A stretch of 64,000 bases of DNA, from contig CANNGA010000002.1 in assembly GCA_947504035.1 (NCBI GenBank), positions 124,001-188,000 on the forward strand, read 5' to 3'. Source of the stretch: an uncultured Flavobacteriaceae bacterium (GTDB lineage: Bacteria > Bacteroidota > Bacteroidia > Flavobacteriales > Flavobacteriaceae). The notes beneath the pieces are model-generated. The model had not been told where the DNA came from and did not search any database. It worked only from the letters and a program-made list of their open reading frames with translations. Position numbers and translations under genes: made by a program. This document shows, in pieces, positions 1 to 64,000 of the stretch; position 1 is the stretch's first letter, and every line of letters starts with the position of its first letter.

Positions 1-2
1 CT

Positions 3-2537
3 AATACCTCCACGTCTAACCGTTGTATGATAGGAGGGATGGTAGGTAACAATTCATCTGGAACAACGTCTATACAGTATGGTGTAACTAGAGATAAAGT
101 GCTGGCATTAAAAACGCTACTAAGCGATGGTAGCAAAGTAGAATTTTCTAAGCTAACCTCTGAAGCTTTTATGCAGAAGCTTAAATTAGAAAGCTTAGAG
201 GGCCGTATATACAATAATGTTTATAATGCTCTAAAACAAGATACCGTTCAAAATGAAATAAGAACGCATTACCCTAAGCCCGAAATACATCGTAGAAATA
301 CAGGGTACGCCATTGATGCTTTAATCGATACAGCTGTTTTTTCTAATAACGAAGCGCCTTTTAATATGTGTGCGCTTTTGTCTGGAAGTGAAGGCACATT
401 AGCTTTTACAACAGAAATTACGTTACAGCTAGACGATTTACCACCTGAAGCCACGGTTATAGTAGCTGCACACTTTAATACGATACAGACGTGCTTAGAA
501 GCGGTTACATTGGTCATGCAACATAATTTGTACACCTGTGAGATGTTAGATAAAACGATTTTAGACCTCACAAAACACAACGCAGCACAGCAAGAGAATA
601 GAGCTTTTATCTCAGGCAACCCAGAAGCTATTTTAATGTGTGAAGTGCGTGCCAATACCATAGAAGAAGCCGAAGAACAAGCAAACATTCTTACAAGAAC
701 ATTGCAAACGTCCCAACTAAGCTATGCAACTGTTAGTTTAAAAGATGAGGCTATTACAAAAGCAAATGCGTTGCGAAGTGCAGGCTTAGGTCTATTAGGA
801 AATATGATAGGTGATGAAAAATCTGCTGCTTGTATAGAAGATACCGCCGTAGCTTTAACCGATTTAGCACCGTATATAAAAGAATTTACAGCTTTAATGG
901 CAAAACATGATCAAAAAGCAATTTATTACGCGCATGCTGGTGCTGGAGAATTGCATTTGCGACCTGTTTTGAATTTAAAAACAGCTAAAGGTGTAGAATT
1001 ATTTCGAAAGATTACAACAGATGTAGCGCATTTGGTTAAAAAATACCAAGGTTCTATGAGTGGAGAGCATGGCGACGGTATTGTACGTGCAGAATTTATT
1101 CCGTTAATGATTGGTGCCGAAAACTATGAGATTTTAAAAGGGATTAAAAAGACTTTCGACCCTAAAAATATATTTAATCCAGGTAAAATAATAGACGCTA
1201 TTCCTATGGATACATCTTTGCGATATACACCAGATCGCAAAGAACCTGAGTTTACGACATTATTAGATTTTTCTAAATCTCAAGGTATTCTTAGAACTGC
1301 AGAAAAATGCAATGGTAGTGGCGATTGTAGAAAACTTCCAGAATTTGGAGGTACTATGTGCCCTAGTTACAGGGCGACGAGAAATGAAAAAGATACGACA
1401 CGCGCAAGGGCAAATGCACTACGTGAATTTTTAACACATTCTGAAAAGGCTAATGCATTCGACCATAAAGAACTTAAAGATGTATTTGATTTGTGTGTAA
1501 GTTGTAAAGCTTGTGCTAGAGAATGTCCCAGCAGTGTGGATGTGGCCAGTTTAAAGGCCGAGTTTCAATACCAGTACCAAAAAGCTAATGGTGTGTCATG
1601 GCGTACAAAATTATTTGCTTATAATAATAGATATAATGCCTTAGGAGCTAAAGTACCTTGGCTCACCAATACCTTATTTTCTAACAGGCTATCAGCAGCG
1701 TTAATTAAGCGCAGTTTTGGGATTGCTCATCAGCGTAGTTTGCCATTAATAGCACCAGTAAGTTTATCCCAATATGTAAAAACAAAGGCTCCAATAAAGA
1801 GCAACACTTATATTAAAACGGTATATGTTTTTAATGACGAGTTTACTAATTTTTTAGATACAAAAATAGGGATAGATGCCTTAGAACTTTTAGAGCGTCT
1901 TAATTATAAGGTTAAGATTATAGCACATGCGGAGTCTGGAAGAGCTTTTATATCGAAAGGTTTATTAGAAGAGGCCAAAGCATTAGCGAATGAAAATGTG
2001 GCGTGCTTTAAAGGTAAAGTTTCTAAGGACACACCGTTAATTGGTATAGAACCTTCTGCAATTTTAACTTTTAGAGATGAATATTTAAAATTAGCAGATG
2101 ATAAGGCAGGTGCAGCTCAGATTGCAACACACAGTTTTTTAATAGAAGAATTTTTACAGAAGGAAATCGCCTTAGGACATGTAACGTCAAAACAGTTTAC
2201 TACAGAAGTTAAAGAGGTGAAATTTCATGGCCATTGCCATCAAAAGGCATTAAGCCATCAAATGTCTAGTTTTTCAGTATTGAATTTACCTAAAAATTAT
2301 AAAGTGACTATTATTCCTAGTGGTTGCTGTGGTATGGCTGGTAGTTTTGGGTATGAAAAGGAACATTATGAGGTAAGCATGCAAATAGGTAACCAAACCT
2401 TGTTTCCCGCAATACGACGTGCCGCCGCAGAGGTTGTAATTGCAGCAAATGGTACAAGTTGTAGGCATCAAATTAAAGATGGCACCAATAGAGACGCTAA
2501 ACATCCTGTTAGTATATTACGAGAGGCATTAATTTAG
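3..2537 (+). CDS. FAD-linked oxidase / Fe-S oxidoreductase (D-2-hydroxyacid dehydrogenase-like), 5' truncated
   Basis: The frame is open to the window edge, so the start lies upstream. The first visible residues form the GGMVGNNSSGT segment of a PCMH-type FAD-binding domain. An FAD-linked oxidase C-terminal domain follows, with GEHGDG about 347 residues after the first visible Met. Then come ferredoxin-like Cys clusters (CVSCKACARECP near 490-503) and two CCG-type Cys motifs (HGHCHQKA near 733 and PSGCCGMAGSFG near 765). This FAD + 4Fe-4S + CCG order is that of GlcD/GlpC-like fusions that oxidise D-lactate or other 2-hydroxyacids and pass electrons to the quinone pool. The substrate cannot be told from sequence. 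It converges on the next gene with a 12-bp gap. Confidence 0.88.
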   Translation, partial: NTSTSNRCMIGGMVGNNSSGTTSIQYGVTRDKVLALKTLLSDGSKVEFSKLTSEAFMQKLKLESLEGRIYNNVYNALKQDTVQNEIRTHYPKPEIHRRNTGYAIDALIDTAVFSNNEAPFNMCALLSGSEGTLAFTTEITLQLDDLPPEATVIVAAHFNTIQTCLEAVTLVMQHNLYTCEMLDKTILDLTKHNAAQQENRAFISGNPEAILMCEVRANTIEEAEEQANILTRTLQTSQLSYATVSLKDEAITKANALRSAGLGLLGNMIGDEKSAACIEDTAVALTDLAPYIKEFTALMAKHDQKAIYYAHAGAGELHLRPVLNLKTAKGVELFRKITTDVAHLVKKYQGSMSGEHGDGIVRAEFIPLMIGAENYEILKGIKKTFDPKNIFNPGKIIDAIPMDTSLRYTPDRKEPEFTTLLDFSKSQGILRTAEKCNGSGDCRKLPEFGGTMCPSYRATRNEKDTTRARANALREFLTHSEKANAFDHKELKDVFDLCVSCKACARECPSSVDVASLKAEFQYQYQKANGVSWRTKLFAYNNRYNALGAKVPWLTNTLFSNRLSAALIKRSFGIAHQRSLPLIAPVSLSQYVKTKAPIKSNTYIKTVYVFNDEFTNFLDTKIGIDALELLERLNYKVKIIAHAESGRAFISKGLLEEAKALANENVACFKGKVSKDTPLIGIEPSAILTFRDEYLKLADDKAGAAQIATHSFLIEEFLQKEIALGHVTSKQFTTEVKEVKFHGHCHQKALSHQMSSFSVLNLPKNYKVTIIPSGCCGMAGSFGYEKEHYEVSMQIGNQTLFPAIRRAAAEVVIAANGTSCRHQIKDGTNRDAKHPVSILREALI

Positions 2538-2549
2538 TTTTAGTCCTTA

Positions 2550-3401
2550 TTAAATACTTTTTTTTGAGTACCCTTTATCGACAATAGTAATGGCGGCGAT
2601 AAGATCCTTCATGTCCATTTCTTTAAGATCTTCATCGGCAAAAAAAGGCGAAAGTTTATCATTATTATAATTATAGACCTTCCAACGTTTAAACTGGTAT
2701 TCTAAAGCCGTAAAATTCTCAATCCAATCTCCAGAATTCAAGTATAGTGTTTTACCATATTTGTTTTCTATAATTTCCATTTTAGGTTGATGAATGTGCC
2801 CACAAACCACATAATCATAGCCCTTTTCTATAGCCAAATCGGTAATTACTTTTTCGTAATTGGCTATAAATTTTACAGCACCTTTAACACCGTTTTTTAT
2901 TTTTTTAGAAAGGGAATATCGTTCTTTTCCAAGCTTTTCCAACACCCAATTCATACATCTATTTACCAAAATTAAGATGTCGTAACCATAGCCACCAAGC
3001 TTAGCAAGCCATTTGGCATTTTCAATAGAAATGTCAAAAACATCGCCGTGAAAAAACCAAGCTTTTTTACCATTTAAATTTAAAACCAATTTATCGACTA
3101 TCGAAATGTTACCTATAGTCGTATCGCTAAACTTTCGCAACATTTCATCATGGTTACCCGTAATGTAAATAACTTCAACGCCATGAGCTGCAAAGTCCAT
3201 TATTTTTTTAATGACTTTAAGATGTGATTTTGGAAAATACCGCTTGCTGAATTGCCAAATGTCTATAATATCACCATTCAATATTAGTTTTTTAGGACTA
3301 ATACTATTCAAATATGTTAACAATGATTTCGCTTGGCATCCATAAGTGCCCAAATGAACATCTGAAATGACTGCAATTTCTACTTTACGTTTTGTTTTCA
3401 A
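2550..3401 (-). CDS. LpxH-like metallophosphoesterase (UDP-2,3-diacylglucosamine hydrolase family)
   Basis: This 283-residue calcineurin-like phosphoesterase has the full metal-ligand set: DVHLG (14-18), GDIID (43-47), GNHD (82-85), HGD near 118 and GHIHQPK near 201. The family includes LpxH, which splits UDP-2,3-diacylglucosamine to lipid X. The protein is longer than typical LpxH (about 240 residues), so a related phosphoesterase role is possible. The start codon is TTG. Upstream in frame only five codons separate it from a stop and none is ATG, and the next ATG would delete the DxH and GDxxD motifs. It is divergent from aroC. Confidence 0.8.
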   Translation of the reverse strand: MKTKRKVEIAVISDVHLGTYGCQAKSLLTYLNSISPKKLILNGDIIDIWQFSKRYFPKSHLKVIKKIMDFAAHGVEVIYITGNHDEMLRKFSDTTIGNISIVDKLVLNLNGKKAWFFHGDVFDISIENAKWLAKLGGYGYDILILVNRCMNWVLEKLGKERYSLSKKIKNGVKGAVKFIANYEKVITDLAIEKGYDYVVCGHIHQPKMEIIENKYGKTLYLNSGDWIENFTALEYQFKRWKVYNYNNDKLSPFFADEDLKEMDMKDLIAAITIVDKGYSKKSI

Positions 3402-3720
3402 TGGTGTATAGGCACTTTAATTACAGTACAAATAACATACTTTTTGTTGAGTTCTATATTAGGTTTTAATTAACTAATGATGAGGTTTTTGTTATCTTAA
3501 TGTTACGAACTGTCTTACATCATCTATTAGTGTAGGCTATAGTGCGCATTTATTTAAAAAACGATTTTTGGACATTTCTAAAGTTATTTAAGGGCATAAT
3601 AACGTTCCAATTAAAACCGTTGTAATGCTGTGGACTTAGAGTTTTGAAAAGCAGTATTTACAATCTCATAAAATTAGTGTATTTGCAGGGTAAAGGTTAT
3701 TTTAGCAAAAAATTTTAAAA
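3402..3720. other. intergenic region between divergent phosphoesterase and aroC
   Basis: About 320 bp without a gene. It should hold both divergent promoters. The best + strand -7 candidate is TGTATTTG near 3678-3685, one mismatch from TAnnTTTG, about 35 bp before aroC. I see no repeat or RNA element. Confidence 0.4.
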
Positions 3721-4785
3721 ATGGCTGGAAACTCTTTTGGAAAATTATTTAATTTAACAACTTACGGTGAATCTCATGGCCCTGCATTAGGTGGTGTTAT
3801 AGATGGTTGTCCTTCTGGAATTACATTAGATTTAGATGAAATTCAAAACGAACTCAACCGAAGAAAACCAGGCCAATCTGCCATAGTAACTCAGCGTAAA
3901 GAACCCGATTCGGTTAAATTTTATTCAGGTATTTTTGAAGGTGTTACTACAGGTACCTCAATTGGTTTTGTAATAGAAAACACCAACCAAAAATCTCATG
4001 ATTATACCCACATTAAAGATAGCTACAGACCCAGTCATGCAGATTATACTTATGATAAAAAGTATGGTGTACGCGATTACCGTGGTGGTGGACGTAGCTC
4101 TGCACGAGAAACTGCTTGTCGCGTTGTAGCAGGAGCCATTGCAAAACAAATGTTAAAAGGTATTGAGATTACCGCCTACGTATCTGGCGTTGGCTCTCTA
4201 AAATTGGATAAGCCTTACAACGCATTAGATTTAACACAAGTAGAAGCAAACATTGTACGCTGTCCAGATCAAGATATGGCAGCAAAGATGGAAACATATA
4301 TCAAACAAGTTAGAAGTAAAGGCGATACTGTTGGTGGTATTGTAAGTTGTGTGATTAAAAATGTACCTGTTGGATTGGGGGAACCTGTATTCGATAAATT
4401 ACATGCCGAATTAGGAAAAGCGATGCTGTCTATAAATGCTGTAAAAGGTTTTGAATACGGTAGTGGTTTTCATGGCAGCACGATGTACGGTAGTGCTCAT
4501 AATGATGCCTTTAATACCGATGGTTCTACAAAAACGAATTATTCTGGTGGAATACAAGGCGGTATTAGTAACGGTATGGACATTTATTTTAATGTCGCAT
4601 TTAAACCCGTTGCAACACTTATACAGAAATACGAAACCATAGATAAAAGTGGAAATGTAGTGGAAATGCAAGGTAAGGGGCGACATGATCCTTGTGTAGT
4701 GCCACGCGCTGTGCCTATTGTAGAAGCAATGGCCGCTTTAGTTATTGCCGATTTCACATTACAAAATAAGGTATATACGTCGTAA
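3721..4785 (+). CDS. aroC: chorismate synthase
   Basis: This 354-residue protein opens with the chorismate synthase signature [18 protein letters not shown]. It also carries RKPGQS, the Arg/Gly-rich FMN-binding stretch [13 protein letters not shown], and [17 protein letters not shown] near the C-terminus. The enzyme converts EPSP to chorismate, the last shared step of the shikimate pathway, using reduced FMN. Length and motifs are those of an intact enzyme. It is monocistronic here, with a hairpin terminator just downstream. aroB of the same pathway lies elsewhere in the window, near 32-33 kb. Confidence 0.97.
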
Positions 4786-4814
4786 TTAATTTGCAATCAA
4801 AAACATATATACAG

Positions 4815-4848
4815 AACCTGCAATGCTAACCCATTGTAGGTTTTTTTA
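4815..4848 (+). terminator. Rho-independent terminator of aroC
   Basis: An 11-bp stem (4815-4825 with 4832-4842, one G-T pair) with a 6-nt loop runs into a seven-T tract. It lies 30 bp after the aroC stop. Confidence 0.75.
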
Positions 4849-4960
4849 TTTTAGACTTTTTACAAATGCTTAGGTTAAAGCGTAGGGCCTTACTTTGCAA
4901 GGCAGCATGTTAATTAGTACCGTATTCCTCTAAAAAATACTTATATTGTTCTCTTAATCG

Positions 4961-6292
4961 ATGCATATGAAAAAAATAGCTTTACACTGGAAGATCATTA
5001 TTGGAATGGTTCTAGGAATCATTTTTGGATTTATAATGAATGGTATATCTGGCGGTAAAGTATTTGTAGCAGATTGGATTGCGCCTTTTGGAAAAATATT
5101 TATCAATCTTTTAAAACTGATTGCAGTACCTTTAATATTAGCCTCTTTAATTAAAGGCATTTCAGACCTAAAAGATATTTCTAAAATAAAAACAATGGGG
5201 CTACGTACCATAGGAGTTTACATGGTGACGACCATTATTGCTATTGTAATTGGTTTAACTATTGTAAATATTGCAAAACCAGGTGAGGGGATGCCCGAAA
5301 GCACTATAGAAAAAATTAAGTTAAAATATGCTAACGATGCTGGTGTTGCAGATAAACTTATGAAAGCTTCTGCTCAAAAAGATGCTGGCCCTTTAGAAGC
5401 ATTAGTCGCTATTTTTCCGAGTAACATTTTTAAATCCTTTGTAGAAGTGTCTATGCTACAAGTTATCTTTTTTGCTCTATTTTTTGGGGTTTGCTTATTG
5501 CTCATTGAAGAAAAAAAGGCAGCACCTTTAGTGCATTTTTTCGATGGGTTAAATGAAGTAGTCATGAAAATGGTAGATCTTATCATGCTATTTGCACCAT
5601 ACGCTGTATTTGCATTATTAGCTAATGTTATTATTGCTTTCGACGATATAGACATTCTTATAAAGCTCCTGTATTACGCCCTATGCGTAGTGTTTGGTTT
5701 AGTGCTCATGATAGGGGTATATTTGCTATTAATACGTATCTACACAAAAAAATCACCATTATGGTTTTTAAGTCGTATAAGTCCGGCACAGTTATTAGCA
5801 TTTTCTACGAGTAGCAGTGCTGCAACATTACCCGTTACTATGGAGCGTGTAGAGGAACATTTAGGTGTAGATAAAGAAGTGTCTGGTTTTGTATTACCGG
5901 TTGGGGCTACCGTAAATATGGATGGAACAAGTTTATATCAAGGTATTGCTGCGGTGTTTATCATGCAAGTTATTTGGCCAGAAGGGCTTACGTTTTCAAA
6001 TCAGTTAGTCATTATTTTAACGGCTTTGTTGGCCTCTATAGGAAGTGCCGCCGTACCAAGTGCAGGCATGGTTATGTTGGTTATTGTATTAGAATCGGTT
6101 GGTTTTCCTGCAGAATTACTCCCCATTGGTTTGGCTCTAATTTTTGCGGTAGATAGACCCTTAGACATGTGTAGAACTGTAGTAAACGTTACAGGAGATG
6201 CTACAGTGTCTATGTTAGTTGCCAAGTCACTACATAAATTAAACACGCCTAAGCCTAAAGCTTGGAACGATCATTACGATACTGTAAAATAA
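4961..6292 (+). CDS. dicarboxylate/amino acid:cation symporter (DAACS family)
   Basis: This 443-residue polytopic protein is a secondary transporter of the glutamate/aspartate/C4-dicarboxylate family (GltP/DctA type). The serine-rich re-entrant loop STSSSAATLPV (about 280-290) and the NMDGTSLYQG motif (about 319-328) are both intact. These form the substrate and cation site in known family structures. The N-terminus is a short cytoplasmic tail (MHMKK) before TM1; the second ATG at 4967 is an equally possible start. The coupling ion (Na+ or H+) and substrate cannot be read from sequence. The sulfurtransferase gene follows 42 bp downstream on the same strand. Confidence 0.93.
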   Translation: MHMKKIALHWKIIIGMVLGIIFGFIMNGISGGKVFVADWIAPFGKIFINLLKLIAVPLILASLIKGISDLKDISKIKTMGLRTIGVYMVTTIIAIVIGLTIVNIAKPGEGMPESTIEKIKLKYANDAGVADKLMKASAQKDAGPLEALVAIFPSNIFKSFVEVSMLQVIFFALFFGVCLLLIEEKKAAPLVHFFDGLNEVVMKMVDLIMLFAPYAVFALLANVIIAFDDIDILIKLLYYALCVVFGLVLMIGVYLLLIRIYTKKSPLWFLSRISPAQLLAFSTSSSAATLPVTMERVEEHLGVDKEVSGFVLPVGATVNMDGTSLYQGIAAVFIMQVIWPEGLTFSNQLVIILTALLASIGSAAVPSAGMVMLVIVLESVGFPAELLPIGLALIFAVDRPLDMCRTVVNVTGDATVSMLVAKSLHKLNTPKPKAWNDHYDTVK

Positions 6293-6334
6293 GCATCGTA
6301 TTTTTATACGTTTTAAAAATTTTTAGTTTACATC

Positions 6335-7489
6335 ATGACGATAACATTAACAACGCCTATAGTTTCTGTAGAATGGCTTCAGAAACATAGAGAAGCAGAT
6401 AATTTAGTGATTCTAGACGGTACAATAGCCAAAGTTTTTGATGCAGAATCATTACAAATACCTAAAGCACGCTTTTTTGATATCAAACAAAAGTTTAGTG
6501 ATACAACAAATGCATTCCCTAGTGCATTTCCTTCGCCATTACAGTTTGAAACGGAAGCTAGAGCTCTTGGAATTAATACGAATAGTGCCATTGTGGTTTA
6601 TGACGATAAAGGCATCTATTCTAGTGCACGTGTTTGGTGGCTTTTTAAAGCATTTGGGTATACCAATGTAGCTGTTTTAGATGGCGGATTCCCAGAATGG
6701 CAAGCAAAAGCGTATCCCACAGCATACAGGACTATTTACGAGGGCCCTAAAGGCGATTTTAAAGCGCGTTTGCAAGAAGGCCATATGATCTTCTTTGAAG
6801 ACTTTAAGAAAGCGACAGAAGACGCTACCTATACAATTGTTGATGCCCGCTCTTCTGCACGATTTCGATGCGAAATTCCAGAGCCAAGAGCAGGGTTGCG
6901 AAGAGGAACCATTCCAAATGCGGTTAATTTGCCTTTTACAAACCTGTTAGAAGATGGTAAATTAAAATCAAAAAAGGAATTGGCCAAGGCCTTATACATG
7001 ATAGCCGATCAAGAGGATTCCCTTATTTTTTCCTGCGGATCTGGTATTACAGCATGTGTTTTGGCACTTAGTGCCGAATTATCTGGATATAAGAATGTTT
7101 TGGTGTATGATGGATCTTGGACAGAATATGGCGCGCTCACTCCAGGTGATATGACAGCTCCTAAGACATGGACAGAAGCTGAAACACTCGCTTATATTTT
7201 GTTATTCATAGCGCATGCCGATTTAAAAGAAACATCGAGTGAACGGGACTATATCATATCCCGAATCGATCCATTAGTGTACGAACAGGTGTATCAACAA
7301 TTTAAAAAGGATAGTGATTACCAAGTCATACAAAACATTATACATGCAGTGGAAACTCATGATTATTATAGAAATGACTTAGCAGATCTTTTTGCTGATA
7401 TCAAACTCATGGCTTTTGCTGATGGCGCCTATGCCGATATAGAGCAAGTTGCTTATAAACTGTTACGGAAACTATTAATAAAAGACTGA
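6335..7489 (+). CDS. tandem rhodanese sulfurtransferase with C-terminal TerB-like domain
   Basis: Residues 1 to about 275 form two rhodanese domains as in thiosulfate/3-mercaptopyruvate sulfurtransferases. The active-site Cys sits in CGSGITAC near residue 234, and domain 1 contains VVYDDKGIYSSARVWW. CGSGxT is the loop type associated with mercaptopyruvate. Family members are usually about 280 residues; this one has about 105 more. The extra helical segment has two short repeats resembling the acidic TerB/DjlA-type helical domain (FIAHADLKE and AFADGAYADIEQ). The sulfurtransferase call is firm. The TerB-like call is by pattern only, and what the fusion does is unknown. Confidence 0.85.
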   Translation: MTITLTTPIVSVEWLQKHREADNLVILDGTIAKVFDAESLQIPKARFFDIKQKFSDTTNAFPSAFPSPLQFETEARALGINTNSAIVVYDDKGIYSSARVWWLFKAFGYTNVAVLDGGFPEWQAKAYPTAYRTIYEGPKGDFKARLQEGHMIFFEDFKKATEDATYTIVDARSSARFRCEIPEPRAGLRRGTIPNAVNLPFTNLLEDGKLKSKKELAKALYMIADQEDSLIFSCGSGITACVLALSAELSGYKNVLVYDGSWTEYGALTPGDMTAPKTWTEAETLAYILLFIAHADLKETSSERDYIISRIDPLVYEQVYQQFKKDSDYQVIQNIIHAVETHDYYRNDLADLFADIKLMAFADGAYADIEQVAYKLLRKLLIKD

Positions 7490-8352
7490 TGGTAATTGTT
7501 GAAGTCTAAAAGATACACTTGTATTTATGAATTTGGGGTCTAGAGAAATTTAAGACACTATATCGTATTGTAATAACATAAACCACTATTGCAAACCCTA
7601 AAAGATGCAGTATCTTTTAAAACCAGTATTTTTTAACATGCCATGTACGTAAGACCTGAGGTGCGTTATTTGATATAAATCTAGCAATTAAACCTCAAAC
7701 CATTAGCCTATATAAAGTTTTAAGAGGAGCCTTTTAGAAGGGGATTAGTCTTAAAATGAAAAGCTCATAAGTACTTTGTAGGCAGTAACATTGGAAATTT
7801 TGGGCAAATCATGGTATTTTTATCTCGAGAAGAGCTGCTCCTGTTAGATTGTTTGTAAAAACAAACGCTTAAATCTATCCCAGATCTTGTTGACGATACG
7901 ATATTGGTTAAGAATATAGTTACAAAGACAGGAATACAATTCATACATTTATATTTGGGAATGCATGTAGCGCCAGTAGCAGAGGTTTTGCAGCTCTAGT
8001 TAAAAATAAATATTAAGAGAACGTCCGGGGGTATTATTTGTGGCACTAACACTTTCTTTAATTTTAAAGGCTATTTTTACAATTTTACTTGAGCATACCT
8101 ATAAATTTCGTAATGTCTTTAGCATTTAAAACCACATGATTACAAGCGTTGAAATTATGTTAATAATTGTTTTCAATTATCTGAAAAAATTAATTAATAA
8201 AATTTATTTTAGCAAAAAAGATCCAAAAATTGGTTTTTATCGTAATTAATTGAAACGAGACACGACTTTTAGGTAAACAGGATGTTTTTTTCGATGAAAT
8301 GCATATTTTTCTCACTTTATCGAAAAAATAACACATTTTAACCTTTTTTTTA
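7490..8352. other. AT-rich intergenic region, no recognisable gene
   Basis: About 860 bp with frequent stops in all frames. A short open stretch around 7870-8010 could be an old gene fragment but matches nothing I recognise. No convincing terminator follows the sulfurtransferase gene. The right end should hold the promoter region of the beta-helix lipoprotein gene. Confidence 0.5.
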
Positions 8353-8365
8353 ATGTATAGTTTTT

Positions 8366-8373
8366 TAAATTTG
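8366..8373 (+). promoter_or_regulatory. candidate -7 element (TAAATTTG) for the beta-helix lipoprotein gene
   Basis: Exact match to the Bacteroidota -7 consensus TAnnTTTG, 33 bp before the ATG at 8407. No clear -33 TTG is seen. It supports the start at 8407, because an upstream in-frame ATG at 8353 would lie before the transcription start. Confidence 0.45.
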
Positions 8374-8406
8374 AATAGATCAGATAAACCCCAATCAAAC
8401 ATAATT

Positions 8407-10305
8407 ATGAAAAACCTATTAACGCTAAAGCCCCTATTATTATCAAGTATGTTATTTCTTTTTATAGGGCTAGGATCCTGTAGTGATGATGAAATCTTTG
8501 TAGAGCCTGAAAGTACGGAACAAGTCGCTGAAGGAGAATCTGAAACTCCTGGTGCATCGGAAAATTCAGAAGATTCTGGAGAAGAAGGTGTAGATACATC
8601 TTTACCATGTGATTTTACTTTGGCTAATGCAGAGCCAAACAGCACAGTTGTTATAGATTGTACAATGAACTTAGAAGGTACAACCATTACAATACCTTCT
8701 GGAGTAACTATTTTAAGTAAAGGTGGTTCGATAACAAATGGTACTATTAATTTTTCGGAAGGTACAACTGTAGATAGTGAATTATTAAATAGCACGATAA
8801 CACTTGGAGGAAATGCTCCTGTTATAAAAGACGATACATTCGAATTTGCACCAGAACGTTGGGGCGTTGTAGAAGGTAAAGTTTCAGATGAAGTAGCATT
8901 TAGTAATAGAGACTCATTACAGAACGCTATTGATCTTGCAAAATCTTTAAATGTTAAAACTTTTGAAATAGGCGCTATGGATGCTTTCTTTCATTTAGAC
9001 TATGTATGGACAAATGCTAGAGGTTATAACGATCGTGCCATCCATTTACCATCTAATTTTCATCTTAAAATGTCGAATGAAACCTTCTTAAGGTTACAAC
9101 CAAATTTCTGGCCTAGAGGTTATTTTGTAAGTGTCGTAGAACAAAGAAATGTTAGGATTACTGGAGGTAATTTAATAGGTGATCGATACGAACATGATTA
9201 TTCTCCAATTACTGACGAAGTTGGAATACCAAGAAATACACATGAATGGCCAGGGTTATTAGTGATCTCAGGTTCTCAAGATGTTCTTGTAGATGGTACT
9301 TATATGGCTAATTCAACAGGAGATGCTTTAATTGTAGGTGCAGCAGGGAATAGAAATGATCCTAATGTTTTGTTTAATAAAAATATTATAGCAAGAAATT
9401 GTACAATGCATGAGTCCAGAAGAAACAATATTAGTATTACCGATGGAGAAGACATCACAATTGAAGGTTGTACCATAACTGATGCTGGTTTAGGAGAGAG
9501 TACTTTTGAAGGGAATAGAAAAATAATAACTTCTGCAGGGATTGCACCTAAAGTAGGTATAGATATTGAGCCTTTTAGAGGGTTTGAGCCTAATGGAGAT
9601 TTTATCAACTTTGAGAAAGTAGAACGTGTACTTGTTACAGGATGTACATTTACAGGAAATAATGTGAGTAGTTTTGTGAACTATTCAGGGACTGATGTTG
9701 TTTTTGAAAACAATTTTTCAGACCACACCGTTGGTGCTTCTTTTGATGATGGGGGAACTAAATTTTACAATAATACTTTAGAAGCTAATGAAAAGAATAG
9801 AGCTTTAAATGGTATTAATTTTGGAACTTTTATTGTTAACGTAAACGGGAGAGATGTGCAATATTCATCGGGTTCAGAAGCTATAGGTAATAAAATATCT
9901 GGTTTCTTAAGAGGCATAAGAGTAACAGGAAAAGATCCTATTGTAAGAGACAACATTATAGAAGATTTTAATGTAGGCGTGCAAGTTGATAGTGATAACG
10001 TTGTTTGTGAAAATAACCAAATGACGACCAACAGGTTCGTAGCTGCTTATGGCTTTTTTGTAGAAAATGTTAGTAATGGTAAATTCAACAATAATAAAAT
10101 GATACTACCAAGACGCCCACTTTATTTTAAAAACTTGAACAGAGATAACGGGTCTAAAATAACGATAGAAAATAATACGTTCGAATCTCTTGAAGGTTTC
10201 GATTTACTTTTTGAAAATGTTAGGAATATAACCTTAAAACAAAATGAATTTAAAAACACGAAAATTGAAGAACGTTCTACAACTAACTTTGTGGTAGAGA
10301 ATTAA
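8407..10305 (+). CDS. surface lipoprotein with right-handed parallel beta-helix (polysaccharide lyase-like fold)
   Basis: This 632-residue protein starts with a lipoprotein signal peptide (lipobox LGSC, Cys25). The next residues, SDDE, fit the flavobacterial lipoprotein export signal (an acidic run right after the Cys), so it is probably displayed on the cell surface. An acidic Ser/Glu/Gly linker runs to about residue 60. From about 140 onward there are many short imperfect repeats (for example NCTMHESRRNNISI, GCTITDAG, NNTLEAN) typical of pectate-lyase-like beta-helices. I assign no substrate or catalytic residue. It converges on the exopolysaccharide operon, so a role in cutting, modifying or binding that polymer is inference. 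An upstream in-frame ATG at 8353 would put 18 residues before the signal peptide and was not used. Confidence 0.82.
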   Translation: MKNLLTLKPLLLSSMLFLFIGLGSCSDDEIFVEPESTEQVAEGESETPGASENSEDSGEEGVDTSLPCDFTLANAEPNSTVVIDCTMNLEGTTITIPSGVTILSKGGSITNGTINFSEGTTVDSELLNSTITLGGNAPVIKDDTFEFAPERWGVVEGKVSDEVAFSNRDSLQNAIDLAKSLNVKTFEIGAMDAFFHLDYVWTNARGYNDRAIHLPSNFHLKMSNETFLRLQPNFWPRGYFVSVVEQRNVRITGGNLIGDRYEHDYSPITDEVGIPRNTHEWPGLLVISGSQDVLVDGTYMANSTGDALIVGAAGNRNDPNVLFNKNIIARNCTMHESRRNNISITDGEDITIEGCTITDAGLGESTFEGNRKIITSAGIAPKVGIDIEPFRGFEPNGDFINFEKVERVLVTGCTFTGNNVSSFVNYSGTDVVFENNFSDHTVGASFDDGGTKFYNNTLEANEKNRALNGINFGTFIVNVNGRDVQYSSGSEAIGNKISGFLRGIRVTGKDPIVRDNIIEDFNVGVQVDSDNVVCENNQMTTNRFVAAYGFFVENVSNGKFNNNKMILPRRPLYFKNLNRDNGSKITIENNTFESLEGFDLLFENVRNITLKQNEFKNTKIEERSTTNFVVEN

Positions 10306-10350
10306 AATTAAATTGTTGAAGTGGAACGCAACAATAAAATGTATTAAAAT

Positions 10351-10391
10351 AAAAAAAGGGAAAGCAAATTTTAATTTGCTTTCCCTTTTTT
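10351..10391. terminator. bidirectional terminator between convergent genes
   Basis: A near-perfect inverted repeat of about 18 bp per arm (A-rich start at 10351, centre near 10371-10372, T-run end at 10391), with A and T tracts on opposite sides. It can end transcription from both the lipoprotein gene and the exopolysaccharide operon. Confidence 0.85.
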
Positions 10392-10392
10392 C

Positions 10393-11247
10393 TTATAACT
10401 TCTGTTTTAATTCTTTAAACAGTGCGTCTGCTGTATTAAAAGAAAATTTACGCCCAAATAGCGCTTTAGAATTTAAAATAGCTTCTAGATCTGTAAGATC
10501 TAAAGCCCTAGGGAAATCTGGGCCTTTTTCCCAATCGATATAACGCAAATCATCATTTACGATAGTGGTCTTTAAATGTGAATCCATTAGAATGGATTGT
10601 ATCCAAATTTCATCGGTAGCTCTAGAATGTTTAAGTTTTTTTAGAAAGTTAGGGTTGGTCTCCAAAAATGTAAAAACAACCTTTAATGCGTCATGGGATA
10701 GGTTTATCCAATTACTTCCCGCATAATATGTTATAGGAAAACGCTTTATTTTAATCCCTAATGCTCTTTGTAAGCCTAAAGTTAGTCTGCCTTTAATTTT
10801 TACAAGGTTACGATTATTAGATTCCATAAACCAATACCGGTCTAACCGGTCGAAACCATGATTAAATCCCCATGTTTTAATAGGCAATGGGTTGGCATAC
10901 ATAAAGTTACTTTCTGTATTTTTTGCGAAAAAATCTTTGATATAGGCATTAGATTTTATAGGGAAATCATCACCACTAATCATACAATAGCGTTTATGTC
11001 CTACTTCATAAGCTTTTCTAAATATAAAGTCCATATTATAGATTTGGCTTACATGTCCCCAATAGACCTCTATAGTTTTAAAGTATTTAACAGTAGTATA
11101 CTGTGGCAGATCATCAATGACTAAGTCTGATTTTTTGTCAATTTGAACATAAACATTAAAATCATCTTTCAATTGTTCTATAAGTAACGATAAATGCTCT
11201 GGATGGTGATGTGCCAGAATAAGTATTGCTATATCGTGCTGTTTCAT
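10393..11247 (-). CDS. GT14-type (core-2/I-branching) beta-1,6-N-acetylglucosaminyltransferase family protein
   Basis: This 284-residue protein has the Branch-family layout. The N-terminus IAILILAHHHPEHLSLLI is followed by VYVQIDKKSD, a conserved WGH, the CMISGDDFP motif (near 95) and RYIDWEKGPDFPR near 245. Bacterial members of CAZy family GT14 occur in capsule and exopolysaccharide clusters, where they add a sugar (often GlcNAc or Xyl) to the repeat unit. Donor and linkage cannot be read from sequence. It is the last gene of the 13-gene minus-strand operon, and its stop abuts the bidirectional terminator. Confidence 0.87.
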   Translation of the reverse strand: MKQHDIAILILAHHHPEHLSLLIEQLKDDFNVYVQIDKKSDLVIDDLPQYTTVKYFKTIEVYWGHVSQIYNMDFIFRKAYEVGHKRYCMISGDDFPIKSNAYIKDFFAKNTESNFMYANPLPIKTWGFNHGFDRLDRYWFMESNNRNLVKIKGRLTLGLQRALGIKIKRFPITYYAGSNWINLSHDALKVVFTFLETNPNFLKKLKHSRATDEIWIQSILMDSHLKTTIVNDDLRYIDWEKGPDFPRALDLTDLEAILNSKALFGRKFSFNTADALFKELKQKL

Positions 11248-11249
11248 AA

Positions 11250-12236
11250 TTAGTTTTTATTTTTTAAACAATACAGTCTGCATACTGCTGAAAACAGTAA
11301 ATTTTGATTGGCAAACAAGCGAAATTTATCTTTATTTACATCTTCAGTTTTATAAGGAATAGGATATAAGTTTTGTGCTTTTAACTTGCTGAAAATATCT
11401 TGTTTTATGCTATAATCGTCAATACCCTTAAGGACACGTAAAAGCATTGTAGTAACTAATCCGCAGACTCTTTTTTTCATAGGGATATAGGCCACGGATT
11501 GTTTTCCAATCTCAGACTCATTAAAATTATCTATAGAAGACAATACAGTATGAATATCGTAAATCATTTTTTTAGTCTTGGCTAGATTGTTTGTACGCGT
11601 AATAGAACCCTCTCTTTGTAAAAAGTGAGCAATTGTATCATCTATAGCCATTACTTTTTCTGCCTTAAATACGGCTCTTGTATTGAATTCTATGTCTTCT
11701 ATATAAACACCTCTCATAAACCGTAATTGGTGTTTGTTTAAAAACGTCTTGCTGTATAGCTTATTACAAGCAGACCCCATGTATCTTATATCATGTAAGT
11801 ACTGTTCGCCTGTAAGCACCTTGTGGTGTGTAGTGCTTTTACCAGAATACACAAGGGTGCCATTTTCGGTAACGCCGTCTGCACCAAATTCTAGAATATC
11901 TAAATCATTAGCAATAGCAATGTTCGTGATTTTTTTTAAAGTGTTTTTTAAGATATAGTCATCAGAATCAACACACAAAATATAATCCCCATCAGCATTG
12001 TTAAAGCCTGTGTTTCTAGCACCACTAAGCCCTTGATTTTCTTGAGTAATAATCTTTAAGGAAGGATAAATTGCTTTCAAGTCTTCTAAAACTTTTAGAC
12101 TATCATCTGTTGAGCCATCGTTTACCGCTACTACTTCATAGCTATTGGTATTAATATCTTGCTCAAATAAGCTTTTTATACATTTTTGCAAATACCCTTC
12201 AACATTGTAAACAGGTACTATTATAGATAAAATCAT
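11250..12236 (-). CDS. family 2 glycosyltransferase
   Basis: This 328-residue GT-A enzyme starts with LSIIVPVYNVEGYLQKCIKS, typical of GT2. VAVNDGSTDDS follows (nucleotide-binding Asp), then the metal-binding VDSDDYI near 95. The C-terminal third is helical and divergent. It should transfer a nucleotide-activated sugar to the growing lipid-linked repeat unit at the inner membrane face. It sits 2 bp from its neighbours on both sides, consistent with cotranscription. The sugar is unknown. Confidence 0.92.
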   Translation of the reverse strand: MILSIIVPVYNVEGYLQKCIKSLFEQDINTNSYEVVAVNDGSTDDSLKVLEDLKAIYPSLKIITQENQGLSGARNTGFNNADGDYILCVDSDDYILKNTLKKITNIAIANDLDILEFGADGVTENGTLVYSGKSTTHHKVLTGEQYLHDIRYMGSACNKLYSKTFLNKHQLRFMRGVYIEDIEFNTRAVFKAEKVMAIDDTIAHFLQREGSITRTNNLAKTKKMIYDIHTVLSSIDNFNESEIGKQSVAYIPMKKRVCGLVTTMLLRVLKGIDDYSIKQDIFSKLKAQNLYPIPYKTEDVNKDKFRLFANQNLLFSAVCRLYCLKNKN

Positions 12237-12238
12237 AA

Positions 12239-13342
12239 TTAACGGTATTGGTAATAATAAAACATAAAATAGGTGAAACCATAGTAGACTAAAAGCACAA
12301 TGCCTATTTTTTTAAATTGATCTTTCCAAAATAAGGCTTTAAACAAGGGATAGCCCACAACGAAAGCCATTAAAAACCAAGAGAGATAAGCAAATCTATT
12401 TGAGAAATTAGCACGTATCACCATAATCCAAAAGGCATTACATACAATATAGGTATGTAAGATATGCTGGTAAATCTTGTCTTGAAACCCTTTTTTAATC
12501 ACATAAAAATAGGCTAATCCAAGTGGCGCAGCACTATACACTAAAAAGTCGTATCTAAACCCTGTAGAACTAAATTTCCCAGCACTAGCTTGACCACTTA
12601 AGTAAGCCGTTAAACGGTCGTCTCCAAAACCTAAGGAAGCAAATAGTTGTATGATAACACTTCCCATAGTTAGGGAGATAAAGATACTCAATATCCAAAA
12701 AATGAAATATTTTGAGGTGTCTTTTAGAAAGAATGTCGCAATTAATGCACTAATAGGAAGCATCATACTTTTATGAAAGACGACTGATAGCAAGAGGAAA
12801 AGGATCATCTTTACATTGTTTTTATAGACATAGGACAAACCAAGAACGAATAGTGAAGTGGCCATCCCGTTTCGAATACCATTAGTCCCATAAGGCCAAA
12901 ATGAAAAGGAACCTAACAATAATATAAATGAGAAAATATAGTAGTTGGGAAACCAACGTTTAGAGGCTAAATACAGGGGAAGGATATATATCGTTGCACA
13001 GACCAAAAAGAAAAACTCTACAGACATGATTTGAGAGCAGAATTTTAAAAAAATCTCAAACCCAACATCACCTTCAGGATTTATAGGCATACCATTTTTA
13101 AATTGATAGAAGGTTTGCGCATAGGTGGCCATGTCTGCAAAATACCTCCCACTAATAGGTCTTAAGCCCACATAACATAACATTAATAGTAATATTACTT
13201 TTGAGGCAATATTGTTATAAGCGAAGGCCTTAGTTTCGTAACCTGTTAAAACAAGCGTATGAAAGAAAGCGACAAAAGTCATTAACAAAATAAATTGAAA
13301 ATGATATAATGCATAATCAGAAAGTGGTATAAAATCAATCAT
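12239..13342 (-). CDS. EpsG/Wzy-type polysaccharide polymerase
   Basis: This 367-residue hydrophobic protein has about ten membrane segments and a conserved YGTNGIRNGMATSLFVLGL stretch in the middle, typical of the EpsG family. EpsG proteins act as Wzy-type polymerases joining flipped repeat units on the outer face of the inner membrane. With the Wzx-like flippase and Wza/Wzc-like exporters nearby it completes a Wzx/Wzy-type pathway. It overlaps the upstream SGNH gene by 8 bp. Wzy proteins diverge fast, so the call rests on topology, the mid-protein motif and context. Confidence 0.82.
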   Translation of the reverse strand: MIDFIPLSDYALYHFQFILLMTFVAFFHTLVLTGYETKAFAYNNIASKVILLLMLCYVGLRPISGRYFADMATYAQTFYQFKNGMPINPEGDVGFEIFLKFCSQIMSVEFFFLVCATIYILPLYLASKRWFPNYYIFSFILLLGSFSFWPYGTNGIRNGMATSLFVLGLSYVYKNNVKMILFLLLSVVFHKSMMLPISALIATFFLKDTSKYFIFWILSIFISLTMGSVIIQLFASLGFGDDRLTAYLSGQASAGKFSSTGFRYDFLVYSAAPLGLAYFYVIKKGFQDKIYQHILHTYIVCNAFWIMVIRANFSNRFAYLSWFLMAFVVGYPLFKALFWKDQFKKIGIVLLVYYGFTYFMFYYYQYR

Positions 13343-14270
13343 GATGCGATTTTAAGTGTTCTAAAAGCAAATGTGTTCGTTTTAGGACGCCTTTGCCATT
13401 TAAATGATAGGGCGTGTCATAAAAAAGTGTGTTTTCAAAAACATAATCTTTAGGCTGGCCTATAATAGAAAAATCATTTTTAAGTAAGCGTTGGTGTATC
13501 TTCTGGATTGTAGTTGCATTTAGTTGATATGAGGATTGGGTTAAACTAGGAAAGGTGATAATAAGTGTGGCTCCAATAGTTTTAAGCCTTGCGTTAAAAT
13601 CTTGAAGCATCTCTAGTGCTCCATTATCTATTTTACCTGTAAATTCATAATTATCAAATGCCGTTTTACCTAAATTCCAATGGGTATTATGGTCTCCATG
13701 GGCGTTAATTGAATACTCTGTATAATTTTTTTTCGAAGATGAAGCGGAAGGCTGTTGTTTAGATTTTAAATTATAGATAAAAGATTTTATTCTACCAAAT
13801 GCAAATTTTGGTAAAAATGAAGACATGTTTATAAGCTGGCGTAGCCTTATTAGTTTTATATTTTTAGGTACAGCCGTTAATGAAAAGAGTAAAGGTTCGT
13901 TACCGAAGCGTCCATTACCTATAAAATGAGAATATTCTGGAGCTAAAATGATGGTATCGCCTTTAGTAATATTTTGTTGTAATAAATCATCAATAATGTA
14001 TTGCAAACCATAACCCGCATGTATAGCATGATTAATTACAGGCTTGTTAGTCTGTTGCGATATAATTTCACTATTAAACCCAAACAAGACATTAGACCCC
14101 CCCGTAAGTATTAATTTAGGACGTTTTTCCGTATTAATGAGTTCGTGCTTTTTTATAAGCGCATAATCAATAGTTCTAGGTGTATTCTGGTTAGGTAATA
14201 TTAGCCCCAAAACTAGTAATGCAACGACAACGAAAAAAAAGATAATACTATTTACTAAGAACTTTTTCAT
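13335..14270 (-). CDS. membrane-anchored SGNH/GDSL-like protein paired with MBOAT
   Basis: This 311-residue protein has one N-terminal membrane segment (about 5-27) and an extracytoplasmic domain. LTGGSNVLFGF near 55-65 is a block-I-like GxS motif with the candidate Ser. DTPYHLNGKG near the C-terminus gives candidate catalytic Asp and His. The gene sits 5 bp from an MBOAT gene, the pairing seen for DltB/DltD and AlgI/AlgJ systems in which the SGNH partner helps transfer an acyl group to an exported polymer. I infer O-acylation of the exopolysaccharide. The SGNH motifs are weak, so activity is uncertain. Confidence 0.7.
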   Translation of the reverse strand: MKKFLVNSIIFFFVVVALLVLGLILPNQNTPRTIDYALIKKHELINTEKRPKLILTGGSNVLFGFNSEIISQQTNKPVINHAIHAGYGLQYIIDDLLQQNITKGDTIILAPEYSHFIGNGRFGNEPLLFSLTAVPKNIKLIRLRQLINMSSFLPKFAFGRIKSFIYNLKSKQQPSASSSKKNYTEYSINAHGDHNTHWNLGKTAFDNYEFTGKIDNGALEMLQDFNARLKTIGATLIITFPSLTQSSYQLNATTIQKIHQRLLKNDFSIIGQPKDYVFENTLFYDTPYHLNGKGVLKRTHLLLEHLKSHHD

Positions 14271-14275
14271 TTGAA

Positions 14276-15709
14276 TTAAAATTGAAAATATATAAATTCC
14301 TGTTTATCTGCACCAAACCAGAAAATGAAAATAATTAAAATTATATAAAGAGACCATCGGAGTGGCTTGGTTATTTTAGTAACATTTAAAACAAGCCCAT
14401 GTTCTTGCGCTCTATTATACCATTCTACGAGAATTAATATAAAAATAAACGCTAGTGGTTTTATATTGATTTCTGAAGCATAAAATTGAGAAGCCGAAAA
14501 AATACGTTTTATATAAAGGCAAGCATCTGTTAGACTTGCTGCTCTAAAAAAGATCCATGCAATTACAGTTAGTACAAATGTAGTAGCGATTTGAAATAGT
14601 TCTTTTAAAGAGATGAGCTTCTTTTCTTGAGCAATGCCACCTATATTTTTTCTGTTTTTGTTGAGTAATAGCAAGGGTAAAAAATAAATAGCATTAAGTA
14701 ATCCCCATACCATAAATGTCCAGTTTGCACCGTGCCAAAACCCGCTAATGATAAAAATGAGAAATGTATTTCGTACTTTCATCCAGGTGCCCCCCTTGCT
14801 GCCGCCTAAAGGGATATAAACATAATCTCTAAACCAGGTTGTTAAAGACATGTGCCATCGTCTCCAAAACTCTGCTATATCTCTAGAAAAGTAGGGATAT
14901 GCAAAATTTTGCATTAAATTAAAACCAAACAATCTAGCTGTACCAATAGCAATATCAGAATATCCTGCAAAGTCCCCATAAATTTGAAAGGCAAAAAATA
15001 CAGCACCAATACATAGCGATACGGTAGAAAATTGTTCGGGTGCATCAAAGACTTGATTGACTATTATAGCACAATTATCTGCTATAACTATTTTTTTGAA
15101 TAATCCCCATAATATTTGCCTTAAGCCATCACTCGCATTGTCATAATTAAATTGCCTTTTTTTATAGAATTGCGGCAATAAGTTTGTAGCACGTTCTATA
15201 GGCCCTGCAACAAGTTGTGGAAAAAAACTAACGAAGGCAAAAAATATGATAGGATCTTTAGTCGGTTTCAACTTTCCTTTATACACATCAATTGTGTAAC
15301 TCATAGTTTGGAAGGTGTAAAAACTAATACCGATAGGTAAAATAATATCGAGTGTAAAGGTATTAACATGAACACCAAAGTGATCGGCGAAGGCAACAAA
15401 TTCTTTAGCGAAAAAATTAAAATATTTAAAGATGCCTAAAAAACCTAAGTTCATAACCATACTTAAGGTAAGCCATCGTTTTTTTACTGTAGAAGCATTA
15501 GAACGGTCTATATAGAGCCCACAGTAAAAATCAATAATAGAACTAAATACAATTAGTGATAAAAATCGGTAATCCCACCACCCATAGAAGATATAGCTTA
15601 CTACTAATAAGAGCGCATTTTGTAGTCTTAAGTTTTTATTGAAAACAAACCAATACAACAGAAAAACTAGAGGCAAAAAAATAAAATACTCTAAAGAATT
15701 AAATAGCAT
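14276..15709 (-). CDS. MBOAT family O-acyltransferase (AlgI-like) ending in FIYFQF
   Basis: This 477-residue polytopic protein has the MBOAT hallmarks: FWRRWHMSLTTWFRDYVYIPLGG (in the middle third) and the catalytic-His segment SGFWHGANWTF (His near 325). AlgI-like MBOATs move acyl groups across the inner membrane for polysaccharide modification. The last six residues are FIYFQF, matching the FxYxxF C-terminal motif of DltX, whose Tyr is reported to carry the acyl group in the Dlt pathway. Here the motif would be built into the MBOAT. It is paired with the SGNH gene downstream and flanked upstream by an acyltransferase-3 gene. Confidence 0.93.
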   Translation of the reverse strand: MLFNSLEYFIFLPLVFLLYWFVFNKNLRLQNALLLVVSYIFYGWWDYRFLSLIVFSSIIDFYCGLYIDRSNASTVKKRWLTLSMVMNLGFLGIFKYFNFFAKEFVAFADHFGVHVNTFTLDIILPIGISFYTFQTMSYTIDVYKGKLKPTKDPIIFFAFVSFFPQLVAGPIERATNLLPQFYKKRQFNYDNASDGLRQILWGLFKKIVIADNCAIIVNQVFDAPEQFSTVSLCIGAVFFAFQIYGDFAGYSDIAIGTARLFGFNLMQNFAYPYFSRDIAEFWRRWHMSLTTWFRDYVYIPLGGSKGGTWMKVRNTFLIFIISGFWHGANWTFMVWGLLNAIYFLPLLLLNKNRKNIGGIAQEKKLISLKELFQIATTFVLTVIAWIFFRAASLTDACLYIKRIFSASQFYASEINIKPLAFIFILILVEWYNRAQEHGLVLNVTKITKPLRWSLYIILIIFIFWFGADKQEFIYFQF

Positions 15710-15722
15710 AATTAATTATTTT

Positions 15723-16739
15723 TTAAGCACCAATATAGTATTGGCTTTTTGGAAATAAGGTTAGAAATTTAACAATTAAATAGCATATTATTGTAGAAAT
15801 AATAGCAATTAATGGTGTCTCTAATAGCGGGTGAGGTATTCTATTGTTTTCAAAAAACAGCCATACAACATCTCTAACAATAATGATATGCATTAAATAA
15901 ATACCAAATGAATATTTAGCGATCTCATTAAAAACAAATTCTATATGTTTTGATAATTTAAAGTTTTGAAAAAATATAAAAATACCAATGACATAAAAGG
16001 CACTTCCAATAGACAAATTATCCTCTGCAATGACTAATAAAGAACGGTCTTTTAAATAGCTAAAAAGTATAGGAATACTACCAATACTTACAAGTAAAGC
16101 TATAATTAAGAGTGCCTTTAATTTATTGGGGATTATTACAGGGTACCTTTTTAGATATACTCCTAAGAAAAGATATCCTAAAAACCCACCGACATATGAT
16201 AGTATAAAATAGTAATCTCCAGTGATATCATAAAAATTGGTATTACAAATTTTATTAAAGTAAGGCAACACCAAGGTAATAGCCCATAGACAAATGATAA
16301 CCTGTAGTTCTTTTTTACTGCATGCAGCTAACCATGGAGATATTAAGGGGATGATAAGGTATAAACCACAAATAGCATATACGAACCAATAAATTCCTGT
16401 AACGGGCACAAATGGAAATAATAAGATACTTTGTATCATTTCCATACCTGATATGCTATGTTGAAAATATTTTAGAGCTAAAACAATGACCGACCATGTA
16501 AAAAAAGGGCCTATTAACTTGGAAAAGCGCTTTTTATAAAAACTAAGCATGTCTAGTTTTGTCGGTGCTAACAAACTAGAGGAAATAAGAACAAATAATT
16601 CAGAACTAGGGGAACCAATAATAGAAAATAACACCATGTAAATTCCTAAATTAGCGTTAACGGAGGGCATCGCAGAATGCGTTAGTATTACTAATAGGCA
16701 GGCAACAGCTCTTAAATTATTTATATATTGTATCTTCAT
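15723..16739 (-). CDS. acyltransferase family 3 membrane protein
   Basis: This 338-residue protein of about ten TM segments starts with IQYINNLRAVACLLVILTHS, the Arg plus His signature of the acyltransferase-3 family (OafA/WecH/NodX type). These enzymes put O- or N-acetyl (or succinyl) groups on surface polysaccharides from cytoplasmic acyl-CoA. It has no C-terminal SGNH extension, unlike OafA. In this operon it would be a second, independent decoration enzyme beside the MBOAT. The acyl group and target sugar are unknown. Confidence 0.87.
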   Translation of the reverse strand: MKIQYINNLRAVACLLVILTHSAMPSVNANLGIYMVLFSIIGSPSSELFVLISSSLLAPTKLDMLSFYKKRFSKLIGPFFTWSVIVLALKYFQHSISGMEMIQSILLFPFVPVTGIYWFVYAICGLYLIIPLISPWLAACSKKELQVIICLWAITLVLPYFNKICNTNFYDITGDYYFILSYVGGFLGYLFLGVYLKRYPVIIPNKLKALLIIALLVSIGSIPILFSYLKDRSLLVIAEDNLSIGSAFYVIGIFIFFQNFKLSKHIEFVFNEIAKYSFGIYLMHIIIVRDVVWLFFENNRIPHPLLETPLIAIISTIICYLIVKFLTLFPKSQYYIGA

Positions 16740-16747
16740 ACGGCTAC

Positions 16748-17950
16748 TTATGCTAAATATTGTTGGGATACTTTTTTTAACTCAAACTTATCCAAGAGGT
16801 GTTCTTGATGTGTTTGTAAATTACTTTTAAAAGCAGTATCACTTAAAACTAATTTTAAGGCTTCAGCAAATAAGACTTCTTCTTTAATAATGTCGTTGTT
16901 ATTAGGAATCCCTAAGGCGTCTTTAAGCAGGTTAGGCGTTATAACACCCGATGCAACACTTACGTTTTCTGAAACGACATTTACAGGAGCTATGCTCATA
17001 AGTTCGGCAATACCGTTTGTACAATTAGAGCTTACAACAGGAACCCCTAATGCAATAGATTCTACGATAACATTTGGTGTGCCTTCAAAATGAGATGAAA
17101 GGGCTAAAAGATGGGCTTTGCTAAGGTATTTATAAGGGTTTTTTTTGCGTCCTAAAAAATGAATTTTAGCATCTAACTTATAGGAACTGATGAGCTTTTT
17201 TGTATGTTCTATAACATCTTTATCACCATCCCCTATAAAAATAAGACTAACGTCTTTCATACTTTCTTGCAGTATGTGAAATGCGTTTATAAGGTGCCAT
17301 GGTGATTTTTGAGTGGATAATCGGCCTATAAAGACAATTGCTTTGGAATGGAATAGCGCTGTTTCATTAGGGTCTTCAATGGGGTCTAAAGAAAGCTTTC
17401 TCAGGGTTTGTATATCATGAGGATTGTAGATAACTTCTAAATTATGAGGAAATTTATAAGCACATTTTTCAATTAAATCTTCTTTGATACTTTGACTGAT
17501 ACAAACGACTTTATTAAAATGTTTGTAAGTTGTTTTATAAGACCATCTCACAATTTTATTAAAAAGACTCTCATTCATTAACTCCACACTTTTTAAGGCA
17601 TGGATACTCGCTATTTTAAATTCGTTGGTCTTGGTTAAACTCGAAAATATATTAGCCATGTCACCAAATGCTATACTATGCGTGATGGAATGGGCTTTTA
17701 TTATTTTTTTGAGTTTGCTCGAGGTTCTCAAGTAAAATAAAGCGCGTTCAATTTTTGATAGTTCATGTAAATCTTTGGTTGACAACGCTATTTCATCTTC
17801 TCCAAAATTTATAATATCAGTCTTTAATTGAAAAAACTTGGCCACCTTAACCTCGTAGTGACAAGATTTATAATAATTGTAAAAGTGCTCGGCAAGGCGT
17901 TCCATACCACCAACACTTCCATAGGGCATTATTAATAAAATAGTTTTCAT
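16748..17950 (-). CDS. family 4 glycosyltransferase
   Basis: This 400-residue GT-B enzyme has an N-terminal GSVGGMERLAEHFY loop, a donor-domain start AIVFIGRLSTQKSPWHLI and the GT4 EX7E-type segment SHFEGTPNVIVESIALGVP near 300. It is a retaining transferase acting on the lipid-linked repeat unit in the cytoplasm; the sugar is unknown. I place the start at the ATG ending at 17950, giving MKTILLIMPYG and a 4-bp gap to the upstream gene. An earlier in-frame ATG (17980) would add ten residues overlapping the upstream gene and precede the usual GT4 first strand. Confidence 0.9.
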   Translation of the reverse strand: MKTILLIMPYGSVGGMERLAEHFYNYYKSCHYEVKVAKFFQLKTDIINFGEDEIALSTKDLHELSKIERALFYLRTSSKLKKIIKAHSITHSIAFGDMANIFSSLTKTNEFKIASIHALKSVELMNESLFNKIVRWSYKTTYKHFNKVVCISQSIKEDLIEKCAYKFPHNLEVIYNPHDIQTLRKLSLDPIEDPNETALFHSKAIVFIGRLSTQKSPWHLINAFHILQESMKDVSLIFIGDGDKDVIEHTKKLISSYKLDAKIHFLGRKKNPYKYLSKAHLLALSSHFEGTPNVIVESIALGVPVVSSNCTNGIAELMSIAPVNVVSENVSVASGVITPNLLKDALGIPNNNDIIKEEVLFAEALKLVLSDTAFKSNLQTHQEHLLDKFELKKVSQQYLA

Positions 17951-17954
17951 AAAT

Positions 17955-19052
17955 TTATAGAAGAGAACGGAATAAAGCATCCCATTCGTTTAATATTTTT
18001 TCGGGTTTAAAATGACTCGCTTTTTCCTTAGCAGCTTGTCCCATTTGTAATCTTAAATCCTCGTTAGACATTAGTTTAGAAAGTGCCTTGGCAAAGGCTT
18101 CTGTATCTCCATTTTTAATAAGAACTCCATTTACATCATGATCGATGATATCTGATGGGCCGTAAGGACAGTCGAACGATACACAAGGCACACCGTGTAC
18201 CATAGCTTCTGTAAGCACCATACCAAAGCCTTCGTAACGCGATGAAAGTGCAAATATAGAGCTGTTTTGATAGACGTTACTTATATCTTTAACAGGATCG
18301 AAAAATGATACTGCATTGGTGATGTTTAGAGTTTGTGCTAAGGCGTCAAGTTTTATACTGGGATTTTTTTTGCCATAAATATGTAATTTCCAGTCGGAGT
18401 GTTGCTGCATTACTAGGCGCCAAGATTCTAATAACCTTTCATACCCTTTTTGATAGTCGTGCCTGCCTACAGCTAATACTATTTTATTGGTTAGCGTACT
18501 GCGAGGTACCGTATCAGAGAACGATAAAGGGTTATTGATAACCATTGTGTTTTTTAATGGCCATTCGTTGAGATTCCCTTTGGTAAGTACTACAAATTTA
18601 TCATAGTAGCGTCCTCCAAAATACATGAGATTAAAGGTTAGTTTTCTTTTTAACCATGGTAAGAGTTTGAAAGTATCATTCTCTTTTTCTATCTCTTTAG
18701 AGACATGGCGTTCATAGATCATTTTACAGGGCTTCCCGATTAATAGAGGTACAAAAAAACCTTTTAAACCATCATCACATACCGAAATTACATCTGGTTG
18801 TATTTTTTTTACATAAGAGCGTAACTGCTTAACGTAGCCTTTTAAATACCCTAATTTGTTTTGAGGGAGTTCTATATCATGATAGGTTATCGCGTTGCCA
18901 AAATCATAGAATAAAGGCATGTCACCTTGATTAAGCGTGATGATATGTACATCATAGTGATAAGCTTCAGCTAATAACTTCGCTTTAATAGAAAGTACAC
19001 GTTCTAAACCCGCTGCACCACATATTTGATTCGTTATGTATAAAAGTCTCAT
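17955..19052 (-). CDS. family 4 glycosyltransferase
   Basis: This 365-residue GT-B enzyme starts MRLLYITNQICGAAGLERVLS, typical of GT4 transferases. IVLAVGRHDYQKGYERLL marks the start of the second Rossmann domain, and the donor site contains SSRYEGFGMVLTEAMVHGVP (EX7E type). It lies within the operon, 3 bp from the GT2 gene upstream and 4 bp from the next GT4 gene. It should add one sugar to the repeat unit. Donor and linkage are not predictable here. Confidence 0.92.
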   Translation of the reverse strand: MRLLYITNQICGAAGLERVLSIKAKLLAEAYHYDVHIITLNQGDMPLFYDFGNAITYHDIELPQNKLGYLKGYVKQLRSYVKKIQPDVISVCDDGLKGFFVPLLIGKPCKMIYERHVSKEIEKENDTFKLLPWLKRKLTFNLMYFGGRYYDKFVVLTKGNLNEWPLKNTMVINNPLSFSDTVPRSTLTNKIVLAVGRHDYQKGYERLLESWRLVMQQHSDWKLHIYGKKNPSIKLDALAQTLNITNAVSFFDPVKDISNVYQNSSIFALSSRYEGFGMVLTEAMVHGVPCVSFDCPYGPSDIIDHDVNGVLIKNGDTEAFAKALSKLMSNEDLRLQMGQAAKEKASHFKPEKILNEWDALFRSLL

Positions 19053-19055
19053 AAG

Positions 19056-19967
19056 CTATGCTTTTTGGAAAAAATTGGACACTACAGTTCTAATGGCAAG
19101 TTTGAATAAATTGTAATCTCCAGTATACGTTTTAAAAGCCTTTAATATATTATACAAAGCTGCTGTTTTTTGTTTTAGGTTACCATCGTGTAATTGATAC
19201 GCTTTATTATGGTAGTAACGGTGTTCTAAAGCTCTATTTTCTTTTTTAGTAAATACGGCGTGCTTTTCACGCTCAAATGCTCTAAGCGTATCTAAGGCAA
19301 TAAGCACATTGGTTTTATTTGTAGATGAAATGCGTACTTGCGAATGCTCGACAAGTGTTAACAAAGGTTCATCTAAAACACCAATTTTATAACCTGCATC
19401 TAAAAACTTATAGTGAAAAAATTTATCTTGAAATCTAGGAATTTCAGAAAACCCACCCAAAGTATTAAAAACGTCTTTTTTAATTAAAAGCATAGATGTA
19501 AAAAGATTACCGTCTAAAATAGCGTCTTTTAAAGACGTACCTCTAGCTTTATTTTCCCTAGATTCAATACGCTTCCCATGTTCGTCTTCTCTGTACATAG
19601 AACACATACAGGCATCTAAGTGGGGGTGCGCTTTTAAGAAATTTAGTTGCTTTGTAAGTTTAGTAGGTTCGTAATAATCATCATCATCTAAAAAAGCAAT
19701 AAATTCACCTGTAGCTGCTTTAGCTCCCGTATTTCTTGCTTTACAACCTCCTGAGTTTTTAGGATGTTTGATATAGGTAATGCGTTGTTGTTTTATGAAC
19801 GGTTGTAATTTTTCTTCGGTAGCGCGTTGATAGGTGTCATTAGCCGTATTGTCATCTACAACGATTATCTCTATGTTATCGTAAGTTTGTTTCGTAACGC
19901 TATGAATAGCAGTAACTAAACGATCACTTCTCTTATAGGTTGGTATAATTATTGAGACTTTTTGCAT
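19056..19967 (-). CDS. family 2 glycosyltransferase
   Basis: This 303-residue GT-A enzyme starts VSIIIPTYKRSDRLVTAIHS. VVDDNTANDT gives the nucleotide-binding Asp and FLDDDDYYEP the metal-binding acidic cluster near 93. The C-terminal region is short and helical. It is one of two GT2 enzymes in the operon and is separated from the flippase gene by about 30 bp. Its substrate sugar is unknown. Confidence 0.92.
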   Translation of the reverse strand: MQKVSIIIPTYKRSDRLVTAIHSVTKQTYDNIEIIVVDDNTANDTYQRATEEKLQPFIKQQRITYIKHPKNSGGCKARNTGAKAATGEFIAFLDDDDYYEPTKLTKQLNFLKAHPHLDACMCSMYREDEHGKRIESRENKARGTSLKDAILDGNLFTSMLLIKKDVFNTLGGFSEIPRFQDKFFHYKFLDAGYKIGVLDEPLLTLVEHSQVRISSTNKTNVLIALDTLRAFEREKHAVFTKKENRALEHRYYHNKAYQLHDGNLKQKTAALYNILKAFKTYTGDYNLFKLAIRTVVSNFFQKA

Positions 19968-19998
19968 GAGCTATAAAATTATCGTAATCATTGACTAA

Positions 19999-21501
19999 TT
20001 ATTTTTTTAAAGATTTAATGGGGGTTATAAATAAATCTTGTTCATGCTTATGAATTCCTTTATAGAATATAACAACTACAAATACAATAGAATATAAGAT
20101 GCATTTTAATAAAAAATTAAACCAACCATTTCCTGGAATAAAATAGATAGCGACACCAATTAAAACTACAAAGGCAAAGGCCACTAAAAGTTTATGCATG
20201 AGTTCTTTAAAAAATCTATTAATGTTGATGCCTATCACTTTTGTATAGTATACATTTAAGATGATTTGCCCAATAATCCAACCAATTGTAGATCCAGAAA
20301 TCATACCGATTGCTCCAAATTCTTTAACAAGAAAACCTCCAAGAATTGTACCTAGTCCAATACAAATTAAATAGGTGATAACTTTATAGGAGAGTTTGTT
20401 TTTGGCTTCTAATATAGAGTGTCCAAAGGCTTGGACAAGGGGAGGAGTATAGGCTAACATGATAATTAAGGCGATCCAATACGCATCATAGTAGGTTTCA
20501 CCAACCCATAAAAACACAAATTGTTTGCCAAATAAGCCAAATGCACCAAGTATGTAAAGAAGTGCAACAAAAGAGATACGCCCTATTTTTATCATCATAT
20601 CTGTTAGTGCTTTACCGTCAGATTTGGCAACAGCCATTTGTGTGGCCTTTGGTAAAAATACACCAGAAATAGCATGTGAAAAGGCACCATAGTAAGTGCC
20701 AAGCATAATACCTACACCAAAAATAGCAACGATTGTAGTATTTGTTAATAGTCCTAATACCATTTGGCCGGCTTTCCATTGAAATTGAGACACTAAAGCT
20801 GCGACAAAAATCCAAACAGAAAAACCGAATATTTCTTTAATAAGTCTTTTTTCTAGCTGGTGTAATTTTATTTTTACTTTTAGTTTTTTGAAAACATATA
20901 TAATGTTTATAAGAATGATGAGTACATTGAAGACGGTATCTATTACTACAAGAGAAATGGCTTTACCTCCTAATAAAAGAATGGCAACCACGACTATTGT
21001 GCGTAGTAAGTATCTAACAATTCCAATGACTTTAGGGAATACAAACTGCTCTAAACCAAAGCAAATGCCATTAAAAGCACCTCCTGGTAGTGATATTGCT
21101 AAATTTAAAATCAAAATAGCAAACATGATTTTAGCTTTATCTATTTCAGTGTTTGTTAATGAGTTTTCAAAAATAGATTCTAAATTGTAGTAACAAATAA
21201 TGCCTGCTAGTATAACAACTACAGAGATAACGGCATAAATAAGCATACTTGTGGCTAAGAAATTTTCTTCTCCAATCCGATCTTTTTCGGCTCTATATTT
21301 AGAAACAAACCTTATTATGGTATTATTTAATCCGAAATCTAACACCGAAATATATCCTACTATAGACCCTATAAGTGTGTATAATCCAAATTCACCATCT
21401 CCAAGTTTGGATATAATGAAGGGGGTTAAAACGATACCAACTATATTCGTAAGTATAATATTAATATAATTAAGTAAGGCACCTTTTTTTAATTGACTCA
21501 T
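19999..21501 (-). CDS. Wzx-type polysaccharide flippase (MATE/MOP superfamily)
   Basis: This 500-residue protein has about 14 hydrophobic segments and the N-terminal pattern MSQLKKGALLNYINIILTNI. SKLGDGEFGLYTLIGSIVGY follows, typical of oligosaccharide flippases of the Wzx/RfbX family. It should move the undecaprenyl-linked repeat unit to the periplasmic face for the EpsG-like polymerase. It lies 6 bp from the dehydrogenase gene, between the sugar-nucleotide genes and the glycosyltransferases. Length is normal and I see no disruption. Confidence 0.93.
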   Translation of the reverse strand: MSQLKKGALLNYINIILTNIVGIVLTPFIISKLGDGEFGLYTLIGSIVGYISVLDFGLNNTIIRFVSKYRAEKDRIGEENFLATSMLIYAVISVVVILAGIICYYNLESIFENSLTNTEIDKAKIMFAILILNLAISLPGGAFNGICFGLEQFVFPKVIGIVRYLLRTIVVVAILLLGGKAISLVVIDTVFNVLIILINIIYVFKKLKVKIKLHQLEKRLIKEIFGFSVWIFVAALVSQFQWKAGQMVLGLLTNTTIVAIFGVGIMLGTYYGAFSHAISGVFLPKATQMAVAKSDGKALTDMMIKIGRISFVALLYILGAFGLFGKQFVFLWVGETYYDAYWIALIIMLAYTPPLVQAFGHSILEAKNKLSYKVITYLICIGLGTILGGFLVKEFGAIGMISGSTIGWIIGQIILNVYYTKVIGININRFFKELMHKLLVAFAFVVLIGVAIYFIPGNGWFNFLLKCILYSIVFVVVIFYKGIHKHEQDLFITPIKSLKK

Positions 21502-21507
21502 AGTAAG

Positions 21508-22788
21508 TTAAGTGATTAGATCGTCTTCTTTTGTTAGAACTCCCTTAAAATCGTAGATTAAACCATTTGTATCGAGGTAATCGTTTAGGTTTAATTTTAG
21601 AAATGTATCATGAGCTACTGCTAGTAGAATAGCATCAAATTTAGCCTCAGGCAGGCGCTCTACTGCATTAATTCCATAGTGCTCATTAATTTCCTGTGGT
21701 TTAGCCCAAGGATCGTAGACTGTAACAGCTGTACCATAGCTTTTCAGTTCTTCAATAACGTCTATAACCTTAGTATTTCTAATATCAGGACAGTTTTCTT
21801 TAAATGTAAAGCCAAGCACGAGTATTTTAGCATTGTTCACTTTAATATTACTCTTAATCATAAGCTTTATAATCTGAGAAGCAATATAAGTGCCCATGCC
21901 ATCATTAACACGGCGTCCTGCCAAAATGATTTCGGGGTGGTAACCGACTTCTTGAGCTTTCTGAGCTAAATAGTAAGGGTCTACACCTATGCAATGTCCA
22001 CCAACTAAACCAGGTTTAAAGGGTAGGAAATTCCATTTTGTACGCGCTGCTTCTAAAACCGCATGTGTATCAATATTTAAAATATTAAAGATCTTAAACA
22101 ACTCGTTTACAAAAGCAATGTTAATGTCTCTTTGCGAGTTTTCAATGACTTTAGCGGCTTCAGCAACTTTTATGTTAGGTGCTAAGTGCGTGCCAGCAGT
22201 AATAACGCTATTGTAGAGTTGATCTACTTTTAAACCTATATGAGGTGTTGATCCAGAAGTTACTTTTAGAATTTTATCAACGGTATGTAATTTGTCTCCA
22301 GGATTTATACGCTCTGGAGAATAGCCAGCAAAAAAGTCTGTGTTAAATTTTAAACCACTTGTTTTTTCTAGAACGGGAATACACTCTTCTTCTGTGGCAC
22401 CAGGGTAGACTGTAGATTCGTAAATAACAATATCACCTTTTTTTAAAACCTTGCCAACAGCTTCACTGGACTTATATAGCGGTGTAAGGTCAGGCCTGTT
22501 ATTTTTATCAATAGGCGTAGGAACGGTTATAATGTAATAGTTACAATTCGAAATAGCATCTAAATCAGATGAACAGAATAAACCATTATTAGTATCGTTA
22601 TTTTTTTTAATAACAGCTTGTAAGGTCGCTTTATCAACCTCTAGTGTAGTGTCTATACCTTTTTCTAACGCATCTATTCTGTGTTGGTTTATATCAAAAC
22701 CAACTACAGGATATTTTGTAGCAAATAACCTTGCTAAAGGCAATCCTACATATCCTAAACCGATTATAGCTATTCTAATAGTACTCAT
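21508..22788 (-). CDS. UDP-N-acetylhexosamine 6-dehydrogenase (WbpO/TviB-type)
   Basis: This 426-residue enzyme has an N-terminal [13 protein letters not shown] site, the [16 protein letters not shown] segment, [10 protein letters not shown] and the catalytic-Cys loop [14 protein letters not shown] near 255. This pattern fits the TviB/WbpO/WbpA branch that oxidises UDP-GlcNAc or UDP-GalNAc to the uronic acid. The epimerase two genes upstream resembles TviC/WbpP, and in Vi antigen biosynthesis this enzyme pair makes UDP-GalNAcA. It is cotranscribed with the UDP-glucose dehydrogenase gene (2-bp gap). Confidence 0.92.
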
Positions 22789-22790
22789 AA

Positions 22791-24170
22791 TTATTGACCT
22801 ATTGCATAATATTCAAAACCGATAGCGTTCATTTCCTTTTTGTCTAGTATGTTTCTACCGTCAAAAATAAATGCAGGTTTTTTCATTTCTTTATAGATGG
22901 CTTTCCAATCATAGCTTTTAAATTCGTCCCATTCGGTCATAATAGCTATAGCATGTGCTTCTTTTACTGCTTCATAAGGTGTATGCGCTGTTTGAAGGCC
23001 CGTTTCATTTTCAGATTCAGAACGCGTGTTTAAATAATTTAAATCGGATTGCATTTTTAATTTAGAAACTTTAGGATCGTACACTGATAATTCAGCCTGT
23101 TCATTAAGCAGATGGTCTGCAACATAAATTGCAGCAGATTCTCTCGTATCATTGGTGTCTTTTTTAAATGCCCAACCTAACATCGCTATTTTTTTTCCAG
23201 AAACCGTATTGTAAAGCGTTTTGATTAAACGGTCTGAAAAACGTCTTTTTTGGTGATCATTCATAATAATAACCTGTTCCCAATAATCGGCAACCTCGGT
23301 TAAATTATAGGATTTAGCAATATATACTAAATTTAGGATGTCTTTTTGAAAACATGAGCCTCCAAAACCTATAGAAGCATTTAAAAACTTAGGTCCAATT
23401 CGAGAATCCATACCTATAGCTTTAGCAACTTCATTAACGTTCGCTTCGGTATGTTCACAAAGCTCAGAAATGGCGTTTATAGAAGAGACGCGCTGTGCTA
23501 AGAAGGCATTAGCTGTAAGTTTAGATAGTTCTGATGACCATAAATTGGTTTTTAATATTTTATCTTCAGGAACCCATGCGGCATAAACATTGGCTAATTG
23601 TGCAATGGCGTCTTCATTTTCGCCACCAATAAGAACGCGATCAGGATTTAAAAGGTCGCTAACAGCTGTGCCTTCGGCTAAAAATTCAGGGTTAGAAAGT
23701 ATATGAAAATTAATAGCATTACCTGTATTATGCAAGATGCTTTTTATAGCTTCAGCAGTTCTTACAGGCAGTGTAGATTTTTCAACTACAATTTTATCTG
23801 TTTTTGCAACATCTGCGATGTTTCTTGCACACAGTTCTATATATTTTAAATCTGCAGCCATACCTTTTCCTTTACCATAAGTTTTGGTTGGGGTATTTAC
23901 AGATATAAAAATCATTTCAGATTCATCTATAGCAGCGTCTATTGCTGTAGAAAAGAATAAATTTTCACCTCTTGTTTCAGCAACGATATCTGCCAATCCT
24001 GGTTCATAGATGGGTAAATTATTTAAGTCAGGATCATTCCAAGCTGCAATGCGTTCTGCATTAATATCTACTATTGTAACTTTTATATTCGGATTATTTT
24101 TAGCGATTACAGCCATTGTAGGACCTCCTACATAACCTGCACCAATACAACATATGTTTTTTATTGTCAT
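22791..24170 (-). CDS. ugd: UDP-glucose 6-dehydrogenase (animal/plant-like subfamily)
   Basis: This 459-residue enzyme starts with the [17 protein letters not shown] site. It has [42 protein letters not shown] and the active-site segment [17 protein letters not shown] (Cys near 275). The GKGKG loop and the FQKDILNL context are those of the eukaryote-like UGDH subfamily rather than the shorter TuaD/Ugd of E. coli (about 390 residues). It oxidises UDP-glucose to UDP-glucuronate with two NAD+. With the neighbouring dehydrogenase it points to an acidic polysaccharide containing two uronic acids. Confidence 0.95.
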
Positions 24171-24177
24171 AGTTCTC

Positions 24178-25185
24178 TTATTCTTTATAATTATTCCAAT
24201 ACCAATTTACAGCTTCTTTCAAGCCCTCCTCGATATTATATGTTGGTTTATAGTTTAAATTTTGTTTAGCTTTTTCTATTGAGGCTAAAGAGTGGGGAAT
24301 ATCTCCAATTCTTTCTGCTCTATGTTTTATTTCAATAGTTTTTATTTTACTATCGTATTCAGATAAATACTGTCTTAGCAAAGTTGCTAATTCAATTAAA
24401 GACGTTCTTTCACCATAAGCAACATTATATACGGTGTTTAATGCTTCTGTATTGCTGGTTGTCATAGCATTGATATTCATTTGAATAACATTGTCTATAT
24501 ATGTAAAATCCCTAGAATAACTACCATCGCCATTAATGTAAGGCGATTCGTGTTTTAAAAACTGTTGCACAAACTTTGGTATTACGGCAGCATAAGCACC
24601 ATCGGGATCTTGTCGTTTACCAAATACATTAAAATAACGTAGTCCTATAGTTTCGAAGCCATATGTTTTGTGAAATACACTGGCATACAATTCATTAACG
24701 TATTTTGTAATGGCATAAGGCGAAAGAGGGTTCCCTATAACGTCTTCTACTTTAGGAAGCGCTTCATGATCTCCATATGTTGAAGAGCTGGCGGCATAAA
24801 TAAACCGTTTTACACCTGCTTCTTTAGAGGCCACAAGCATATTTAAAAAGCCAGATACATTAACCGCATTACTAGTTATAGGATCTTTTATGGATCTAGG
24901 TACAGACCCTAAAGCAGCTTGATGAAGCACATAATCTACGTTGTGCTGCTTAAATGGAAGTTGGCAATCTTCCATGTTTCTAATGTCACCTTCTATCAAA
25001 GTAAAGTTGGTGTCGTTAAGAAAAGGGGAGATGTTCTTTTTGAAACCCGTGGAGAAATTATCAAAGCAAATCACATTAATACCATAGTTTAATAGTGTTT
25101 CACATAAGTTAGACCCAATAAAACCAGCGCCTCCAGTAATTAAAACGGTTTGTCCTTTAAGGTAATCATGTTGCGTGTTCGTCAT
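24178..25185 (-). CDS. UDP-N-acetylglucosamine 4-epimerase (WbpP/TviC-type SDR)
   Basis: This 335-residue extended short-chain dehydrogenase has the Rossmann motif [19 protein letters not shown] (catalytic Ser/Thr), [10 protein letters not shown] (YxxxK), [20 protein letters not shown] and DFTYIDNV. The region after RYFNVFG matches WbpP/TviC/Gne enzymes that interconvert UDP-GlcNAc and UDP-GalNAc (and their acids). It is the first gene of the 13-gene operon. Together with the WbpO-like dehydrogenase it would supply UDP-GalNAcA. Exact specificity is inferred. Confidence 0.92.
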
Positions 25186-25747
25186 TAAAAGTAAGCTTCT
25201 TAATTAAGGTTAGTTTATTTTGAGGCAAATATTAAAAAAAAAACCTAATGACCTACTAAAACTATATCAACATATTCCTTTTTACGATGAAATTCATTCT
25301 TACGTGTTAATTTTTTTTTTTTTTTAGATGAATTATTTAATCTCGATTGATAGTTGTTACGGGTTTATAGTTAGTGTTTTATCGACGATATGCGTGTTTT
25401 TTAGCTGAAAAAACATGAAATGTATTTAACCGAAATTAATGACTCTTTTAGCGAATTAAAGCTTTTAAAAGTTTGTTTATCTGAAACAATTACTATTTTT
25501 ACACCGATTTATAACAAGATTAAATTGATTAATAGCCAAATTGATTTAAAGTGTTTGAGTTAATATCCTAATAATGATTAATTATCCCTCTGATTAACAG
25601 TATTATGATCTAGCAATAACAAACATTTTATAACAACGCTAATTGAAACTAATTGTTGATTTTGTTTTTCTTCAAAAATTATGAGGGATTCCAATAGCAA
25701 CATTTTAATAAATATTAAAACTATCATAGCATATAGCTATATTGAAT
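25186..25747. promoter_or_regulatory. divergent regulatory region of the exopolysaccharide locus
   Basis: This region of 562 bp without a gene separates the two divergent exopolysaccharide transcription units. It holds an A10 tract (25234-25243), a T15 tract (25311-25325), and two CTAATTG copies 10 bp apart (25639-25645 and 25649-25655). The best + strand -7 candidate is TGATTTTG (25657-25664), one mismatch from consensus. I found no clear minus-strand promoter by eye. Confidence 0.5.
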
Positions 25748-26884
25748 ATGTTGACTAAAACAAAAATATACTTATCGTCACCTCACATGGGAGGTTCTGA
25801 GCAAGATTTTGTAAAAGAAGCTTTTGATACCAATTGGATAGCACCTTTAGGGCCTAATGTTAATGGTTTCGAGGCAGATATACAGTCTTATTTAGGTCAA
25901 AACAAACATGTTGCGGCATTGAGTTCTGGAACTGCTGCCATTCATATGGCTTTGAAACTCATGGGAGTTTCAACCGGAGATGATGTGTTGTGTCAAAGTT
26001 TTACTTTTTCTGCATCGGCAAATCCTATAACATATTTAGGCGCGAATCCTATTTTTATCGATAGTGAAGAGGACACATGGAATATATCTCCAGAGTTATT
26101 GGAAATAGCTATAAGAGAACGTATAGCGAAACATCAAAAACCAAAAGCTATTGTGGCCGTTCACCTGTATGGTATGCCATATAAAGCCCAAGAGATAAAA
26201 GCAATTTCAAAGAAGTATGATATTCCTGTTGTTGAAGACAGTGCAGAAGCATTAGGAAGTACATACCATAATATACCTTGCGGAACACTTTCTAATATAG
26301 GGATACTATCTTTTAACGGTAATAAAATTATTACAACATCTGGTGGTGGTGCACTTATAGCCCCTGATAAGGTTACTAAAGATAAGGCTATCTTTTTAGC
26401 AACACAAGCTAGAGATGATGCGCCTCACTACGAGCATAGCTCTGTAGGCTATAATTATAGAATGAGTAACATCTTGGCAGGTATAGGTCGAGGACAAATG
26501 AAAGTTTTAGATGCACATGTTGCTTTACGAAGACAAAATTACGCGTATTACAAAACGCATTTATCTAAATATGAGATGATCACCTTTTTAGAAGAACCAG
26601 AAGGTTTCTTTTCAAATAGATGGTTAACCTGTGTATTAACAGATTCTTATGAAACACGCGAGGCTATACGATTAGCCTTGTTAGAAGAAGATATAGAATC
26701 TAGACCTTTATGGAAACCAATGCATATGCAACCCGTTTTCAAGAATGAAACACATTATACCAATGGTGTGTCTGAAGATCTTTTTAATAGAGGCCTTTGT
26801 TTACCTAGTGGTTCTAATTTAAAAGAAAGTGATCTTAAACGAATAACTAACATTATTTCTAATACCCTTAACTCAAATGATTAA
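25748..26884 (+). CDS. PLP-dependent aminotransferase, DegT/DnrJ/EryC1 family (PglE-like)
   Basis: This 378-residue sugar aminotransferase has SSGTAAIHMALKL (phosphate-binding loop), VVEDSAEALGS (Asp contacting the PLP ring) and SFNGNKIITTSGGGAL, whose Lys should form the PLP Schiff base. The N-terminus MGGSEQDFVKEAFDTNWIAP fits enzymes that aminate C4 of UDP-2-acetamido-2,6-dideoxy-4-ketohexose, such as PglE. The next gene encodes the matching 4,6-dehydratase and overlaps it by 8 bp. I use the ATG at 25748; a TTG two codons earlier is possible but less likely. Confidence 0.93.
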   Translation: MLTKTKIYLSSPHMGGSEQDFVKEAFDTNWIAPLGPNVNGFEADIQSYLGQNKHVAALSSGTAAIHMALKLMGVSTGDDVLCQSFTFSASANPITYLGANPIFIDSEEDTWNISPELLEIAIRERIAKHQKPKAIVAVHLYGMPYKAQEIKAISKKYDIPVVEDSAEALGSTYHNIPCGTLSNIGILSFNGNKIITTSGGGALIAPDKVTKDKAIFLATQARDDAPHYEHSSVGYNYRMSNILAGIGRGQMKVLDAHVALRRQNYAYYKTHLSKYEMITFLEEPEGFFSNRWLTCVLTDSYETREAIRLALLEEDIESRPLWKPMHMQPVFKNETHYTNGVSEDLFNRGLCLPSGSNLKESDLKRITNIISNTLNSND

Positions 26885-28829
26885 AAATTATTTTACATAC
26901 TACTCTCAAAAGTATGCGTCTAAATGGTTAGTATTAGCCATAGATTTGTCTTTGGTTATGTTTGCATTTTTAATGGCTTATATTGTAAGATTTAGTTTTA
27001 CACTAAATTTCGATGTTAATCAATTAATCATCCAATTGCCTTTACTATTAGTTATAGCAACTTTTAGTTTTTTAGTTTTTGGATCTTTTAAAAGTGTAAT
27101 TAGACATACAGGATTTACAGATGTTGTGAATGTATTTAAATCTGTTTCGCTTATGACTATCATTTCAATAGTTGTAGTTTTAGTTAATAAGACTACAAAT
27201 TTGATTCCTAGTTATACAATTCCTAGTTCAATAATAGCAATTCATTCTCTATTGTGTTTTGTTGCATTAAGTGGTGCGCGGTTAATCTTTAAAATTTCGT
27301 ACAATTATTTAAAATGCAAACTTAATACCTCTAAGAACATTCTAATATATGGTGCTGGTGAATCTGGAATGATAACTTATAATGCCTTATTGAATAATAC
27401 ATCAACACAGTATAATATTGTTAGTTTTATTGATGATGATGTTAAGAAGAAAGGAAAGTTTATCAATAGAGTTCCTATTGTTAGATATTCTAAAATCAAT
27501 GAAGAGTTTATAAAGTCTAATTTTATAGATGAAATTGTAGTTGCTTGTCAAACTATGGACCCTAACAGACTTATAAAGATGGTAGATGGATTTATAGACC
27601 TTGATGTTGCTATTAAAAAAGTACCACCAATTGAAAAATGGATCAACGGGGAGCTAAATACAAGCCAAATCAAACAATTTCAAGTAGAGGATTTATTGGG
27701 AAGACCTCAAATTGAAATAGATAATCCTAATTTATTAAATGAGTTTAACGGTGAAACTATAATTGTTACTGGTGCTGCTGGATCTATTGGTAGTGAGTTA
27801 ACCAAACAACTGGCTAATTATGATGTGAAACACCTTATTTTGGTTGATCAAGCAGAATCGCCTTTGTATGATGTAGAACAAGAGTTAAAGCGTAATGGTA
27901 AGCATAATTTTACGGCTATAGTGGCAGATATTAGAGATGGTTTAAGAATTGATAGTATCTTTCAACAATACGAACCTACAATGGTGTTTCATGCTGCAGC
28001 ATATAAGCATGTGCCATTAATGGAATCGTCTCCTTATGAAGCTATAAAAATTAATGTTAATGGTACTAAGCTTTTAGCTGATACGGCATCACGATATAAC
28101 GTTAAAAAGTTTGTTTTTGTATCTACAGACAAAGCTGTGAACCCTACAAGTGTTATGGGGGCTACTAAACGTATGGCAGAAATGTACATTAGTTGTCTTC
28201 AGAAGGAAAGTAAGACCAAATTTATTACGACACGTTTTGGTAATGTTCTTGGCTCTAATGGTTCTGTAATTCCGTTATTTAAAAAACAAATTGAAAGTGG
28301 AAAGTCATTAACGCTAACCCATAAGGATATTACGCGTTATTTTATGACAATACCAGAAGCTTCTCAACTTGTTTTAGAAGCAGGAACAATGGGTAAAGGT
28401 GGTGAGATATTTATTTTTGATATGGGCGAATCTGTAAAGATTTTTGATTTAGCTAAGAATATGATTAAGCTTTCAGGTCTTAGATTCCCAGAAGATATAG
28501 ATATTGAAATTACAGGTTTACGACCAGGTGAAAAATTATATGAAGAGTTATTAGCTAATGGTGAAAACACATTATCTACTTACCATAAGAAAATAATGAT
28601 AAGTAAGACACGTCGTTTAGATTATGAAAAAATAAAAACTCAGATAGAAGAATTATGTATTACAAACCGTTTTCAAAATAATAATATCGTTTTGAAGATG
28701 AAGCATTTAATTCCTGAATACAAATCAAATAACTCTGATTACGAGAAGTTTGATAAACGTGTTCAGATTTACAAAAAAGCAAAAGGTTTAAAAACAGCCT
28801 TAGAAACTAATAAAACCTACGAACATTAG
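26877..28829 (+). CDS. membrane-bound UDP-GlcNAc 4,6-dehydratase (CapD/WbpM/PglF type)
   Basis: This 650-residue protein has four N-terminal membrane segments (about 18-145), a first Rossmann-like domain (YGAGESGM near 162) and the catalytic SDR domain with TGAAGSIGSELTKQ near 297-310. Its active site reads STDKAVNPTSVMGATKR: the usual SDR Tyr is replaced by Met with Lys retained, as in WbpM and PglF. GLRPGEKLYEELL lies near the C-terminus. It makes the 4-keto-6-deoxy intermediate from UDP-GlcNAc for the upstream aminotransferase. A hairpin terminator overlaps its last codons. Confidence 0.95.
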   Translation: MIKNYFTYYSQKYASKWLVLAIDLSLVMFAFLMAYIVRFSFTLNFDVNQLIIQLPLLLVIATFSFLVFGSFKSVIRHTGFTDVVNVFKSVSLMTIISIVVVLVNKTTNLIPSYTIPSSIIAIHSLLCFVALSGARLIFKISYNYLKCKLNTSKNILIYGAGESGMITYNALLNNTSTQYNIVSFIDDDVKKKGKFINRVPIVRYSKINEEFIKSNFIDEIVVACQTMDPNRLIKMVDGFIDLDVAIKKVPPIEKWINGELNTSQIKQFQVEDLLGRPQIEIDNPNLLNEFNGETIIVTGAAGSIGSELTKQLANYDVKHLILVDQAESPLYDVEQELKRNGKHNFTAIVADIRDGLRIDSIFQQYEPTMVFHAAAYKHVPLMESSPYEAIKINVNGTKLLADTASRYNVKKFVFVSTDKAVNPTSVMGATKRMAEMYISCLQKESKTKFITTRFGNVLGSNGSVIPLFKKQIESGKSLTLTHKDITRYFMTIPEASQLVLEAGTMGKGGEIFIFDMGESVKIFDLAKNMIKLSGLRFPEDIDIEITGLRPGEKLYEELLANGENTLSTYHKKIMISKTRRLDYEKIKTQIEELCITNRFQNNNIVLKMKHLIPEYKSNNSDYEKFDKRVQIYKKAKGLKTALETNKTYEH

Positions 28830-28849
28830 TAGTAGGTTTTATTATTTTT
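28812..28849 (+). terminator. probable terminator after the CapD-like gene
   Basis: A perfect 9-bp stem (28812-28820 with 28832-28840) and an 11-nt loop, followed by a T-rich stretch. It overlaps the stop codon at 28827-28829 and may lower read-through into the Wza-like gene. Confidence 0.55.
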
Positions 28850-28875
28850 ACATTTTCAAGACCCAAATAGCTATT

Positions 28876-29643
28876 ATGAACACTTTGAACTTTTCGAGAT
28901 TTAGTTCTTTTTTTATTGCACTCTCACTCTCTCTATTATTAACCTCTTGTTACACTAAAAAAGATATTATCTACTTTCAAAATGCTAAAAATTTTGAGAC
29001 TATTGTAGATACAGATACTTTTAAAGCGAAGCTTAAGATTGGTGATATTTTGAATATTAATGTGTCTACATTAGATTTAAATGTTACTAAACCTTATAAT
29101 CTTATAGAAGCAGGCGAAGGCGCAAGGCTTATAGATTATTTAATAGATGCCGAAGGTAATATTGACTATCCTGTTTTAGGAAAAATTAAATTGGTAGGAC
29201 TTTCTATAGAAGAGGCAAAGGAGCTGTTTAAAAAGAAATTTGAAGACGGGCAATTACTTAAAGATCCTGTCGTTATGATTCGTATCAAAAACTATCGAGT
29301 TGCGATCTTGGGTGAAGTACAACGACCAGGTGTATATCCTATTACCAGTGAGCGTATTTCAATATTAGAGGCCATTGCCATGGCTGGTGATTTAAAATTT
29401 ACGGGACGTCGTAAAGATGTCTTAGTCGTTCGCGATTTTAATGGGTCTAAGACATATACACAGATAGATTTAACCAACAAAGAGGTTTTTAATTCGCCCG
29501 TGTATTACCTTACACAAAACGATGTGGTATATGTACAACCTAATAATGCAGCAGTTAGTAGTGCCTCTGGAGATGCGAGATTAGGTATTATAACTTCTTT
29601 GGCGACATTAGTATTAGGTTTTGCAGTATTCTTTACGAGATAA
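28876..29643 (+). CDS. polysaccharide export outer-membrane lipoprotein (Wza-like)
   Basis: This 255-residue protein has a lipoprotein signal peptide (lipobox LTSC, Cys25). The poly_export domain contains YLIDAEGNIDYPVLGKIKLV, and a SLBB-type segment follows (ILGEVQRPGVYPITSERIS). A hydrophobic C-terminus (about 232-253) may cross the membrane. It is shorter than E. coli Wza (about 380), as is usual in Bacteroidota. It should form the outer export pore with the downstream Wzc-like kinase, 11 bp away. Confidence 0.93.
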   Translation: MNTLNFSRFSSFFIALSLSLLLTSCYTKKDIIYFQNAKNFETIVDTDTFKAKLKIGDILNINVSTLDLNVTKPYNLIEAGEGARLIDYLIDAEGNIDYPVLGKIKLVGLSIEEAKELFKKKFEDGQLLKDPVVMIRIKNYRVAILGEVQRPGVYPITSERISILEAIAMAGDLKFTGRRKDVLVVRDFNGSKTYTQIDLTNKEVFNSPVYYLTQNDVVYVQPNNAAVSSASGDARLGIITSLATLVLGFAVFFTR

Positions 29644-29654
29644 ATTAGAAAAAC

Positions 29655-32024
29655 ATGACAAATAAAGATTTGACTTCAGACACTGTAGGGTCAAAATTCA
29701 ATCTAAAAAAAGCAATCTCAATTTACACGAAGCAGTGGAAGTGGTTTGCACTTAGTATCCTCGTGTTGCTTACACTTGTTTTTTTAAGGTTAAGATATAC
29801 AATACCCCAGTACCAAGCCTCATCTGAGGTTATGATTATAAATGATAATGAAGATACGTCTACAGATAAAATCTTTAAGGAATTGTCATTGTCCAAAGAG
29901 ACAGATAATGAGGTTATAGAAGATGAAATTCTTGTTTTTAAATCAAGAAACGTGATCAAGAATGTTGTTAAGTCTTTAGGGTTGAATTTACAATATTTTA
30001 CGCAAGGACGTGTTTTAGAGACTGAAGTTTATAAAAATGTACCTATACAAGTTAACTTTACAGAGTCAGATTCTATAATAGATGAAAGCTATTTTAATTT
30101 TTATGTAGATATTATTTCTTCGGAAAAGTTTAATTATAGACTTTCAGAAGATGCTGCGCCTCAGGAGTTAACATATGGAGAGCAAATCTCTACCCCAGTA
30201 GGGAACATGGTAATAACGCCTAGTAGTACCAATTTAGAGCAACTTGTAGATAAAAGTTTCAGAATAAAGTTATCACCAACATCAGATATTGTTGAAGACT
30301 TGAGAAGTAGAATTATCATTTATCCATCTCAAAATTCATCTCGAATACTTTCAATAAATCTTGAAGCACCCATTGTAGATAAAGCTAAAGATATTATCAA
30401 TATGTTAGTTAAAAAATACGATGAGTATTCTGTAAGTATAAAGAATAGAAAATCTAAGGGAACCGTACTTTTAATTGATGAAAGGATCAATCGTATTGCT
30501 TCAGATTTGGTTAATGTAGACGATAGTATTGTAAGATTTAAAATTAATAATAAGGTAACAGATGTAAGCTCACAAGCCGATCAATTTGTGAATTCAAGTT
30601 TTCAGAATGAGCAGCAAATGCAAACTATTAATACGCAACTACGTTTATTAAATTATACAAAAGAGCGTTTAAAAAGTAATTCTAATGCGTATCAATCAAT
30701 TCCAACAAATTTAGGAGATGCCTCTATAAGTGCACTATGTGCACAGTACAATCAATTAATTGTACAACGACAGAGTTATTTAAAAAGCGCAGGCGCAAAT
30801 AACCCTGTTGTGTTAGAATTAGATCAAACCATAAGTAATGTTAGAACGAATTTAAAACAAAATATAGAAGCAACTTTAAGGTCTTTAAACATACAGTTAA
30901 ATAGTCTTCAAAACCAATACCAAAGTTTTAGTTCTAAAATATCATCTGTTCCTGCACAAGAAAATAGATTACGTTCTATAGAGCGTAAACAAGGCATTAA
31001 AGAATCTATATATTTATACTTACTAGAGAAAAAAGAGGAGGCTATTATATCTCAAACAGTAACGTCTTCTAACGTCAAGATTATAGACAGTGCTTACAGC
31101 TTAGGTAAGGTCTCTCCAAATGGTAAGATCTTATATATTGGCGCTTTGTTTTTAGGTTTTGTGATCCCTTTCGGATTTATATATGCTAAAGATTTATTAG
31201 ATAATAAGATTCATAATAAAGAAGATTTAGATGAGCATGTTAAGGATATCACCATAGTAGGGGAGATTCCAAGGTTACGTGGTTCAGATGAATTATTAAT
31301 TAAGAAGAATGACCGTTCTATTTTATCGGAATCGTTTCGTATTATTAGAACCAATTTTGATTTTGTGAAAAGAGGTCGTGAAGTGATAGATAATGATAAT
31401 GTCATTTTTGTAACGTCTACCATAAATGGAGAAGGAAAGTCTTTCTTTTCTATGAATATGGCACTTACCATGGCGAGTACAGGCAAAAAGGTTTTAATAA
31501 TTGGCGCAGATATAAGAAATCCCCAAGTATTTTCAGGGCTAGATACTAGTGTAAATACTACAAATGGTGTTGGATTAACAGAATATTTGTCGGATAGTAG
31601 TGTGTCGGTACATGATATGATTAATCCACACAGTGTTAATGGTATTGCTGTAAATGTATTGCTGTCAGGTAAGGTGCCTCCAAACCCAGCAGATTTATTG
31701 ATGAATGAAGAGCGTTTAAAAGACTTATTTGACACAGTTTCTCAGGATTTTGATTATGTGATTGTAGATACTGCACCTGCTATGCTCGTTACAGATACGC
31801 TTTTAATAAGTAAGTACGCAGGCCATACGATATATATGACTCGTGCTAATTATACCGAAAAAGAAATTTTAAGTTTTGTAAAAGAATTAAAGGCTAATAA
31901 TAAGCTTAATGGGATTATGTTAGCTATAAATGATGTCGATCAATCTAACTTTGGATACGGCGCTAGATATGGCTATTATGGAGCTCCAGAAAAGAAAAAA
32001 TGGTTTTCTAAGAAGGCTAAATAA
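29655..32024 (+). CDS. polysaccharide co-polymerase and BY-type tyrosine kinase (Wzc-like)
   Basis: This 789-residue inner-membrane protein has a Wzz domain between two membrane segments (near 32-50 and near 495-515) with coiled-coil-rich periplasmic sequence. The cytoplasmic BY-kinase domain has Walker A STINGEGKSFF (about 588-598), Walker A' VLIIGADIRNPQ and Walker B YVIVDTAPAM. The C-terminus has a Tyr cluster (FGYGARYGYYG), the expected autophosphorylation sites. It controls chain length and export together with the Wza-like protein. It is the last gene of the plus-strand block, followed by a bidirectional terminator. Confidence 0.95.
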   Translation: MTNKDLTSDTVGSKFNLKKAISIYTKQWKWFALSILVLLTLVFLRLRYTIPQYQASSEVMIINDNEDTSTDKIFKELSLSKETDNEVIEDEILVFKSRNVIKNVVKSLGLNLQYFTQGRVLETEVYKNVPIQVNFTESDSIIDESYFNFYVDIISSEKFNYRLSEDAAPQELTYGEQISTPVGNMVITPSSTNLEQLVDKSFRIKLSPTSDIVEDLRSRIIIYPSQNSSRILSINLEAPIVDKAKDIINMLVKKYDEYSVSIKNRKSKGTVLLIDERINRIASDLVNVDDSIVRFKINNKVTDVSSQADQFVNSSFQNEQQMQTINTQLRLLNYTKERLKSNSNAYQSIPTNLGDASISALCAQYNQLIVQRQSYLKSAGANNPVVLELDQTISNVRTNLKQNIEATLRSLNIQLNSLQNQYQSFSSKISSVPAQENRLRSIERKQGIKESIYLYLLEKKEEAIISQTVTSSNVKIIDSAYSLGKVSPNGKILYIGALFLGFVIPFGFIYAKDLLDNKIHNKEDLDEHVKDITIVGEIPRLRGSDELLIKKNDRSILSESFRIIRTNFDFVKRGREVIDNDNVIFVTSTINGEGKSFFSMNMALTMASTGKKVLIIGADIRNPQVFSGLDTSVNTTNGVGLTEYLSDSSVSVHDMINPHSVNGIAVNVLLSGKVPPNPADLLMNEERLKDLFDTVSQDFDYVIVDTAPAMLVTDTLLISKYAGHTIYMTRANYTEKEILSFVKELKANNKLNGIMLAINDVDQSNFGYGARYGYYGAPEKKKWFSKKAK

Positions 32025-32054
32025 TGCGATAAACCATTTATAGATATAAAAACT

Positions 32055-32091
32055 AACAGCCCGTAAATTTACTTTACAGGCTGTTGTTTTT
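32055..32091. terminator. terminator between the Wzc-like gene and aroB
   Basis: A 13-bp stem with one mismatch (32055-32067 with 32073-32085), loop of 5 nt, then a T-rich tail. Its position between convergent genes suggests use from both sides. Confidence 0.75.
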
Positions 32092-32110
32092 ATGAGATTT
32101 CTATAGAGGA

Positions 32111-33184
32111 CTATTCGCCCTCTAAGTAGAACTTAAAAGCATTTAAGATTAAGGATTCATCTACAGCACAATCTAATTTGGCTTTACCTATATCTTCTAA
32201 TAATACAAAATTAATATTGCCATGCGAATTCTTTTTATCGTATTTCATGAGATCGATAATTGGAGGATAATCAGAAGTTTCAAATGTGACCTTACCATAA
32301 TATCTTCTGAACAGTTGTTTGATCTCTAAAACCTTGTTAGCTGGGAAATTTGCTAACTCTTGAGATAGGTATAAAGCTAATACCATGCCTATCGCTATAG
32401 CTTCGCCATGTAGTAAACTTACTTTATTAGGGTTACTCAAAAAATAAGATTCTATAGCATGTCCTAAAGTATGGCCAAAGTTTAGCGTTTTTCTCAAACC
32501 GTTTTCAAAAGGATCTTCATCTACAACAGCCTTTTTTATTAAAACGGATTCATAAATTAAGGTGTCCAGATCCTCCAAATTTAACTCAGAGAAATTGGTA
32601 AATTTATTCCAGTAGGCTTCACTACTAATCAAGCCGTGTTTTAGCATTTCTGCTAGACCAGAACGCATTTCATTTTTAGGAAGTGTACTTAGATAGTTGG
32701 TATCAATTAAAACAAGATCGGCTGTACTAATAACACCAATTTGATTTTTAAGAGTCCCTAAATCTACCCCAGTCTTACCGCCAACAGATGCGTCTACCAT
32801 AGATAATAGTGTGGTAGGGATGTTTATATAAGCAATACCTCTTTTAAAGGTAGAAGCAACAAAACCGCCCAGATCGGTAACAACGCCACCCCCTAAATTA
32901 ATTAAAAGGCTTTTTCTATCTCCGTCCAAATCAGATAAGGTTTGCCATACGCCAACACAAGTCTCTATAGTTTTATGAATTTCGCCAGCTTCAATTTCTA
33001 TAACTTCAATACTAATAGTTGTTTCTAAAAGTGGTAAAAAACGAGATAAACAATGGTCATGCGTATTGGAATCTACTAAAATGAAAATTTTAGAAAAATT
33101 ATGAGCTTTTATATGCGTATTGAGTGCTGTATAGCACGCTTCTTGAAAATGAATGACACCGTTATTAGCTGTTATAGACTCCAT
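32111..33184 (-). CDS. aroB: 3-dehydroquinate synthase
   Basis: This 357-residue enzyme has the NAD-binding NLGGGVVTDLGGFVASTFKRG stretch, IPTTLLSMVDASVGGKTGVD, and the Zn/active-site region RKTLNFGHTLGHAIE with LLHGEAIAIGM. It turns DAHP into 3-dehydroquinate, step two of the shikimate pathway that ends at aroC earlier in the window. The start is the ATG ending at 33184. A TTG four codons upstream (33196) lies just after the -7 element and is unlikely. Its position beside capsule genes is probably positional only. Confidence 0.96.
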   Translation of the reverse strand: MESITANNGVIHFQEACYTALNTHIKAHNFSKIFILVDSNTHDHCLSRFLPLLETTISIEVIEIEAGEIHKTIETCVGVWQTLSDLDGDRKSLLINLGGGVVTDLGGFVASTFKRGIAYINIPTTLLSMVDASVGGKTGVDLGTLKNQIGVISTADLVLIDTNYLSTLPKNEMRSGLAEMLKHGLISSEAYWNKFTNFSELNLEDLDTLIYESVLIKKAVVDEDPFENGLRKTLNFGHTLGHAIESYFLSNPNKVSLLHGEAIAIGMVLALYLSQELANFPANKVLEIKQLFRRYYGKVTFETSDYPPIIDLMKYDKKNSHGNINFVLLEDIGKAKLDCAVDESLILNAFKFYLEGE

Positions 33185-33208
33185 AAAATAGTTCAATTAA
33201 TTAGCCTG

Positions 33209-33216
33209 CAAAATTA
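33209..33216 (-). promoter_or_regulatory. candidate -7 element for aroB
   Basis: On the minus strand it reads TAATTTTG, an exact TAnnTTTG match, 24 bp before the aroB ATG. No good -33 TTG is visible at the usual distance. Confidence 0.4.
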
Positions 33217-33279
33217 CATAGATTTTGTCTAATACGATAACCTCGTAACAATTATATTAGTAGGCTTATAGGACTAATT

Positions 33280-33546
33280 TCATTTTTGAATTGTGAATTT
33301 GCTATTACCTTTTATTAAGGTAGATGTTACAGTCTCCGATGGAACACTATAATCTAAGGTTTTCAAAAGTGCTATGTTTAGATTCGGTAGCGTCTGTTTA
33401 GATGTGATGTATAAGATATTTTTAGATGCACTAGGAACTAATGTTTCATGAGACGCCGTCATGGTTTCCTGTAATTTTTCTCCATGAGTTAAAGATGAAA
33501 CTTCAATTGAATAATTTTTAGGAGACGTACTATGTTTGAAAGCCAT
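33280..33546 (-). pseudogene. possible C-terminal remnant of a CapD/WbpM-type gene (or 88-aa hypothetical protein)
   Basis: This 88-codon open frame starts with ATG. Its segment IEVSSLTHGEKLQETMTASH lines up with IEITGLRPGEKLYEELLANG of the intact CapD-like protein in this window, sharing IE, L, GEKL, E and A plus several similar residues. In CapD enzymes that motif lies near the C-terminus. The preceding frame carries the CapD nucleotide-binding motif in the right order, so the pair may be a gene that lost about 230 internal codons. Two genuine small proteins remain possible. Confidence 0.45.
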
Positions 33547-33550
33547 AACG

Positions 33551-33781
33551 CTAATAATTACTTCGGCTAAGTGCTTTAAAACGCGAGGTCAATACTTGTA
33601 AGGTGAGACCGCTACCTATAGAACCTGCAGCGCCAGTACTAGGAATCACTTCATTCGAAAAATCGAAAGGTGTTGGTATATTTGTAGTAACAGCTGTAAA
33701 TACGTCTAAATTATCAATTAAGGTTTTAATACGATTAAATGCGACTTTATTCATGTAACCATTAAGTTTATGACAATGCAA
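33551..33781 (-). pseudogene. possible remnant carrying a CapD-type Rossmann motif (or 76-aa hypothetical protein)
   Basis: A 76-codon open frame, more likely starting at the internal ATG ending at 33754. It contains TGAAGSIGSGLTLQV, nearly identical to TGAAGSIGSELTKQL in the intact CapD-like gene of this window. It stops about 17 residues later, where a real enzyme would have 300 more. The next frame begins 4 bp on and holds a CapD C-terminal motif. It sits just downstream of the PglC-like sugar transferase gene, a common place for capsule sugar genes. The remnant reading is inference. Confidence 0.45.
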
Positions 33782-33823
33782 ATAGATGAATTTTAGAAGA
33801 TAAAGGCTATGATTAGACGTTGT

Positions 33824-34420
33824 TTACGCTCTAAACAATACTCGGTATATGGTGATGCCAATTAATTTTAAATCAAAAAAGAAATTAGATTTCTCTAAAT
33901 AAAGCTTGTTATACCTTAGTTTGTCAGGTATAATTGTTTCTATAAAGAATTTTTCTGGATCTTCTGCTTGTTTTAAAAGTTCCACTTCATTACGGTACTT
34001 TAGAGATGCTAGTCCTGTAATGCCTGGTCGTAATTTAAAAATTATAAGATCTTCTTTTTTATAAAAGTTAACATAATAACGCAGTTCGGGGCGGGGACCA
34101 ACAAAGCTCATATCTGCTTTAATAATATTGAGGAGCTGAGGCCATTCATCGATTTTATATTTTCTTAAAAAGTATCCAATTTTGGTAACTCTATTATCAT
34201 TATTACCAATGGTAAGGAGGCCTTTTTTTTGAGACTTCACATACATGGTTCTAAATTTATAAATACAAAAAGGGAGGTTGTTTTTACCAACACGTTCTTG
34301 AATGAAGAGTATAGGACCTTTAGAATCTATTTTAATACAAATAGCAATAAGAATTAAAAATGGCAATAAAAAAAACAGCCCTATTAATGCAAAGCAAAAG
34401 TCAAACCCACGTTTTATCAT
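33824..34420 (-). CDS. initiating sugar transferase (PglC-like polyprenyl-phosphate phosphoglycosyl transferase)
   Basis: This 198-residue small-type phosphoglycosyl transferase has one N-terminal re-entrant hydrophobic segment, then QERVGKNNLPFCIYKFRTM. The catalytic dyad is in KIDEWPQLLN (Asp-Glu), followed by MSFVGPRPELR and LRPGITGLASL. The size matches C. jejuni PglC (about 200), which transfers phospho-diNAcBac to undecaprenyl phosphate. It is the only initiating transferase in the window, so it probably starts the exopolysaccharide repeat unit using the product of the PglF/PglE-like pair. It overlaps the upstream small gene by 4 bp. Confidence 0.93.
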   Translation of the reverse strand: MIKRGFDFCFALIGLFFLLPFLILIAICIKIDSKGPILFIQERVGKNNLPFCIYKFRTMYVKSQKKGLLTIGNNDNRVTKIGYFLRKYKIDEWPQLLNIIKADMSFVGPRPELRYYVNFYKKEDLIIFKLRPGITGLASLKYRNEVELLKQAEDPEKFFIETIIPDKLRYNKLYLEKSNFFFDLKLIGITIYRVLFRA

Positions 34421-34776
34421 TCTTTAAAGGTCACATCAAGAATTTTAACCAAGCTATCGCAATTTTCAACAGACAATTCTATAGGTTTATCTTGCCATTC
34501 GTTTTCTACAACATAAATACCACAAGGCTTTTTTCTGGTATCACTTTTAGAAAACGCAATAGCGCCCGTTTTGAGTAATTTTTTTACCGTAGCAGAATCT
34601 ATTTTATCTAAAAGTAAAGGCGAATAGTTTAAAGGTTTGGTAGTAATGGCCTTTAAAACTCTTGCTTCTGGACCATAAGCACAAGAGGTTTTTTTACCAT
34701 TAAAGAAAAACGCTAAAATGATTAAACCTATAGAGAAGCCACCAAGATAGTAACCAATACGTTGAATTAGTGTCAT
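34417..34776 (-). CDS. hypothetical membrane-anchored protein (119 aa)
   Basis: I do not recognise this family with certainty. The protein has one N-terminal membrane segment (about 8-26) followed by a basic GKKTSCAYGPEARVLK stretch. A domain of about 85 residues follows, with a KKPCGIYVVENEWQ segment that looks like a short beta-rich fold. It overlaps the sugar transferase gene by 4 bp (coupled translation) and follows ald by about 35 bp. Topology suggests the soluble part is periplasmic. No function is assigned. Confidence 0.75.
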   Translation of the reverse strand: MTLIQRIGYYLGGFSIGLIILAFFFNGKKTSCAYGPEARVLKAITTKPLNYSPLLLDKIDSATVKKLLKTGAIAFSKSDTRKKPCGIYVVENEWQDKPIELSVENCDSLVKILDVTFKE

Positions 34777-34810
34777 GTAATGTTTTATATTTTAGATGCC
34801 GCAGTAGCGA

Positions 34811-36010
34811 TTAAAAGATTAAGAGATTGATATCGCTATGCTTTAAATCAAACCACTCGCCAACGGATTTATTTGTTAAAATACCGTGGTAAAAATACAA
34901 TCCATTTTTTAAACCCTTATCAAATCTTAAAGAATTTTCAATACCGCCATCTTCAGCTATTTTCATAAGGTAAGGCATGAAAATGTTACTTATAGAGATA
35001 GATGCTGTCCTAGAGTAACGCGCAGGAATATTAGGTACACAGTAATGAATAACACCATGCTTGGTATATGTGGGCTGTTTGTGCGAAGTCACTTCACTGG
35101 TTTCAAAACAACCGCCCATATCGATACTCACATCTATAATTACAGCACCTTTTTTCATGTGTTGTATCATATGGTCTGAGACGACAACAGGAGCTCTATC
35201 AATGCCTCTAACGGCACCTATAACAACATCACAACGCCTTAAAGCTTTGGTTAAATTTTTGGGTTGTATGGTCGATGTGAATAGAGGGCGTCCTAAATTG
35301 CTCTGTATGCGCCTTAATTTTGTAATGGAATTATCGAATACTTTAATACCAGCACCTAGGCCTATAGCGCTTCTAGCAGCATATTCTCCAACAGTTCCAG
35401 CACCTAAAATCACGACCTCTACGGGAGGAACACCACTAATATTACCAAACATTAAACCAGAGCTATTAGGACTATTAGAGAGCAACTCTGCAGCTATAAG
35501 CACAGAAGCAGTTCCTGCTATTTCACTTAAGGAACGCACAGCAGGGTAGGTGCCATCTTCATCTTTTATAAATTCGAAAGCTAATGCCGTAATGCGTTTA
35601 GATGCTAAGGCTTCAAAATATTTTTTGTCTTGCGTTTTTAATTGCAAAGCAGAAATTAACAAGGCTTGTGGGTTTAAAAGCTTAATTTGCTCTAAACTTG
35701 GTGGCTCCACTTTAAGTACCATAGGACATGAAAATACTTTGGCAGTATCTTTAGTGATTTCTGCACCAGCTTCACTATAATCTTTGTCACTAAAACGCGC
35801 GCCTTTACCTGCTCCAGATTCTATAAGGACCTTATGTCCATTACTCACCAAAGCCGATACGGCATCTGGGGTTAAGCAGATTCTGTTTTCCTGATACGTG
35901 GTCTCTTTAGGTACACCTATATAGAGTTGTCTTTTGTGTTTTAGTATTTCTAAGGTTTCCTCTTGCGGGAGTAATTGTTGCTTTGTAAAAGGCGACAATG
36001 CTTCTGACAT
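34811..36010 (-). CDS. ald: alanine dehydrogenase
   Basis: This 399-residue enzyme has the AlaDH/PNT family N-terminus (IGVPKETTYQENRICLTPDAV), a central Rossmann motif VVILGAGTVGEYAARSA and VIIDVSIDMGGCFETSE near 300. It interconverts L-alanine and pyruvate plus ammonia with NAD. It is about 30 residues longer than B. subtilis Ald, with an N-terminal extension (MSEALSPFTKQQLLPQEETL) and a C-terminal tail, as usual in Bacteroidota homologues. A transhydrogenase alpha subunit is less likely given its single-domain length. Confidence 0.92.
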   Translation of the reverse strand: MSEALSPFTKQQLLPQEETLEILKHKRQLYIGVPKETTYQENRICLTPDAVSALVSNGHKVLIESGAGKGARFSDKDYSEAGAEITKDTAKVFSCPMVLKVEPPSLEQIKLLNPQALLISALQLKTQDKKYFEALASKRITALAFEFIKDEDGTYPAVRSLSEIAGTASVLIAAELLSNSPNSSGLMFGNISGVPPVEVVILGAGTVGEYAARSAIGLGAGIKVFDNSITKLRRIQSNLGRPLFTSTIQPKNLTKALRRCDVVIGAVRGIDRAPVVVSDHMIQHMKKGAVIIDVSIDMGGCFETSEVTSHKQPTYTKHGVIHYCVPNIPARYSRTASISISNIFMPYLMKIAEDGGIENSLRFDKGLKNGLYFYHGILTNKSVGEWFDLKHSDINLLIF

Positions 36011-36121
36011 GTTAGTTGTATTTAGTAAATCTCAAATTACAAATTATTTTGCATATGGCTTGTACATTATAACTAAAAATAGATAATTAAATACAACTAA
36101 AAGCAAACGGGTTGTATGGCA

Positions 36122-36679
36122 TTAAAAATATAACTTAAGTCTTTGCCAGATATTTTTAGGAGATAGCTTAAACTCATCTTCTAACTCTTGCATGGTTTTA
36201 GTGTTTTCATTAATTTTTTTGAAAATTCTAGCTTTTATAAGATATATCGTAGGGATAATTATTGCCATTAATGGTATTAAATAAAAACTTTGATTTTTAT
36301 CAGCAAAAGTTAAATCATCGTTTAGTACTACCATAATTTGATAAATATACATTGTTATGGGCACAATTATGACATGATACCACCAATGTCTACATGTACA
36401 AAACCAAATAAATAGTAGAAAAAGAGGAATTATTTTTCCTGTTAATGTCCAAGCAAAAACATTAATACTTTGATAATATTTGCTTTCATATTTACCAAAA
36501 AAAGTGTCCCAAACAGGTATGTCTGGAACACTTTCATGTAAACTAAAAAAGTAAGGTGTAGCCGCTATTAATGTTGCTATAACGCTACCTATTACAATAG
36601 CCTTTTTACGACTGAGACTATTACTTACCTCCTCCTGGAATTCTGATTTTACGTTTATCAACTGTTTGTGGCTCTTCAT
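36122..36679 (-). CDS. hypothetical four-TM membrane protein (185 aa)
   Basis: I do not recognise the family. Four hydrophobic segments are visible (about 25-45, 72-92, 96-118 and 131-149), with a charged N-terminus and a C-terminal helix (NENTKTMQELEDEFKL). A WFCTCRHWWYH stretch sits between TM2 and TM3. The ATG start lies inside the upstream 47-codon lipoprotein gene in another frame (59-bp overlap), so a later start is possible, though no ATG appears before TM1. Cotranscription with the small lipoprotein is likely. Confidence 0.7.
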   Translation of the reverse strand: MKSHKQLINVKSEFQEEVSNSLSRKKAIVIGSVIATLIAATPYFFSLHESVPDIPVWDTFFGKYESKYYQSINVFAWTLTGKIIPLFLLFIWFCTCRHWWYHVIIVPITMYIYQIMVVLNDDLTFADKNQSFYLIPLMAIIIPTIYLIKARIFKKINENTKTMQELEDEFKLSPKNIWQRLKLYF

Positions 36680-36764
36680 TGTCTTCTAATGAATTTGGGG
36701 TACAAGCTGTAAATAATGATACGCCTAATATTGCCGCGGCAACAACATAGTTTTTGATTTTCAT
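36621..36764 (-). CDS. small lipoprotein (47 aa)
   Basis: This short gene has a clear type II signal peptide: MKIKNYVVAAAILGVSLFTA followed by Cys21. The mature part is only 27 residues, acidic then basic, ending IRIPGGGK. A TAnnTTTG-type -7 element lies about 35 bp upstream, supporting expression. Its 3' end overlaps the four-TM protein gene. No function can be given. Confidence 0.7.
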   Translation of the reverse strand: MKIKNYVVAAAILGVSLFTACTPNSLEDNEEPQTVDKRKIRIPGGGK

Positions 36765-36798
36765 TTCTTAAGGGATTAAATTAATTTTTAAGAGGCTG

Positions 36799-36806
36799 CA
36801 AAAGTA
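36799..36806 (-). promoter_or_regulatory. candidate -7 element for the small lipoprotein gene
   Basis: Reads TACTTTTG on the minus strand, an exact TAnnTTTG match, about 35 bp before the ATG ending at 36764. The -33 region is not clear. Confidence 0.4.
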
Positions 36807-36959
36807 TTTTATAGCTTCAAATTAAAAACCTTGTTAAATGTTAAAAAAATGTTAAAACAAACTAGTAGGGTAAAGTATGGTATGGCTTTACCTCATTAGG
36901 TTTGTAAGTGTTTTTATAAAGTCGTTTTATGTGTATTAAAATTCAGCTTGATCGTGTGT

Positions 36960-37373
36960 TTATTCTTTAGTTATTAGTTTTAATAGTCGTTGTGTTTCTG
37001 AAACTTCGGTAATGTAAATTGTAGCATAGCTATCAGGCAATAGAGGGGTTATAATTTCTGGCCACTCCACAATCACCCAATGGTTAGCATATAGATAGTC
37101 TTCAATACCAAAATCGTATACTTCTTCAATATCATTTATACGGTATAAGTCGAAATGATACAGTAAACCGTCATTAGTTACGTGTTCATTAACTATGGAA
37201 AATGTGGGGCTGCTAATTGCATTAGTAACGCCTAGCTGCCTAGCAATACTTTTAACGAGTGTTGTTTTACCAACACCCATGTTACCTTGTAACAAAATTA
37301 CTTTTGTGGAACACGAGGCTAATATGGCCTCAGCGACATTCGCGATGTCTTTTAAAGTATACTTAATTTCCAA
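36960..37373 (-). CDS. tsaE: tRNA threonylcarbamoyladenosine biosynthesis ATPase TsaE
   Basis: This 137-residue P-loop protein has Walker A LQGNMGVGKTTLVKSIA near 28-44, then SSPTFSIVNEH and a VIVEWPE segment, all typical of TsaE. It is the ATPase that supports TsaB/TsaD in making t6A37 on ANN-decoding tRNAs. The start codon is TTG, since no in-frame ATG lies between the upstream stop and the first strand. It sits between porX and the ald region on the same strand. Confidence 0.95.
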   Translation of the reverse strand: MEIKYTLKDIANVAEAILASCSTKVILLQGNMGVGKTTLVKSIARQLGVTNAISSPTFSIVNEHVTNDGLLYHFDLYRINDIEEVYDFGIEDYLYANHWVIVEWPEIITPLLPDSYATIYITEVSETQRLLKLITKE

Positions 37374-37472
37374 ATGAACACGTTCTGTTTAGACAATAAT
37401 ACTAATATAAATTGTAAAAATCAATAGAAAATTGCTTTTTGACGGTTTTTTTTACATGTTACAGGAGGTCTG

Positions 37473-39020
37473 TTATTTAGGCGAGAATACCGTAAAGGGG
37501 ATCACCATCTCTTCCAAAGATACGCCGCCATGTTGATAGGTGTTCCTGTAATAGCTTACATAATGGTTGTAATTATTAGGGTATGCAAAAAAGAGATCGC
37601 CTTTTGCAAAAATAAAAGAGCTGCTCATATTAATAGCTGGGAGGTGAATGTCTTTGGGATTATCGGCAACTAAAACATCTTTTTTATCAAAGGTTAAACT
37701 TCTTCCTGTTTTGTATCGTAAATTAAGACTGGTATCACGGTCTCCAATAACTTTAGATGGGTGTTTTACATTTATAGTACCATGATCTGTCGTTAATATG
37801 AGTTTGAATCCCATACTTTGCGCTTGTTGAATCATATCTAACAATGGCGAGTTTTTAAACCAGCTTAGTGTTAAAGACCGGTAAGCCTTATCATTTGAAG
37901 CCAATTCCTTTACAACTTCCATTTCTGTTTTGGCATGAGACAACATGTCTACAAAATTGTAAACGACTACTGTTAAATCATTATCTTTTTGCGATTTAAA
38001 ATTATCAGCTAAGCGTTTGCCATTTTTTAAGTTGGTAATTTTATGATACTCGTATTTTAAATTAGAAAGTCCTAAACGTTTCATTTGCGCTTCTAAGAAG
38101 TCGGCCTCATGTAAATTTTTGCCACCATCATCGGTATCGTTTTTCCAATACTGAGGGTATAATTTTTCCATTTCACTAGGCATTAAACCAGAAAAAATAG
38201 CATTTCTAGCATACTGTGTTGCAGTAGGTAGAATACTAAAAAAGGCATTTTCTTGCGTTTTTTTATAGTGGTTGTTAATAATAGGTTCGAAAACTTTCCA
38301 CTGGTCGTATCTTAAATTATCAACGACCACGACTAATGTCGGTTGTTCCGTACTTAACTCTGGTGCTATTTTTTCTTTAAAGAGCGTATGCGACATTACG
38401 GGGGCATCAACAGAATTATCGAACCATTCCGGATAGTTCTTGTCTATAAATTTTCCAAATTGGGTGTTGGCTTCTGTTTTTTGAGACTCTAAAATTTCAA
38501 ACATACTAGGGTCTTCAATGTTCTCTAATTGAATTTCCCAATAAATTAGTTTTTGATAGAGGTTAACCCAATCGTCATAGGTATTCACCATGGCCAGATC
38601 CATCGCTATTTTTCTAAATTCCTGTTGGTAATTCGAAGTCGTTTTTTCAGAAACCAATCTCGAATGGTCTAAATTCTTTTTTAAACTTAAAAGAATTTGG
38701 TTAGGGTTAACAGGTTTTATAAGGTAATCTGCAATTTTATTACCAATAGCTTCTTCCATAATATATTCTTCCTCACTTTTTGTGATCATTACAATAGGAA
38801 GGTTCGCTTGCTTTTCTTTAATTTCATTTAAAGTTTCAAGTCCTGTAAGCCCTGGCATGTTTTCATCTAAAAAAACAATGTCAAAATTATGGTCTTCTAT
38901 AATATCTATGGCTTCAGTACCACTATTGCATGTGGTGAGCTTGTAATTTTTCTTTTCAAGAAATAAAATATGTGGTTTTAGTAAATCTATTTCGTCATCA
39001 ACCCAAAGGATATGTATCAT
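37473..39020 (-). CDS. porX: type IX secretion response regulator PorX (receiver + PglZ-like domain)
   Basis: This 515-residue protein has an N-terminal receiver domain (HILWVDDE; phospho-acceptor Asp52 in VFLDENMPG; Thr/Lys in MITKSEEE). An alpha-helical linker follows, then a PglZ/alkaline-phosphatase-superfamily domain with VVVVDNLRYDQW and TTDHGTINVKHPSK metal-binding motifs. PorX with PorY regulates type IX secretion in P. gingivalis, and its C-terminal domain is a metal-dependent phosphodiesterase. Length and architecture match. It suggests the organism uses T9SS, hence gliding or secreted adhesins and enzymes. It is divergent from the HD gene with an 84-bp gap. Confidence 0.95.
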   Translation of the reverse strand: MIHILWVDDEIDLLKPHILFLEKKNYKLTTCNSGTEAIDIIEDHNFDIVFLDENMPGLTGLETLNEIKEKQANLPIVMITKSEEEYIMEEAIGNKIADYLIKPVNPNQILLSLKKNLDHSRLVSEKTTSNYQQEFRKIAMDLAMVNTYDDWVNLYQKLIYWEIQLENIEDPSMFEILESQKTEANTQFGKFIDKNYPEWFDNSVDAPVMSHTLFKEKIAPELSTEQPTLVVVVDNLRYDQWKVFEPIINNHYKKTQENAFFSILPTATQYARNAIFSGLMPSEMEKLYPQYWKNDTDDGGKNLHEADFLEAQMKRLGLSNLKYEYHKITNLKNGKRLADNFKSQKDNDLTVVVYNFVDMLSHAKTEMEVVKELASNDKAYRSLTLSWFKNSPLLDMIQQAQSMGFKLILTTDHGTINVKHPSKVIGDRDTSLNLRYKTGRSLTFDKKDVLVADNPKDIHLPAINMSSSFIFAKGDLFFAYPNNYNHYVSYYRNTYQHGGVSLEEMVIPFTVFSPK

Positions 39021-39042
39021 ATGTGTGTTATTTTATGTTTCT

Positions 39043-39060
39043 ATGTCCGATTTAGGACAT
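39043..39060. promoter_or_regulatory. 6-6-6 inverted repeat between porX and the HD gene
   Basis: ATGTCC, 6-nt spacer, GGACAT: a perfect dyad just upstream of the HD-gene -7 element (39070-39077) and 22 bp from the porX start. The position fits an operator for one or both genes, but no known regulator is matched. Confidence 0.35.
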
Positions 39061-39069
39061 CATAATATC

Positions 39070-39077
39070 TATATTTG
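39070..39077 (+). promoter_or_regulatory. candidate -7 element for the HD phosphohydrolase gene
   Basis: TATATTTG, an exact TAnnTTTG match, 28 bp before the TTG start at 39105. The short leader supports that start. Confidence 0.45.
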
Positions 39078-39104
39078 TGGAAATATATTGTAAAAAATTA
39101 AAGT

Positions 39105-40316
39105 TTGAATAAACTTAAAATATTAAACGACCCAATTTACGGATTTATTACTTTACCAAATTCGTTCATTTTTGATCTCATTCAACATAAATATTTCCAA
39201 CGCTTAAGACGGATCACCCAAATGGGAATGTCGCATTTGGTGTATCCTGGGGCACACCATACTCGATTTCATCATGCTATAGGTTGTGTGTACTTAATGC
39301 AAAAAGCGGTTAATGTATTGCGCTACAAAGGTGTAACAGTCTCTTTAGACGAAGAAGAGGCCTTGTATATAGCCATCTTGTTACACGATATAGGGCATGG
39401 TCCTTTTTCGCATGCTATGGAACATAGTATTGTAAATGGGGTATCTCACGAAGAGATATCGCTCTTATTTATGGAACGTTTAAATGAAGAATTTAACGGA
39501 AGTTTAACGCTTGCCATTCGCGTTTTTAAAGGAGACTACGAACGACCGTTTTTATGTCAGTTGATATCGAGTCAATTAGATATCGATCGGGCCGACTATT
39601 TAAAAAGGGACAGCTTTTATACTGGTGTTGCAGAAGGTAATGTAAACAGTGAACGGTTAATTACCATGCTTAACGTGGTTAATGACCATTTAGTGGTTGA
39701 AGAAAAGGGCATATACAGTGTCGAGAAATTCATTATAGCAAGACGTTTTATGTATTGGCAGGTCTATCTGCATAAAACAGGATTGGTCGCAGAGCAATTG
39801 TTGATACGTATCTTAAAGCGCGCTAAAGAGCTTACGAAGCAAGGCTTAGTATTAGAAGCCAGCCAACCCTTACGCTATTTTTTGAACAATACGATAACAT
39901 TAGAGACATTTACAAGCGAAACCTTAGATGTGTTTTATGAGTTAGATGATTATGATGTGGTGTCTGCTATGAAGCAATGGAAACATAATGACGATTTTGT
40001 ATTACGTCATTTATGTACCATGATTATCAATAGAGAATTACTTAAGATTAAAATAAAAAATAAGCCGATAAAGCCTAAAGTTTTAGAAGCCCACACAAAA
40101 ACAATGATGGAATTACATGGTATTAGTGCCCATGAAGCTTCTTATTTTGTGTTTTCCGGGAGCATTCATAATAAGGCTTATGAGGTTAAGCGACAGAATA
40201 TTAACATCCTTTATAAAACAGGCAAAATACAAGATATCGTTAAAGCCTCAGATCATTTAAATCTTAAAGCGCTAACAAAACCAGTAACAAAGCACTATAT
40301 ATGTTATCCAAAATAG
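39105..40316 (+). CDS. HD-domain phosphohydrolase (dNTPase/SAMHD1-like family)
   Basis: This 403-residue protein has the HD fold ligands: RRITQMGMSHLVYPGAHHTRFHHAIG (first His), LLHDIGHGPFSHAMEH (HD pair near 105) and QLDIDRADYLKRDS (distal Asp). The family resembles dGTP triphosphohydrolases and SAMHD1. Bacteroidota members are conserved but their substrate is mostly inferred. The start is TTG: the reading frame has a stop two codons upstream, and MNKLKILNDPIYGFIT is the expected family N-terminus. A -7 promoter match lies 28 bp upstream. Confidence 0.88.
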   Translation: MNKLKILNDPIYGFITLPNSFIFDLIQHKYFQRLRRITQMGMSHLVYPGAHHTRFHHAIGCVYLMQKAVNVLRYKGVTVSLDEEEALYIAILLHDIGHGPFSHAMEHSIVNGVSHEEISLLFMERLNEEFNGSLTLAIRVFKGDYERPFLCQLISSQLDIDRADYLKRDSFYTGVAEGNVNSERLITMLNVVNDHLVVEEKGIYSVEKFIIARRFMYWQVYLHKTGLVAEQLLIRILKRAKELTKQGLVLEASQPLRYFLNNTITLETFTSETLDVFYELDDYDVVSAMKQWKHNDDFVLRHLCTMIINRELLKIKIKNKPIKPKVLEAHTKTMMELHGISAHEASYFVFSGSIHNKAYEVKRQNINILYKTGKIQDIVKASDHLNLKALTKPVTKHYICYPK

Positions 40317-40404
40317 GAGTCATGTCATATAAAATATTATTTTAGTGTTTTTTTAAACAAAAAACTATTAAAAATAGGGGCTTAAAAAGTTATTACATTT
40401 TTCC

Positions 40405-40412
40405 TATTTTTG
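40405..40412 (+). promoter_or_regulatory. candidate -7 element for the lpxD-lpxC-lpxA gene group
   Basis: TATTTTTG, an exact TAnnTTTG match, 33 bp before the GTG at 40446. It overlaps a possible upstream TTG start (40410), which argues against that start. Confidence 0.5.
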
Positions 40413-40445
40413 TGCAATCTAATTAATCAAATTAATCCCACAAGT

Positions 40446-41471
40446 GTGAAATTTACAGCACAGCAAATTGCTGATATTTTAGAAGGAGATATTGTTGGTG
40501 ACGCAGAGGTTAAAGTCTCTAAATTAGCTAAAATTGAAGAAGGAGAGGCGGGAGCCTTAACGTTTTTAGCCAATCCAAAATATACAGCATTTATATACAC
40601 AACAAAAGCTTCAATAACTATTGTAAACAGGACGTTCGAACCAGAAGAACCCTTATCTACAACCTTGATAAAGGTAGATGATGCTTACAAAGCATTCTCT
40701 AAGCTTTTAGAATATTACAATCAAGTAAAACTAAATAAGTTTGGAGTAGAGCAGCCGTCCTTTGTAGCAGAAACGTCTTCCTATGGAGAGAATGTCTACA
40801 TAGGTGCGTTTTCTTATATAGGCGAAAATGTAAAAATAGGGACCAATGTAAAGATATTTCCAAATGCTTACATAGGCGATAATGTTACAATAGGGAACGA
40901 TACTATTATTTTTTCAGGCTCTAAAGTATACTCAGAATGTGTTGTAGGTAATAACTGTGTTATCAACTCAGGAGCCATAATAGGCGCCGATGGTTTTGGA
41001 TTTGCACCAAACGAGAAAGGGGAATACCATAAAGTACCTCAAACAGGAAATGTTATTTTAGAAGATTTTGTAGATATTGGTGCAGCGACAACCATAGATA
41101 GAGCAACTCTAGGATCGACCGTGATACGAAGAGGTGTGAAATTAGATAACCAAATTCAAATTGCGCACAACGTAGAAATTGGAAAAAATACTGTAATAGC
41201 GGCGCAAACCGGTATCGCTGGATCTACTAAAATAGGCGAGAATTGCCAGATAGGCGGACAGGTAGGTATTGTTGGACATATTACTATAGGTAATAATGTG
41301 CGCATACAAGCACAATCAGGTATAGGACGCAATGTAAAAGATAATGAAGTATTACAAGGTTCGCCAGCATTAGCCTATGGAGACTATAATAAGTCTTATG
41401 TGCATTTTAAAAATTTACCAAAAATTATAAAGAAATTTAACGATATAGAGAAAAACTATGGCAATAGTTAA
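40446..41471 (+). CDS. lpxD: UDP-3-O-acylglucosamine N-acyltransferase
   Basis: This 341-residue protein has an N-terminal uridine-binding domain ([11 protein letters not shown]) and a left-handed beta-helix of hexapeptide repeats. The catalytic-His region is [13 protein letters not shown], preceded by [14 protein letters not shown]. It adds the second 3-hydroxyacyl chain in lipid A synthesis. I use GTG at 40446, giving the usual N-terminus [14 protein letters not shown]. The upstream TTG falls inside the promoter. It overlaps lpxC-fabZ by 14 bp. Confidence 0.94.
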
Positions 41472-42864
41472 TACTGAAAGCAAACAAAAAACAATACATA
41501 AAGCAGTAGCACTAACAGGTGTTGGTTTACATACTGGAAAAAACGTGACATTAACTTTTAAACCAGGAATTTCCAACTCTGGTTTAGTGTTTAAAAGAGT
41601 AGATTTAGAAGGAGAACCTGTTATCAAGGCAGATGCTAATTATGTAACAAATACACAAAGAGGGACATGTTTAGAACATAATGGTGTTAAAATTCAAACG
41701 TCAGAACATGTTTTAGCGGCCTTAGTAGGTTTGGACATAGATAATGTAATCATAGAATTAAATGCCTCTGAACCTCCTATTATGGATGGGTCTTCTAAGT
41801 TTTTTGTAGAGGCTTTAGAAGAGGCTGGTATTGACGAGTTAGATGCATTTAGAGAAGAATACATTGTAACCGATGTGATATCTTATGTTGATGAGAATAC
41901 CGGTAGTGAAATTTTAGTGATGCCTGCAAAAACATACCAAGTTACGACTATGGTCGATTTTGGAACTAAAGTTTTAGGAACTCAAAATGCAACATTGGCT
42001 AAAATCTCTGATTTTAAGGCTGAAATCTCTAATTCGAGAACTTTTAGTTTTTTACATGAAATTGAAATGCTTTTAGAGAACGGTTTAATTAAAGGCGGCG
42101 ACCTTAATAATGCTATTGTTTATGTCGATAAACCATTATCTACAGAGACGATGACTAAACTTCGCAAAGCATTTGATAAAGATAATATTGCTGTTAAACC
42201 TAATGGAATTCTAGATAATTTAACCTTACACCATCCTAACGAAGCAGCCCGCCATAAATTACTAGACATTTTAGGTGATTTGGCTTTAATAGGAACACGT
42301 ATTAGAGGGAAAATTATAGCCAATAAACCAGGGCACTTTGTAAACACCGAGTTTGCAAAAAAAATGTCTAAGATCATAAAAAATGAAAGACGGAATAATG
42401 TGCCTAACATCGATTTGAATCAAGACCCTTTAATGGATGTGAATCAAATTATGGATATGCTTCCGCACAGACAGCCTTTCTTGTTGTTAGATAAGGTTTT
42501 TGAATTGTCTGAAAGTCATGTTATCGGTATGAAAAACGTGACGATGAATGAAGAATTCTTTAAAGGACATTTTCCAGGTTCTCCAGTGATGCCAGGGGTT
42601 TTAATTGTTGAAGCCATGGCACAAACGGGAGGGATACTCGTACTTAATACAGTACCAGATCCTGAAAACTATTTGACCTTTTTTATGAAGATGGACAACG
42701 TGAAATTTAAGCGCAAAGTAAGTCCAGGAGATACTTTAATATTCAAATGTTCATTAATAACGCCAATTCGACGCGGTATTTGTCATATGCAAGGCTATGC
42801 CTATGCTAATGGTAAATTGTGTGCAGAAGCAGAATTAATGGCACAAATTTCTAAAGTTAAATAA
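41458..42864 (+). CDS. lpxC-fabZ: bifunctional LpxC deacetylase / FabZ dehydratase
   Basis: This 468-residue fusion has residues 1 to about 310 as LpxC ([12 protein letters not shown]; zinc ligands in [15 protein letters not shown] and [10 protein letters not shown]). From about 325 it is FabZ ([33 protein letters not shown] with catalytic His and Glu). LpxC commits UDP-3-O-acyl-GlcNAc to lipid A, and FabZ dehydrates 3-hydroxyacyl-ACP, so the fusion joins competing uses of one acyl pool. The fusion is characteristic of Bacteroidota. It is flanked by lpxD (overlapping) and lpxA (8-bp gap). Confidence 0.97.
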
Positions 42865-42872
42865 ACGCAGTT

Positions 42873-43658
42873 ATGAATCAACCTTTAGCATATGTGCATC
42901 CAGGTGCCAAAATCGCAAAAAATGTTGTAATAGAACCTTTTACAACAATTAATAATAATGTTGTTATAGGAGAGGGCACATGGATTGGTAGTAATGTAAC
43001 TATTATGGAAGGCGCACGTATTGGTAAAAATTGTAATATTTTTCCAGGAGCTGTCATTTCTGCTGTACCTCAGGATCTAAAATATAACGATGAAGATACT
43101 GTTGTAGAAATAGGGAATAATGTTACTATTAGAGAATGTGTGACCATTAATAGGGGAACTGCCGATAGAATGAAAACCGTAATAGGCGATAATTGCCTTA
43201 TTATGGCCTATTGTCATATTGCACACGATTGCATTGTTGGGAATAACTGTATTTTTTCTAATAACAGCACCTTAGCGGGCCATATTACGATTGGTGATTA
43301 TGTAGTATTAGCAGGAATGACCGCTGTACATCAATTTGTATCTGTAGGGAATCATGCTTTTGTTACAGGAGGGTCATTGGTAAGAAAAGATGTGCCGCCT
43401 TTTGTAAAAGCAGCTCGCGAACCTTTATCTTATGTCGGTATTAATTCTGTAGGATTAAGACGAAGAGGATTTACAACAGAAAAAATTAGAGAAATTCAGA
43501 ATATTTTTAGAATTCTCTATCAAAAAAATTATAACAATACACAAGCTTCCGAACTTATAGAAGCTGAAATGGAAGCAACCCCAGAACGTGATGAGATTTT
43601 GCAATTCATAAAGAATTCGCATAGAGGTATTATGAAAGGGTATTTTAAATCAAACTAA
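42873..43658 (+). CDS. lpxA: UDP-N-acetylglucosamine acyltransferase
   Basis: This 261-residue hexapeptide-repeat protein starts LAYVHPGAKIAKNVVIEPF. Its catalytic His lies in CHIAHDCIVGNNC near 123-135, and HQFVSVGNHAFVTGGSLVRKD follows. The C-terminal helical domain is present (YVGINSVGLRRRGF). It adds the first 3-hydroxyacyl chain to UDP-GlcNAc, the first lipid A step. It is cotranscribed with lpxC-fabZ and precedes efp by 24 bp. Confidence 0.97.
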   Translation: MNQPLAYVHPGAKIAKNVVIEPFTTINNNVVIGEGTWIGSNVTIMEGARIGKNCNIFPGAVISAVPQDLKYNDEDTVVEIGNNVTIRECVTINRGTADRMKTVIGDNCLIMAYCHIAHDCIVGNNCIFSNNSTLAGHITIGDYVVLAGMTAVHQFVSVGNHAFVTGGSLVRKDVPPFVKAAREPLSYVGINSVGLRRRGFTTEKIREIQNIFRILYQKNYNNTQASELIEAEMEATPERDEILQFIKNSHRGIMKGYFKSN

Positions 43659-43682
43659 ATATAAAATAAAGACACAGCTCTT

Positions 43683-44249
43683 ATGGCAAATACAAGTGAT
43701 ATTAGAAACGGACTATGTATAAAATATAACAATGACATTTATAAAGTTATTGAATTTTTACATGTGAAGCCAGGTAAAGGACCAGCATTTGTGAGAACAA
43801 AGTTGAAAAGTGTAACCAATGGGAAAGTTATTGATAATACGTTCTCTGCCGGTCACAAATTAGATGATGTACGCGTAGAAACGCATAAATTTCAGTATTT
43901 GTATAATGATGGTGAATTTTACCACTTCATGAATGAGGCCGATTATACTCAAATTCGTTTATTAGAAGCAGCTCTAGACAGACCAGATTTAATGAAAGAA
44001 GGAGAAATTGTTACAGTGATTATAAATTCTGAAGACAATGCGCCACTTTCTGTAGAAATGCCTGCTAGCGTTATTTTAGAGGTAACACATACAGAGCCAG
44101 GTGTAAAAGGAAACACTGCAACTAATGCAACAAAACCAGCAACGGTTGAAACAGGAGCAACAGTTAATGTGCCATTATTTATTAATGAAGGCGATAAAAT
44201 TAAGGTAGAAACAGAAAAAGGTACTTATAAAGAACGCATTAAGGCGTAA
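43683..44249 (+). CDS. efp: translation elongation factor P
   Basis: This 188-residue three-domain protein has the KOW-like N-terminal domain with the modification loop VKPGKGPAFVRTKLKS (Lys at the tip). The S1-like C-terminal signature is TEPGVKGNTATNATKPATVETG. EF-P relieves ribosome stalling at polyproline. Its place between lpxA and an lpxD paralogue suggests cotranscription with lipid A genes. Confidence 0.97.
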   Translation: MANTSDIRNGLCIKYNNDIYKVIEFLHVKPGKGPAFVRTKLKSVTNGKVIDNTFSAGHKLDDVRVETHKFQYLYNDGEFYHFMNEADYTQIRLLEAALDRPDLMKEGEIVTVIINSEDNAPLSVEMPASVILEVTHTEPGVKGNTATNATKPATVETGATVNVPLFINEGDKIKVETEKGTYKERIKA

Positions 44250-44323
44250 TTAAACATTCGCGTTTAATTTTAAGACACCTTTTAGATATATAAAACTGTT
44301 TCCTGTTAACGTAATACCATACT

Positions 44324-45268
44324 ATGAAATTCCCTCAAGCTGAAACCTTAGAATCGATAGCAGAGCTTATAAATTGTAAATTTATAGGGGCTCCAAGTTT
44401 TCCTGTTTTGGGCATTAATGAAATTCATGTTGTCGAGCCAGGAGATATCGTATTTGTAGACCACCCTAAGTATTATGATAAAGCCTTACAATCTGCTGCA
44501 ACTGTAGTTCTAATTAATAAAGAGGTTGAATGTCCAGAAGGAAAAGCACTTATTATTAGTGACGACCCTTTTAGAGATTTTAATAAAATAAGTGCACATT
44601 ACAAACCCTTTAAGGCTGTATCGCAATCCATTTCAAATTCGGCTACAATAGGAGATCATACCATAATACAACCTAATTGTTTTATAGGTAATAATGTTAC
44701 TATTGGACGCCATTGCATTATTAATGCTAATGTTAGTATTTATGATGATGCAGTGATTGGAGATCACGTTATCATCCATTCGGGTACAGTATTAGGTGCT
44801 AATGCATTTTACTATAAAAACAGACCAGAAGGATTTGATAGGTTATTATCATCTGGACGTGTCGTTATAGAAGACCATGTAGATATAGGAGCGTCTTGTA
44901 CAATTGATAAGGGCGTGACAGGCGATACAACCATAAAAGAAGGCACTAAGATTGATAATCTTGTACAAATAGGCCATGATACTGTTATTGGAAAAAAATG
45001 TTTAATAGCATCTCAAGTTGGTATTGCGGGCTGTGTGGTTGTAGAAGATGAAGTGACTATTTGGGGACAAGTAGGTATTACAAGTGGTATAACCATAGGT
45101 AAAAAAGCAGTTATTTCTGCAAAAGCAGGCGTTAGTAAATCTTTAGAAGGCGGCAAGGGGTATTTTGGAATCCCAGCTGATGATTTTCGCTCTAAATACA
45201 AAGAAATAGCAGCTATTAGAAAAATTCCAGAAATTCTAGAAACTTTAAAAAAACAAAGCAATAAGTAG
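44324..45268 (+). CDS. second LpxD-like UDP-3-O-acylglucosamine N-acyltransferase
   Basis: This 314-residue hexapeptide protein has the LpxD two-domain layout (N-terminal GDIVFVDHPKYYDKALQ, then the left-handed beta-helix). The catalytic-His region reads NLVQIGHDTVIGKKC, so the His is kept, and DIGASCTIDKGVTGD replaces the Arg-containing segment of the other copy. Length and motifs differ clearly from lpxD at 40446, so it is a divergent paralogue rather than a recent duplicate. It may use another acyl chain or a different amino sugar. It follows efp by 74 bp. Confidence 0.87.
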   Translation: MKFPQAETLESIAELINCKFIGAPSFPVLGINEIHVVEPGDIVFVDHPKYYDKALQSAATVVLINKEVECPEGKALIISDDPFRDFNKISAHYKPFKAVSQSISNSATIGDHTIIQPNCFIGNNVTIGRHCIINANVSIYDDAVIGDHVIIHSGTVLGANAFYYKNRPEGFDRLLSSGRVVIEDHVDIGASCTIDKGVTGDTTIKEGTKIDNLVQIGHDTVIGKKCLIASQVGIAGCVVVEDEVTIWGQVGITSGITIGKKAVISAKAGVSKSLEGGKGYFGIPADDFRSKYKEIAAIRKIPEILETLKKQSNK

Positions 45269-45291
45269 TTTAATTTTAATCTAAAATAAAT

Positions 45292-45299
45292 TACTTTTG
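45292..45299 (+). promoter_or_regulatory. candidate -7 element for sucD
   Basis: TACTTTTG, an exact TAnnTTTG match, 33 bp before the sucD ATG. The -33 region is weak. Confidence 0.45.
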
Positions 45300-45332
45300 C
45301 TAGCATCATTATAAAAATAAAAATTATCACTT

Positions 45333-46205
45333 ATGAGTGTATTAGTAAATAAAGATTCAAAAATTATAGTACAAGGGTTTACAGGTAGTGAAGGTACATT
45401 TCACGCTGAACAAATGATTGAGTATGGTACGAACCTTGTTGGCGGTGTAACACCAGGTAAAGGTGGACAAACGCATTTAGGAAAGCCTGTATTTAATACT
45501 GTTCAAGAAGCTGTAGATACAGCAGGAGCTGATACTACTATTATTTTTGTTCCACCAGCTTTTGCTGCTGATGCTATCATGGAAGCTGCTGATGCAGGTA
45601 TTAAGGTGATAATTACGATTACAGAAGGTATTCCAGTTGCTGATATGATTACAGCATCAAATTACCTAAAAGACAAAGACTCACGTTTAATTGGCCCTAA
45701 CTGTCCAGGAGTGATCACACCAGGAGAAGCTAAAGTAGGTATCATGCCAGGTTTCGTATTCAAACAAGGTAAAGTAGGTATTGTTTCTAAATCAGGAACA
45801 TTAACATACGAAGCAGCTGATCAGGTTGTAAAACAAGGTTTAGGTATTACTACAGCTATAGGTATTGGTGGAGATCCAATTATCGGAACAACAACAAAAG
45901 AAGCTGTAGAGTTATTGATAAATGACCCAGAAACTGAAGCCGTTGTAATGATAGGAGAAATAGGAGGTCAATTAGAAGCCGATGCCGCAAACTGGTATAA
46001 AGAAAGTGGTAGCAAAAAACCTATAGTTGGTTTTATCGCTGGAGAAACAGCACCTGCAGGACGTACTATGGGACATGCTGGAGCTATTGTAGGTGGTAGT
46101 GATGATACTGCACAAGCTAAAAAGAAAATAATGGCTGCTTGTGGTATTCATGTTGTGAATTCACCAGCTGAAATAGGAAAGAAAGTAGCTGAAGTTATCG
46201 GGTAG
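45333..46205 (+). CDS. sucD: succinyl-CoA synthetase subunit alpha
   Basis: This 290-residue protein starts [24 protein letters not shown]. It has [41 protein letters not shown], and the phosphohistidine loop [13 protein letters not shown] near 240. It is the CoA-binding, phosphorylated subunit of the TCA-cycle ligase. The beta subunit (sucC) is not in the window. Its own promoter candidate and terminator suggest a single-gene unit. Confidence 0.97.
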
Positions 46206-46226
46206 GCTAACTGTATACAGAAATAT

Positions 46227-46263
46227 AAAAAAGGTCAAAACTTTATGAGTTTTGACCTTTTTT
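46227..46263. terminator. terminator of sucD, possibly also of the acylation operon
   Basis: A perfect 16-bp stem (46227-46242 with 46248-46263) with a 5-nt loop. The left arm starts with A6 and the right arm ends in T6, so it can work in both directions between convergent units. Confidence 0.85.
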
Positions 46264-46381
46264 AGGTTATATAAACGATTTGAAAATACCGTAATATATT
46301 TAAAAGCGCACTTTATTCTTTTTAGAAAGGACCTAAGCTATTATAGATACTGTTAATTATTTTAAAATAATTGAAAATGTA

Positions 46382-46519
46382 TTACCATGCTAAATATTTA
46401 AATCTACCATCTGGGTGTGGGCTAAAAAGGACAATCAAAGCTAAAAGAAATAAGTACCAAATAACTATAAGTATATTAGCCATTTTTTCACCAAATTTAT
46501 TAAAGAGCCAGTGATACAT
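46382..46519 (-). CDS. 45-residue DltX-like single-pass membrane protein ending in FKYLAW
   Basis: This is a short gene 2 bp after the MBOAT stop. The protein has a basic N-terminus with MYHWLFNKFGEK, one membrane segment (about 14-32), then SPHPDGRFKYLAW at the C-terminus. This size, topology and aromatic C-terminal F-x-Y-x-x-aromatic motif resemble DltX (about 50 residues, ending FxYxxF). In Dlt systems the DltX Tyr is reported to take the acyl group from the MBOAT DltB. The neighbours encode the other Dlt-like parts. Similarity is by pattern, not alignment score, and a small DUF-type accessory protein is the alternative. Confidence 0.7.
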   Translation of the reverse strand: MYHWLFNKFGEKMANILIVIWYLFLLALIVLFSPHPDGRFKYLAW

Positions 46520-46521
46520 GT

Positions 46522-47655
46522 TTAAATGTTTAGTACTAATAACGTTTTAAATACCTCTAGAGATTCGTTAAGAGTATTTTCGCTTACGATAACAAAGCTA
46601 AACATTACAAAGTGAATTGTAATGAAAATACCAAGGCCTTTTTTTAGTAAAGGTATATGATCTAACTTTTTTTGAAGAAAACTATTTTCATATTTATACC
46701 AAATGTTAATGGCTAAGGCATGTAGTAAAGCCCACAATATATACCGTATAGATATTTCATGCCATAAGCCTAAAGTTATCATACTTATTAAGATACTTAA
46801 TTTGGCATTACGGGTTATACTTAGAAATGGAAAGAAAATATAATCTTTACACCAATCAGATAACGAAATATGCCAACGTTTCCAAAAATCTGCAATATTA
46901 GTTGCCAGAAAAGGATAATTAAAGTTTTCCATTACTTTAAATCCAAATAATAAAGACAGACCTATAGCAACATCAGAATATCCTGAAAATTGAATGTAAG
47001 AATTTGCAAAAAAGCTAACAATTTTAAGGTAAGTGCTTCCCCATAGATAATCATCAGAAATACTACTTATAAAGGTATTTAACTTTCTAGTAATTATATA
47101 ATTTCCAAGAAAGGTAATCTTTGTTAAACCATATAGAATACGTTCTAACCCCATGGAAAAAAGTCGATTGTCCCATCTTCGCCTATTGTAATCTTTTATA
47201 AAGGTTTGAAAACGATTTATGGGACCCACTAAAAGTGTTGGTAAAAAAAACAAGTAATTAACATAATCTAAAAATGTATGTTTAGGTAATTGTTTTTTAT
47301 AAGCTTCTATAGCATAATGGATCTGTCTAAATGAATAATAGGAAAGACCAAGTGGTAAAATGGAACTTTGTGATACATTAAAACAGACAGCGTAGTCTAA
47401 TTTAAAAAACAAAAATATAAAACACATTTGGAGTACTACAACCAAAGTTGCTGCTGTAACAGAAGGCATGTATTTAAGAACATGGTAGTTAATGATACAA
47501 CTTAATCCTAATAGCAGTAAAGAAAGGGGTGATTTATAGAATAGGAAAATAATTGTAACCAACACAACAGGGATAAATTGTAGTTTCTCTGGTAGTCTCC
47601 AGGACAATATTAGTGCAGGAATACAAAACCCTATTAGAATTAATAAGATATTCAT
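46522..47655 (-). CDS. MBOAT family acyltransferase (DltB/AlgI-like)
   Basis: This 377-residue polytopic protein has the MBOAT signatures DFWKRWHISLSDWCKDYIFFPFLS and TLGLWHEISIRYILWALLHA, with the catalytic His near 298. Glu follows it instead of the usual Gly. It is about 100 residues shorter than the MBOAT of the exopolysaccharide operon and lacks its C-terminal FIYFQF, a motif that the next small gene seems to provide. Its start codon follows the SGNH stop without a gap. It should pass an acyl group from the carrier domain across the inner membrane. Confidence 0.9.
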   Translation of the reverse strand: MNILLILIGFCIPALILSWRLPEKLQFIPVVLVTIIFLFYKSPLSLLLLGLSCIINYHVLKYMPSVTAATLVVVLQMCFIFLFFKLDYAVCFNVSQSSILPLGLSYYSFRQIHYAIEAYKKQLPKHTFLDYVNYLFFLPTLLVGPINRFQTFIKDYNRRRWDNRLFSMGLERILYGLTKITFLGNYIITRKLNTFISSISDDYLWGSTYLKIVSFFANSYIQFSGYSDVAIGLSLLFGFKVMENFNYPFLATNIADFWKRWHISLSDWCKDYIFFPFLSITRNAKLSILISMITLGLWHEISIRYILWALLHALAINIWYKYENSFLQKKLDHIPLLKKGLGIFITIHFVMFSFVIVSENTLNESLEVFKTLLVLNI

Positions 47656-48531
47656 TTATAGGTTGTGTTTAATTGTTTTTAATAACCAATTCGTATATAT
47701 ACTTCTACCTTGTTCATTTAAGTGCGCATTATCTATACAATGCTTATAATACATGTGGGGACCATTATAATCCCAATATTCGATGTCACTATTTTTAATA
47801 TAAATATCAAGCGCTTTTTTTTGGTTTGCTTTAAAAGATGATGTGTAGATTAAATTTTTAGAATGTAGAGGTTTTGGTGTGTCTACAATTACAGTTTTTA
47901 TATCATGTTTTTCTAATAAGCGGATACTTTCAAAAATATAATTTATTTCATCTTGAGGTTTAATCTGTCTTATTTTAGGAATATGAGATAAAGAATCAAA
48001 TTTTATTGGTTTATTAAATTGTCTTGGAGAACATCTATAATTAGAATCATACATTCGTTTATTCTTGTCGGAAAAAGTATAGCTGAAAACAAGTTTATTT
48101 ATAGCAGTGAGTTCATTTATCATATTATATTTAACATCTAAATTAATAGCAACCAGCTCTTTTTGGAATAGCACCAAATTAGGCTTAGACTTTACAATGT
48201 TACCTATTAAATCTTGAGACAGAAACTTTATAATAGGGTCGTTGTTATCCCAAATTTTTACAAGTCTTATATTATTGACACTTTCATTAGAGCAAGCGAC
48301 ACCATGAGCAACTAGAGAAGAACCTATTATGACGACTTTATGGCTATTATTGTCTTTTTCAAAAGCACGCATCATATATTGAATTTGGTCATCGTAATGT
48401 TTTTTGTTTTCTACAGATATTTTATTTGAAATGGAATAATGTAATAGAATAATCACTAATTGCGATAAGATGAAAAGGATACCAACCCAAATCCAAATGG
48501 TTAAAGAGGGGATTTTTAAAGTTTTAGACAT
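47656..48531 (-). CDS. membrane-anchored SGNH/DltD-like protein
   Basis: This 291-residue protein has one N-terminal membrane segment (about 11-30) and an extracytoplasmic domain. It contains VVIIGSSLVAHG (block I, candidate Ser near 71) and the C-terminal DNAHLNEQGRSIYTNW (Asp-x-x-His near 268-271), as in SGNH hydrolases and DltD. In the Dlt pathway DltD is needed for the final transfer to the polymer. It overlaps the ligase-carrier gene by 8 bp. The sequence is divergent, so family membership rests on motifs, topology and context. Confidence 0.78.
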   Translation of the reverse strand: MSKTLKIPSLTIWIWVGILFILSQLVIILLHYSISNKISVENKKHYDDQIQYMMRAFEKDNNSHKVVIIGSSLVAHGVACSNESVNNIRLVKIWDNNDPIIKFLSQDLIGNIVKSKPNLVLFQKELVAINLDVKYNMINELTAINKLVFSYTFSDKNKRMYDSNYRCSPRQFNKPIKFDSLSHIPKIRQIKPQDEINYIFESIRLLEKHDIKTVIVDTPKPLHSKNLIYTSSFKANQKKALDIYIKNSDIEYWDYNGPHMYYKHCIDNAHLNEQGRSIYTNWLLKTIKHNL

Positions 48532-50383
48532 CTTTTAATTTTTGACTTAAGATAGCTTCAGTCGTTTTTAAGCTGTTAATAGTCATCATCTCAGAAGTTG
48601 AAAATTGAATCCCAAATTGCTGTTCTAAACTAGTTATAAAAATAAGATGTCCCATAGAATCCCATCCTTCTAAAGATTTAGAAGTATCCATCATCGTAAT
48701 TTTATCAATAGCGACACCAAATGCCTCAGAAGCACTTGCCTTAATAATGTGTTGATGGGTTTCATTTAACGTATCTGTTTTTATGTTTTTACGTTGTGAG
48801 ATGATTAATTTAAGAACTTCGTTCGTTTGAATTTTTCCAGACAAACCTTTTGGTAATGTTTCAAAGAAAAAAACATCTTTTGGAATTTGACTTTGCTCTA
48901 ATAAAGGTCGTAAAAAAGCTATTAATTCGGTTTTTTCAAGTGTAATGTTGGGTTTCGTAACTATAGCAGAGACTAATTTTTCACCAAAGTTTGTGTCGGG
49001 TATTCCTAAACAAATACTTTCTAGTATTTTTGGGTTTGTGTTAATCATTTCGGTAACCTGTTCAGGGTAAACATTAATACCTCCTGCATTTATAGTATTT
49101 TTGGTTCTACCTACAATTTTGTAAAACCCTTTGGTATCACGAACTGCAATATCCCCAGTAATTAACCACCCTTCTTGTAAAATAGCTTTGGTTGCTTCTT
49201 CATCATTTAGATAACCTTTAAAAATATGATTGCCTTTTAACCATAAAACACCTTCTTCATTGGCTTTAGCCTCAACACCGTTTTCTGTAATTATTTTTGC
49301 TTTGCAATCAATAGGAAGGCCTATGGTGCCTTTTTTGCATGGAGGATTAATTGTACAAAATAAAGATCCTGCTACCGTTTCGGTGAGGCCATATACATTT
49401 ATTATTTGCGTTTTAAATATAGCTTCGAAATCGTACCACAATTTTTCTTCTAATTTAGAAGCTACCGATATCACACATTTAAAATCTTCAGTTTGAAAAC
49501 TGTCTTCATAACTGTCTTTAAATTTTTCCATAAAGGAAAGTACAGTTGGCACGGTTATAAAATGTGTAACTCTATATTTGTATATAGCGTTAAAAAGTGA
49601 TTCAATATTAGAAACATCAAAAGTAAAGGGACGTACCCATGTTGCTTGATTAAAAAGTGTTAATAAAGGGCCTTGTATACAACCATCGGCATGGTATAGC
49701 ATTAAAATATTAAGAATACGAGCCTCATGATCTAAATGATATGCTTTTGTTAAAGTGTGTAGGTGCGTCAAGAGGTTCTCATGCGTAATGCGTACGCCTT
49801 TTGGTGCAGCCGTTGTGCCAGATGTAAATATGATGTAAGCTAAATGCGAAGGCGGTATCTTTATTAAAGGTTTGTGAGATGCTGTAACCGTATCTAAAAT
49901 AGACGGAAATGTAGATTTGGTTTCGGGAGTTATTGTTTTTTTCTGTTTTAAAAGCCTATTCAATAATTTCCCTTTTTTTTGACGCTCTTCATGTATTTTT
50001 AAATGAAATAGGGCGGCGTTGTCGCTATCGATATGTCGAGAGGTAAATAGGGCGACATCCATGACAAATCCATTAACTTCAGACTTTTTAATAATAGCCT
50101 TTGCGCGTTCCGATTGCACCTCGGGATCTAAAAATACCGTTACAATACCGTATTTTAAAAACGCTATAAAAAAGAGCGCAGTGTAATAATCGTTGGTCGT
50201 AGATAAAATAATTTTATCTCCAGGTTTTAAATCGTTTTTCTGAAAATAGCTGCACAGTTTATTAACATCATTTAGAAGCTGTTTATAGCTTATATTTTTG
50301 CTTTTTTCTTGAAGAAAAGTATGATTTTGAAACTTTGAATGTTCTAGTGTTTCAAACACTTCTGAAATGTTAGAGATATGCAT
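48524..50383 (-). CDS. AMP-dependent ligase fused to acyl/peptidyl carrier domain (DltA-DltC-like)
   Basis: This 619-residue protein has a full adenylation domain: A3 core IFTSGTTAAPKGV near 186-198, A5 NVYGLTETVAG, A7-A8 GWLITGDIAVRDTKGFYKIVGRTKN, and the A10 Lys in LSGKIQTNE. A carrier domain of about 75 residues follows, with the phosphopantetheine Ser in GWDSMGHLIF (near 576). It would activate an acid as acyl-AMP and load it on its own carrier arm. The specificity pocket cannot be read reliably, so D-alanine is only one candidate. It overlaps both neighbours by 8-14 bp. Confidence 0.9.
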   Translation of the reverse strand: MHISNISEVFETLEHSKFQNHTFLQEKSKNISYKQLLNDVNKLCSYFQKNDLKPGDKIILSTTNDYYTALFFIAFLKYGIVTVFLDPEVQSERAKAIIKKSEVNGFVMDVALFTSRHIDSDNAALFHLKIHEERQKKGKLLNRLLKQKKTITPETKSTFPSILDTVTASHKPLIKIPPSHLAYIIFTSGTTAAPKGVRITHENLLTHLHTLTKAYHLDHEARILNILMLYHADGCIQGPLLTLFNQATWVRPFTFDVSNIESLFNAIYKYRVTHFITVPTVLSFMEKFKDSYEDSFQTEDFKCVISVASKLEEKLWYDFEAIFKTQIINVYGLTETVAGSLFCTINPPCKKGTIGLPIDCKAKIITENGVEAKANEEGVLWLKGNHIFKGYLNDEEATKAILQEGWLITGDIAVRDTKGFYKIVGRTKNTINAGGINVYPEQVTEMINTNPKILESICLGIPDTNFGEKLVSAIVTKPNITLEKTELIAFLRPLLEQSQIPKDVFFFETLPKGLSGKIQTNEVLKLIISQRKNIKTDTLNETHQHIIKASASEAFGVAIDKITMMDTSKSLEGWDSMGHLIFITSLEQQFGIQFSTSEMMTINSLKTTEAILSQKLKDV

Positions 50384-53177
50384 TTAATAATGATTGTTTT
50401 AATAGTTTACCATTACTGTTATATGGCAATTCGTTTAGTATAATTAATTGGTTTGGTATTTTTTTAATTCCAAATGCTTTTGCTAGTAAGGTATTCGTTT
50501 TTTGTTTTACAGCCTTTTCTTGATTATAGAATTCTTTTTGCAAAACTAAAAAAGCGACGACCTTTTCATGATCTTCTTTTGTATATGCAGAGACATGACA
50601 ATCTTCGATAAAAGGTTGTTCTTGTAAAAATTGTTGAATAACATCTAAATAAATTAATTCTTCTGTCGCCGTTTTTACAATGTTGCGTTTTCTCCCTAGT
50701 AATTGAATATAACCACCTTCAATATATTTAGCATTGTCTTGTGTGTAAAACCATCCGTTTTTTAATACAGATGCTGTTTTTGTTTCATCTTTTAGATAAC
50801 CTTTCATTAATGTATCACTATATATTCTTAATTCTCCTTTTTCTCCAAAAGGAACTAAGCGATCATTTTCATCAACGATTTGTGCAATACATCCAATAGG
50901 TTTTCCTATAGTATCTATATCTATCGTGGCGTCTGTAGGGCTTTGAGATATACATATTCCAGAAGTCTCTGAGAGGCCGTAATAATTTAGAATGGATAGA
51001 TTATAGTTCATCTTAAAGGCTGTTCTTAAGTCTAGACTTAATATGTTTCCAGTACACATAAGTGTTTGTATTGTATCCAACTGGCCTCTAATTTTATCTT
51101 TATATTTTATAGTTTGTCTTAAAAAGGCAGGGTTACTAGCTAAAATTGTAGAATTGCTGGCAGCAATACTTTCGGTGATGGCAAACAAGTTTGTTTTAGT
51201 GTTTTCTTTTGGTATGACAACTGCAGCTCCAACATGTAAAGCAGATATAGATGCGTTTCTAAGGCCACTCATGCTTTCTAATCCGCCAAGCGCAAAGAAG
51301 CGGTCAATAGCTTTCCAATGAAATGTTTCTGTAATATGTCTACCACTTCTGTACAAATTTCCATGAGATAATTGCACCCCTTTAGGCGTTCCTGTAGAAC
51401 CTGAGGTATATAGAATTACGGCATTATCACAAGGGGTTATTTTTTCAGTTTGAAAAGTCGTTTCTGGAGCATTTTCTAGCCAATCAGCAAAATAAGTTAA
51501 GGCATCATTTTGTAATGCGTCGTCGTAATCAAATAGAACAGTAGGTAATGTTTTAAAAAGGGATTTTTTGTCTAAATAATAAGACTCATTGGTAAAAAGA
51601 TATTTGGCTTCTGTTTGTTCAAGTATGGTTGCTATAGCAGTGTCTGTTAAATGATCAGCGATAGGAACAACTACAATACCAGCATGCATACATGCCCAAA
51701 ATAACAAAATAGCTTCGGCATGTAAAGGGTTACATATTACTATTCTATCGTTTTTTTTAAGAGAAGCGTTATCTAAAGCAGCTTGGATAGAAGGGATAAT
51801 GGCATTGCAATCTTCGTAAGTATACTCACTTTCATCTTGTAGAGCAATTAGGGCGGTATTTTCACCAAATGAATGTACCGTGTTGTGCCATAGATGTTTT
51901 AGTGTTTGTTTATGAGAAGGTACACTATAATCTTGAGTCATGATATAGTTTTGCAACTTCAAACCTGATTCAGATAGGGGCAATACTTGTAATAAGCCTA
52001 GATGCTCTAAAGTGCTAAGTTCTTTTATTATGATAGCCTCAGAAACGTTAGTTGTAACACACATCTCTTCTATAGTGAATGCTTTTTGGGCTAAGTATAT
52101 TAATTTTGTAGCTAATTCTGATAATTTTAAATTTCCAAGCGCTTTAATTCTATCTACATAAACTGGGTGTCTTTCTAGTAGATGTTGTAGGTTTCCTCCA
52201 AAACGAGTAGAATCTATAATGACTTTTTGCTGGTGTAAAGAAATATTTAAAAGCGCGTTTATGATGAGTCTTGATGTTTTATAAACAGGGAGGTCTTCTA
52301 GTGAGAAAGAAGATAAGGTGATGTCTTTCCAAAATTTTGGAAGAATTGCTATTAGTGCGTTATAATCTTTGGTTGAAGGCGAAGACGTAACAGTAATTGA
52401 TGAATTTACAGTAATGTCATTTGCAATAAATAACTCTGGTTCAGAAAAAATAAAGCCTTCTTTAGTATCATGTTTGAGCAAGGTATTGAAAGCAGATTGA
52501 TAATCTCTACCATGAATTTGTTTGCAACCTCTTTCAAAAAAAGGATCAGGTTCGGCATTAGATAGATGCACGTGCGGAAACAAAATAGCACCATCTTTAT
52601 AGACAACGCGTAGTAATTCATTAAGCATTACCAATTGGTCAAATCTATGAAAAGCATCTAAACCAACAGCAAAAGCAATACTTTTATCTTTTAAAGGTAA
52701 TGGTTTATTAAGATCGCAAAATAAAACTGAAACATTTTTGAGGTCTTTCATCCAAAAATAAAATCCTTGGTAGCCTAAAACATCTTTATTGCCTTCCCAA
52801 GTTGTAATAATATGTTGTTCTGGAAACAAACCACTAAGTACACTCGTAAGCCATCCGCTTCTGTCCCATAAATTTAAAATAACGTCTCCTTTCTTAATAT
52901 TTAATTTAAGTTGCTTTAAAAAGGGAAATAAAGCTTTTAAAGCCTCATTAAAAGGTTGAAAACAAGCGTACATATCATAGATGGGACGTCTGTTTTTTTG
53001 CTTGAGAAAGTGTTCGTATCTGTAACTGTTTTTTAATGTATTTGTTCGAATTTTTTCTTCTGTATTTCGAGTACTCTCAGGAAATATATCAACTTCATTA
53101 AAAAAATAAAAATGCTCTATTTGTGGAATTAAATTAACAACAGTATCCTTAAATACTTTTTTTTTATCAAAATTCAT
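50370..53177 (-). CDS. methyltransferase-like / AMP-ligase fusion protein
   Basis: This 935-residue protein is unusual. Residues about 90-205 look like a class I SAM-methyltransferase domain (GDVILNLWDRSGWLTSVL, later LPLKDKSIAFAVGLDAFHRF), but the glycine-rich SAM loop is atypical. Residues about 340-415 resemble winged-helix segments (AFTIEEMCVTTNVSEAIIIKELSTLEHLGLL). The rest is an adenylation domain with A3 LYTSGSTGTPKGV near 586-598, YGLSETSG, FYTQDNAKY in place of YxTGD, and the A10 Lys in YNSNGKLLKQ. No carrier domain follows. It is the first gene of the five-gene operon and overlaps the next by 14 bp. The substrate is unknown. Confidence 0.82.
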   Translation of the reverse strand: MNFDKKKVFKDTVVNLIPQIEHFYFFNEVDIFPESTRNTEEKIRTNTLKNSYRYEHFLKQKNRRPIYDMYACFQPFNEALKALFPFLKQLKLNIKKGDVILNLWDRSGWLTSVLSGLFPEQHIITTWEGNKDVLGYQGFYFWMKDLKNVSVLFCDLNKPLPLKDKSIAFAVGLDAFHRFDQLVMLNELLRVVYKDGAILFPHVHLSNAEPDPFFERGCKQIHGRDYQSAFNTLLKHDTKEGFIFSEPELFIANDITVNSSITVTSSPSTKDYNALIAILPKFWKDITLSSFSLEDLPVYKTSRLIINALLNISLHQQKVIIDSTRFGGNLQHLLERHPVYVDRIKALGNLKLSELATKLIYLAQKAFTIEEMCVTTNVSEAIIIKELSTLEHLGLLQVLPLSESGLKLQNYIMTQDYSVPSHKQTLKHLWHNTVHSFGENTALIALQDESEYTYEDCNAIIPSIQAALDNASLKKNDRIVICNPLHAEAILLFWACMHAGIVVVPIADHLTDTAIATILEQTEAKYLFTNESYYLDKKSLFKTLPTVLFDYDDALQNDALTYFADWLENAPETTFQTEKITPCDNAVILYTSGSTGTPKGVQLSHGNLYRSGRHITETFHWKAIDRFFALGGLESMSGLRNASISALHVGAAVVIPKENTKTNLFAITESIAASNSTILASNPAFLRQTIKYKDKIRGQLDTIQTLMCTGNILSLDLRTAFKMNYNLSILNYYGLSETSGICISQSPTDATIDIDTIGKPIGCIAQIVDENDRLVPFGEKGELRIYSDTLMKGYLKDETKTASVLKNGWFYTQDNAKYIEGGYIQLLGRKRNIVKTATEELIYLDVIQQFLQEQPFIEDCHVSAYTKEDHEKVVAFLVLQKEFYNQEKAVKQKTNTLLAKAFGIKKIPNQLIILNELPYNSNGKLLKQSLLNAYL

Positions 53178-53306
53178 TGGTAATTCTTTATTTGTAAAAT
53201 GAAATCAGCTTTTAAGAGAAATCTAAAATAGAAAATGTTTTTAAATAGAACTAAGCGTAGTTCTTATAATGTTGATGAATTTAAGCGATATTATTAAAAA
53301 TAGGTT

Positions 53307-53324
53307 ACGCTTCATATGAAGCGT
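53307..53324. repeat. perfect 18-bp palindrome upstream of the acylation operon
   Basis: ACGCTTCATATGAAGCGT reads the same on both strands. It lies about 130 bp before the 935-residue ligase gene. Another CTTCAT copy occurs near 53458. It could be a regulator site or an RNA hairpin. Confidence 0.6.
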
Positions 53325-53412
53325 TAGATGTTGTTTAGTATCATTTTGTTTAAAAAGAAGACGTTTAGGCTCTAGAAATTAAGAATAGTAATCTTCTAAG
53401 ATATAATAATTA

Positions 53413-53420
53413 CAAAAGTA
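53413..53420 (-). promoter_or_regulatory. candidate -7 element for the acylation operon
   Basis: Reads TACTTTTG on the minus strand, an exact consensus match. It would give a leader of about 230 nt. A TTG lies near 53432-53434 but only 11 bp away, short for a -33 element. Confidence 0.35.
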
Positions 53421-53446
53421 TTATTATTTATCAAGCTTCGATTTAT

Positions 53447-53454
53447 TATATTTG
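53447..53454 (+). promoter_or_regulatory. candidate -7 element for fabG
   Basis: TATATTTG, an exact TAnnTTTG match, about 90 bp before the fabG ATG. Confidence 0.4.
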
Positions 53455-53543
53455 ATGCTTCATCAAAATTAAAATCTATACGTGCATTCAACGTATATAT
53501 AGTGGTGATGCAAATAATACTAAAAAGAATAATTAAATAAATC

Positions 53544-54290
53544 ATGAAATTATTAGAAGGAAAAACAGCTATTATAACAGGAGCTAGCCGTGGTATTGGT
53601 AAAGGTATAGCCGAAGTTTTTGCAGCTCAAGGTGCAAATGTAGCGTTTACGTATAGTGCTTCAGTGGAAGCAGCTAATGCATTAGAGGCAGAATTAAAAG
53701 CGTCTGGAATAAAAGCAAAAGGCTATCAAAGTAATGCAGCAAGTTTTGAAGACGCTCAAAAATTGGTGGCTGATGTCCTAGAAGACTTTGGTAGTATTGA
53801 TATTTTGGTAAACAATGCAGGTATCACTAAGGACAACCTTTTAATGCGTATGAATGAAGATGATTTCGATAAAGTGATTGAGGTAAATCTAAAATCGGTG
53901 TTTAATATGACCAAAGCAGTGCAACGTACCATGCTTAAACAACGTAAAGGGTCTATTATTAATATGAGTTCTGTTGTTGGTGTAAAAGGTAATGCAGGAC
54001 AAACCAACTACGCTGCTTCTAAAGCAGGTATTATCGGTTTTTCTAAATCTGTCGCTTTAGAGTTAGGGTCTAGAAATATAAGAAGTAATGTCATCGCTCC
54101 TGGTTTTATAGAAACTGAAATGACAGCAAAATTAGATGAAGAAGTTGTAAAAGGATGGCGTGCTGGAATCCCACTAAAACGTGGCGGTTCTCCAGAAGAT
54201 GTCGCTAACGCTTGTGTCTTTTTAGCAAGTGATTTAAGTGCTTACGTTACAGGACAGACTTTAAATGTTGATGGCGGTATGCTTACATAA
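53544..54290 (+). CDS. fabG: 3-oxoacyl-ACP reductase
   Basis: This 248-residue classical SDR has TGASRGIGKGIAEVFAAQGA (NADP loop), VNNAGITKDNLLMRM, and the catalytic set Asn114/Ser/Tyr/Lys in INMSSVVGVKGNAGQTNYAASKAG. The C-terminus YVTGQTLNVDGGM is typical. TKDNLLMRM and RGGSPEDVANACVFLASD are FabG-specific. It reduces 3-ketoacyl-ACP in fatty-acid elongation. It is divergent from the acylation operon, so a link to that system is not implied. Confidence 0.94.
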   Translation: MKLLEGKTAIITGASRGIGKGIAEVFAAQGANVAFTYSASVEAANALEAELKASGIKAKGYQSNAASFEDAQKLVADVLEDFGSIDILVNNAGITKDNLLMRMNEDDFDKVIEVNLKSVFNMTKAVQRTMLKQRKGSIINMSSVVGVKGNAGQTNYAASKAGIIGFSKSVALELGSRNIRSNVIAPGFIETEMTAKLDEEVVKGWRAGIPLKRGGSPEDVANACVFLASDLSAYVTGQTLNVDGGMLT

Positions 54291-54363
54291 ATCAAGATTA
54301 TGACTTTAAAGTTATAAGGATAAGCTTAAACCTGACTTTAAAATCTTAAATACATAGTTTATA

Positions 54364-56397
54364 ATGCAAACAGAAACATTATTATATATCATACTATCTG
54401 GAATTATAGCGCTACTTGTAGCGCTTTTTCAGTATAGGTATAAAGTCAAACAAAAATCGAAGACGACTATTGTTTTGACCTTCTTAAGGTTTTTGTCTCT
54501 TTTTTTACTCTTGTTACTGCTTGTAAATCCAAAATTTGATCAAATACAGGTGTACTCAGAAAAACCGAACTTGATTTTAGCTGTAGACAATTCAAATTCT
54601 ATTTCACATTTAAAACAAGAAGATGTGGCTTTAAATGCATTAGCTACATTTCAAAACCACACAAGGCTCAATGAAAGGTTTTCTGTTCAAACTTTTTTGT
54701 TTGATAGTGATTTAAAACCAGCGAATACGCCCAACTTTCAAGCTAAAGAAACCAACATCGCTAAGGCACTTCAAAAAATTTCCGAGGTATATAAAACAGA
54801 GATAGCCCCCGTTGTTTTAGTTTCAGATGGCAATCAAACTTTTGGTAACGATTACGCAGTGCCTAATACAACGTATACGCAACCTGTATATCCCGTTGTA
54901 CTGGGAGATACTATAACGTATACCGACTTAAGTATTCAACAACTAAATGTAAATAGATATGCCTTTTTAAAAAACAAGTTTCCTTTAGAAGCTATTTTAG
55001 TATACCAAGGCCATACACCAGTAACTTCTAAGTTCACAATCCGCCAAGGATCTACAATTGTGTATTCTAAAGTTGTAGATTTTTCAAAGACAAAAAACGC
55101 TGCGATTATAAATGTAACCTTACCTGCAAATCAAATAGGAGTAAGCAGTTATAAAGCCACTTTAGCTCCATTAGAGCATGAGAAAAACACTATAAATAAC
55201 GCTAAAAATTTTGCGATAGAAGTTATAGATCAACAAACCAACATTGCCATAGTATCTTCATTTGCACATCCAGATTTAGGAGCCCTGAAGAAAAGTATAG
55301 AAAGTAACCAACAACGTTCTGTAACTATTCTACAACCCGCCGATATTCTAAAAACTATAGATACGTATCAACTGGTTATTTTATACCAACCCGATTACAG
55401 CTTTAAAAACGTATACGATGTCTTAGCAAGGTCTAAAAAGAACACGTTTACTGTAGTGGGAACAAAAACAAATTTACGTTTCTTAAATGCAAATGATACA
55501 TCGTTCTCTCATAATGCGACTAGAGAAACAGAAGAGTACCAAGCCCAACTGAATCTCAATTATGCGCCTTTTTTAGTAGAGGCTATTAATTTTGAATCGT
55601 TTCCACCTCTAAAATCTTATTATGGCGATGTGAAATTTCAAGTACCTTTTGAAACCATTTTGGATAAAACTATTTTGGGGATTTCTAAAAAAGAACCGTT
55701 ACTAGCAACAGTAGAAGTTAATGGAAAACGCAGTGCTGTTTTATTTGGAGAAGGCATTTGGAAATGGCGTGCGCAGAGTTATTTAAATGAAACGTCTTTT
55801 GCTAATTTTGATAATTTTGTTGGGAAATTAGTGCAGTACCTTGCGACAAGTAAAAAACGAAGTCGATTAGAAGTTTCATACGAATCGTTTTATACGGGCA
55901 CTTCAAATTTGATGTTGTCTGCACAAATTTTTGATAAAAATTACCAATTCGATGCCAGAGCGTCTTTAGAATTACTACTTAAAGATTTGAATTCTAAAAC
56001 AGAAAAACGGATTCCTTTTGTATTAAAAAATAACAATTATCAAGTCGATTTGAGTGGATTAAAAGCTTCAAAATATGATTTTACTGTACGTTCTAAAACA
56101 CAGAATATTTCAAAATCAGGAACCTTTGAAGTTTTAGAATACAATATAGAACAACAGTTTTTAAATGCCGATCTTAATAGGTTAAAACAGTTGGGACAAC
56201 ATACAGGTGGTACCACTTATTTCGCAACACAAATAGAAGATGTAATAGAAGAGTTATTAGAAAATAAAAATTATAAAGTCATACAGAAGAGTACTAAAAA
56301 TACAATACCTTTGATTGACTGGAAATACCTTTTAGGGCTACTTATTCTTAGTTTAGCTGTAGAATGGTTTTTAAGAAAATATAACGGATTAATCTAA
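54364..56397 (+). CDS. membrane protein with von Willebrand A-like domain (677 aa)
   Basis: Two N-terminal membrane segments (about 5-22 and 35-54) are followed by NLILAVDNSNSISHL, a DxSxS MIDAS-like motif of a VWA fold. PVVLVSDGNQTFG follows, then a long beta-rich region, and a C-terminal membrane segment (WKYLLGLLILSLAVEWFL) before a short tail. This Bat-like layout is common in Bacteroidota, but no precise function is known to me. It lies 10 bp upstream of a prohibitin-family gene and 73 bp after fabG, so co-expression is likely. Confidence 0.8.
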   Translation: MQTETLLYIILSGIIALLVALFQYRYKVKQKSKTTIVLTFLRFLSLFLLLLLLVNPKFDQIQVYSEKPNLILAVDNSNSISHLKQEDVALNALATFQNHTRLNERFSVQTFLFDSDLKPANTPNFQAKETNIAKALQKISEVYKTEIAPVVLVSDGNQTFGNDYAVPNTTYTQPVYPVVLGDTITYTDLSIQQLNVNRYAFLKNKFPLEAILVYQGHTPVTSKFTIRQGSTIVYSKVVDFSKTKNAAIINVTLPANQIGVSSYKATLAPLEHEKNTINNAKNFAIEVIDQQTNIAIVSSFAHPDLGALKKSIESNQQRSVTILQPADILKTIDTYQLVILYQPDYSFKNVYDVLARSKKNTFTVVGTKTNLRFLNANDTSFSHNATRETEEYQAQLNLNYAPFLVEAINFESFPPLKSYYGDVKFQVPFETILDKTILGISKKEPLLATVEVNGKRSAVLFGEGIWKWRAQSYLNETSFANFDNFVGKLVQYLATSKKRSRLEVSYESFYTGTSNLMLSAQIFDKNYQFDARASLELLLKDLNSKTEKRIPFVLKNNNYQVDLSGLKASKYDFTVRSKTQNISKSGTFEVLEYNIEQQFLNADLNRLKQLGQHTGGTTYFATQIEDVIEELLENKNYKVIQKSTKNTIPLIDWKYLLGLLILSLAVEWFLRKYNGLI

Positions 56398-56407
56398 ATA
56401 TAAAATA

Positions 56408-57220
56408 ATGGAAAAGTTACCTAAGATTGCATTCCCCTTTATCATTGCAATAGTTATACTATTTGTAATAGTAGCAAAATCTGTAGTTACTATAGATTCT
56501 GGACATGCAGGTGTATTGTATAAGTTAAACGGTGGTGTAGATCCCGATACAGAAGCTTTAGGAGAAGGTATTAATTTTGTCGCCCCTTGGAATAATGTTA
56601 TAGAATATGAGGTGCGTCAACAAGAAGTACCAGAACGCATGTCTGTACTGTCATCAAATGGCTTAGATATTAAATTAGATGCTTCTGTGTTGTACCAACC
56701 CGATGTTAGTAATTTAGCGAAATTACATAAAGAAAAAGGACGAAACTATTTAAGCCGTGTATTGCAACCAGCGATTAGAAGTGCAGCGCGTAGTGTTGTT
56801 GGTCGTTATACACCAGAGCAATTGTATTCTAGTAAACGAGATGCTATACAAGAAGAAATTTTCTTAGAAACTAAAAAAATAGTAGAGAGCCAATACATCC
56901 AGTTAAATAGTATTTTAATTAGAGATGTTACTTTACCACCAACAATTAAGGATGCCATAGAGCGTAAACTAAAGCAAGAACAAGAATCTTTAGAATACGA
57001 ATTTAGATTGGTAACTGCTGCTAAAGAAGCCGAAAAAGTAATTATAGAAGCAAAAGGTAAAGCAGATGCCAATAAGATTTTAAGCGCTTCATTAACCGAT
57101 AAAATATTACAAGACAAAGGGATTGAAGCCACGACTAAACTAGCAGAATCCTCAAATACAAAGGTTATTGTTATAGGGTCTGGAGATAGTGGATTGCCAA
57201 TTATTTTAGGAAATCAATAA
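56408..57220 (+). CDS. prohibitin/SPFH-family membrane protein
   Basis: This 270-residue protein has one N-terminal membrane segment (about 8-28), then an SPFH domain: SGHAGVLYKLNGG, VRQQEVPERMSVLSSNGLDI, and AIRSAARSVVGRYTPEQLYS. A coiled-coil-rich stretch follows (AIERKLKQEQESLEYEFRLV). It should form large ring assemblies in the inner membrane that act as scaffolds, often with proteases. It is cotranscribed with the VWA-like gene upstream. The family call is firm, the cellular role open. Confidence 0.93.
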   Translation: MEKLPKIAFPFIIAIVILFVIVAKSVVTIDSGHAGVLYKLNGGVDPDTEALGEGINFVAPWNNVIEYEVRQQEVPERMSVLSSNGLDIKLDASVLYQPDVSNLAKLHKEKGRNYLSRVLQPAIRSAARSVVGRYTPEQLYSSKRDAIQEEIFLETKKIVESQYIQLNSILIRDVTLPPTIKDAIERKLKQEQESLEYEFRLVTAAKEAEKVIIEAKGKADANKILSASLTDKILQDKGIEATTKLAESSNTKVIVIGSGDSGLPIILGNQ

Positions 57221-57287
57221 TAAAACAGAAGTATTAGGCTCTAGTTTTAGGAGGCTCTTTAAAATCTATTAATTATTACTATAATTA

Positions 57288-57320
57288 TTTGGATTTATAA
57301 GTGAAAAATACAGATATTTG
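57288..57320 (+). promoter_or_regulatory. candidate promoter of the his operon
   Basis: -33 element TTTG (57288-57291), 21-bp spacer, then GATATTTG (57313-57320), one mismatch from TAnnTTTG. Transcription would begin about 10 nt before the leader-peptide ATG. Confidence 0.5.
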
Positions 57321-57337
57321 CAGAAATAAATATAGCA

Positions 57338-57391
57338 ATGACTTTTACGCAGTTACATCATCATTCTCATACTTGCACACAAGCGAGCTGA
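57338..57391 (+). CDS. hisL: histidine operon leader peptide
   Basis: A 17-codon gene whose product reads MTFTQLHHHSHTCTQAS, with four His in five positions (HHHSH). It lies upstream of hisG and is followed by a terminator hairpin, the layout of ribosome-mediated attenuation. When charged tRNA-His is scarce the ribosome should stall at these codons and change leader RNA folding. TTTTACGCA at 57343-57351 pairs perfectly with 57400-57408, and 57363-57369 with 57389-57395, so the His codons sit inside alternative stems. Confidence 0.85.
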   Translation: MTFTQLHHHSHTCTQAS

Positions 57392-57423
57392 GAATATATT
57401 GCGTAAAATCAACATATAGTAAG

Positions 57424-57454
57424 CCCGTTTGACGTCCATCAAACGGGTTTTTTT
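57424..57454 (+). terminator. attenuator terminator of the his operon
   Basis: A perfect 9-bp GC-rich stem (57424-57432 with 57439-57447), 6-nt loop, then seven T. It is placed between the His leader peptide and hisG. Confidence 0.85.
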
Positions 57455-57500
57455 AATTTAAAATATAACTTGATAGTTTTCAACTCATAAAAACAAAACC

Positions 57501-58358
57501 ATGAGTACATTAAGAATTGCAGTACAAAAATCGGGTCGTCTTAACGAAGACTCTATGCGAATTTTAAAAGACATCGGTATTTCTATAGACAATGGAAAAG
57601 ACCAGTTAAAGGCTTCGGCGAGAAATTTTCCTGTAGAAGTGTTCTATTTAAGAAATGGCGATATTCCTCAGTATTTAAAAGACGGCGTTGTAGACGTTGC
57701 TATTATTGGAGAAAACGTTTTGATAGAAAAAGGCGATGATATAGAATTTGTAGAGCGTTTGGGCTTTTCAAAATGTAAAGTATCTATAGCTGTGCCTAAA
57801 GATTCTGAAGCAAATTCGCTAAAAGATCTTGATGGAAAGCGTATTGCCACCTCGTATCCCGAGACTGTAAAAAAGTTTTTAAAAGCGCAAGGTGTAAACG
57901 CGCAATTGCATAAGATTAATGGTTCTGTAGAAATAGCACCCAATATAGGGCTCGCAGAAGGCATCTGTGATATTGTTTCAAGCGGTAGTACCTTGTTTAA
58001 AAATGGGTTGAAGGAAATAGAAGTACTTTTAACATCCGAAGCTGTTTTGGCGGTATCACCAAAATTAGATGCAGCACGTCGTACTATTCTAGAAACCATT
58101 CAGTTTAGAATACAATCGGTTTTAAAAGGCAGAGATTCTAAGTATGTGTTGTTAAATGCACCAAATGATAAACTAGAAGCGATTATAGAGGTGCTGCCAG
58201 GGATGAAAAGTCCAACGGTATTACCATTAGCAGAAGAAGGCTGGAGCTCTGTACATTCTGTAATTCCAAAGCATAAATTCTGGGATGTGATAGACGATTT
58301 AAAAGCCAAAGGCGCACAAGGTATATTGGTGTGTCCTATAGAAAAAATGGTACTATAA
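57501..58358 (+). CDS. hisG: ATP phosphoribosyltransferase (long form)
   Basis: This 285-residue enzyme has LRIAVQKSGRLNEDSMRIL at the start, then VVDVAIIGENVLIE and the PRPP-binding segment LAEGICDIVSSGSTLFKNGL near 155-174. A C-terminal regulatory domain of about 75 residues (from KYVLLNAPNDKLEAI) marks the long HisG type, which is inhibited by histidine and needs no HisZ. It catalyses the first committed step from ATP and PRPP. It is the first structural gene after the attenuator, so it should be controlled both by attenuation and by feedback. Confidence 0.97.
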   Translation: MSTLRIAVQKSGRLNEDSMRILKDIGISIDNGKDQLKASARNFPVEVFYLRNGDIPQYLKDGVVDVAIIGENVLIEKGDDIEFVERLGFSKCKVSIAVPKDSEANSLKDLDGKRIATSYPETVKKFLKAQGVNAQLHKINGSVEIAPNIGLAEGICDIVSSGSTLFKNGLKEIEVLLTSEAVLAVSPKLDAARRTILETIQFRIQSVLKGRDSKYVLLNAPNDKLEAIIEVLPGMKSPTVLPLAEEGWSSVHSVIPKHKFWDVIDDLKAKGAQGILVCPIEKMVL

Positions 58359-58396
58359 GCACAGCTTATTTCAAGTGCCTTTTAAAATAAAAAGCG

Positions 58397-59680
58397 ATGC
58401 AAATTATAAACAATCCAAGCCAAGACAGCTGGGAAGATCTACTTAAACGACCAACGCAAACTGTTGGGGATATAGAAGCGATTGTTACGTCTATCTTTAA
58501 AGATGTTGCTGCACATGGCGATACGGCTATAGCGGAGTATACACGTAAATTTGATGGCGTTACCTTAACCCATCAAACGGTTACGGAAGATGAGATAGCT
58601 ACAGCAGTAGAAGAAGTTCCAGAAACGCTTAAAGCAGCCATAGTCTTAGCAAAAACAAATATAGAAGCATTTCATAAAGCACAGCAAACTCCTAAAGTGG
58701 CCTTAGAAACGACTTTGGGAGTACACTGTTGGCAAGAAAAGCGTCCTATTCAAAAAGTAGGGCTATACATTCCAGGAGGTACAGCACCTTTATTTTCTAC
58801 GGTGTTGATGCTTGCTATACCAGCGCAAATAGCAGGTTGCAAGGAGATTGTATTGTGCTCGCCTCCTAATAAAGCAGGCGCTTTAGCACCAGAGATTTTA
58901 TTTGCAGCGCAATTATGTGGCGTTACCAAAATAATTAAAGTAGGAGGTATTCAAGCTATTGCTGGACTTACTTTTGGAACAGAAAGCATACCTCAAGTTT
59001 ATAAAATATTTGGACCAGGAAATCAGTATGTAACTGTAGCGAAACAATTGGCGACAAAACATGGTGTCGCCATAGACATGCCCGCAGGACCAAGTGAATT
59101 ATTAGTATACGCTGATAAATCTGCAAATCCAGCTTACGTAGCTTCCGATTTGTTGAGTCAAGCAGAACATGGGGTAGACAGTCAGGTTATATTAGTCTCT
59201 ACATCGCATACATTAATAGAGGCTGTATCTAAAGCTGTAGCAACCCAATTGGCAGTGCTACCGCGTAAAGCCATTGCAGAAAAAGCCATTGCGAATTCTA
59301 AATTGATATATGTAGAAGATGACGCTACAGCATTAGCTTTAATTGATGCTTATGGGCCAGAACATTATATCATTTGTTGTGAGAATGAAGATCTATATAT
59401 CGATAATATAAACAATGCAGGTTCGGTATTTATTGGGGATTATACGCCAGAAAGTGCTGGGGATTATGCCTCGGGAACCAACCATACATTACCAACTAAT
59501 GGCTTTTCTAAAGCCTATTCGGGGGTGAATTTAGATAGTTTTATGAAACAGATGACCTTTCAAAAAATATCTAAAGAAGGCCTTTTAAATATAGGAGGCG
59601 CTATAGAATTAATGGCAGCTGCAGAAGGTTTAGAAGCTCATAAAAATGCCGTAAGCATTCGGTTAAAAGATTTAAAGTAA
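58397..59680 (+). CDS. hisD: histidinol dehydrogenase
   Basis: This 427-residue enzyme has VGLYIPGGTAPLFSTVLMLA, the FGPGNQYVTVAKQLA segment, the family signature IDMPAGPSELLVYAD, and DLLSQAEHGVDSQVILVS (zinc-binding Gln and His). GDYASGTNHTLPTNGFS follows further on. It oxidises histidinol to histidine in two NAD-dependent steps, the last two in the pathway. The gap to hisG is 38 bp and to hisC 37 bp. Confidence 0.98.
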   Translation: MQIINNPSQDSWEDLLKRPTQTVGDIEAIVTSIFKDVAAHGDTAIAEYTRKFDGVTLTHQTVTEDEIATAVEEVPETLKAAIVLAKTNIEAFHKAQQTPKVALETTLGVHCWQEKRPIQKVGLYIPGGTAPLFSTVLMLAIPAQIAGCKEIVLCSPPNKAGALAPEILFAAQLCGVTKIIKVGGIQAIAGLTFGTESIPQVYKIFGPGNQYVTVAKQLATKHGVAIDMPAGPSELLVYADKSANPAYVASDLLSQAEHGVDSQVILVSTSHTLIEAVSKAVATQLAVLPRKAIAEKAIANSKLIYVEDDATALALIDAYGPEHYIICCENEDLYIDNINNAGSVFIGDYTPESAGDYASGTNHTLPTNGFSKAYSGVNLDSFMKQMTFQKISKEGLLNIGGAIELMAAAEGLEAHKNAVSIRLKDLK

Positions 59681-59717
59681 ACCCTTTTTTGGAATTAAAA
59701 TTTCAATCCTGAAAGTG

Positions 59718-60764
59718 ATGAATACAAAATTTGATTTAAATACGTTAGTACGCCCCACTATAAAAGCATTACAACCCTATTCTTCGGCACGAGACGAATA
59801 CCAAGGGAATAGCGATGCTATGGTATTTTTAGATGCGAATGAAAATCCGTTCGAAAATGGCGTGAACCGTTATCCAGATCCGCAACAACGTACTGTGAAA
59901 GCCTTACTTTCAGAACTTAAAGGTGTAGCACAAGAACATATTTTATTAGGAAATGGAAGTGATGAAGTTTTAGATTTAATTTTTAGAGCATTTTGTGAAC
60001 CTAATCAAGATAATATCATCACTTTACCACCAACTTATGGGATGTATAGTGTTTTAGCACATATAAATGCTATAGAGATTATCAGCGTACAGTTAGATGC
60101 CGATTTTCAACCTAAAGTGGATGCTATTTTAAGTGCTGCAAACTCAAATTCAAAACTACTGTTTTTATGTTCGCCTAATAACCCTACAGGGAATAGCTTT
60201 GAGGCTAAAGCAATAGAACGTTTAATTTCAGAATTTAAAGGAATTGTAGTGATAGACGAAGCTTATATAGACTTTTCTAATGCAGAAAGTTGGATCAGCA
60301 AATTAGAAAACCATCCCAATCTTATTGTTACTCAAACCTTATCTAAAGCCTATGGTTTGGCAGGGATTCGTTTAGGCGTTTGTTATGCTTCAACAGCAAT
60401 TATAGAGATTTTAAATCGATTAAAGCCGCCTTATAATGTTAATGAACTTACGCAACAAAGAGCCATAGCACAGTTAGCAGAATATGATAAAACACAAGCT
60501 CAAGTTAAAGCAATCTTAGCAGAACGCACTGTTTTGATTGCAGCATTGTCTAAAATTGATTTTGTATCAAAAATATACCCTTCTGATGCTAATTTTGTAT
60601 TGGCAAAGGTGGATAACGCCACGAAGCGTTACGAACAACTTATAGATAGAGGAATTGTGATTCGAAATAGAACAACCCAACCCGGTTGTGAAAATTGTTT
60701 GCGTTTTACGGTGGGTAGACCTGATGAGAATATAAAATTAATAAAAGAACTTAGACGTTTGTAA
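59718..60764 (+). CDS. hisC: histidinol-phosphate aminotransferase
   Basis: This 348-residue fold-type I PLP enzyme has LDANENPFENGVNRYPDP, LLGNGSDEVLDLIFRAF, CSPNNPTGNSF and VIDEAYIDF. The PLP Lys is in TQTLSKAYGLAGIRLG near 210-215. It transaminates imidazole acetol phosphate. I use the ATG at 59718; a GTG just before it (59715) is possible but would only add one residue. Confidence 0.97.
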   Translation: MNTKFDLNTLVRPTIKALQPYSSARDEYQGNSDAMVFLDANENPFENGVNRYPDPQQRTVKALLSELKGVAQEHILLGNGSDEVLDLIFRAFCEPNQDNIITLPPTYGMYSVLAHINAIEIISVQLDADFQPKVDAILSAANSNSKLLFLCSPNNPTGNSFEAKAIERLISEFKGIVVIDEAYIDFSNAESWISKLENHPNLIVTQTLSKAYGLAGIRLGVCYASTAIIEILNRLKPPYNVNELTQQRAIAQLAEYDKTQAQVKAILAERTVLIAALSKIDFVSKIYPSDANFVLAKVDNATKRYEQLIDRGIVIRNRTTQPGCENCLRFTVGRPDENIKLIKELRRL

Positions 60765-60849
60765 AAACTTAAAAGCTATGTTTTGGTAAACCACAGCGTG
60801 TAGCGCTAAATTTAAATATTAGCCTGTTTATGGCAAGAAGGATATAAGC

Positions 60850-61986
60850 ATGAAAAAAGTATTATTTATAGATAGAGACGGTACTTTGGTGTTAGAGCCA
60901 CCAGTAGATTACCAATTAGACAGTCTGGAGAAATTAGAATTTTATCCAAAAGTATTTCAATACATGGCAAAAATTGCTAGTGAATTGGATTATGAATTGG
61001 TCATGGTAACGAACCAAGATGGCTTGGGTACCGATAGTTTTCCAGAAGAGACCTTTTGGCCAGCACAAAACAAAGTGATGGATGCATTTGCTAAAGAAGG
61101 CGTGCACTTTTCAGCGGTACATATTGATAAAACGTTTCCTCATGAAAATGCAGAGACACGTAAACCAAGAACAGGGTTACTAACAACATATTTCTCAGAA
61201 GCCTATGACTTAGAAAACTCTTTTGTTTTAGGAGATCGTATTACCGATATGGAATTGGCAAAGAATTTAGGCGCTAAAGGGATTTTCTTATCCGAAGACC
61301 CAGAACTTGGTGCTGATGAGATTGAAAGTAAAAAACAAGAAATTTTAGACTGTATCGCCTTAACGAGTACAGATTGGGAAGCCATTTATGAGTTTTTAAA
61401 GTTGAAAGACCGAGTTTCTGAAATTACTAGAAATACCAATGAAACTAAAATTTATATCAAGCTTAATTTAGATGGTTCTGGTAAAAATGATATCCATACG
61501 GGTTTATCGTTTTTCGATCATATGTTAGACCAGATAGGCCGTCATGGAGCCATGGATTTAACGGTTAAAGTTGACGGAGATTTAAACGTTGATGAACACC
61601 ATACTATAGAAGATACTATGATTGCTTTAGGCGAGTTATTTCATAAAGCATTAGGCGATAAATTAGGTATAGAACGCTATGGGTTCTGTTTGCCAATGGA
61701 CGATTGTTTAGCTCAAGTCGCTGTAGATTTTGGTGGACGTAACTGGTTAGAATGGGATGCCGAATTTAAACGTGAAAAGATAGGAGATATGCCTACCGAA
61801 ATGTTTTATCATTTATTTAAATCGTTTACAGACGGGGCGAAATGCAATTTAAATGTAAAAGCAGAAGGCGTTAACGAACACCATAAGATAGAAGGTATTT
61901 TTAAAGCCTTCGCTAAAGCCATGAAAATGGCTGTTAAGAGAGATTCTAATAAGATGTTTTTACCATCTACAAAAGGACTCTTATAA
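60850..61986 (+). CDS. hisB: bifunctional histidinol-phosphatase / imidazoleglycerol-phosphate dehydratase
   Basis: This 378-residue fusion has residues 1 to about 165 as the HAD phosphatase ([36 protein letters not shown]). From about 180 it is the dehydratase, with metal-binding [23 protein letters not shown] and [16 protein letters not shown] motifs. The fused form carries two pathway steps, on either side of HisC. The zinc loop of enteric HisB is not obvious here. It is 85 bp from hisC and 69 bp from hisH. Confidence 0.97.
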
Positions 61987-62055
61987 AAAATAGAAGTTAG
62001 GTTAAAGACTAGAAAGTATGCCTAAGTCTTAATACTAATACGAAATACGATTAGA

Positions 62056-62646
62056 ATGAAATTAGTTATCATAGATTACGGAGCAGGAAACATTAAAAGC
62101 ATTCAGTTTGCATTTAAGCGTTTAGGTGTAGATGCTATTTTATCTCGAGATGTTGAAGAGATCAAGACTGCCGACCGTATTATTTTTCCGGGGGTTGGAG
62201 AAGCAAGTAGCGCCATGAAAATGTTACGTCAAAGTGGACTTGATACCATCATACCTACATTAACACAACCTGTATTAGGCATTTGTTTGGGCATGCAGTT
62301 ATTATGTACACATAGTGAAGAAGGCGATACAGAAGGAGTTGGTATATTTAATACCAGGGTAAAACGCTTTTCGAATGCTGTGAAAGTACCACAAATGGGA
62401 TGGAATGTGATTAAAAATTTACAATCCGATTTATTTAAAGGAATTAAAGAAAACGAACACATGTATTTGGTACATAGCTATTATGCGGCGTATTGTGATG
62501 AAACCATAGCAGAAACCGATTATGGGATTAGCTATGCATCAGCATTGCAACGCGATAATTTTTATGGCGTACAGTTTCACCCAGAAAAAAGTGGTACAGA
62601 AGGTGCTAAGATTCTTGAGAACTTTTTAAAGTTAGAAGTAAAATAG
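62056..62646 (+). CDS. hisH: imidazole glycerol phosphate synthase glutaminase subunit
   Basis: This 196-residue class I glutamine amidotransferase starts LVIIDYGAGNIKSIQFAFKR. It has the PGVGEASSAM oxyanion region, nucleophile Cys in GICLGMQLLC near 80, and His/Glu in VQFHPEKSGTEG near 175. It supplies ammonia to HisF. Size and motifs are complete. A decayed gene remnant separates it from hisA by about 250 bp. Confidence 0.98.
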   Translation: MKLVIIDYGAGNIKSIQFAFKRLGVDAILSRDVEEIKTADRIIFPGVGEASSAMKMLRQSGLDTIIPTLTQPVLGICLGMQLLCTHSEEGDTEGVGIFNTRVKRFSNAVKVPQMGWNVIKNLQSDLFKGIKENEHMYLVHSYYAAYCDETIAETDYGISYASALQRDNFYGVQFHPEKSGTEGAKILENFLKLEVK

Positions 62647-62652
62647 TAAATA

Positions 62653-62800
62653 GAAGAAGCAAATGAAAGCGTGTACTGGTTAGAGCTATTTGAAGAGGTT
62701 TTACCAGAATATAAAGAAGAGACAATACTATTAAAGAAAGAAGTTATTGGTGATTACAGTAGCATCAATTAACACTGCAAAGCGAAATCAGAAAAAATGA
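62653..62800 (+). pseudogene. remnant of a four-helix-bundle protein gene (rRNA intervening-sequence family)
   Basis: From 62653 one frame reads EEANESVYWLELFEEVLP, then ends after a few dozen codons. Another frame from 62756 reads TVASINTAKRNQKK and a stop. Joined by a frameshift near 62745-62756 they match the C-terminal half of the small four-helix-bundle family (ESxYWLEL ... ASIxTAKxN). The 5' half is missing. It lies between hisH and hisA. The call rests on remembered family patterns. Confidence 0.6.
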
Positions 62801-62899
62801 TTAAAACAACGATTAAAGGTCTTAGTTTTGTTCAAGATCTACTTTAAAGGAATCGAGCAAAACTTTTAACTTTTAATATCTAATTTTTAATATTAAACC

Positions 62900-63628
62900 A
62901 TGCGAATAATACCAGCAATAGATATCATAGATGGCAAATGTGTACGATTGTCTAAAGGCGATTACAACACGAAGAAAATCTATAACGAGAACCCTTTAGA
63001 AATCGCTAAGCAATACGAAGCTCATGGCATCGAACATTTACATTTAGTAGATTTAGATGGTGCTAAAGCGAGTCATATTGTAAACCATAAAGTACTCGAA
63101 ACCATAGCTACGAAAACCACTTTAAAAATAGATTTTGGTGGTGGGTTAAAAACCGATGAAGATTTGCGTATAGCATTCGAATCTGGTGCAGGTCAAATTA
63201 CAGGCGGAAGTATTGCAGTAAAGCAACCAGAGGTTTTTAAAAGTTGGTTGTCTAAATTTGGAGCCGATAAGATCATTCTAGGTGCCGATGCACATAATGA
63301 AAAAATAGCCATTAGCGGTTGGTTAGAAGAATCAGATGAAGAATTAATTCCTTTTGTAGAAAAATATTTAAACGAAGGAGTATCTTATGTGATTTGTACC
63401 GATATTGCTAAAGACGGCATGTTAGAAGGGCCTTCTTTCGAATTGTATCAAAAAATGTTAGAGCGTTTAAAAGGAGTGAAGCTAATTGCCAGTGGTGGAA
63501 TTTCTAAATTTGAAGAGCTGCCAAAACTAGCCGAATTGGGCTGTGAAGGTACAATTATAGGAAAAGCCATTTATGAACATAAAATAAGTTTAAAACAGTT
63601 AGAAGACTTTATTAGTGGAAGTCATTAA
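62900..63628 (+). CDS. hisA: ProFAR isomerase
   Basis: This 242-residue TIM-barrel enzyme starts [20 protein letters not shown], with the catalytic Asp near 8. It continues with [45 protein letters not shown] (second catalytic Asp) and [13 protein letters not shown]. It isomerises ProFAR to PRFAR. It follows the four-helix-bundle remnant and precedes hisF. Confidence 0.98.
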
Positions 63629-63878
63629 GTGCGAACAGCTAGTAGTTGTGATTGAGGTGTTAATGCATTGATATTAGTATTGAACAGATAACGTTTAGTA
63701 AGTTTCTATAATATATGTCTAATGTAAATTTGAAGATTTATAGATTTGAAAAAAAATGGAATTTTTAGAACGAGTACCTTCCCAAAAACAGAGGATACTA
63801 AAAGGAATTCAAAACGCATTGAACATTAAAACAACAACAACCATCAACAAACAACTAATTCAAGAAAACCCAAAAATC

Positions 63879-64000
63879 ATGTTAACAAAACGAATTATAC
63901 CTTGCTTAGATATTAAAAATGGGCGTACCGTAAAAGGCGTTAATTTTGTCGATTTACGTGACGCAGGAGACCCTGTAGAATTGGCGAAGCAATATGCTGA
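63879..64000 (+). CDS. hisF: imidazole glycerol phosphate synthase cyclase subunit, 3' truncated
   Basis: The first 40 residues are visible, starting [20 protein letters not shown] and continuing [19 protein letters not shown], the standard HisF N-terminus with catalytic Asp11. The gene runs off the window. The same frame is open upstream to an ATG at 63756, which would add 41 residues ([17 protein letters not shown]...). That extension is not normal for HisF, so I use the ATG at 63879. Confidence 0.93.

Follow-up and report, generated by a model that had tools for sequence, protein, structure and literature searches.

A flavobacterial operon with the parts of a probable carrier-dependent, Dlt-like envelope acylation system

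A compact operon from an uncultured Flavobacteriaceae bacterium, lying in the 64,000-nucleotide stretch of DNA analyzed here (the window), appears to encode a carrier-dependent envelope acylation machine, a reading to which we assign a probability of roughly three in four and in which an acyl group would travel from a ligase-carrier protein by way of an MBOAT, Tyr42 of a microprotein and an SGNH-like protein to a polymer. The 619-aa ligase would activate a carboxylic acid in the cytoplasm and load its own fused carrier, and the MBOAT would transfer this group across the inner membrane to Tyr42, which lies in the C-terminal FKYLAW of the microprotein. From the microprotein it would go to the serine of the SGNH-like protein, itself anchored in the membrane, for esterification of a polymer on the far side of the inner membrane; exopolysaccharide or LPS is the likeliest such polymer. 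The cargo is probably tailored or extended by the 935-aa protein, which has a methyltransferase-fold and a second adenylation domain. We infer each of these chemical steps, as well as cargo, acceptor and what the 935-aa protein does. The resulting surface acylation would be akin to the attachment of D-alanine in Gram-positive bacteria, carried out by different enzymes and probably with a different acid. The features are as follows.

50370 to 53177, minus strand: 935-aa protein (lig1) with an N-terminal methyltransferase-fold domain, a sub-threshold HTH-like segment and a C-terminal AMP-binding domain without carrier
50406 to 51881, minus strand: lig1 adenylation domain, residues 433-924 (Pfam), with a conserved MSG[LV]R block at the position of FDLS in DltA
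48524 to 50383, minus strand: 619-aa AMP-forming ligase with fused carrier (lig2), of acyl-CoA-synthetase type (ORF list, Pfam)
48563 to 48745, minus strand: lig2 phosphopantetheine carrier domain, residues 547-607, GWDS with Ser576 (PF00550, 21.3 bits, cut-off 20.8)
47656 to 48531, minus strand: 291-aa SGNH-like transferase; hydrophobic helix at the N-terminus, GSS ... DNAH (ORF list, motif residues)
46522 to 47655, minus strand: 377-aa short MBOAT without a C-terminal shuttle motif of its own (ORF list, Pfam MBOAT, tree)
46382 to 46519, minus strand: 45-aa single-pass microprotein, a putative DltX analogue (ORF list, profile, alignment, C-terminal motif)
46385 to 46402, minus strand: C-terminal hexapeptide FKYLAW, putative acyl-shuttle motif with Tyr42 as predicted acyl acceptor (motif comparison, alignment)
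46226 to 46264, minus strand: possible terminator, a stem of 17 pairs directly 3' of the operon

The ORF list confirmed the five packed minus-strand genes of the first-pass annotation in their coordinates, their two overlaps (14 and 8 bp) and their gaps of 0 and 2 bp; the overlaps connect lig1 with lig2 and lig2 with the SGNH gene. Pfam found AMP-binding in the 935-aa and 619-aa proteins and MBOAT in the 377-aa protein, with no significant match for the 291-aa and 45-aa proteins, and PADLOC gave no match for the four larger proteins. The terminator-like stem is weak evidence, because the region has five such sites where shuffled sequence averages 3.2, and a Bacteroidota promoter pattern, which matched four times in the 64-kb window against 6.7 expected, had no match upstream of the operon.

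The strongest evidence is the C-terminus of the microprotein, an FXYXXF-like motif that the first-pass annotation did not mention. The FXYXXF motif is an experimentally supported acyl shuttle of DltX and PatA (PMC12148441, in excerpt), and FKYLAW fits the DltX form except at the last residue, which is Trp, not Phe. The tyrosine is invariant in all seven aligned sequences, S. aureus DltX included, and the hydrophobic stretch (mean 2.77) begins at residue 14. Nine Gram-negative loci, counting the window, were observed to combine a short MBOAT that lacks the motif with a nearby 45-58-residue membrane protein that has Tyr at -4; Phe stands at -6 in eight of the nine, the exception being L056, whose motif is GGYINI and has no Phe. 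The microprotein lies at most 300 bp from the MBOAT in eight of these loci and after the SGNH gene in one. As for chance occurrence, F at -6 with Y at -4 is found in 11 of the 1819 distinct 35-60-aa ORFs of all loci examined, and eight of those 11 are these microproteins. A profile built from three microproteins also recovered two more (E 2.2e-7 and 9.2e-7), each beside the MBOAT, from genomes that had contributed nothing to the profile. The 45-codon gene, whose conservation beside this MBOAT had been proposed as a test, is conserved in related loci, an outcome in favor of the first-pass reading. It had no family match in Pfam or NCBIfam at E up to 1, and for this reason the gene is easily missed.

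Among the loci examined, a profile-based count found a C-terminal motif of their own in 45 of 46 distinct MBOAT ORFs of at least 420 aa. The rule suggested by these sequences is that the shuttle motif belongs either to the MBOAT or to a neighboring microprotein; it is broken by the L089 MBOAT (555 aa), which ends ELLTPF and in whose 4-kb locus no ORF with a shuttle motif was found. MBOAT/SGNH pathways other than Dlt are said to be without a DltX-like microprotein and a carrier (PMC12148441, in excerpt), a statement to which the nine loci would be exceptions, since all have a free-standing microprotein and seven also have ligase and carrier in the same cluster. With these loci, split and fused acyl shuttles lend themselves to a natural comparison, and the tyrosine-shuttle model becomes testable outside D-alanylation.

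The ligases bear on another proposal, in which MBOAT, microprotein and SGNH protein are fed by acetyl-CoA for plain O-acetylation and both ligases belong to an unrelated pathway. PatA/PatB-type pairs share the MBOAT and SGNH architecture and an FXYXXF-type motif, but carry that motif on two additional helices of the MBOAT itself and draw on acetyl-CoA as donor (PMC12148441, in excerpt); in the operon the motif belongs to a microprotein of its own, and the genes include one for a carrier that would presumably serve as donor. It is consistent with O-acetylation that one locus (L055, genome G373) has a split MBOAT, an SGNH-like gene and a microprotein with no ligase among the ORFs of at least 150 aa in the 16 kb examined. 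Against it, judged by gene neighborhood, a ligase with fused or separate carrier is clustered with the split MBOAT in seven of the nine loci (the window, L008, L009, L053, L056, L093 and L094; the remaining two are those of G373 and G209), and the gene overlaps tie the ligases into the operon. The first-pass annotation had also asked whether the MBOAT clusters with plain O-acetyl systems, and in our tree it separates from the fused type, which again favors the first-pass reading. We regard plain O-acetylation as quite improbable.

The co-occurrence of the genes was observed in L053, from another Bacteroidota family, which has the same five genes in the same order plus a class III aminotransferase. 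Since L053 keeps the full set in order and the microprotein profile matches, the operon grouping is more than chance. All five parts (lig1, ligase-carrier, SGNH, MBOAT and microprotein) are also present in L093, and L056 has the same modules, split and reordered. The accessory genes vary among loci, including aminotransferase, sulfotransferase-like and radical SAM genes; we rejected the L053 aminotransferase as a clue to the cargo, as it was seen in that locus only and is not specific.

Adenylation domains, carriers and methyltransferase folds also co-occur in short biosynthetic lines. The operon might accordingly be a small-molecule or lipid route in which these domains form such a line and the MBOAT acylates a lipid, and the varying accessory genes would suit it. 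In none of the five operon proteins, however, did Pfam detect a condensation, ketosynthase, thioesterase or exporter domain, and the shuttle motif and SGNH partner belong to envelope-polymer systems (PMC12148441, in excerpt), which leaves this route very doubtful beside an envelope acylation machine.

How closely that machine is related to Dlt is a separate matter. Like DltXABCD, the operon has a ligase, a carrier, an MBOAT without its own motif, an extracytoplasmic SGNH-type transferase and a single-pass microprotein with a C-terminal FXYXX-hydrophobic hexapeptide, and the Dlt-like chain claimed by the first-pass annotation is to that extent supported. The microprotein gene is last here and first in Dlt, and the host here is Gram-negative. 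Given that the functional parts are the same, the operon could be a diverged, horizontally spread Dlt system, with D-alanine as cargo and LPS as acceptor, as for dlt(X)ABCD in Dickeya or Gram-positives. A few Gram-negatives, Dickeya and Pectobacterium among them, are reported to have dlt genes for D-alanylation and a DltX of matching topology (PMC5541007, in excerpt); we compared these operons by description only.

The MBOAT itself points in both directions. His261 and His298 are invariant in all six sequences compared, and the protein ends LLVLNI, whereas the five other MBOATs of the genome all end FIYFQF. Together with six other split MBOATs it was observed to form a clade of its own (97/93) apart from DltB, and holding this seven-MBOAT clade together with DltB was borderline (p-AU 0.053). 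When the long-branch row L084 was omitted, though, the nine split MBOATs and both DltB stood opposite all 42 fused rows (SH-aLRT 99), as a diverged Dlt system would have it. We rejected TIGR04091 as a sign of DltB kinship: the operon MBOAT scored 175 bits against a cut-off of 375, and the model is also matched by fused MBOATs, nine of which scored 145-189 bits while the eight of nine split MBOATs covered (without G209) scored 152-197.

The 619-aa ligase argues against Dlt proper, being by its sequence of the acyl-CoA-synthetase type and not DltA-like. Its carrier GWDS, with the serine, is conserved in five of five lig2 proteins. All five lack FDxS and have HADG/HTDG instead; both tested DltA proteins contain FDxS, as does one further ligase of this genome (L059). 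Identity to DltA is 17-21%, and DltA models were not among the best 25 models shown for lig2. Since lig2 is of this type and lacks DltA's FDxS, D-alanine is doubtful as the cargo. The carrier, moreover, is fused to a ligase of another subfamily, whereas Dlt has a separate DltC.

The 935-aa protein is an addition that Dlt lacks. It scored 128-136 bits with DltA models, a point in favor of a Dlt origin, but FDxS is missing from three of three lig1 proteins, and the MSGLR block also occurs in L093. The "MTase-like" label of the first-pass annotation held up, in that 46 of the 50 listed fold-search titles mention methyltransferases, a step of methylation or SAM/SAH as a ligand and placed a methyltransferase-fold domain within residues 1-416; the model of this 416-residue N-terminal region is of low confidence (pLDDT 47), and only the methyltransferase core was usable for the search. 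Motif I is degenerate (D/N-x-W-x-R-S/T-G-W in three of three), so methyltransferase activity is uncertain. In L056 the lig1 modules are two separate genes.

The SGNH identity of the 291-aa protein is suggested by a few motif residues (G70, S72, D267 and H270, invariant across five homologues) and by weak GDSL matches in three homologues. A profile comparison with DltD gave no match (probability 0.1%) and was of limited sensitivity, because the DltD alignment consisted of two sequences; a PDB sequence search gave none either. The model of the protein (pLDDT 41) was too poor to confirm the fold, and Foldseek found no match with it below E 0.001; its weaker matches include the SGNH esterases Axe2 and sialate O-acetylesterase.

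Taken as families, then, the parts do not make the "complete analogue" of Dlt that had been claimed: the ligase is apparently not DltA-like, the SGNH protein has no DltD profile match, and the 935-aa protein brings extra domains. That the operon works like Dlt is well supported; that it is a Dlt system proper is not, and we consider a diverged D-alanylation system unlikely. We lean instead towards a separate, rare and horizontally moving Gram-negative class of carrier-fed MBOAT-microprotein-SGNH machines that would place other, enzyme-tailored acids on exopolysaccharide or LPS by means of a free-standing tyrosine microprotein. Such a non-Dlt class, if true, would contradict the generalization on microprotein and carrier in PMC12148441 (in excerpt). 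The nine loci would point to a surface modification, and in the largely open-access literature searched we recognized no description of this system.

The acceptor may be sought in the genomic surroundings. A polysaccharide cluster lies 14 kb from the operon, and the homologous L009 sits among exosortase-type genes (TIGR03099 and TIGR03100 above cut-off, TIGR03101 just below); together these point to exopolysaccharide. The likeness to the exosortase A-associated ligase/decarboxylase/hydrolase clusters (TIGR03098-TIGR03101) has its bounds, as the window ligase reached 159 bits where the cut-off of TIGR03098 is 592, and the 20 window genes scanned outside the operon included no exosortase-type family name.

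Flanking the operon are sucD and fabG, less than 0.9 kb apart in seven of eight other genomes of the same genus; the operon is absent from this junction in related genomes. A plasmid search with the MBOAT returned 136 records, none of them reaching 60% identity; among the 25 of the 136 that were listed, the highest value was 34.7%. The split locus of G209 is bounded by a transposase-like ORF, recognized by eye, and the contig end.

All five ORFs that the first-pass annotation had read as a Dlt-like operon (46382-53177, minus strand) are present, with the coordinates and spacing it claimed. By domain search the 935-aa protein has AMP-binding and a sub-threshold HTH, the 619-aa ligase-carrier fusion has AMP-binding and PP-binding, and the 377-aa protein is an MBOAT; the 291-aa SGNH-like protein and the 45-aa microprotein gave no significant match. 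A terminator-like stem of 17 pairs lies 3' of the operon, and sucD and fabG flank it, both on the opposite strand. Judged on the features tested, the operon is not a Dlt system; there is a good probability that it functions in the Dlt manner. The earlier claim thus survives as a Dlt-like chain but not, in the family sense, as a complete analogue.

The excerpted text of one study describes DltB as moving the acyl group onto the tyrosine of a C-terminal FXYXXF hexapeptide in the microprotein DltX, PatA as bearing a hexapeptide of this type fused to its own C-terminus, and MBOAT/SGNH pathways other than Dlt as lacking both a DltX-like microprotein and a carrier (PMC12148441). The window's microprotein ends in FKYLAW. 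Excerpts of two other papers give FLYFGF for one DltX (PMC11035591) and FIYNEF for that of B. thuringiensis (PMC5541007). The DltX of S. aureus also ends in FIYNEF, its gene standing before dltA; for the dlt locus on an L. oris plasmid (L060, 1-4692) the record annotates no DltX, and the 400 bases inspected before dltA showed none.

Scanning genomes with the window MBOAT gave four loci. The two close ones lie in a Nitrosomonas MAG (L008) and a Paraglaciecola MAG (L009), with MBOAT identity of 38-39%; each encodes a ligase fused to a carrier, a sulfotransferase-like protein, a short MBOAT, a microprotein of 45 aa (ending in FAYLEI in L008 and FKYLAL in L009) and an SGNH-like protein. These two, the window and the six loci listed here make up nine split loci, in which the MBOAT is short and the motif sits on a separate microprotein.

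Further split loci, by genome and locus, with microprotein C-termini
G199 (L053): all five genes of the window operon, identically ordered, and a class III aminotransferase; FRYFGL
G209 (L054): cut off by the contig end and a transposase-like ORF (by eye); FRYLGL
G794 (L056): ligase without a carrier (lig1), with its methyltransferase-like part a separate gene, ligase-carrier, SGNH, MBOAT, 48-aa microprotein; GGYINI
G1208 (L093): lig1, ligase-carrier, SGNH, MBOAT, 49-aa microprotein, radical SAM; FIYWDN
G1262 (L094, 9187-14412): separate carrier, TIGR03099-like decarboxylase (score under that model's cut-off), sulfotransferase-like, ligase, SGNH, 47-aa microprotein, MBOAT; FRYAGF
G373 (L055, 6818-9022): short MBOAT, SGNH-like, 58-aa microprotein; FFYSDF

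The G1262 locus is another variant, possibly with an amino-acid cargo. No ligase was found among ORFs of at least 150 aa in 16 kb at G373, and acyl-CoA may be the donor for its split shuttle.

As a control on the motif, MBOAT ORFs were gathered by profile from all loci collected and near-copies removed, leaving 58, of which 46 are at least 420 aa long. Tyr at -4 with Phe or Pro at -6 ends 45 of these 46, which, having been gathered by similarity to the family and several being near-identical, do not amount to 45 independent events. The single exception, a 555-aa MBOAT (L089, 952-2619) ending in ELLTPF, with no motif-ending ORF in its 4-kb locus, counts against the rule that long MBOATs carry their own motif. 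Among the 12 shorter MBOATs, one (L034, 386 aa) has its own FIYFQF, and the motif is absent from the other 11 (nine split loci, two Gram-positive DltB). The microprotein lies within 300 bp of the MBOAT in eight of the nine split loci (that of G373 lies beyond its SGNH gene), so that the 45-codon gene is indeed conserved beside its MBOAT. Phe at -6 with Tyr at -4 occurs in 11 of 1819 distinct ORFs of 35-60 aa in the collected loci, eight of them split-locus microproteins and three others. With a profile built from three microproteins, those of G209 and G199, both outside the profile, topped their genomes' matches.

In a tree over 340 shared columns (ORFs found by pattern, L089 left out), one clade (97/93) unites the MBOATs of the window, L008, L009, G199, G209, G794 and G1208, and the window MBOAT thus parts from the fused type. 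Another clade (99/98) holds 42 of the 43 fused rows, L084 remaining outside on a very long branch; with L084 removed, a branch of SH-aLRT 99 parts all 42 from all split rows and DltB. DltB groups with G1262 with poor support (81/35), and neither a single clade of the seven plus DltB (p-AU 0.053) nor one of all split rows plus DltB (p-AU 0.076) was rejected; given the long branches, we are unsure of the deep order. The DltB model TIGR04091 did not separate split from fused MBOATs.

Residues G70, S72, D267 and H270 are invariant across five SGNH-like sequences. The homologues of L008 and L009 gave sub-threshold GDSL matches, that of G1208 a weaker one, and those of L053, L055, L056 and L094 none. 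The window protein had no profile match to DltD (represented by two sequences) and no sequence match in PDB.

The nearest solved relatives of the 619-aa ligase are oxalyl- and malonyl-CoA synthetases, and that of the adenylation domain in the 935-aa protein (lig1) is a linear gramicidin synthase. In amino-acid-type adenylation domains, the aspartate of one motif block anchors the alpha-amino group. This block reads FDLS in both DltA sequences, FDFS in a ligase elsewhere in the window's genome (L059), HADG or HTDG in all five carrier-fused ligases and MSGLR or MSGVR in all three second ligases (lig1). The conserved Asp of the carrier-fused ligases sits one column later than that of DltA, and the shift could therefore be an alignment slip. 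Since the G1262 ligase reads SFDFG (by eye), cargo may vary between members. All five fused carriers have GWDS. In a fold search with the N-terminal domain of the 935-aa protein (model pLDDT 47), SAM methyltransferases account for 46 of 50 listed titles, the best at E 1e-7; the methyltransferase match by sequence was weak (E 0.13), and motif I is unusual, D/N-x-W-x-R-S/T-G-W in 3/3. One G794 cluster has one gene for this domain and another for the adenylation domain, which supports their belonging to one pathway.

The SGNH query matched one genome among 199 in the family, and the MBOAT profile, at a strict cut-off, one among 12 in the genus; both times it was the genome of the window. At E 1e-50 the profile matched 56 of 395 phylum genomes, mostly through a long MBOAT. 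Strict cut-offs in other groups gave 2/295, 1/300, 2/4, 13/398 and 2/152; the central genome is part of each count, and fused MBOATs are part of the last two. These searches, with only a few candidates scored in each genome, would overlook divergent members. The sucD-fabG distance is 7.3 kb in the window genome; in seven of the eight further genomes from its genus, and in another genome of the order, it is about 0.12-0.86 kb, and the eighth showed no sucD in the 1.5 kb read. None of the five operon proteins had a match in any of 12 other loci read. From this spacing and these missing matches, the operon was either gained in the window lineage or repeatedly lost, gain being the simpler reading. 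Beside fabG, three of the seven and the eighth genome carry an unrelated 191-aa ORF that is lipoprotein-like by eye (L066-L069, four genomes of the genus in all); in the three it stands between the two genes, sucD and fabG, and the junction therefore seems prone to gene uptake.

Exopolysaccharide is the leading guess for the acceptor, and no more, because the window holds a polysaccharide cluster (10393-32024; glycosyltransferases, Polysacc_synt, EpsG family, export protein) and L009 is surrounded by exosortase A-associated genes. The cluster also carries an acyltransferase-3, two UDP/GDP-sugar dehydrogenases and an ordinary fused MBOAT of its own (14276-15709, C-terminus FIYFQF). A second activation site in the window's genome (L059, 3377-11091, contig C2) lies inside another polysaccharide region, with the FDFS-type ligase at 4472-5980, a carrier-like match directly after it and, by eye, FemAB/GNAT-type acyltransferase-like proteins. 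At 37473-39020 the window encodes a protein with response regulator receiver and PglZ domains, which we take to be PorX-like.
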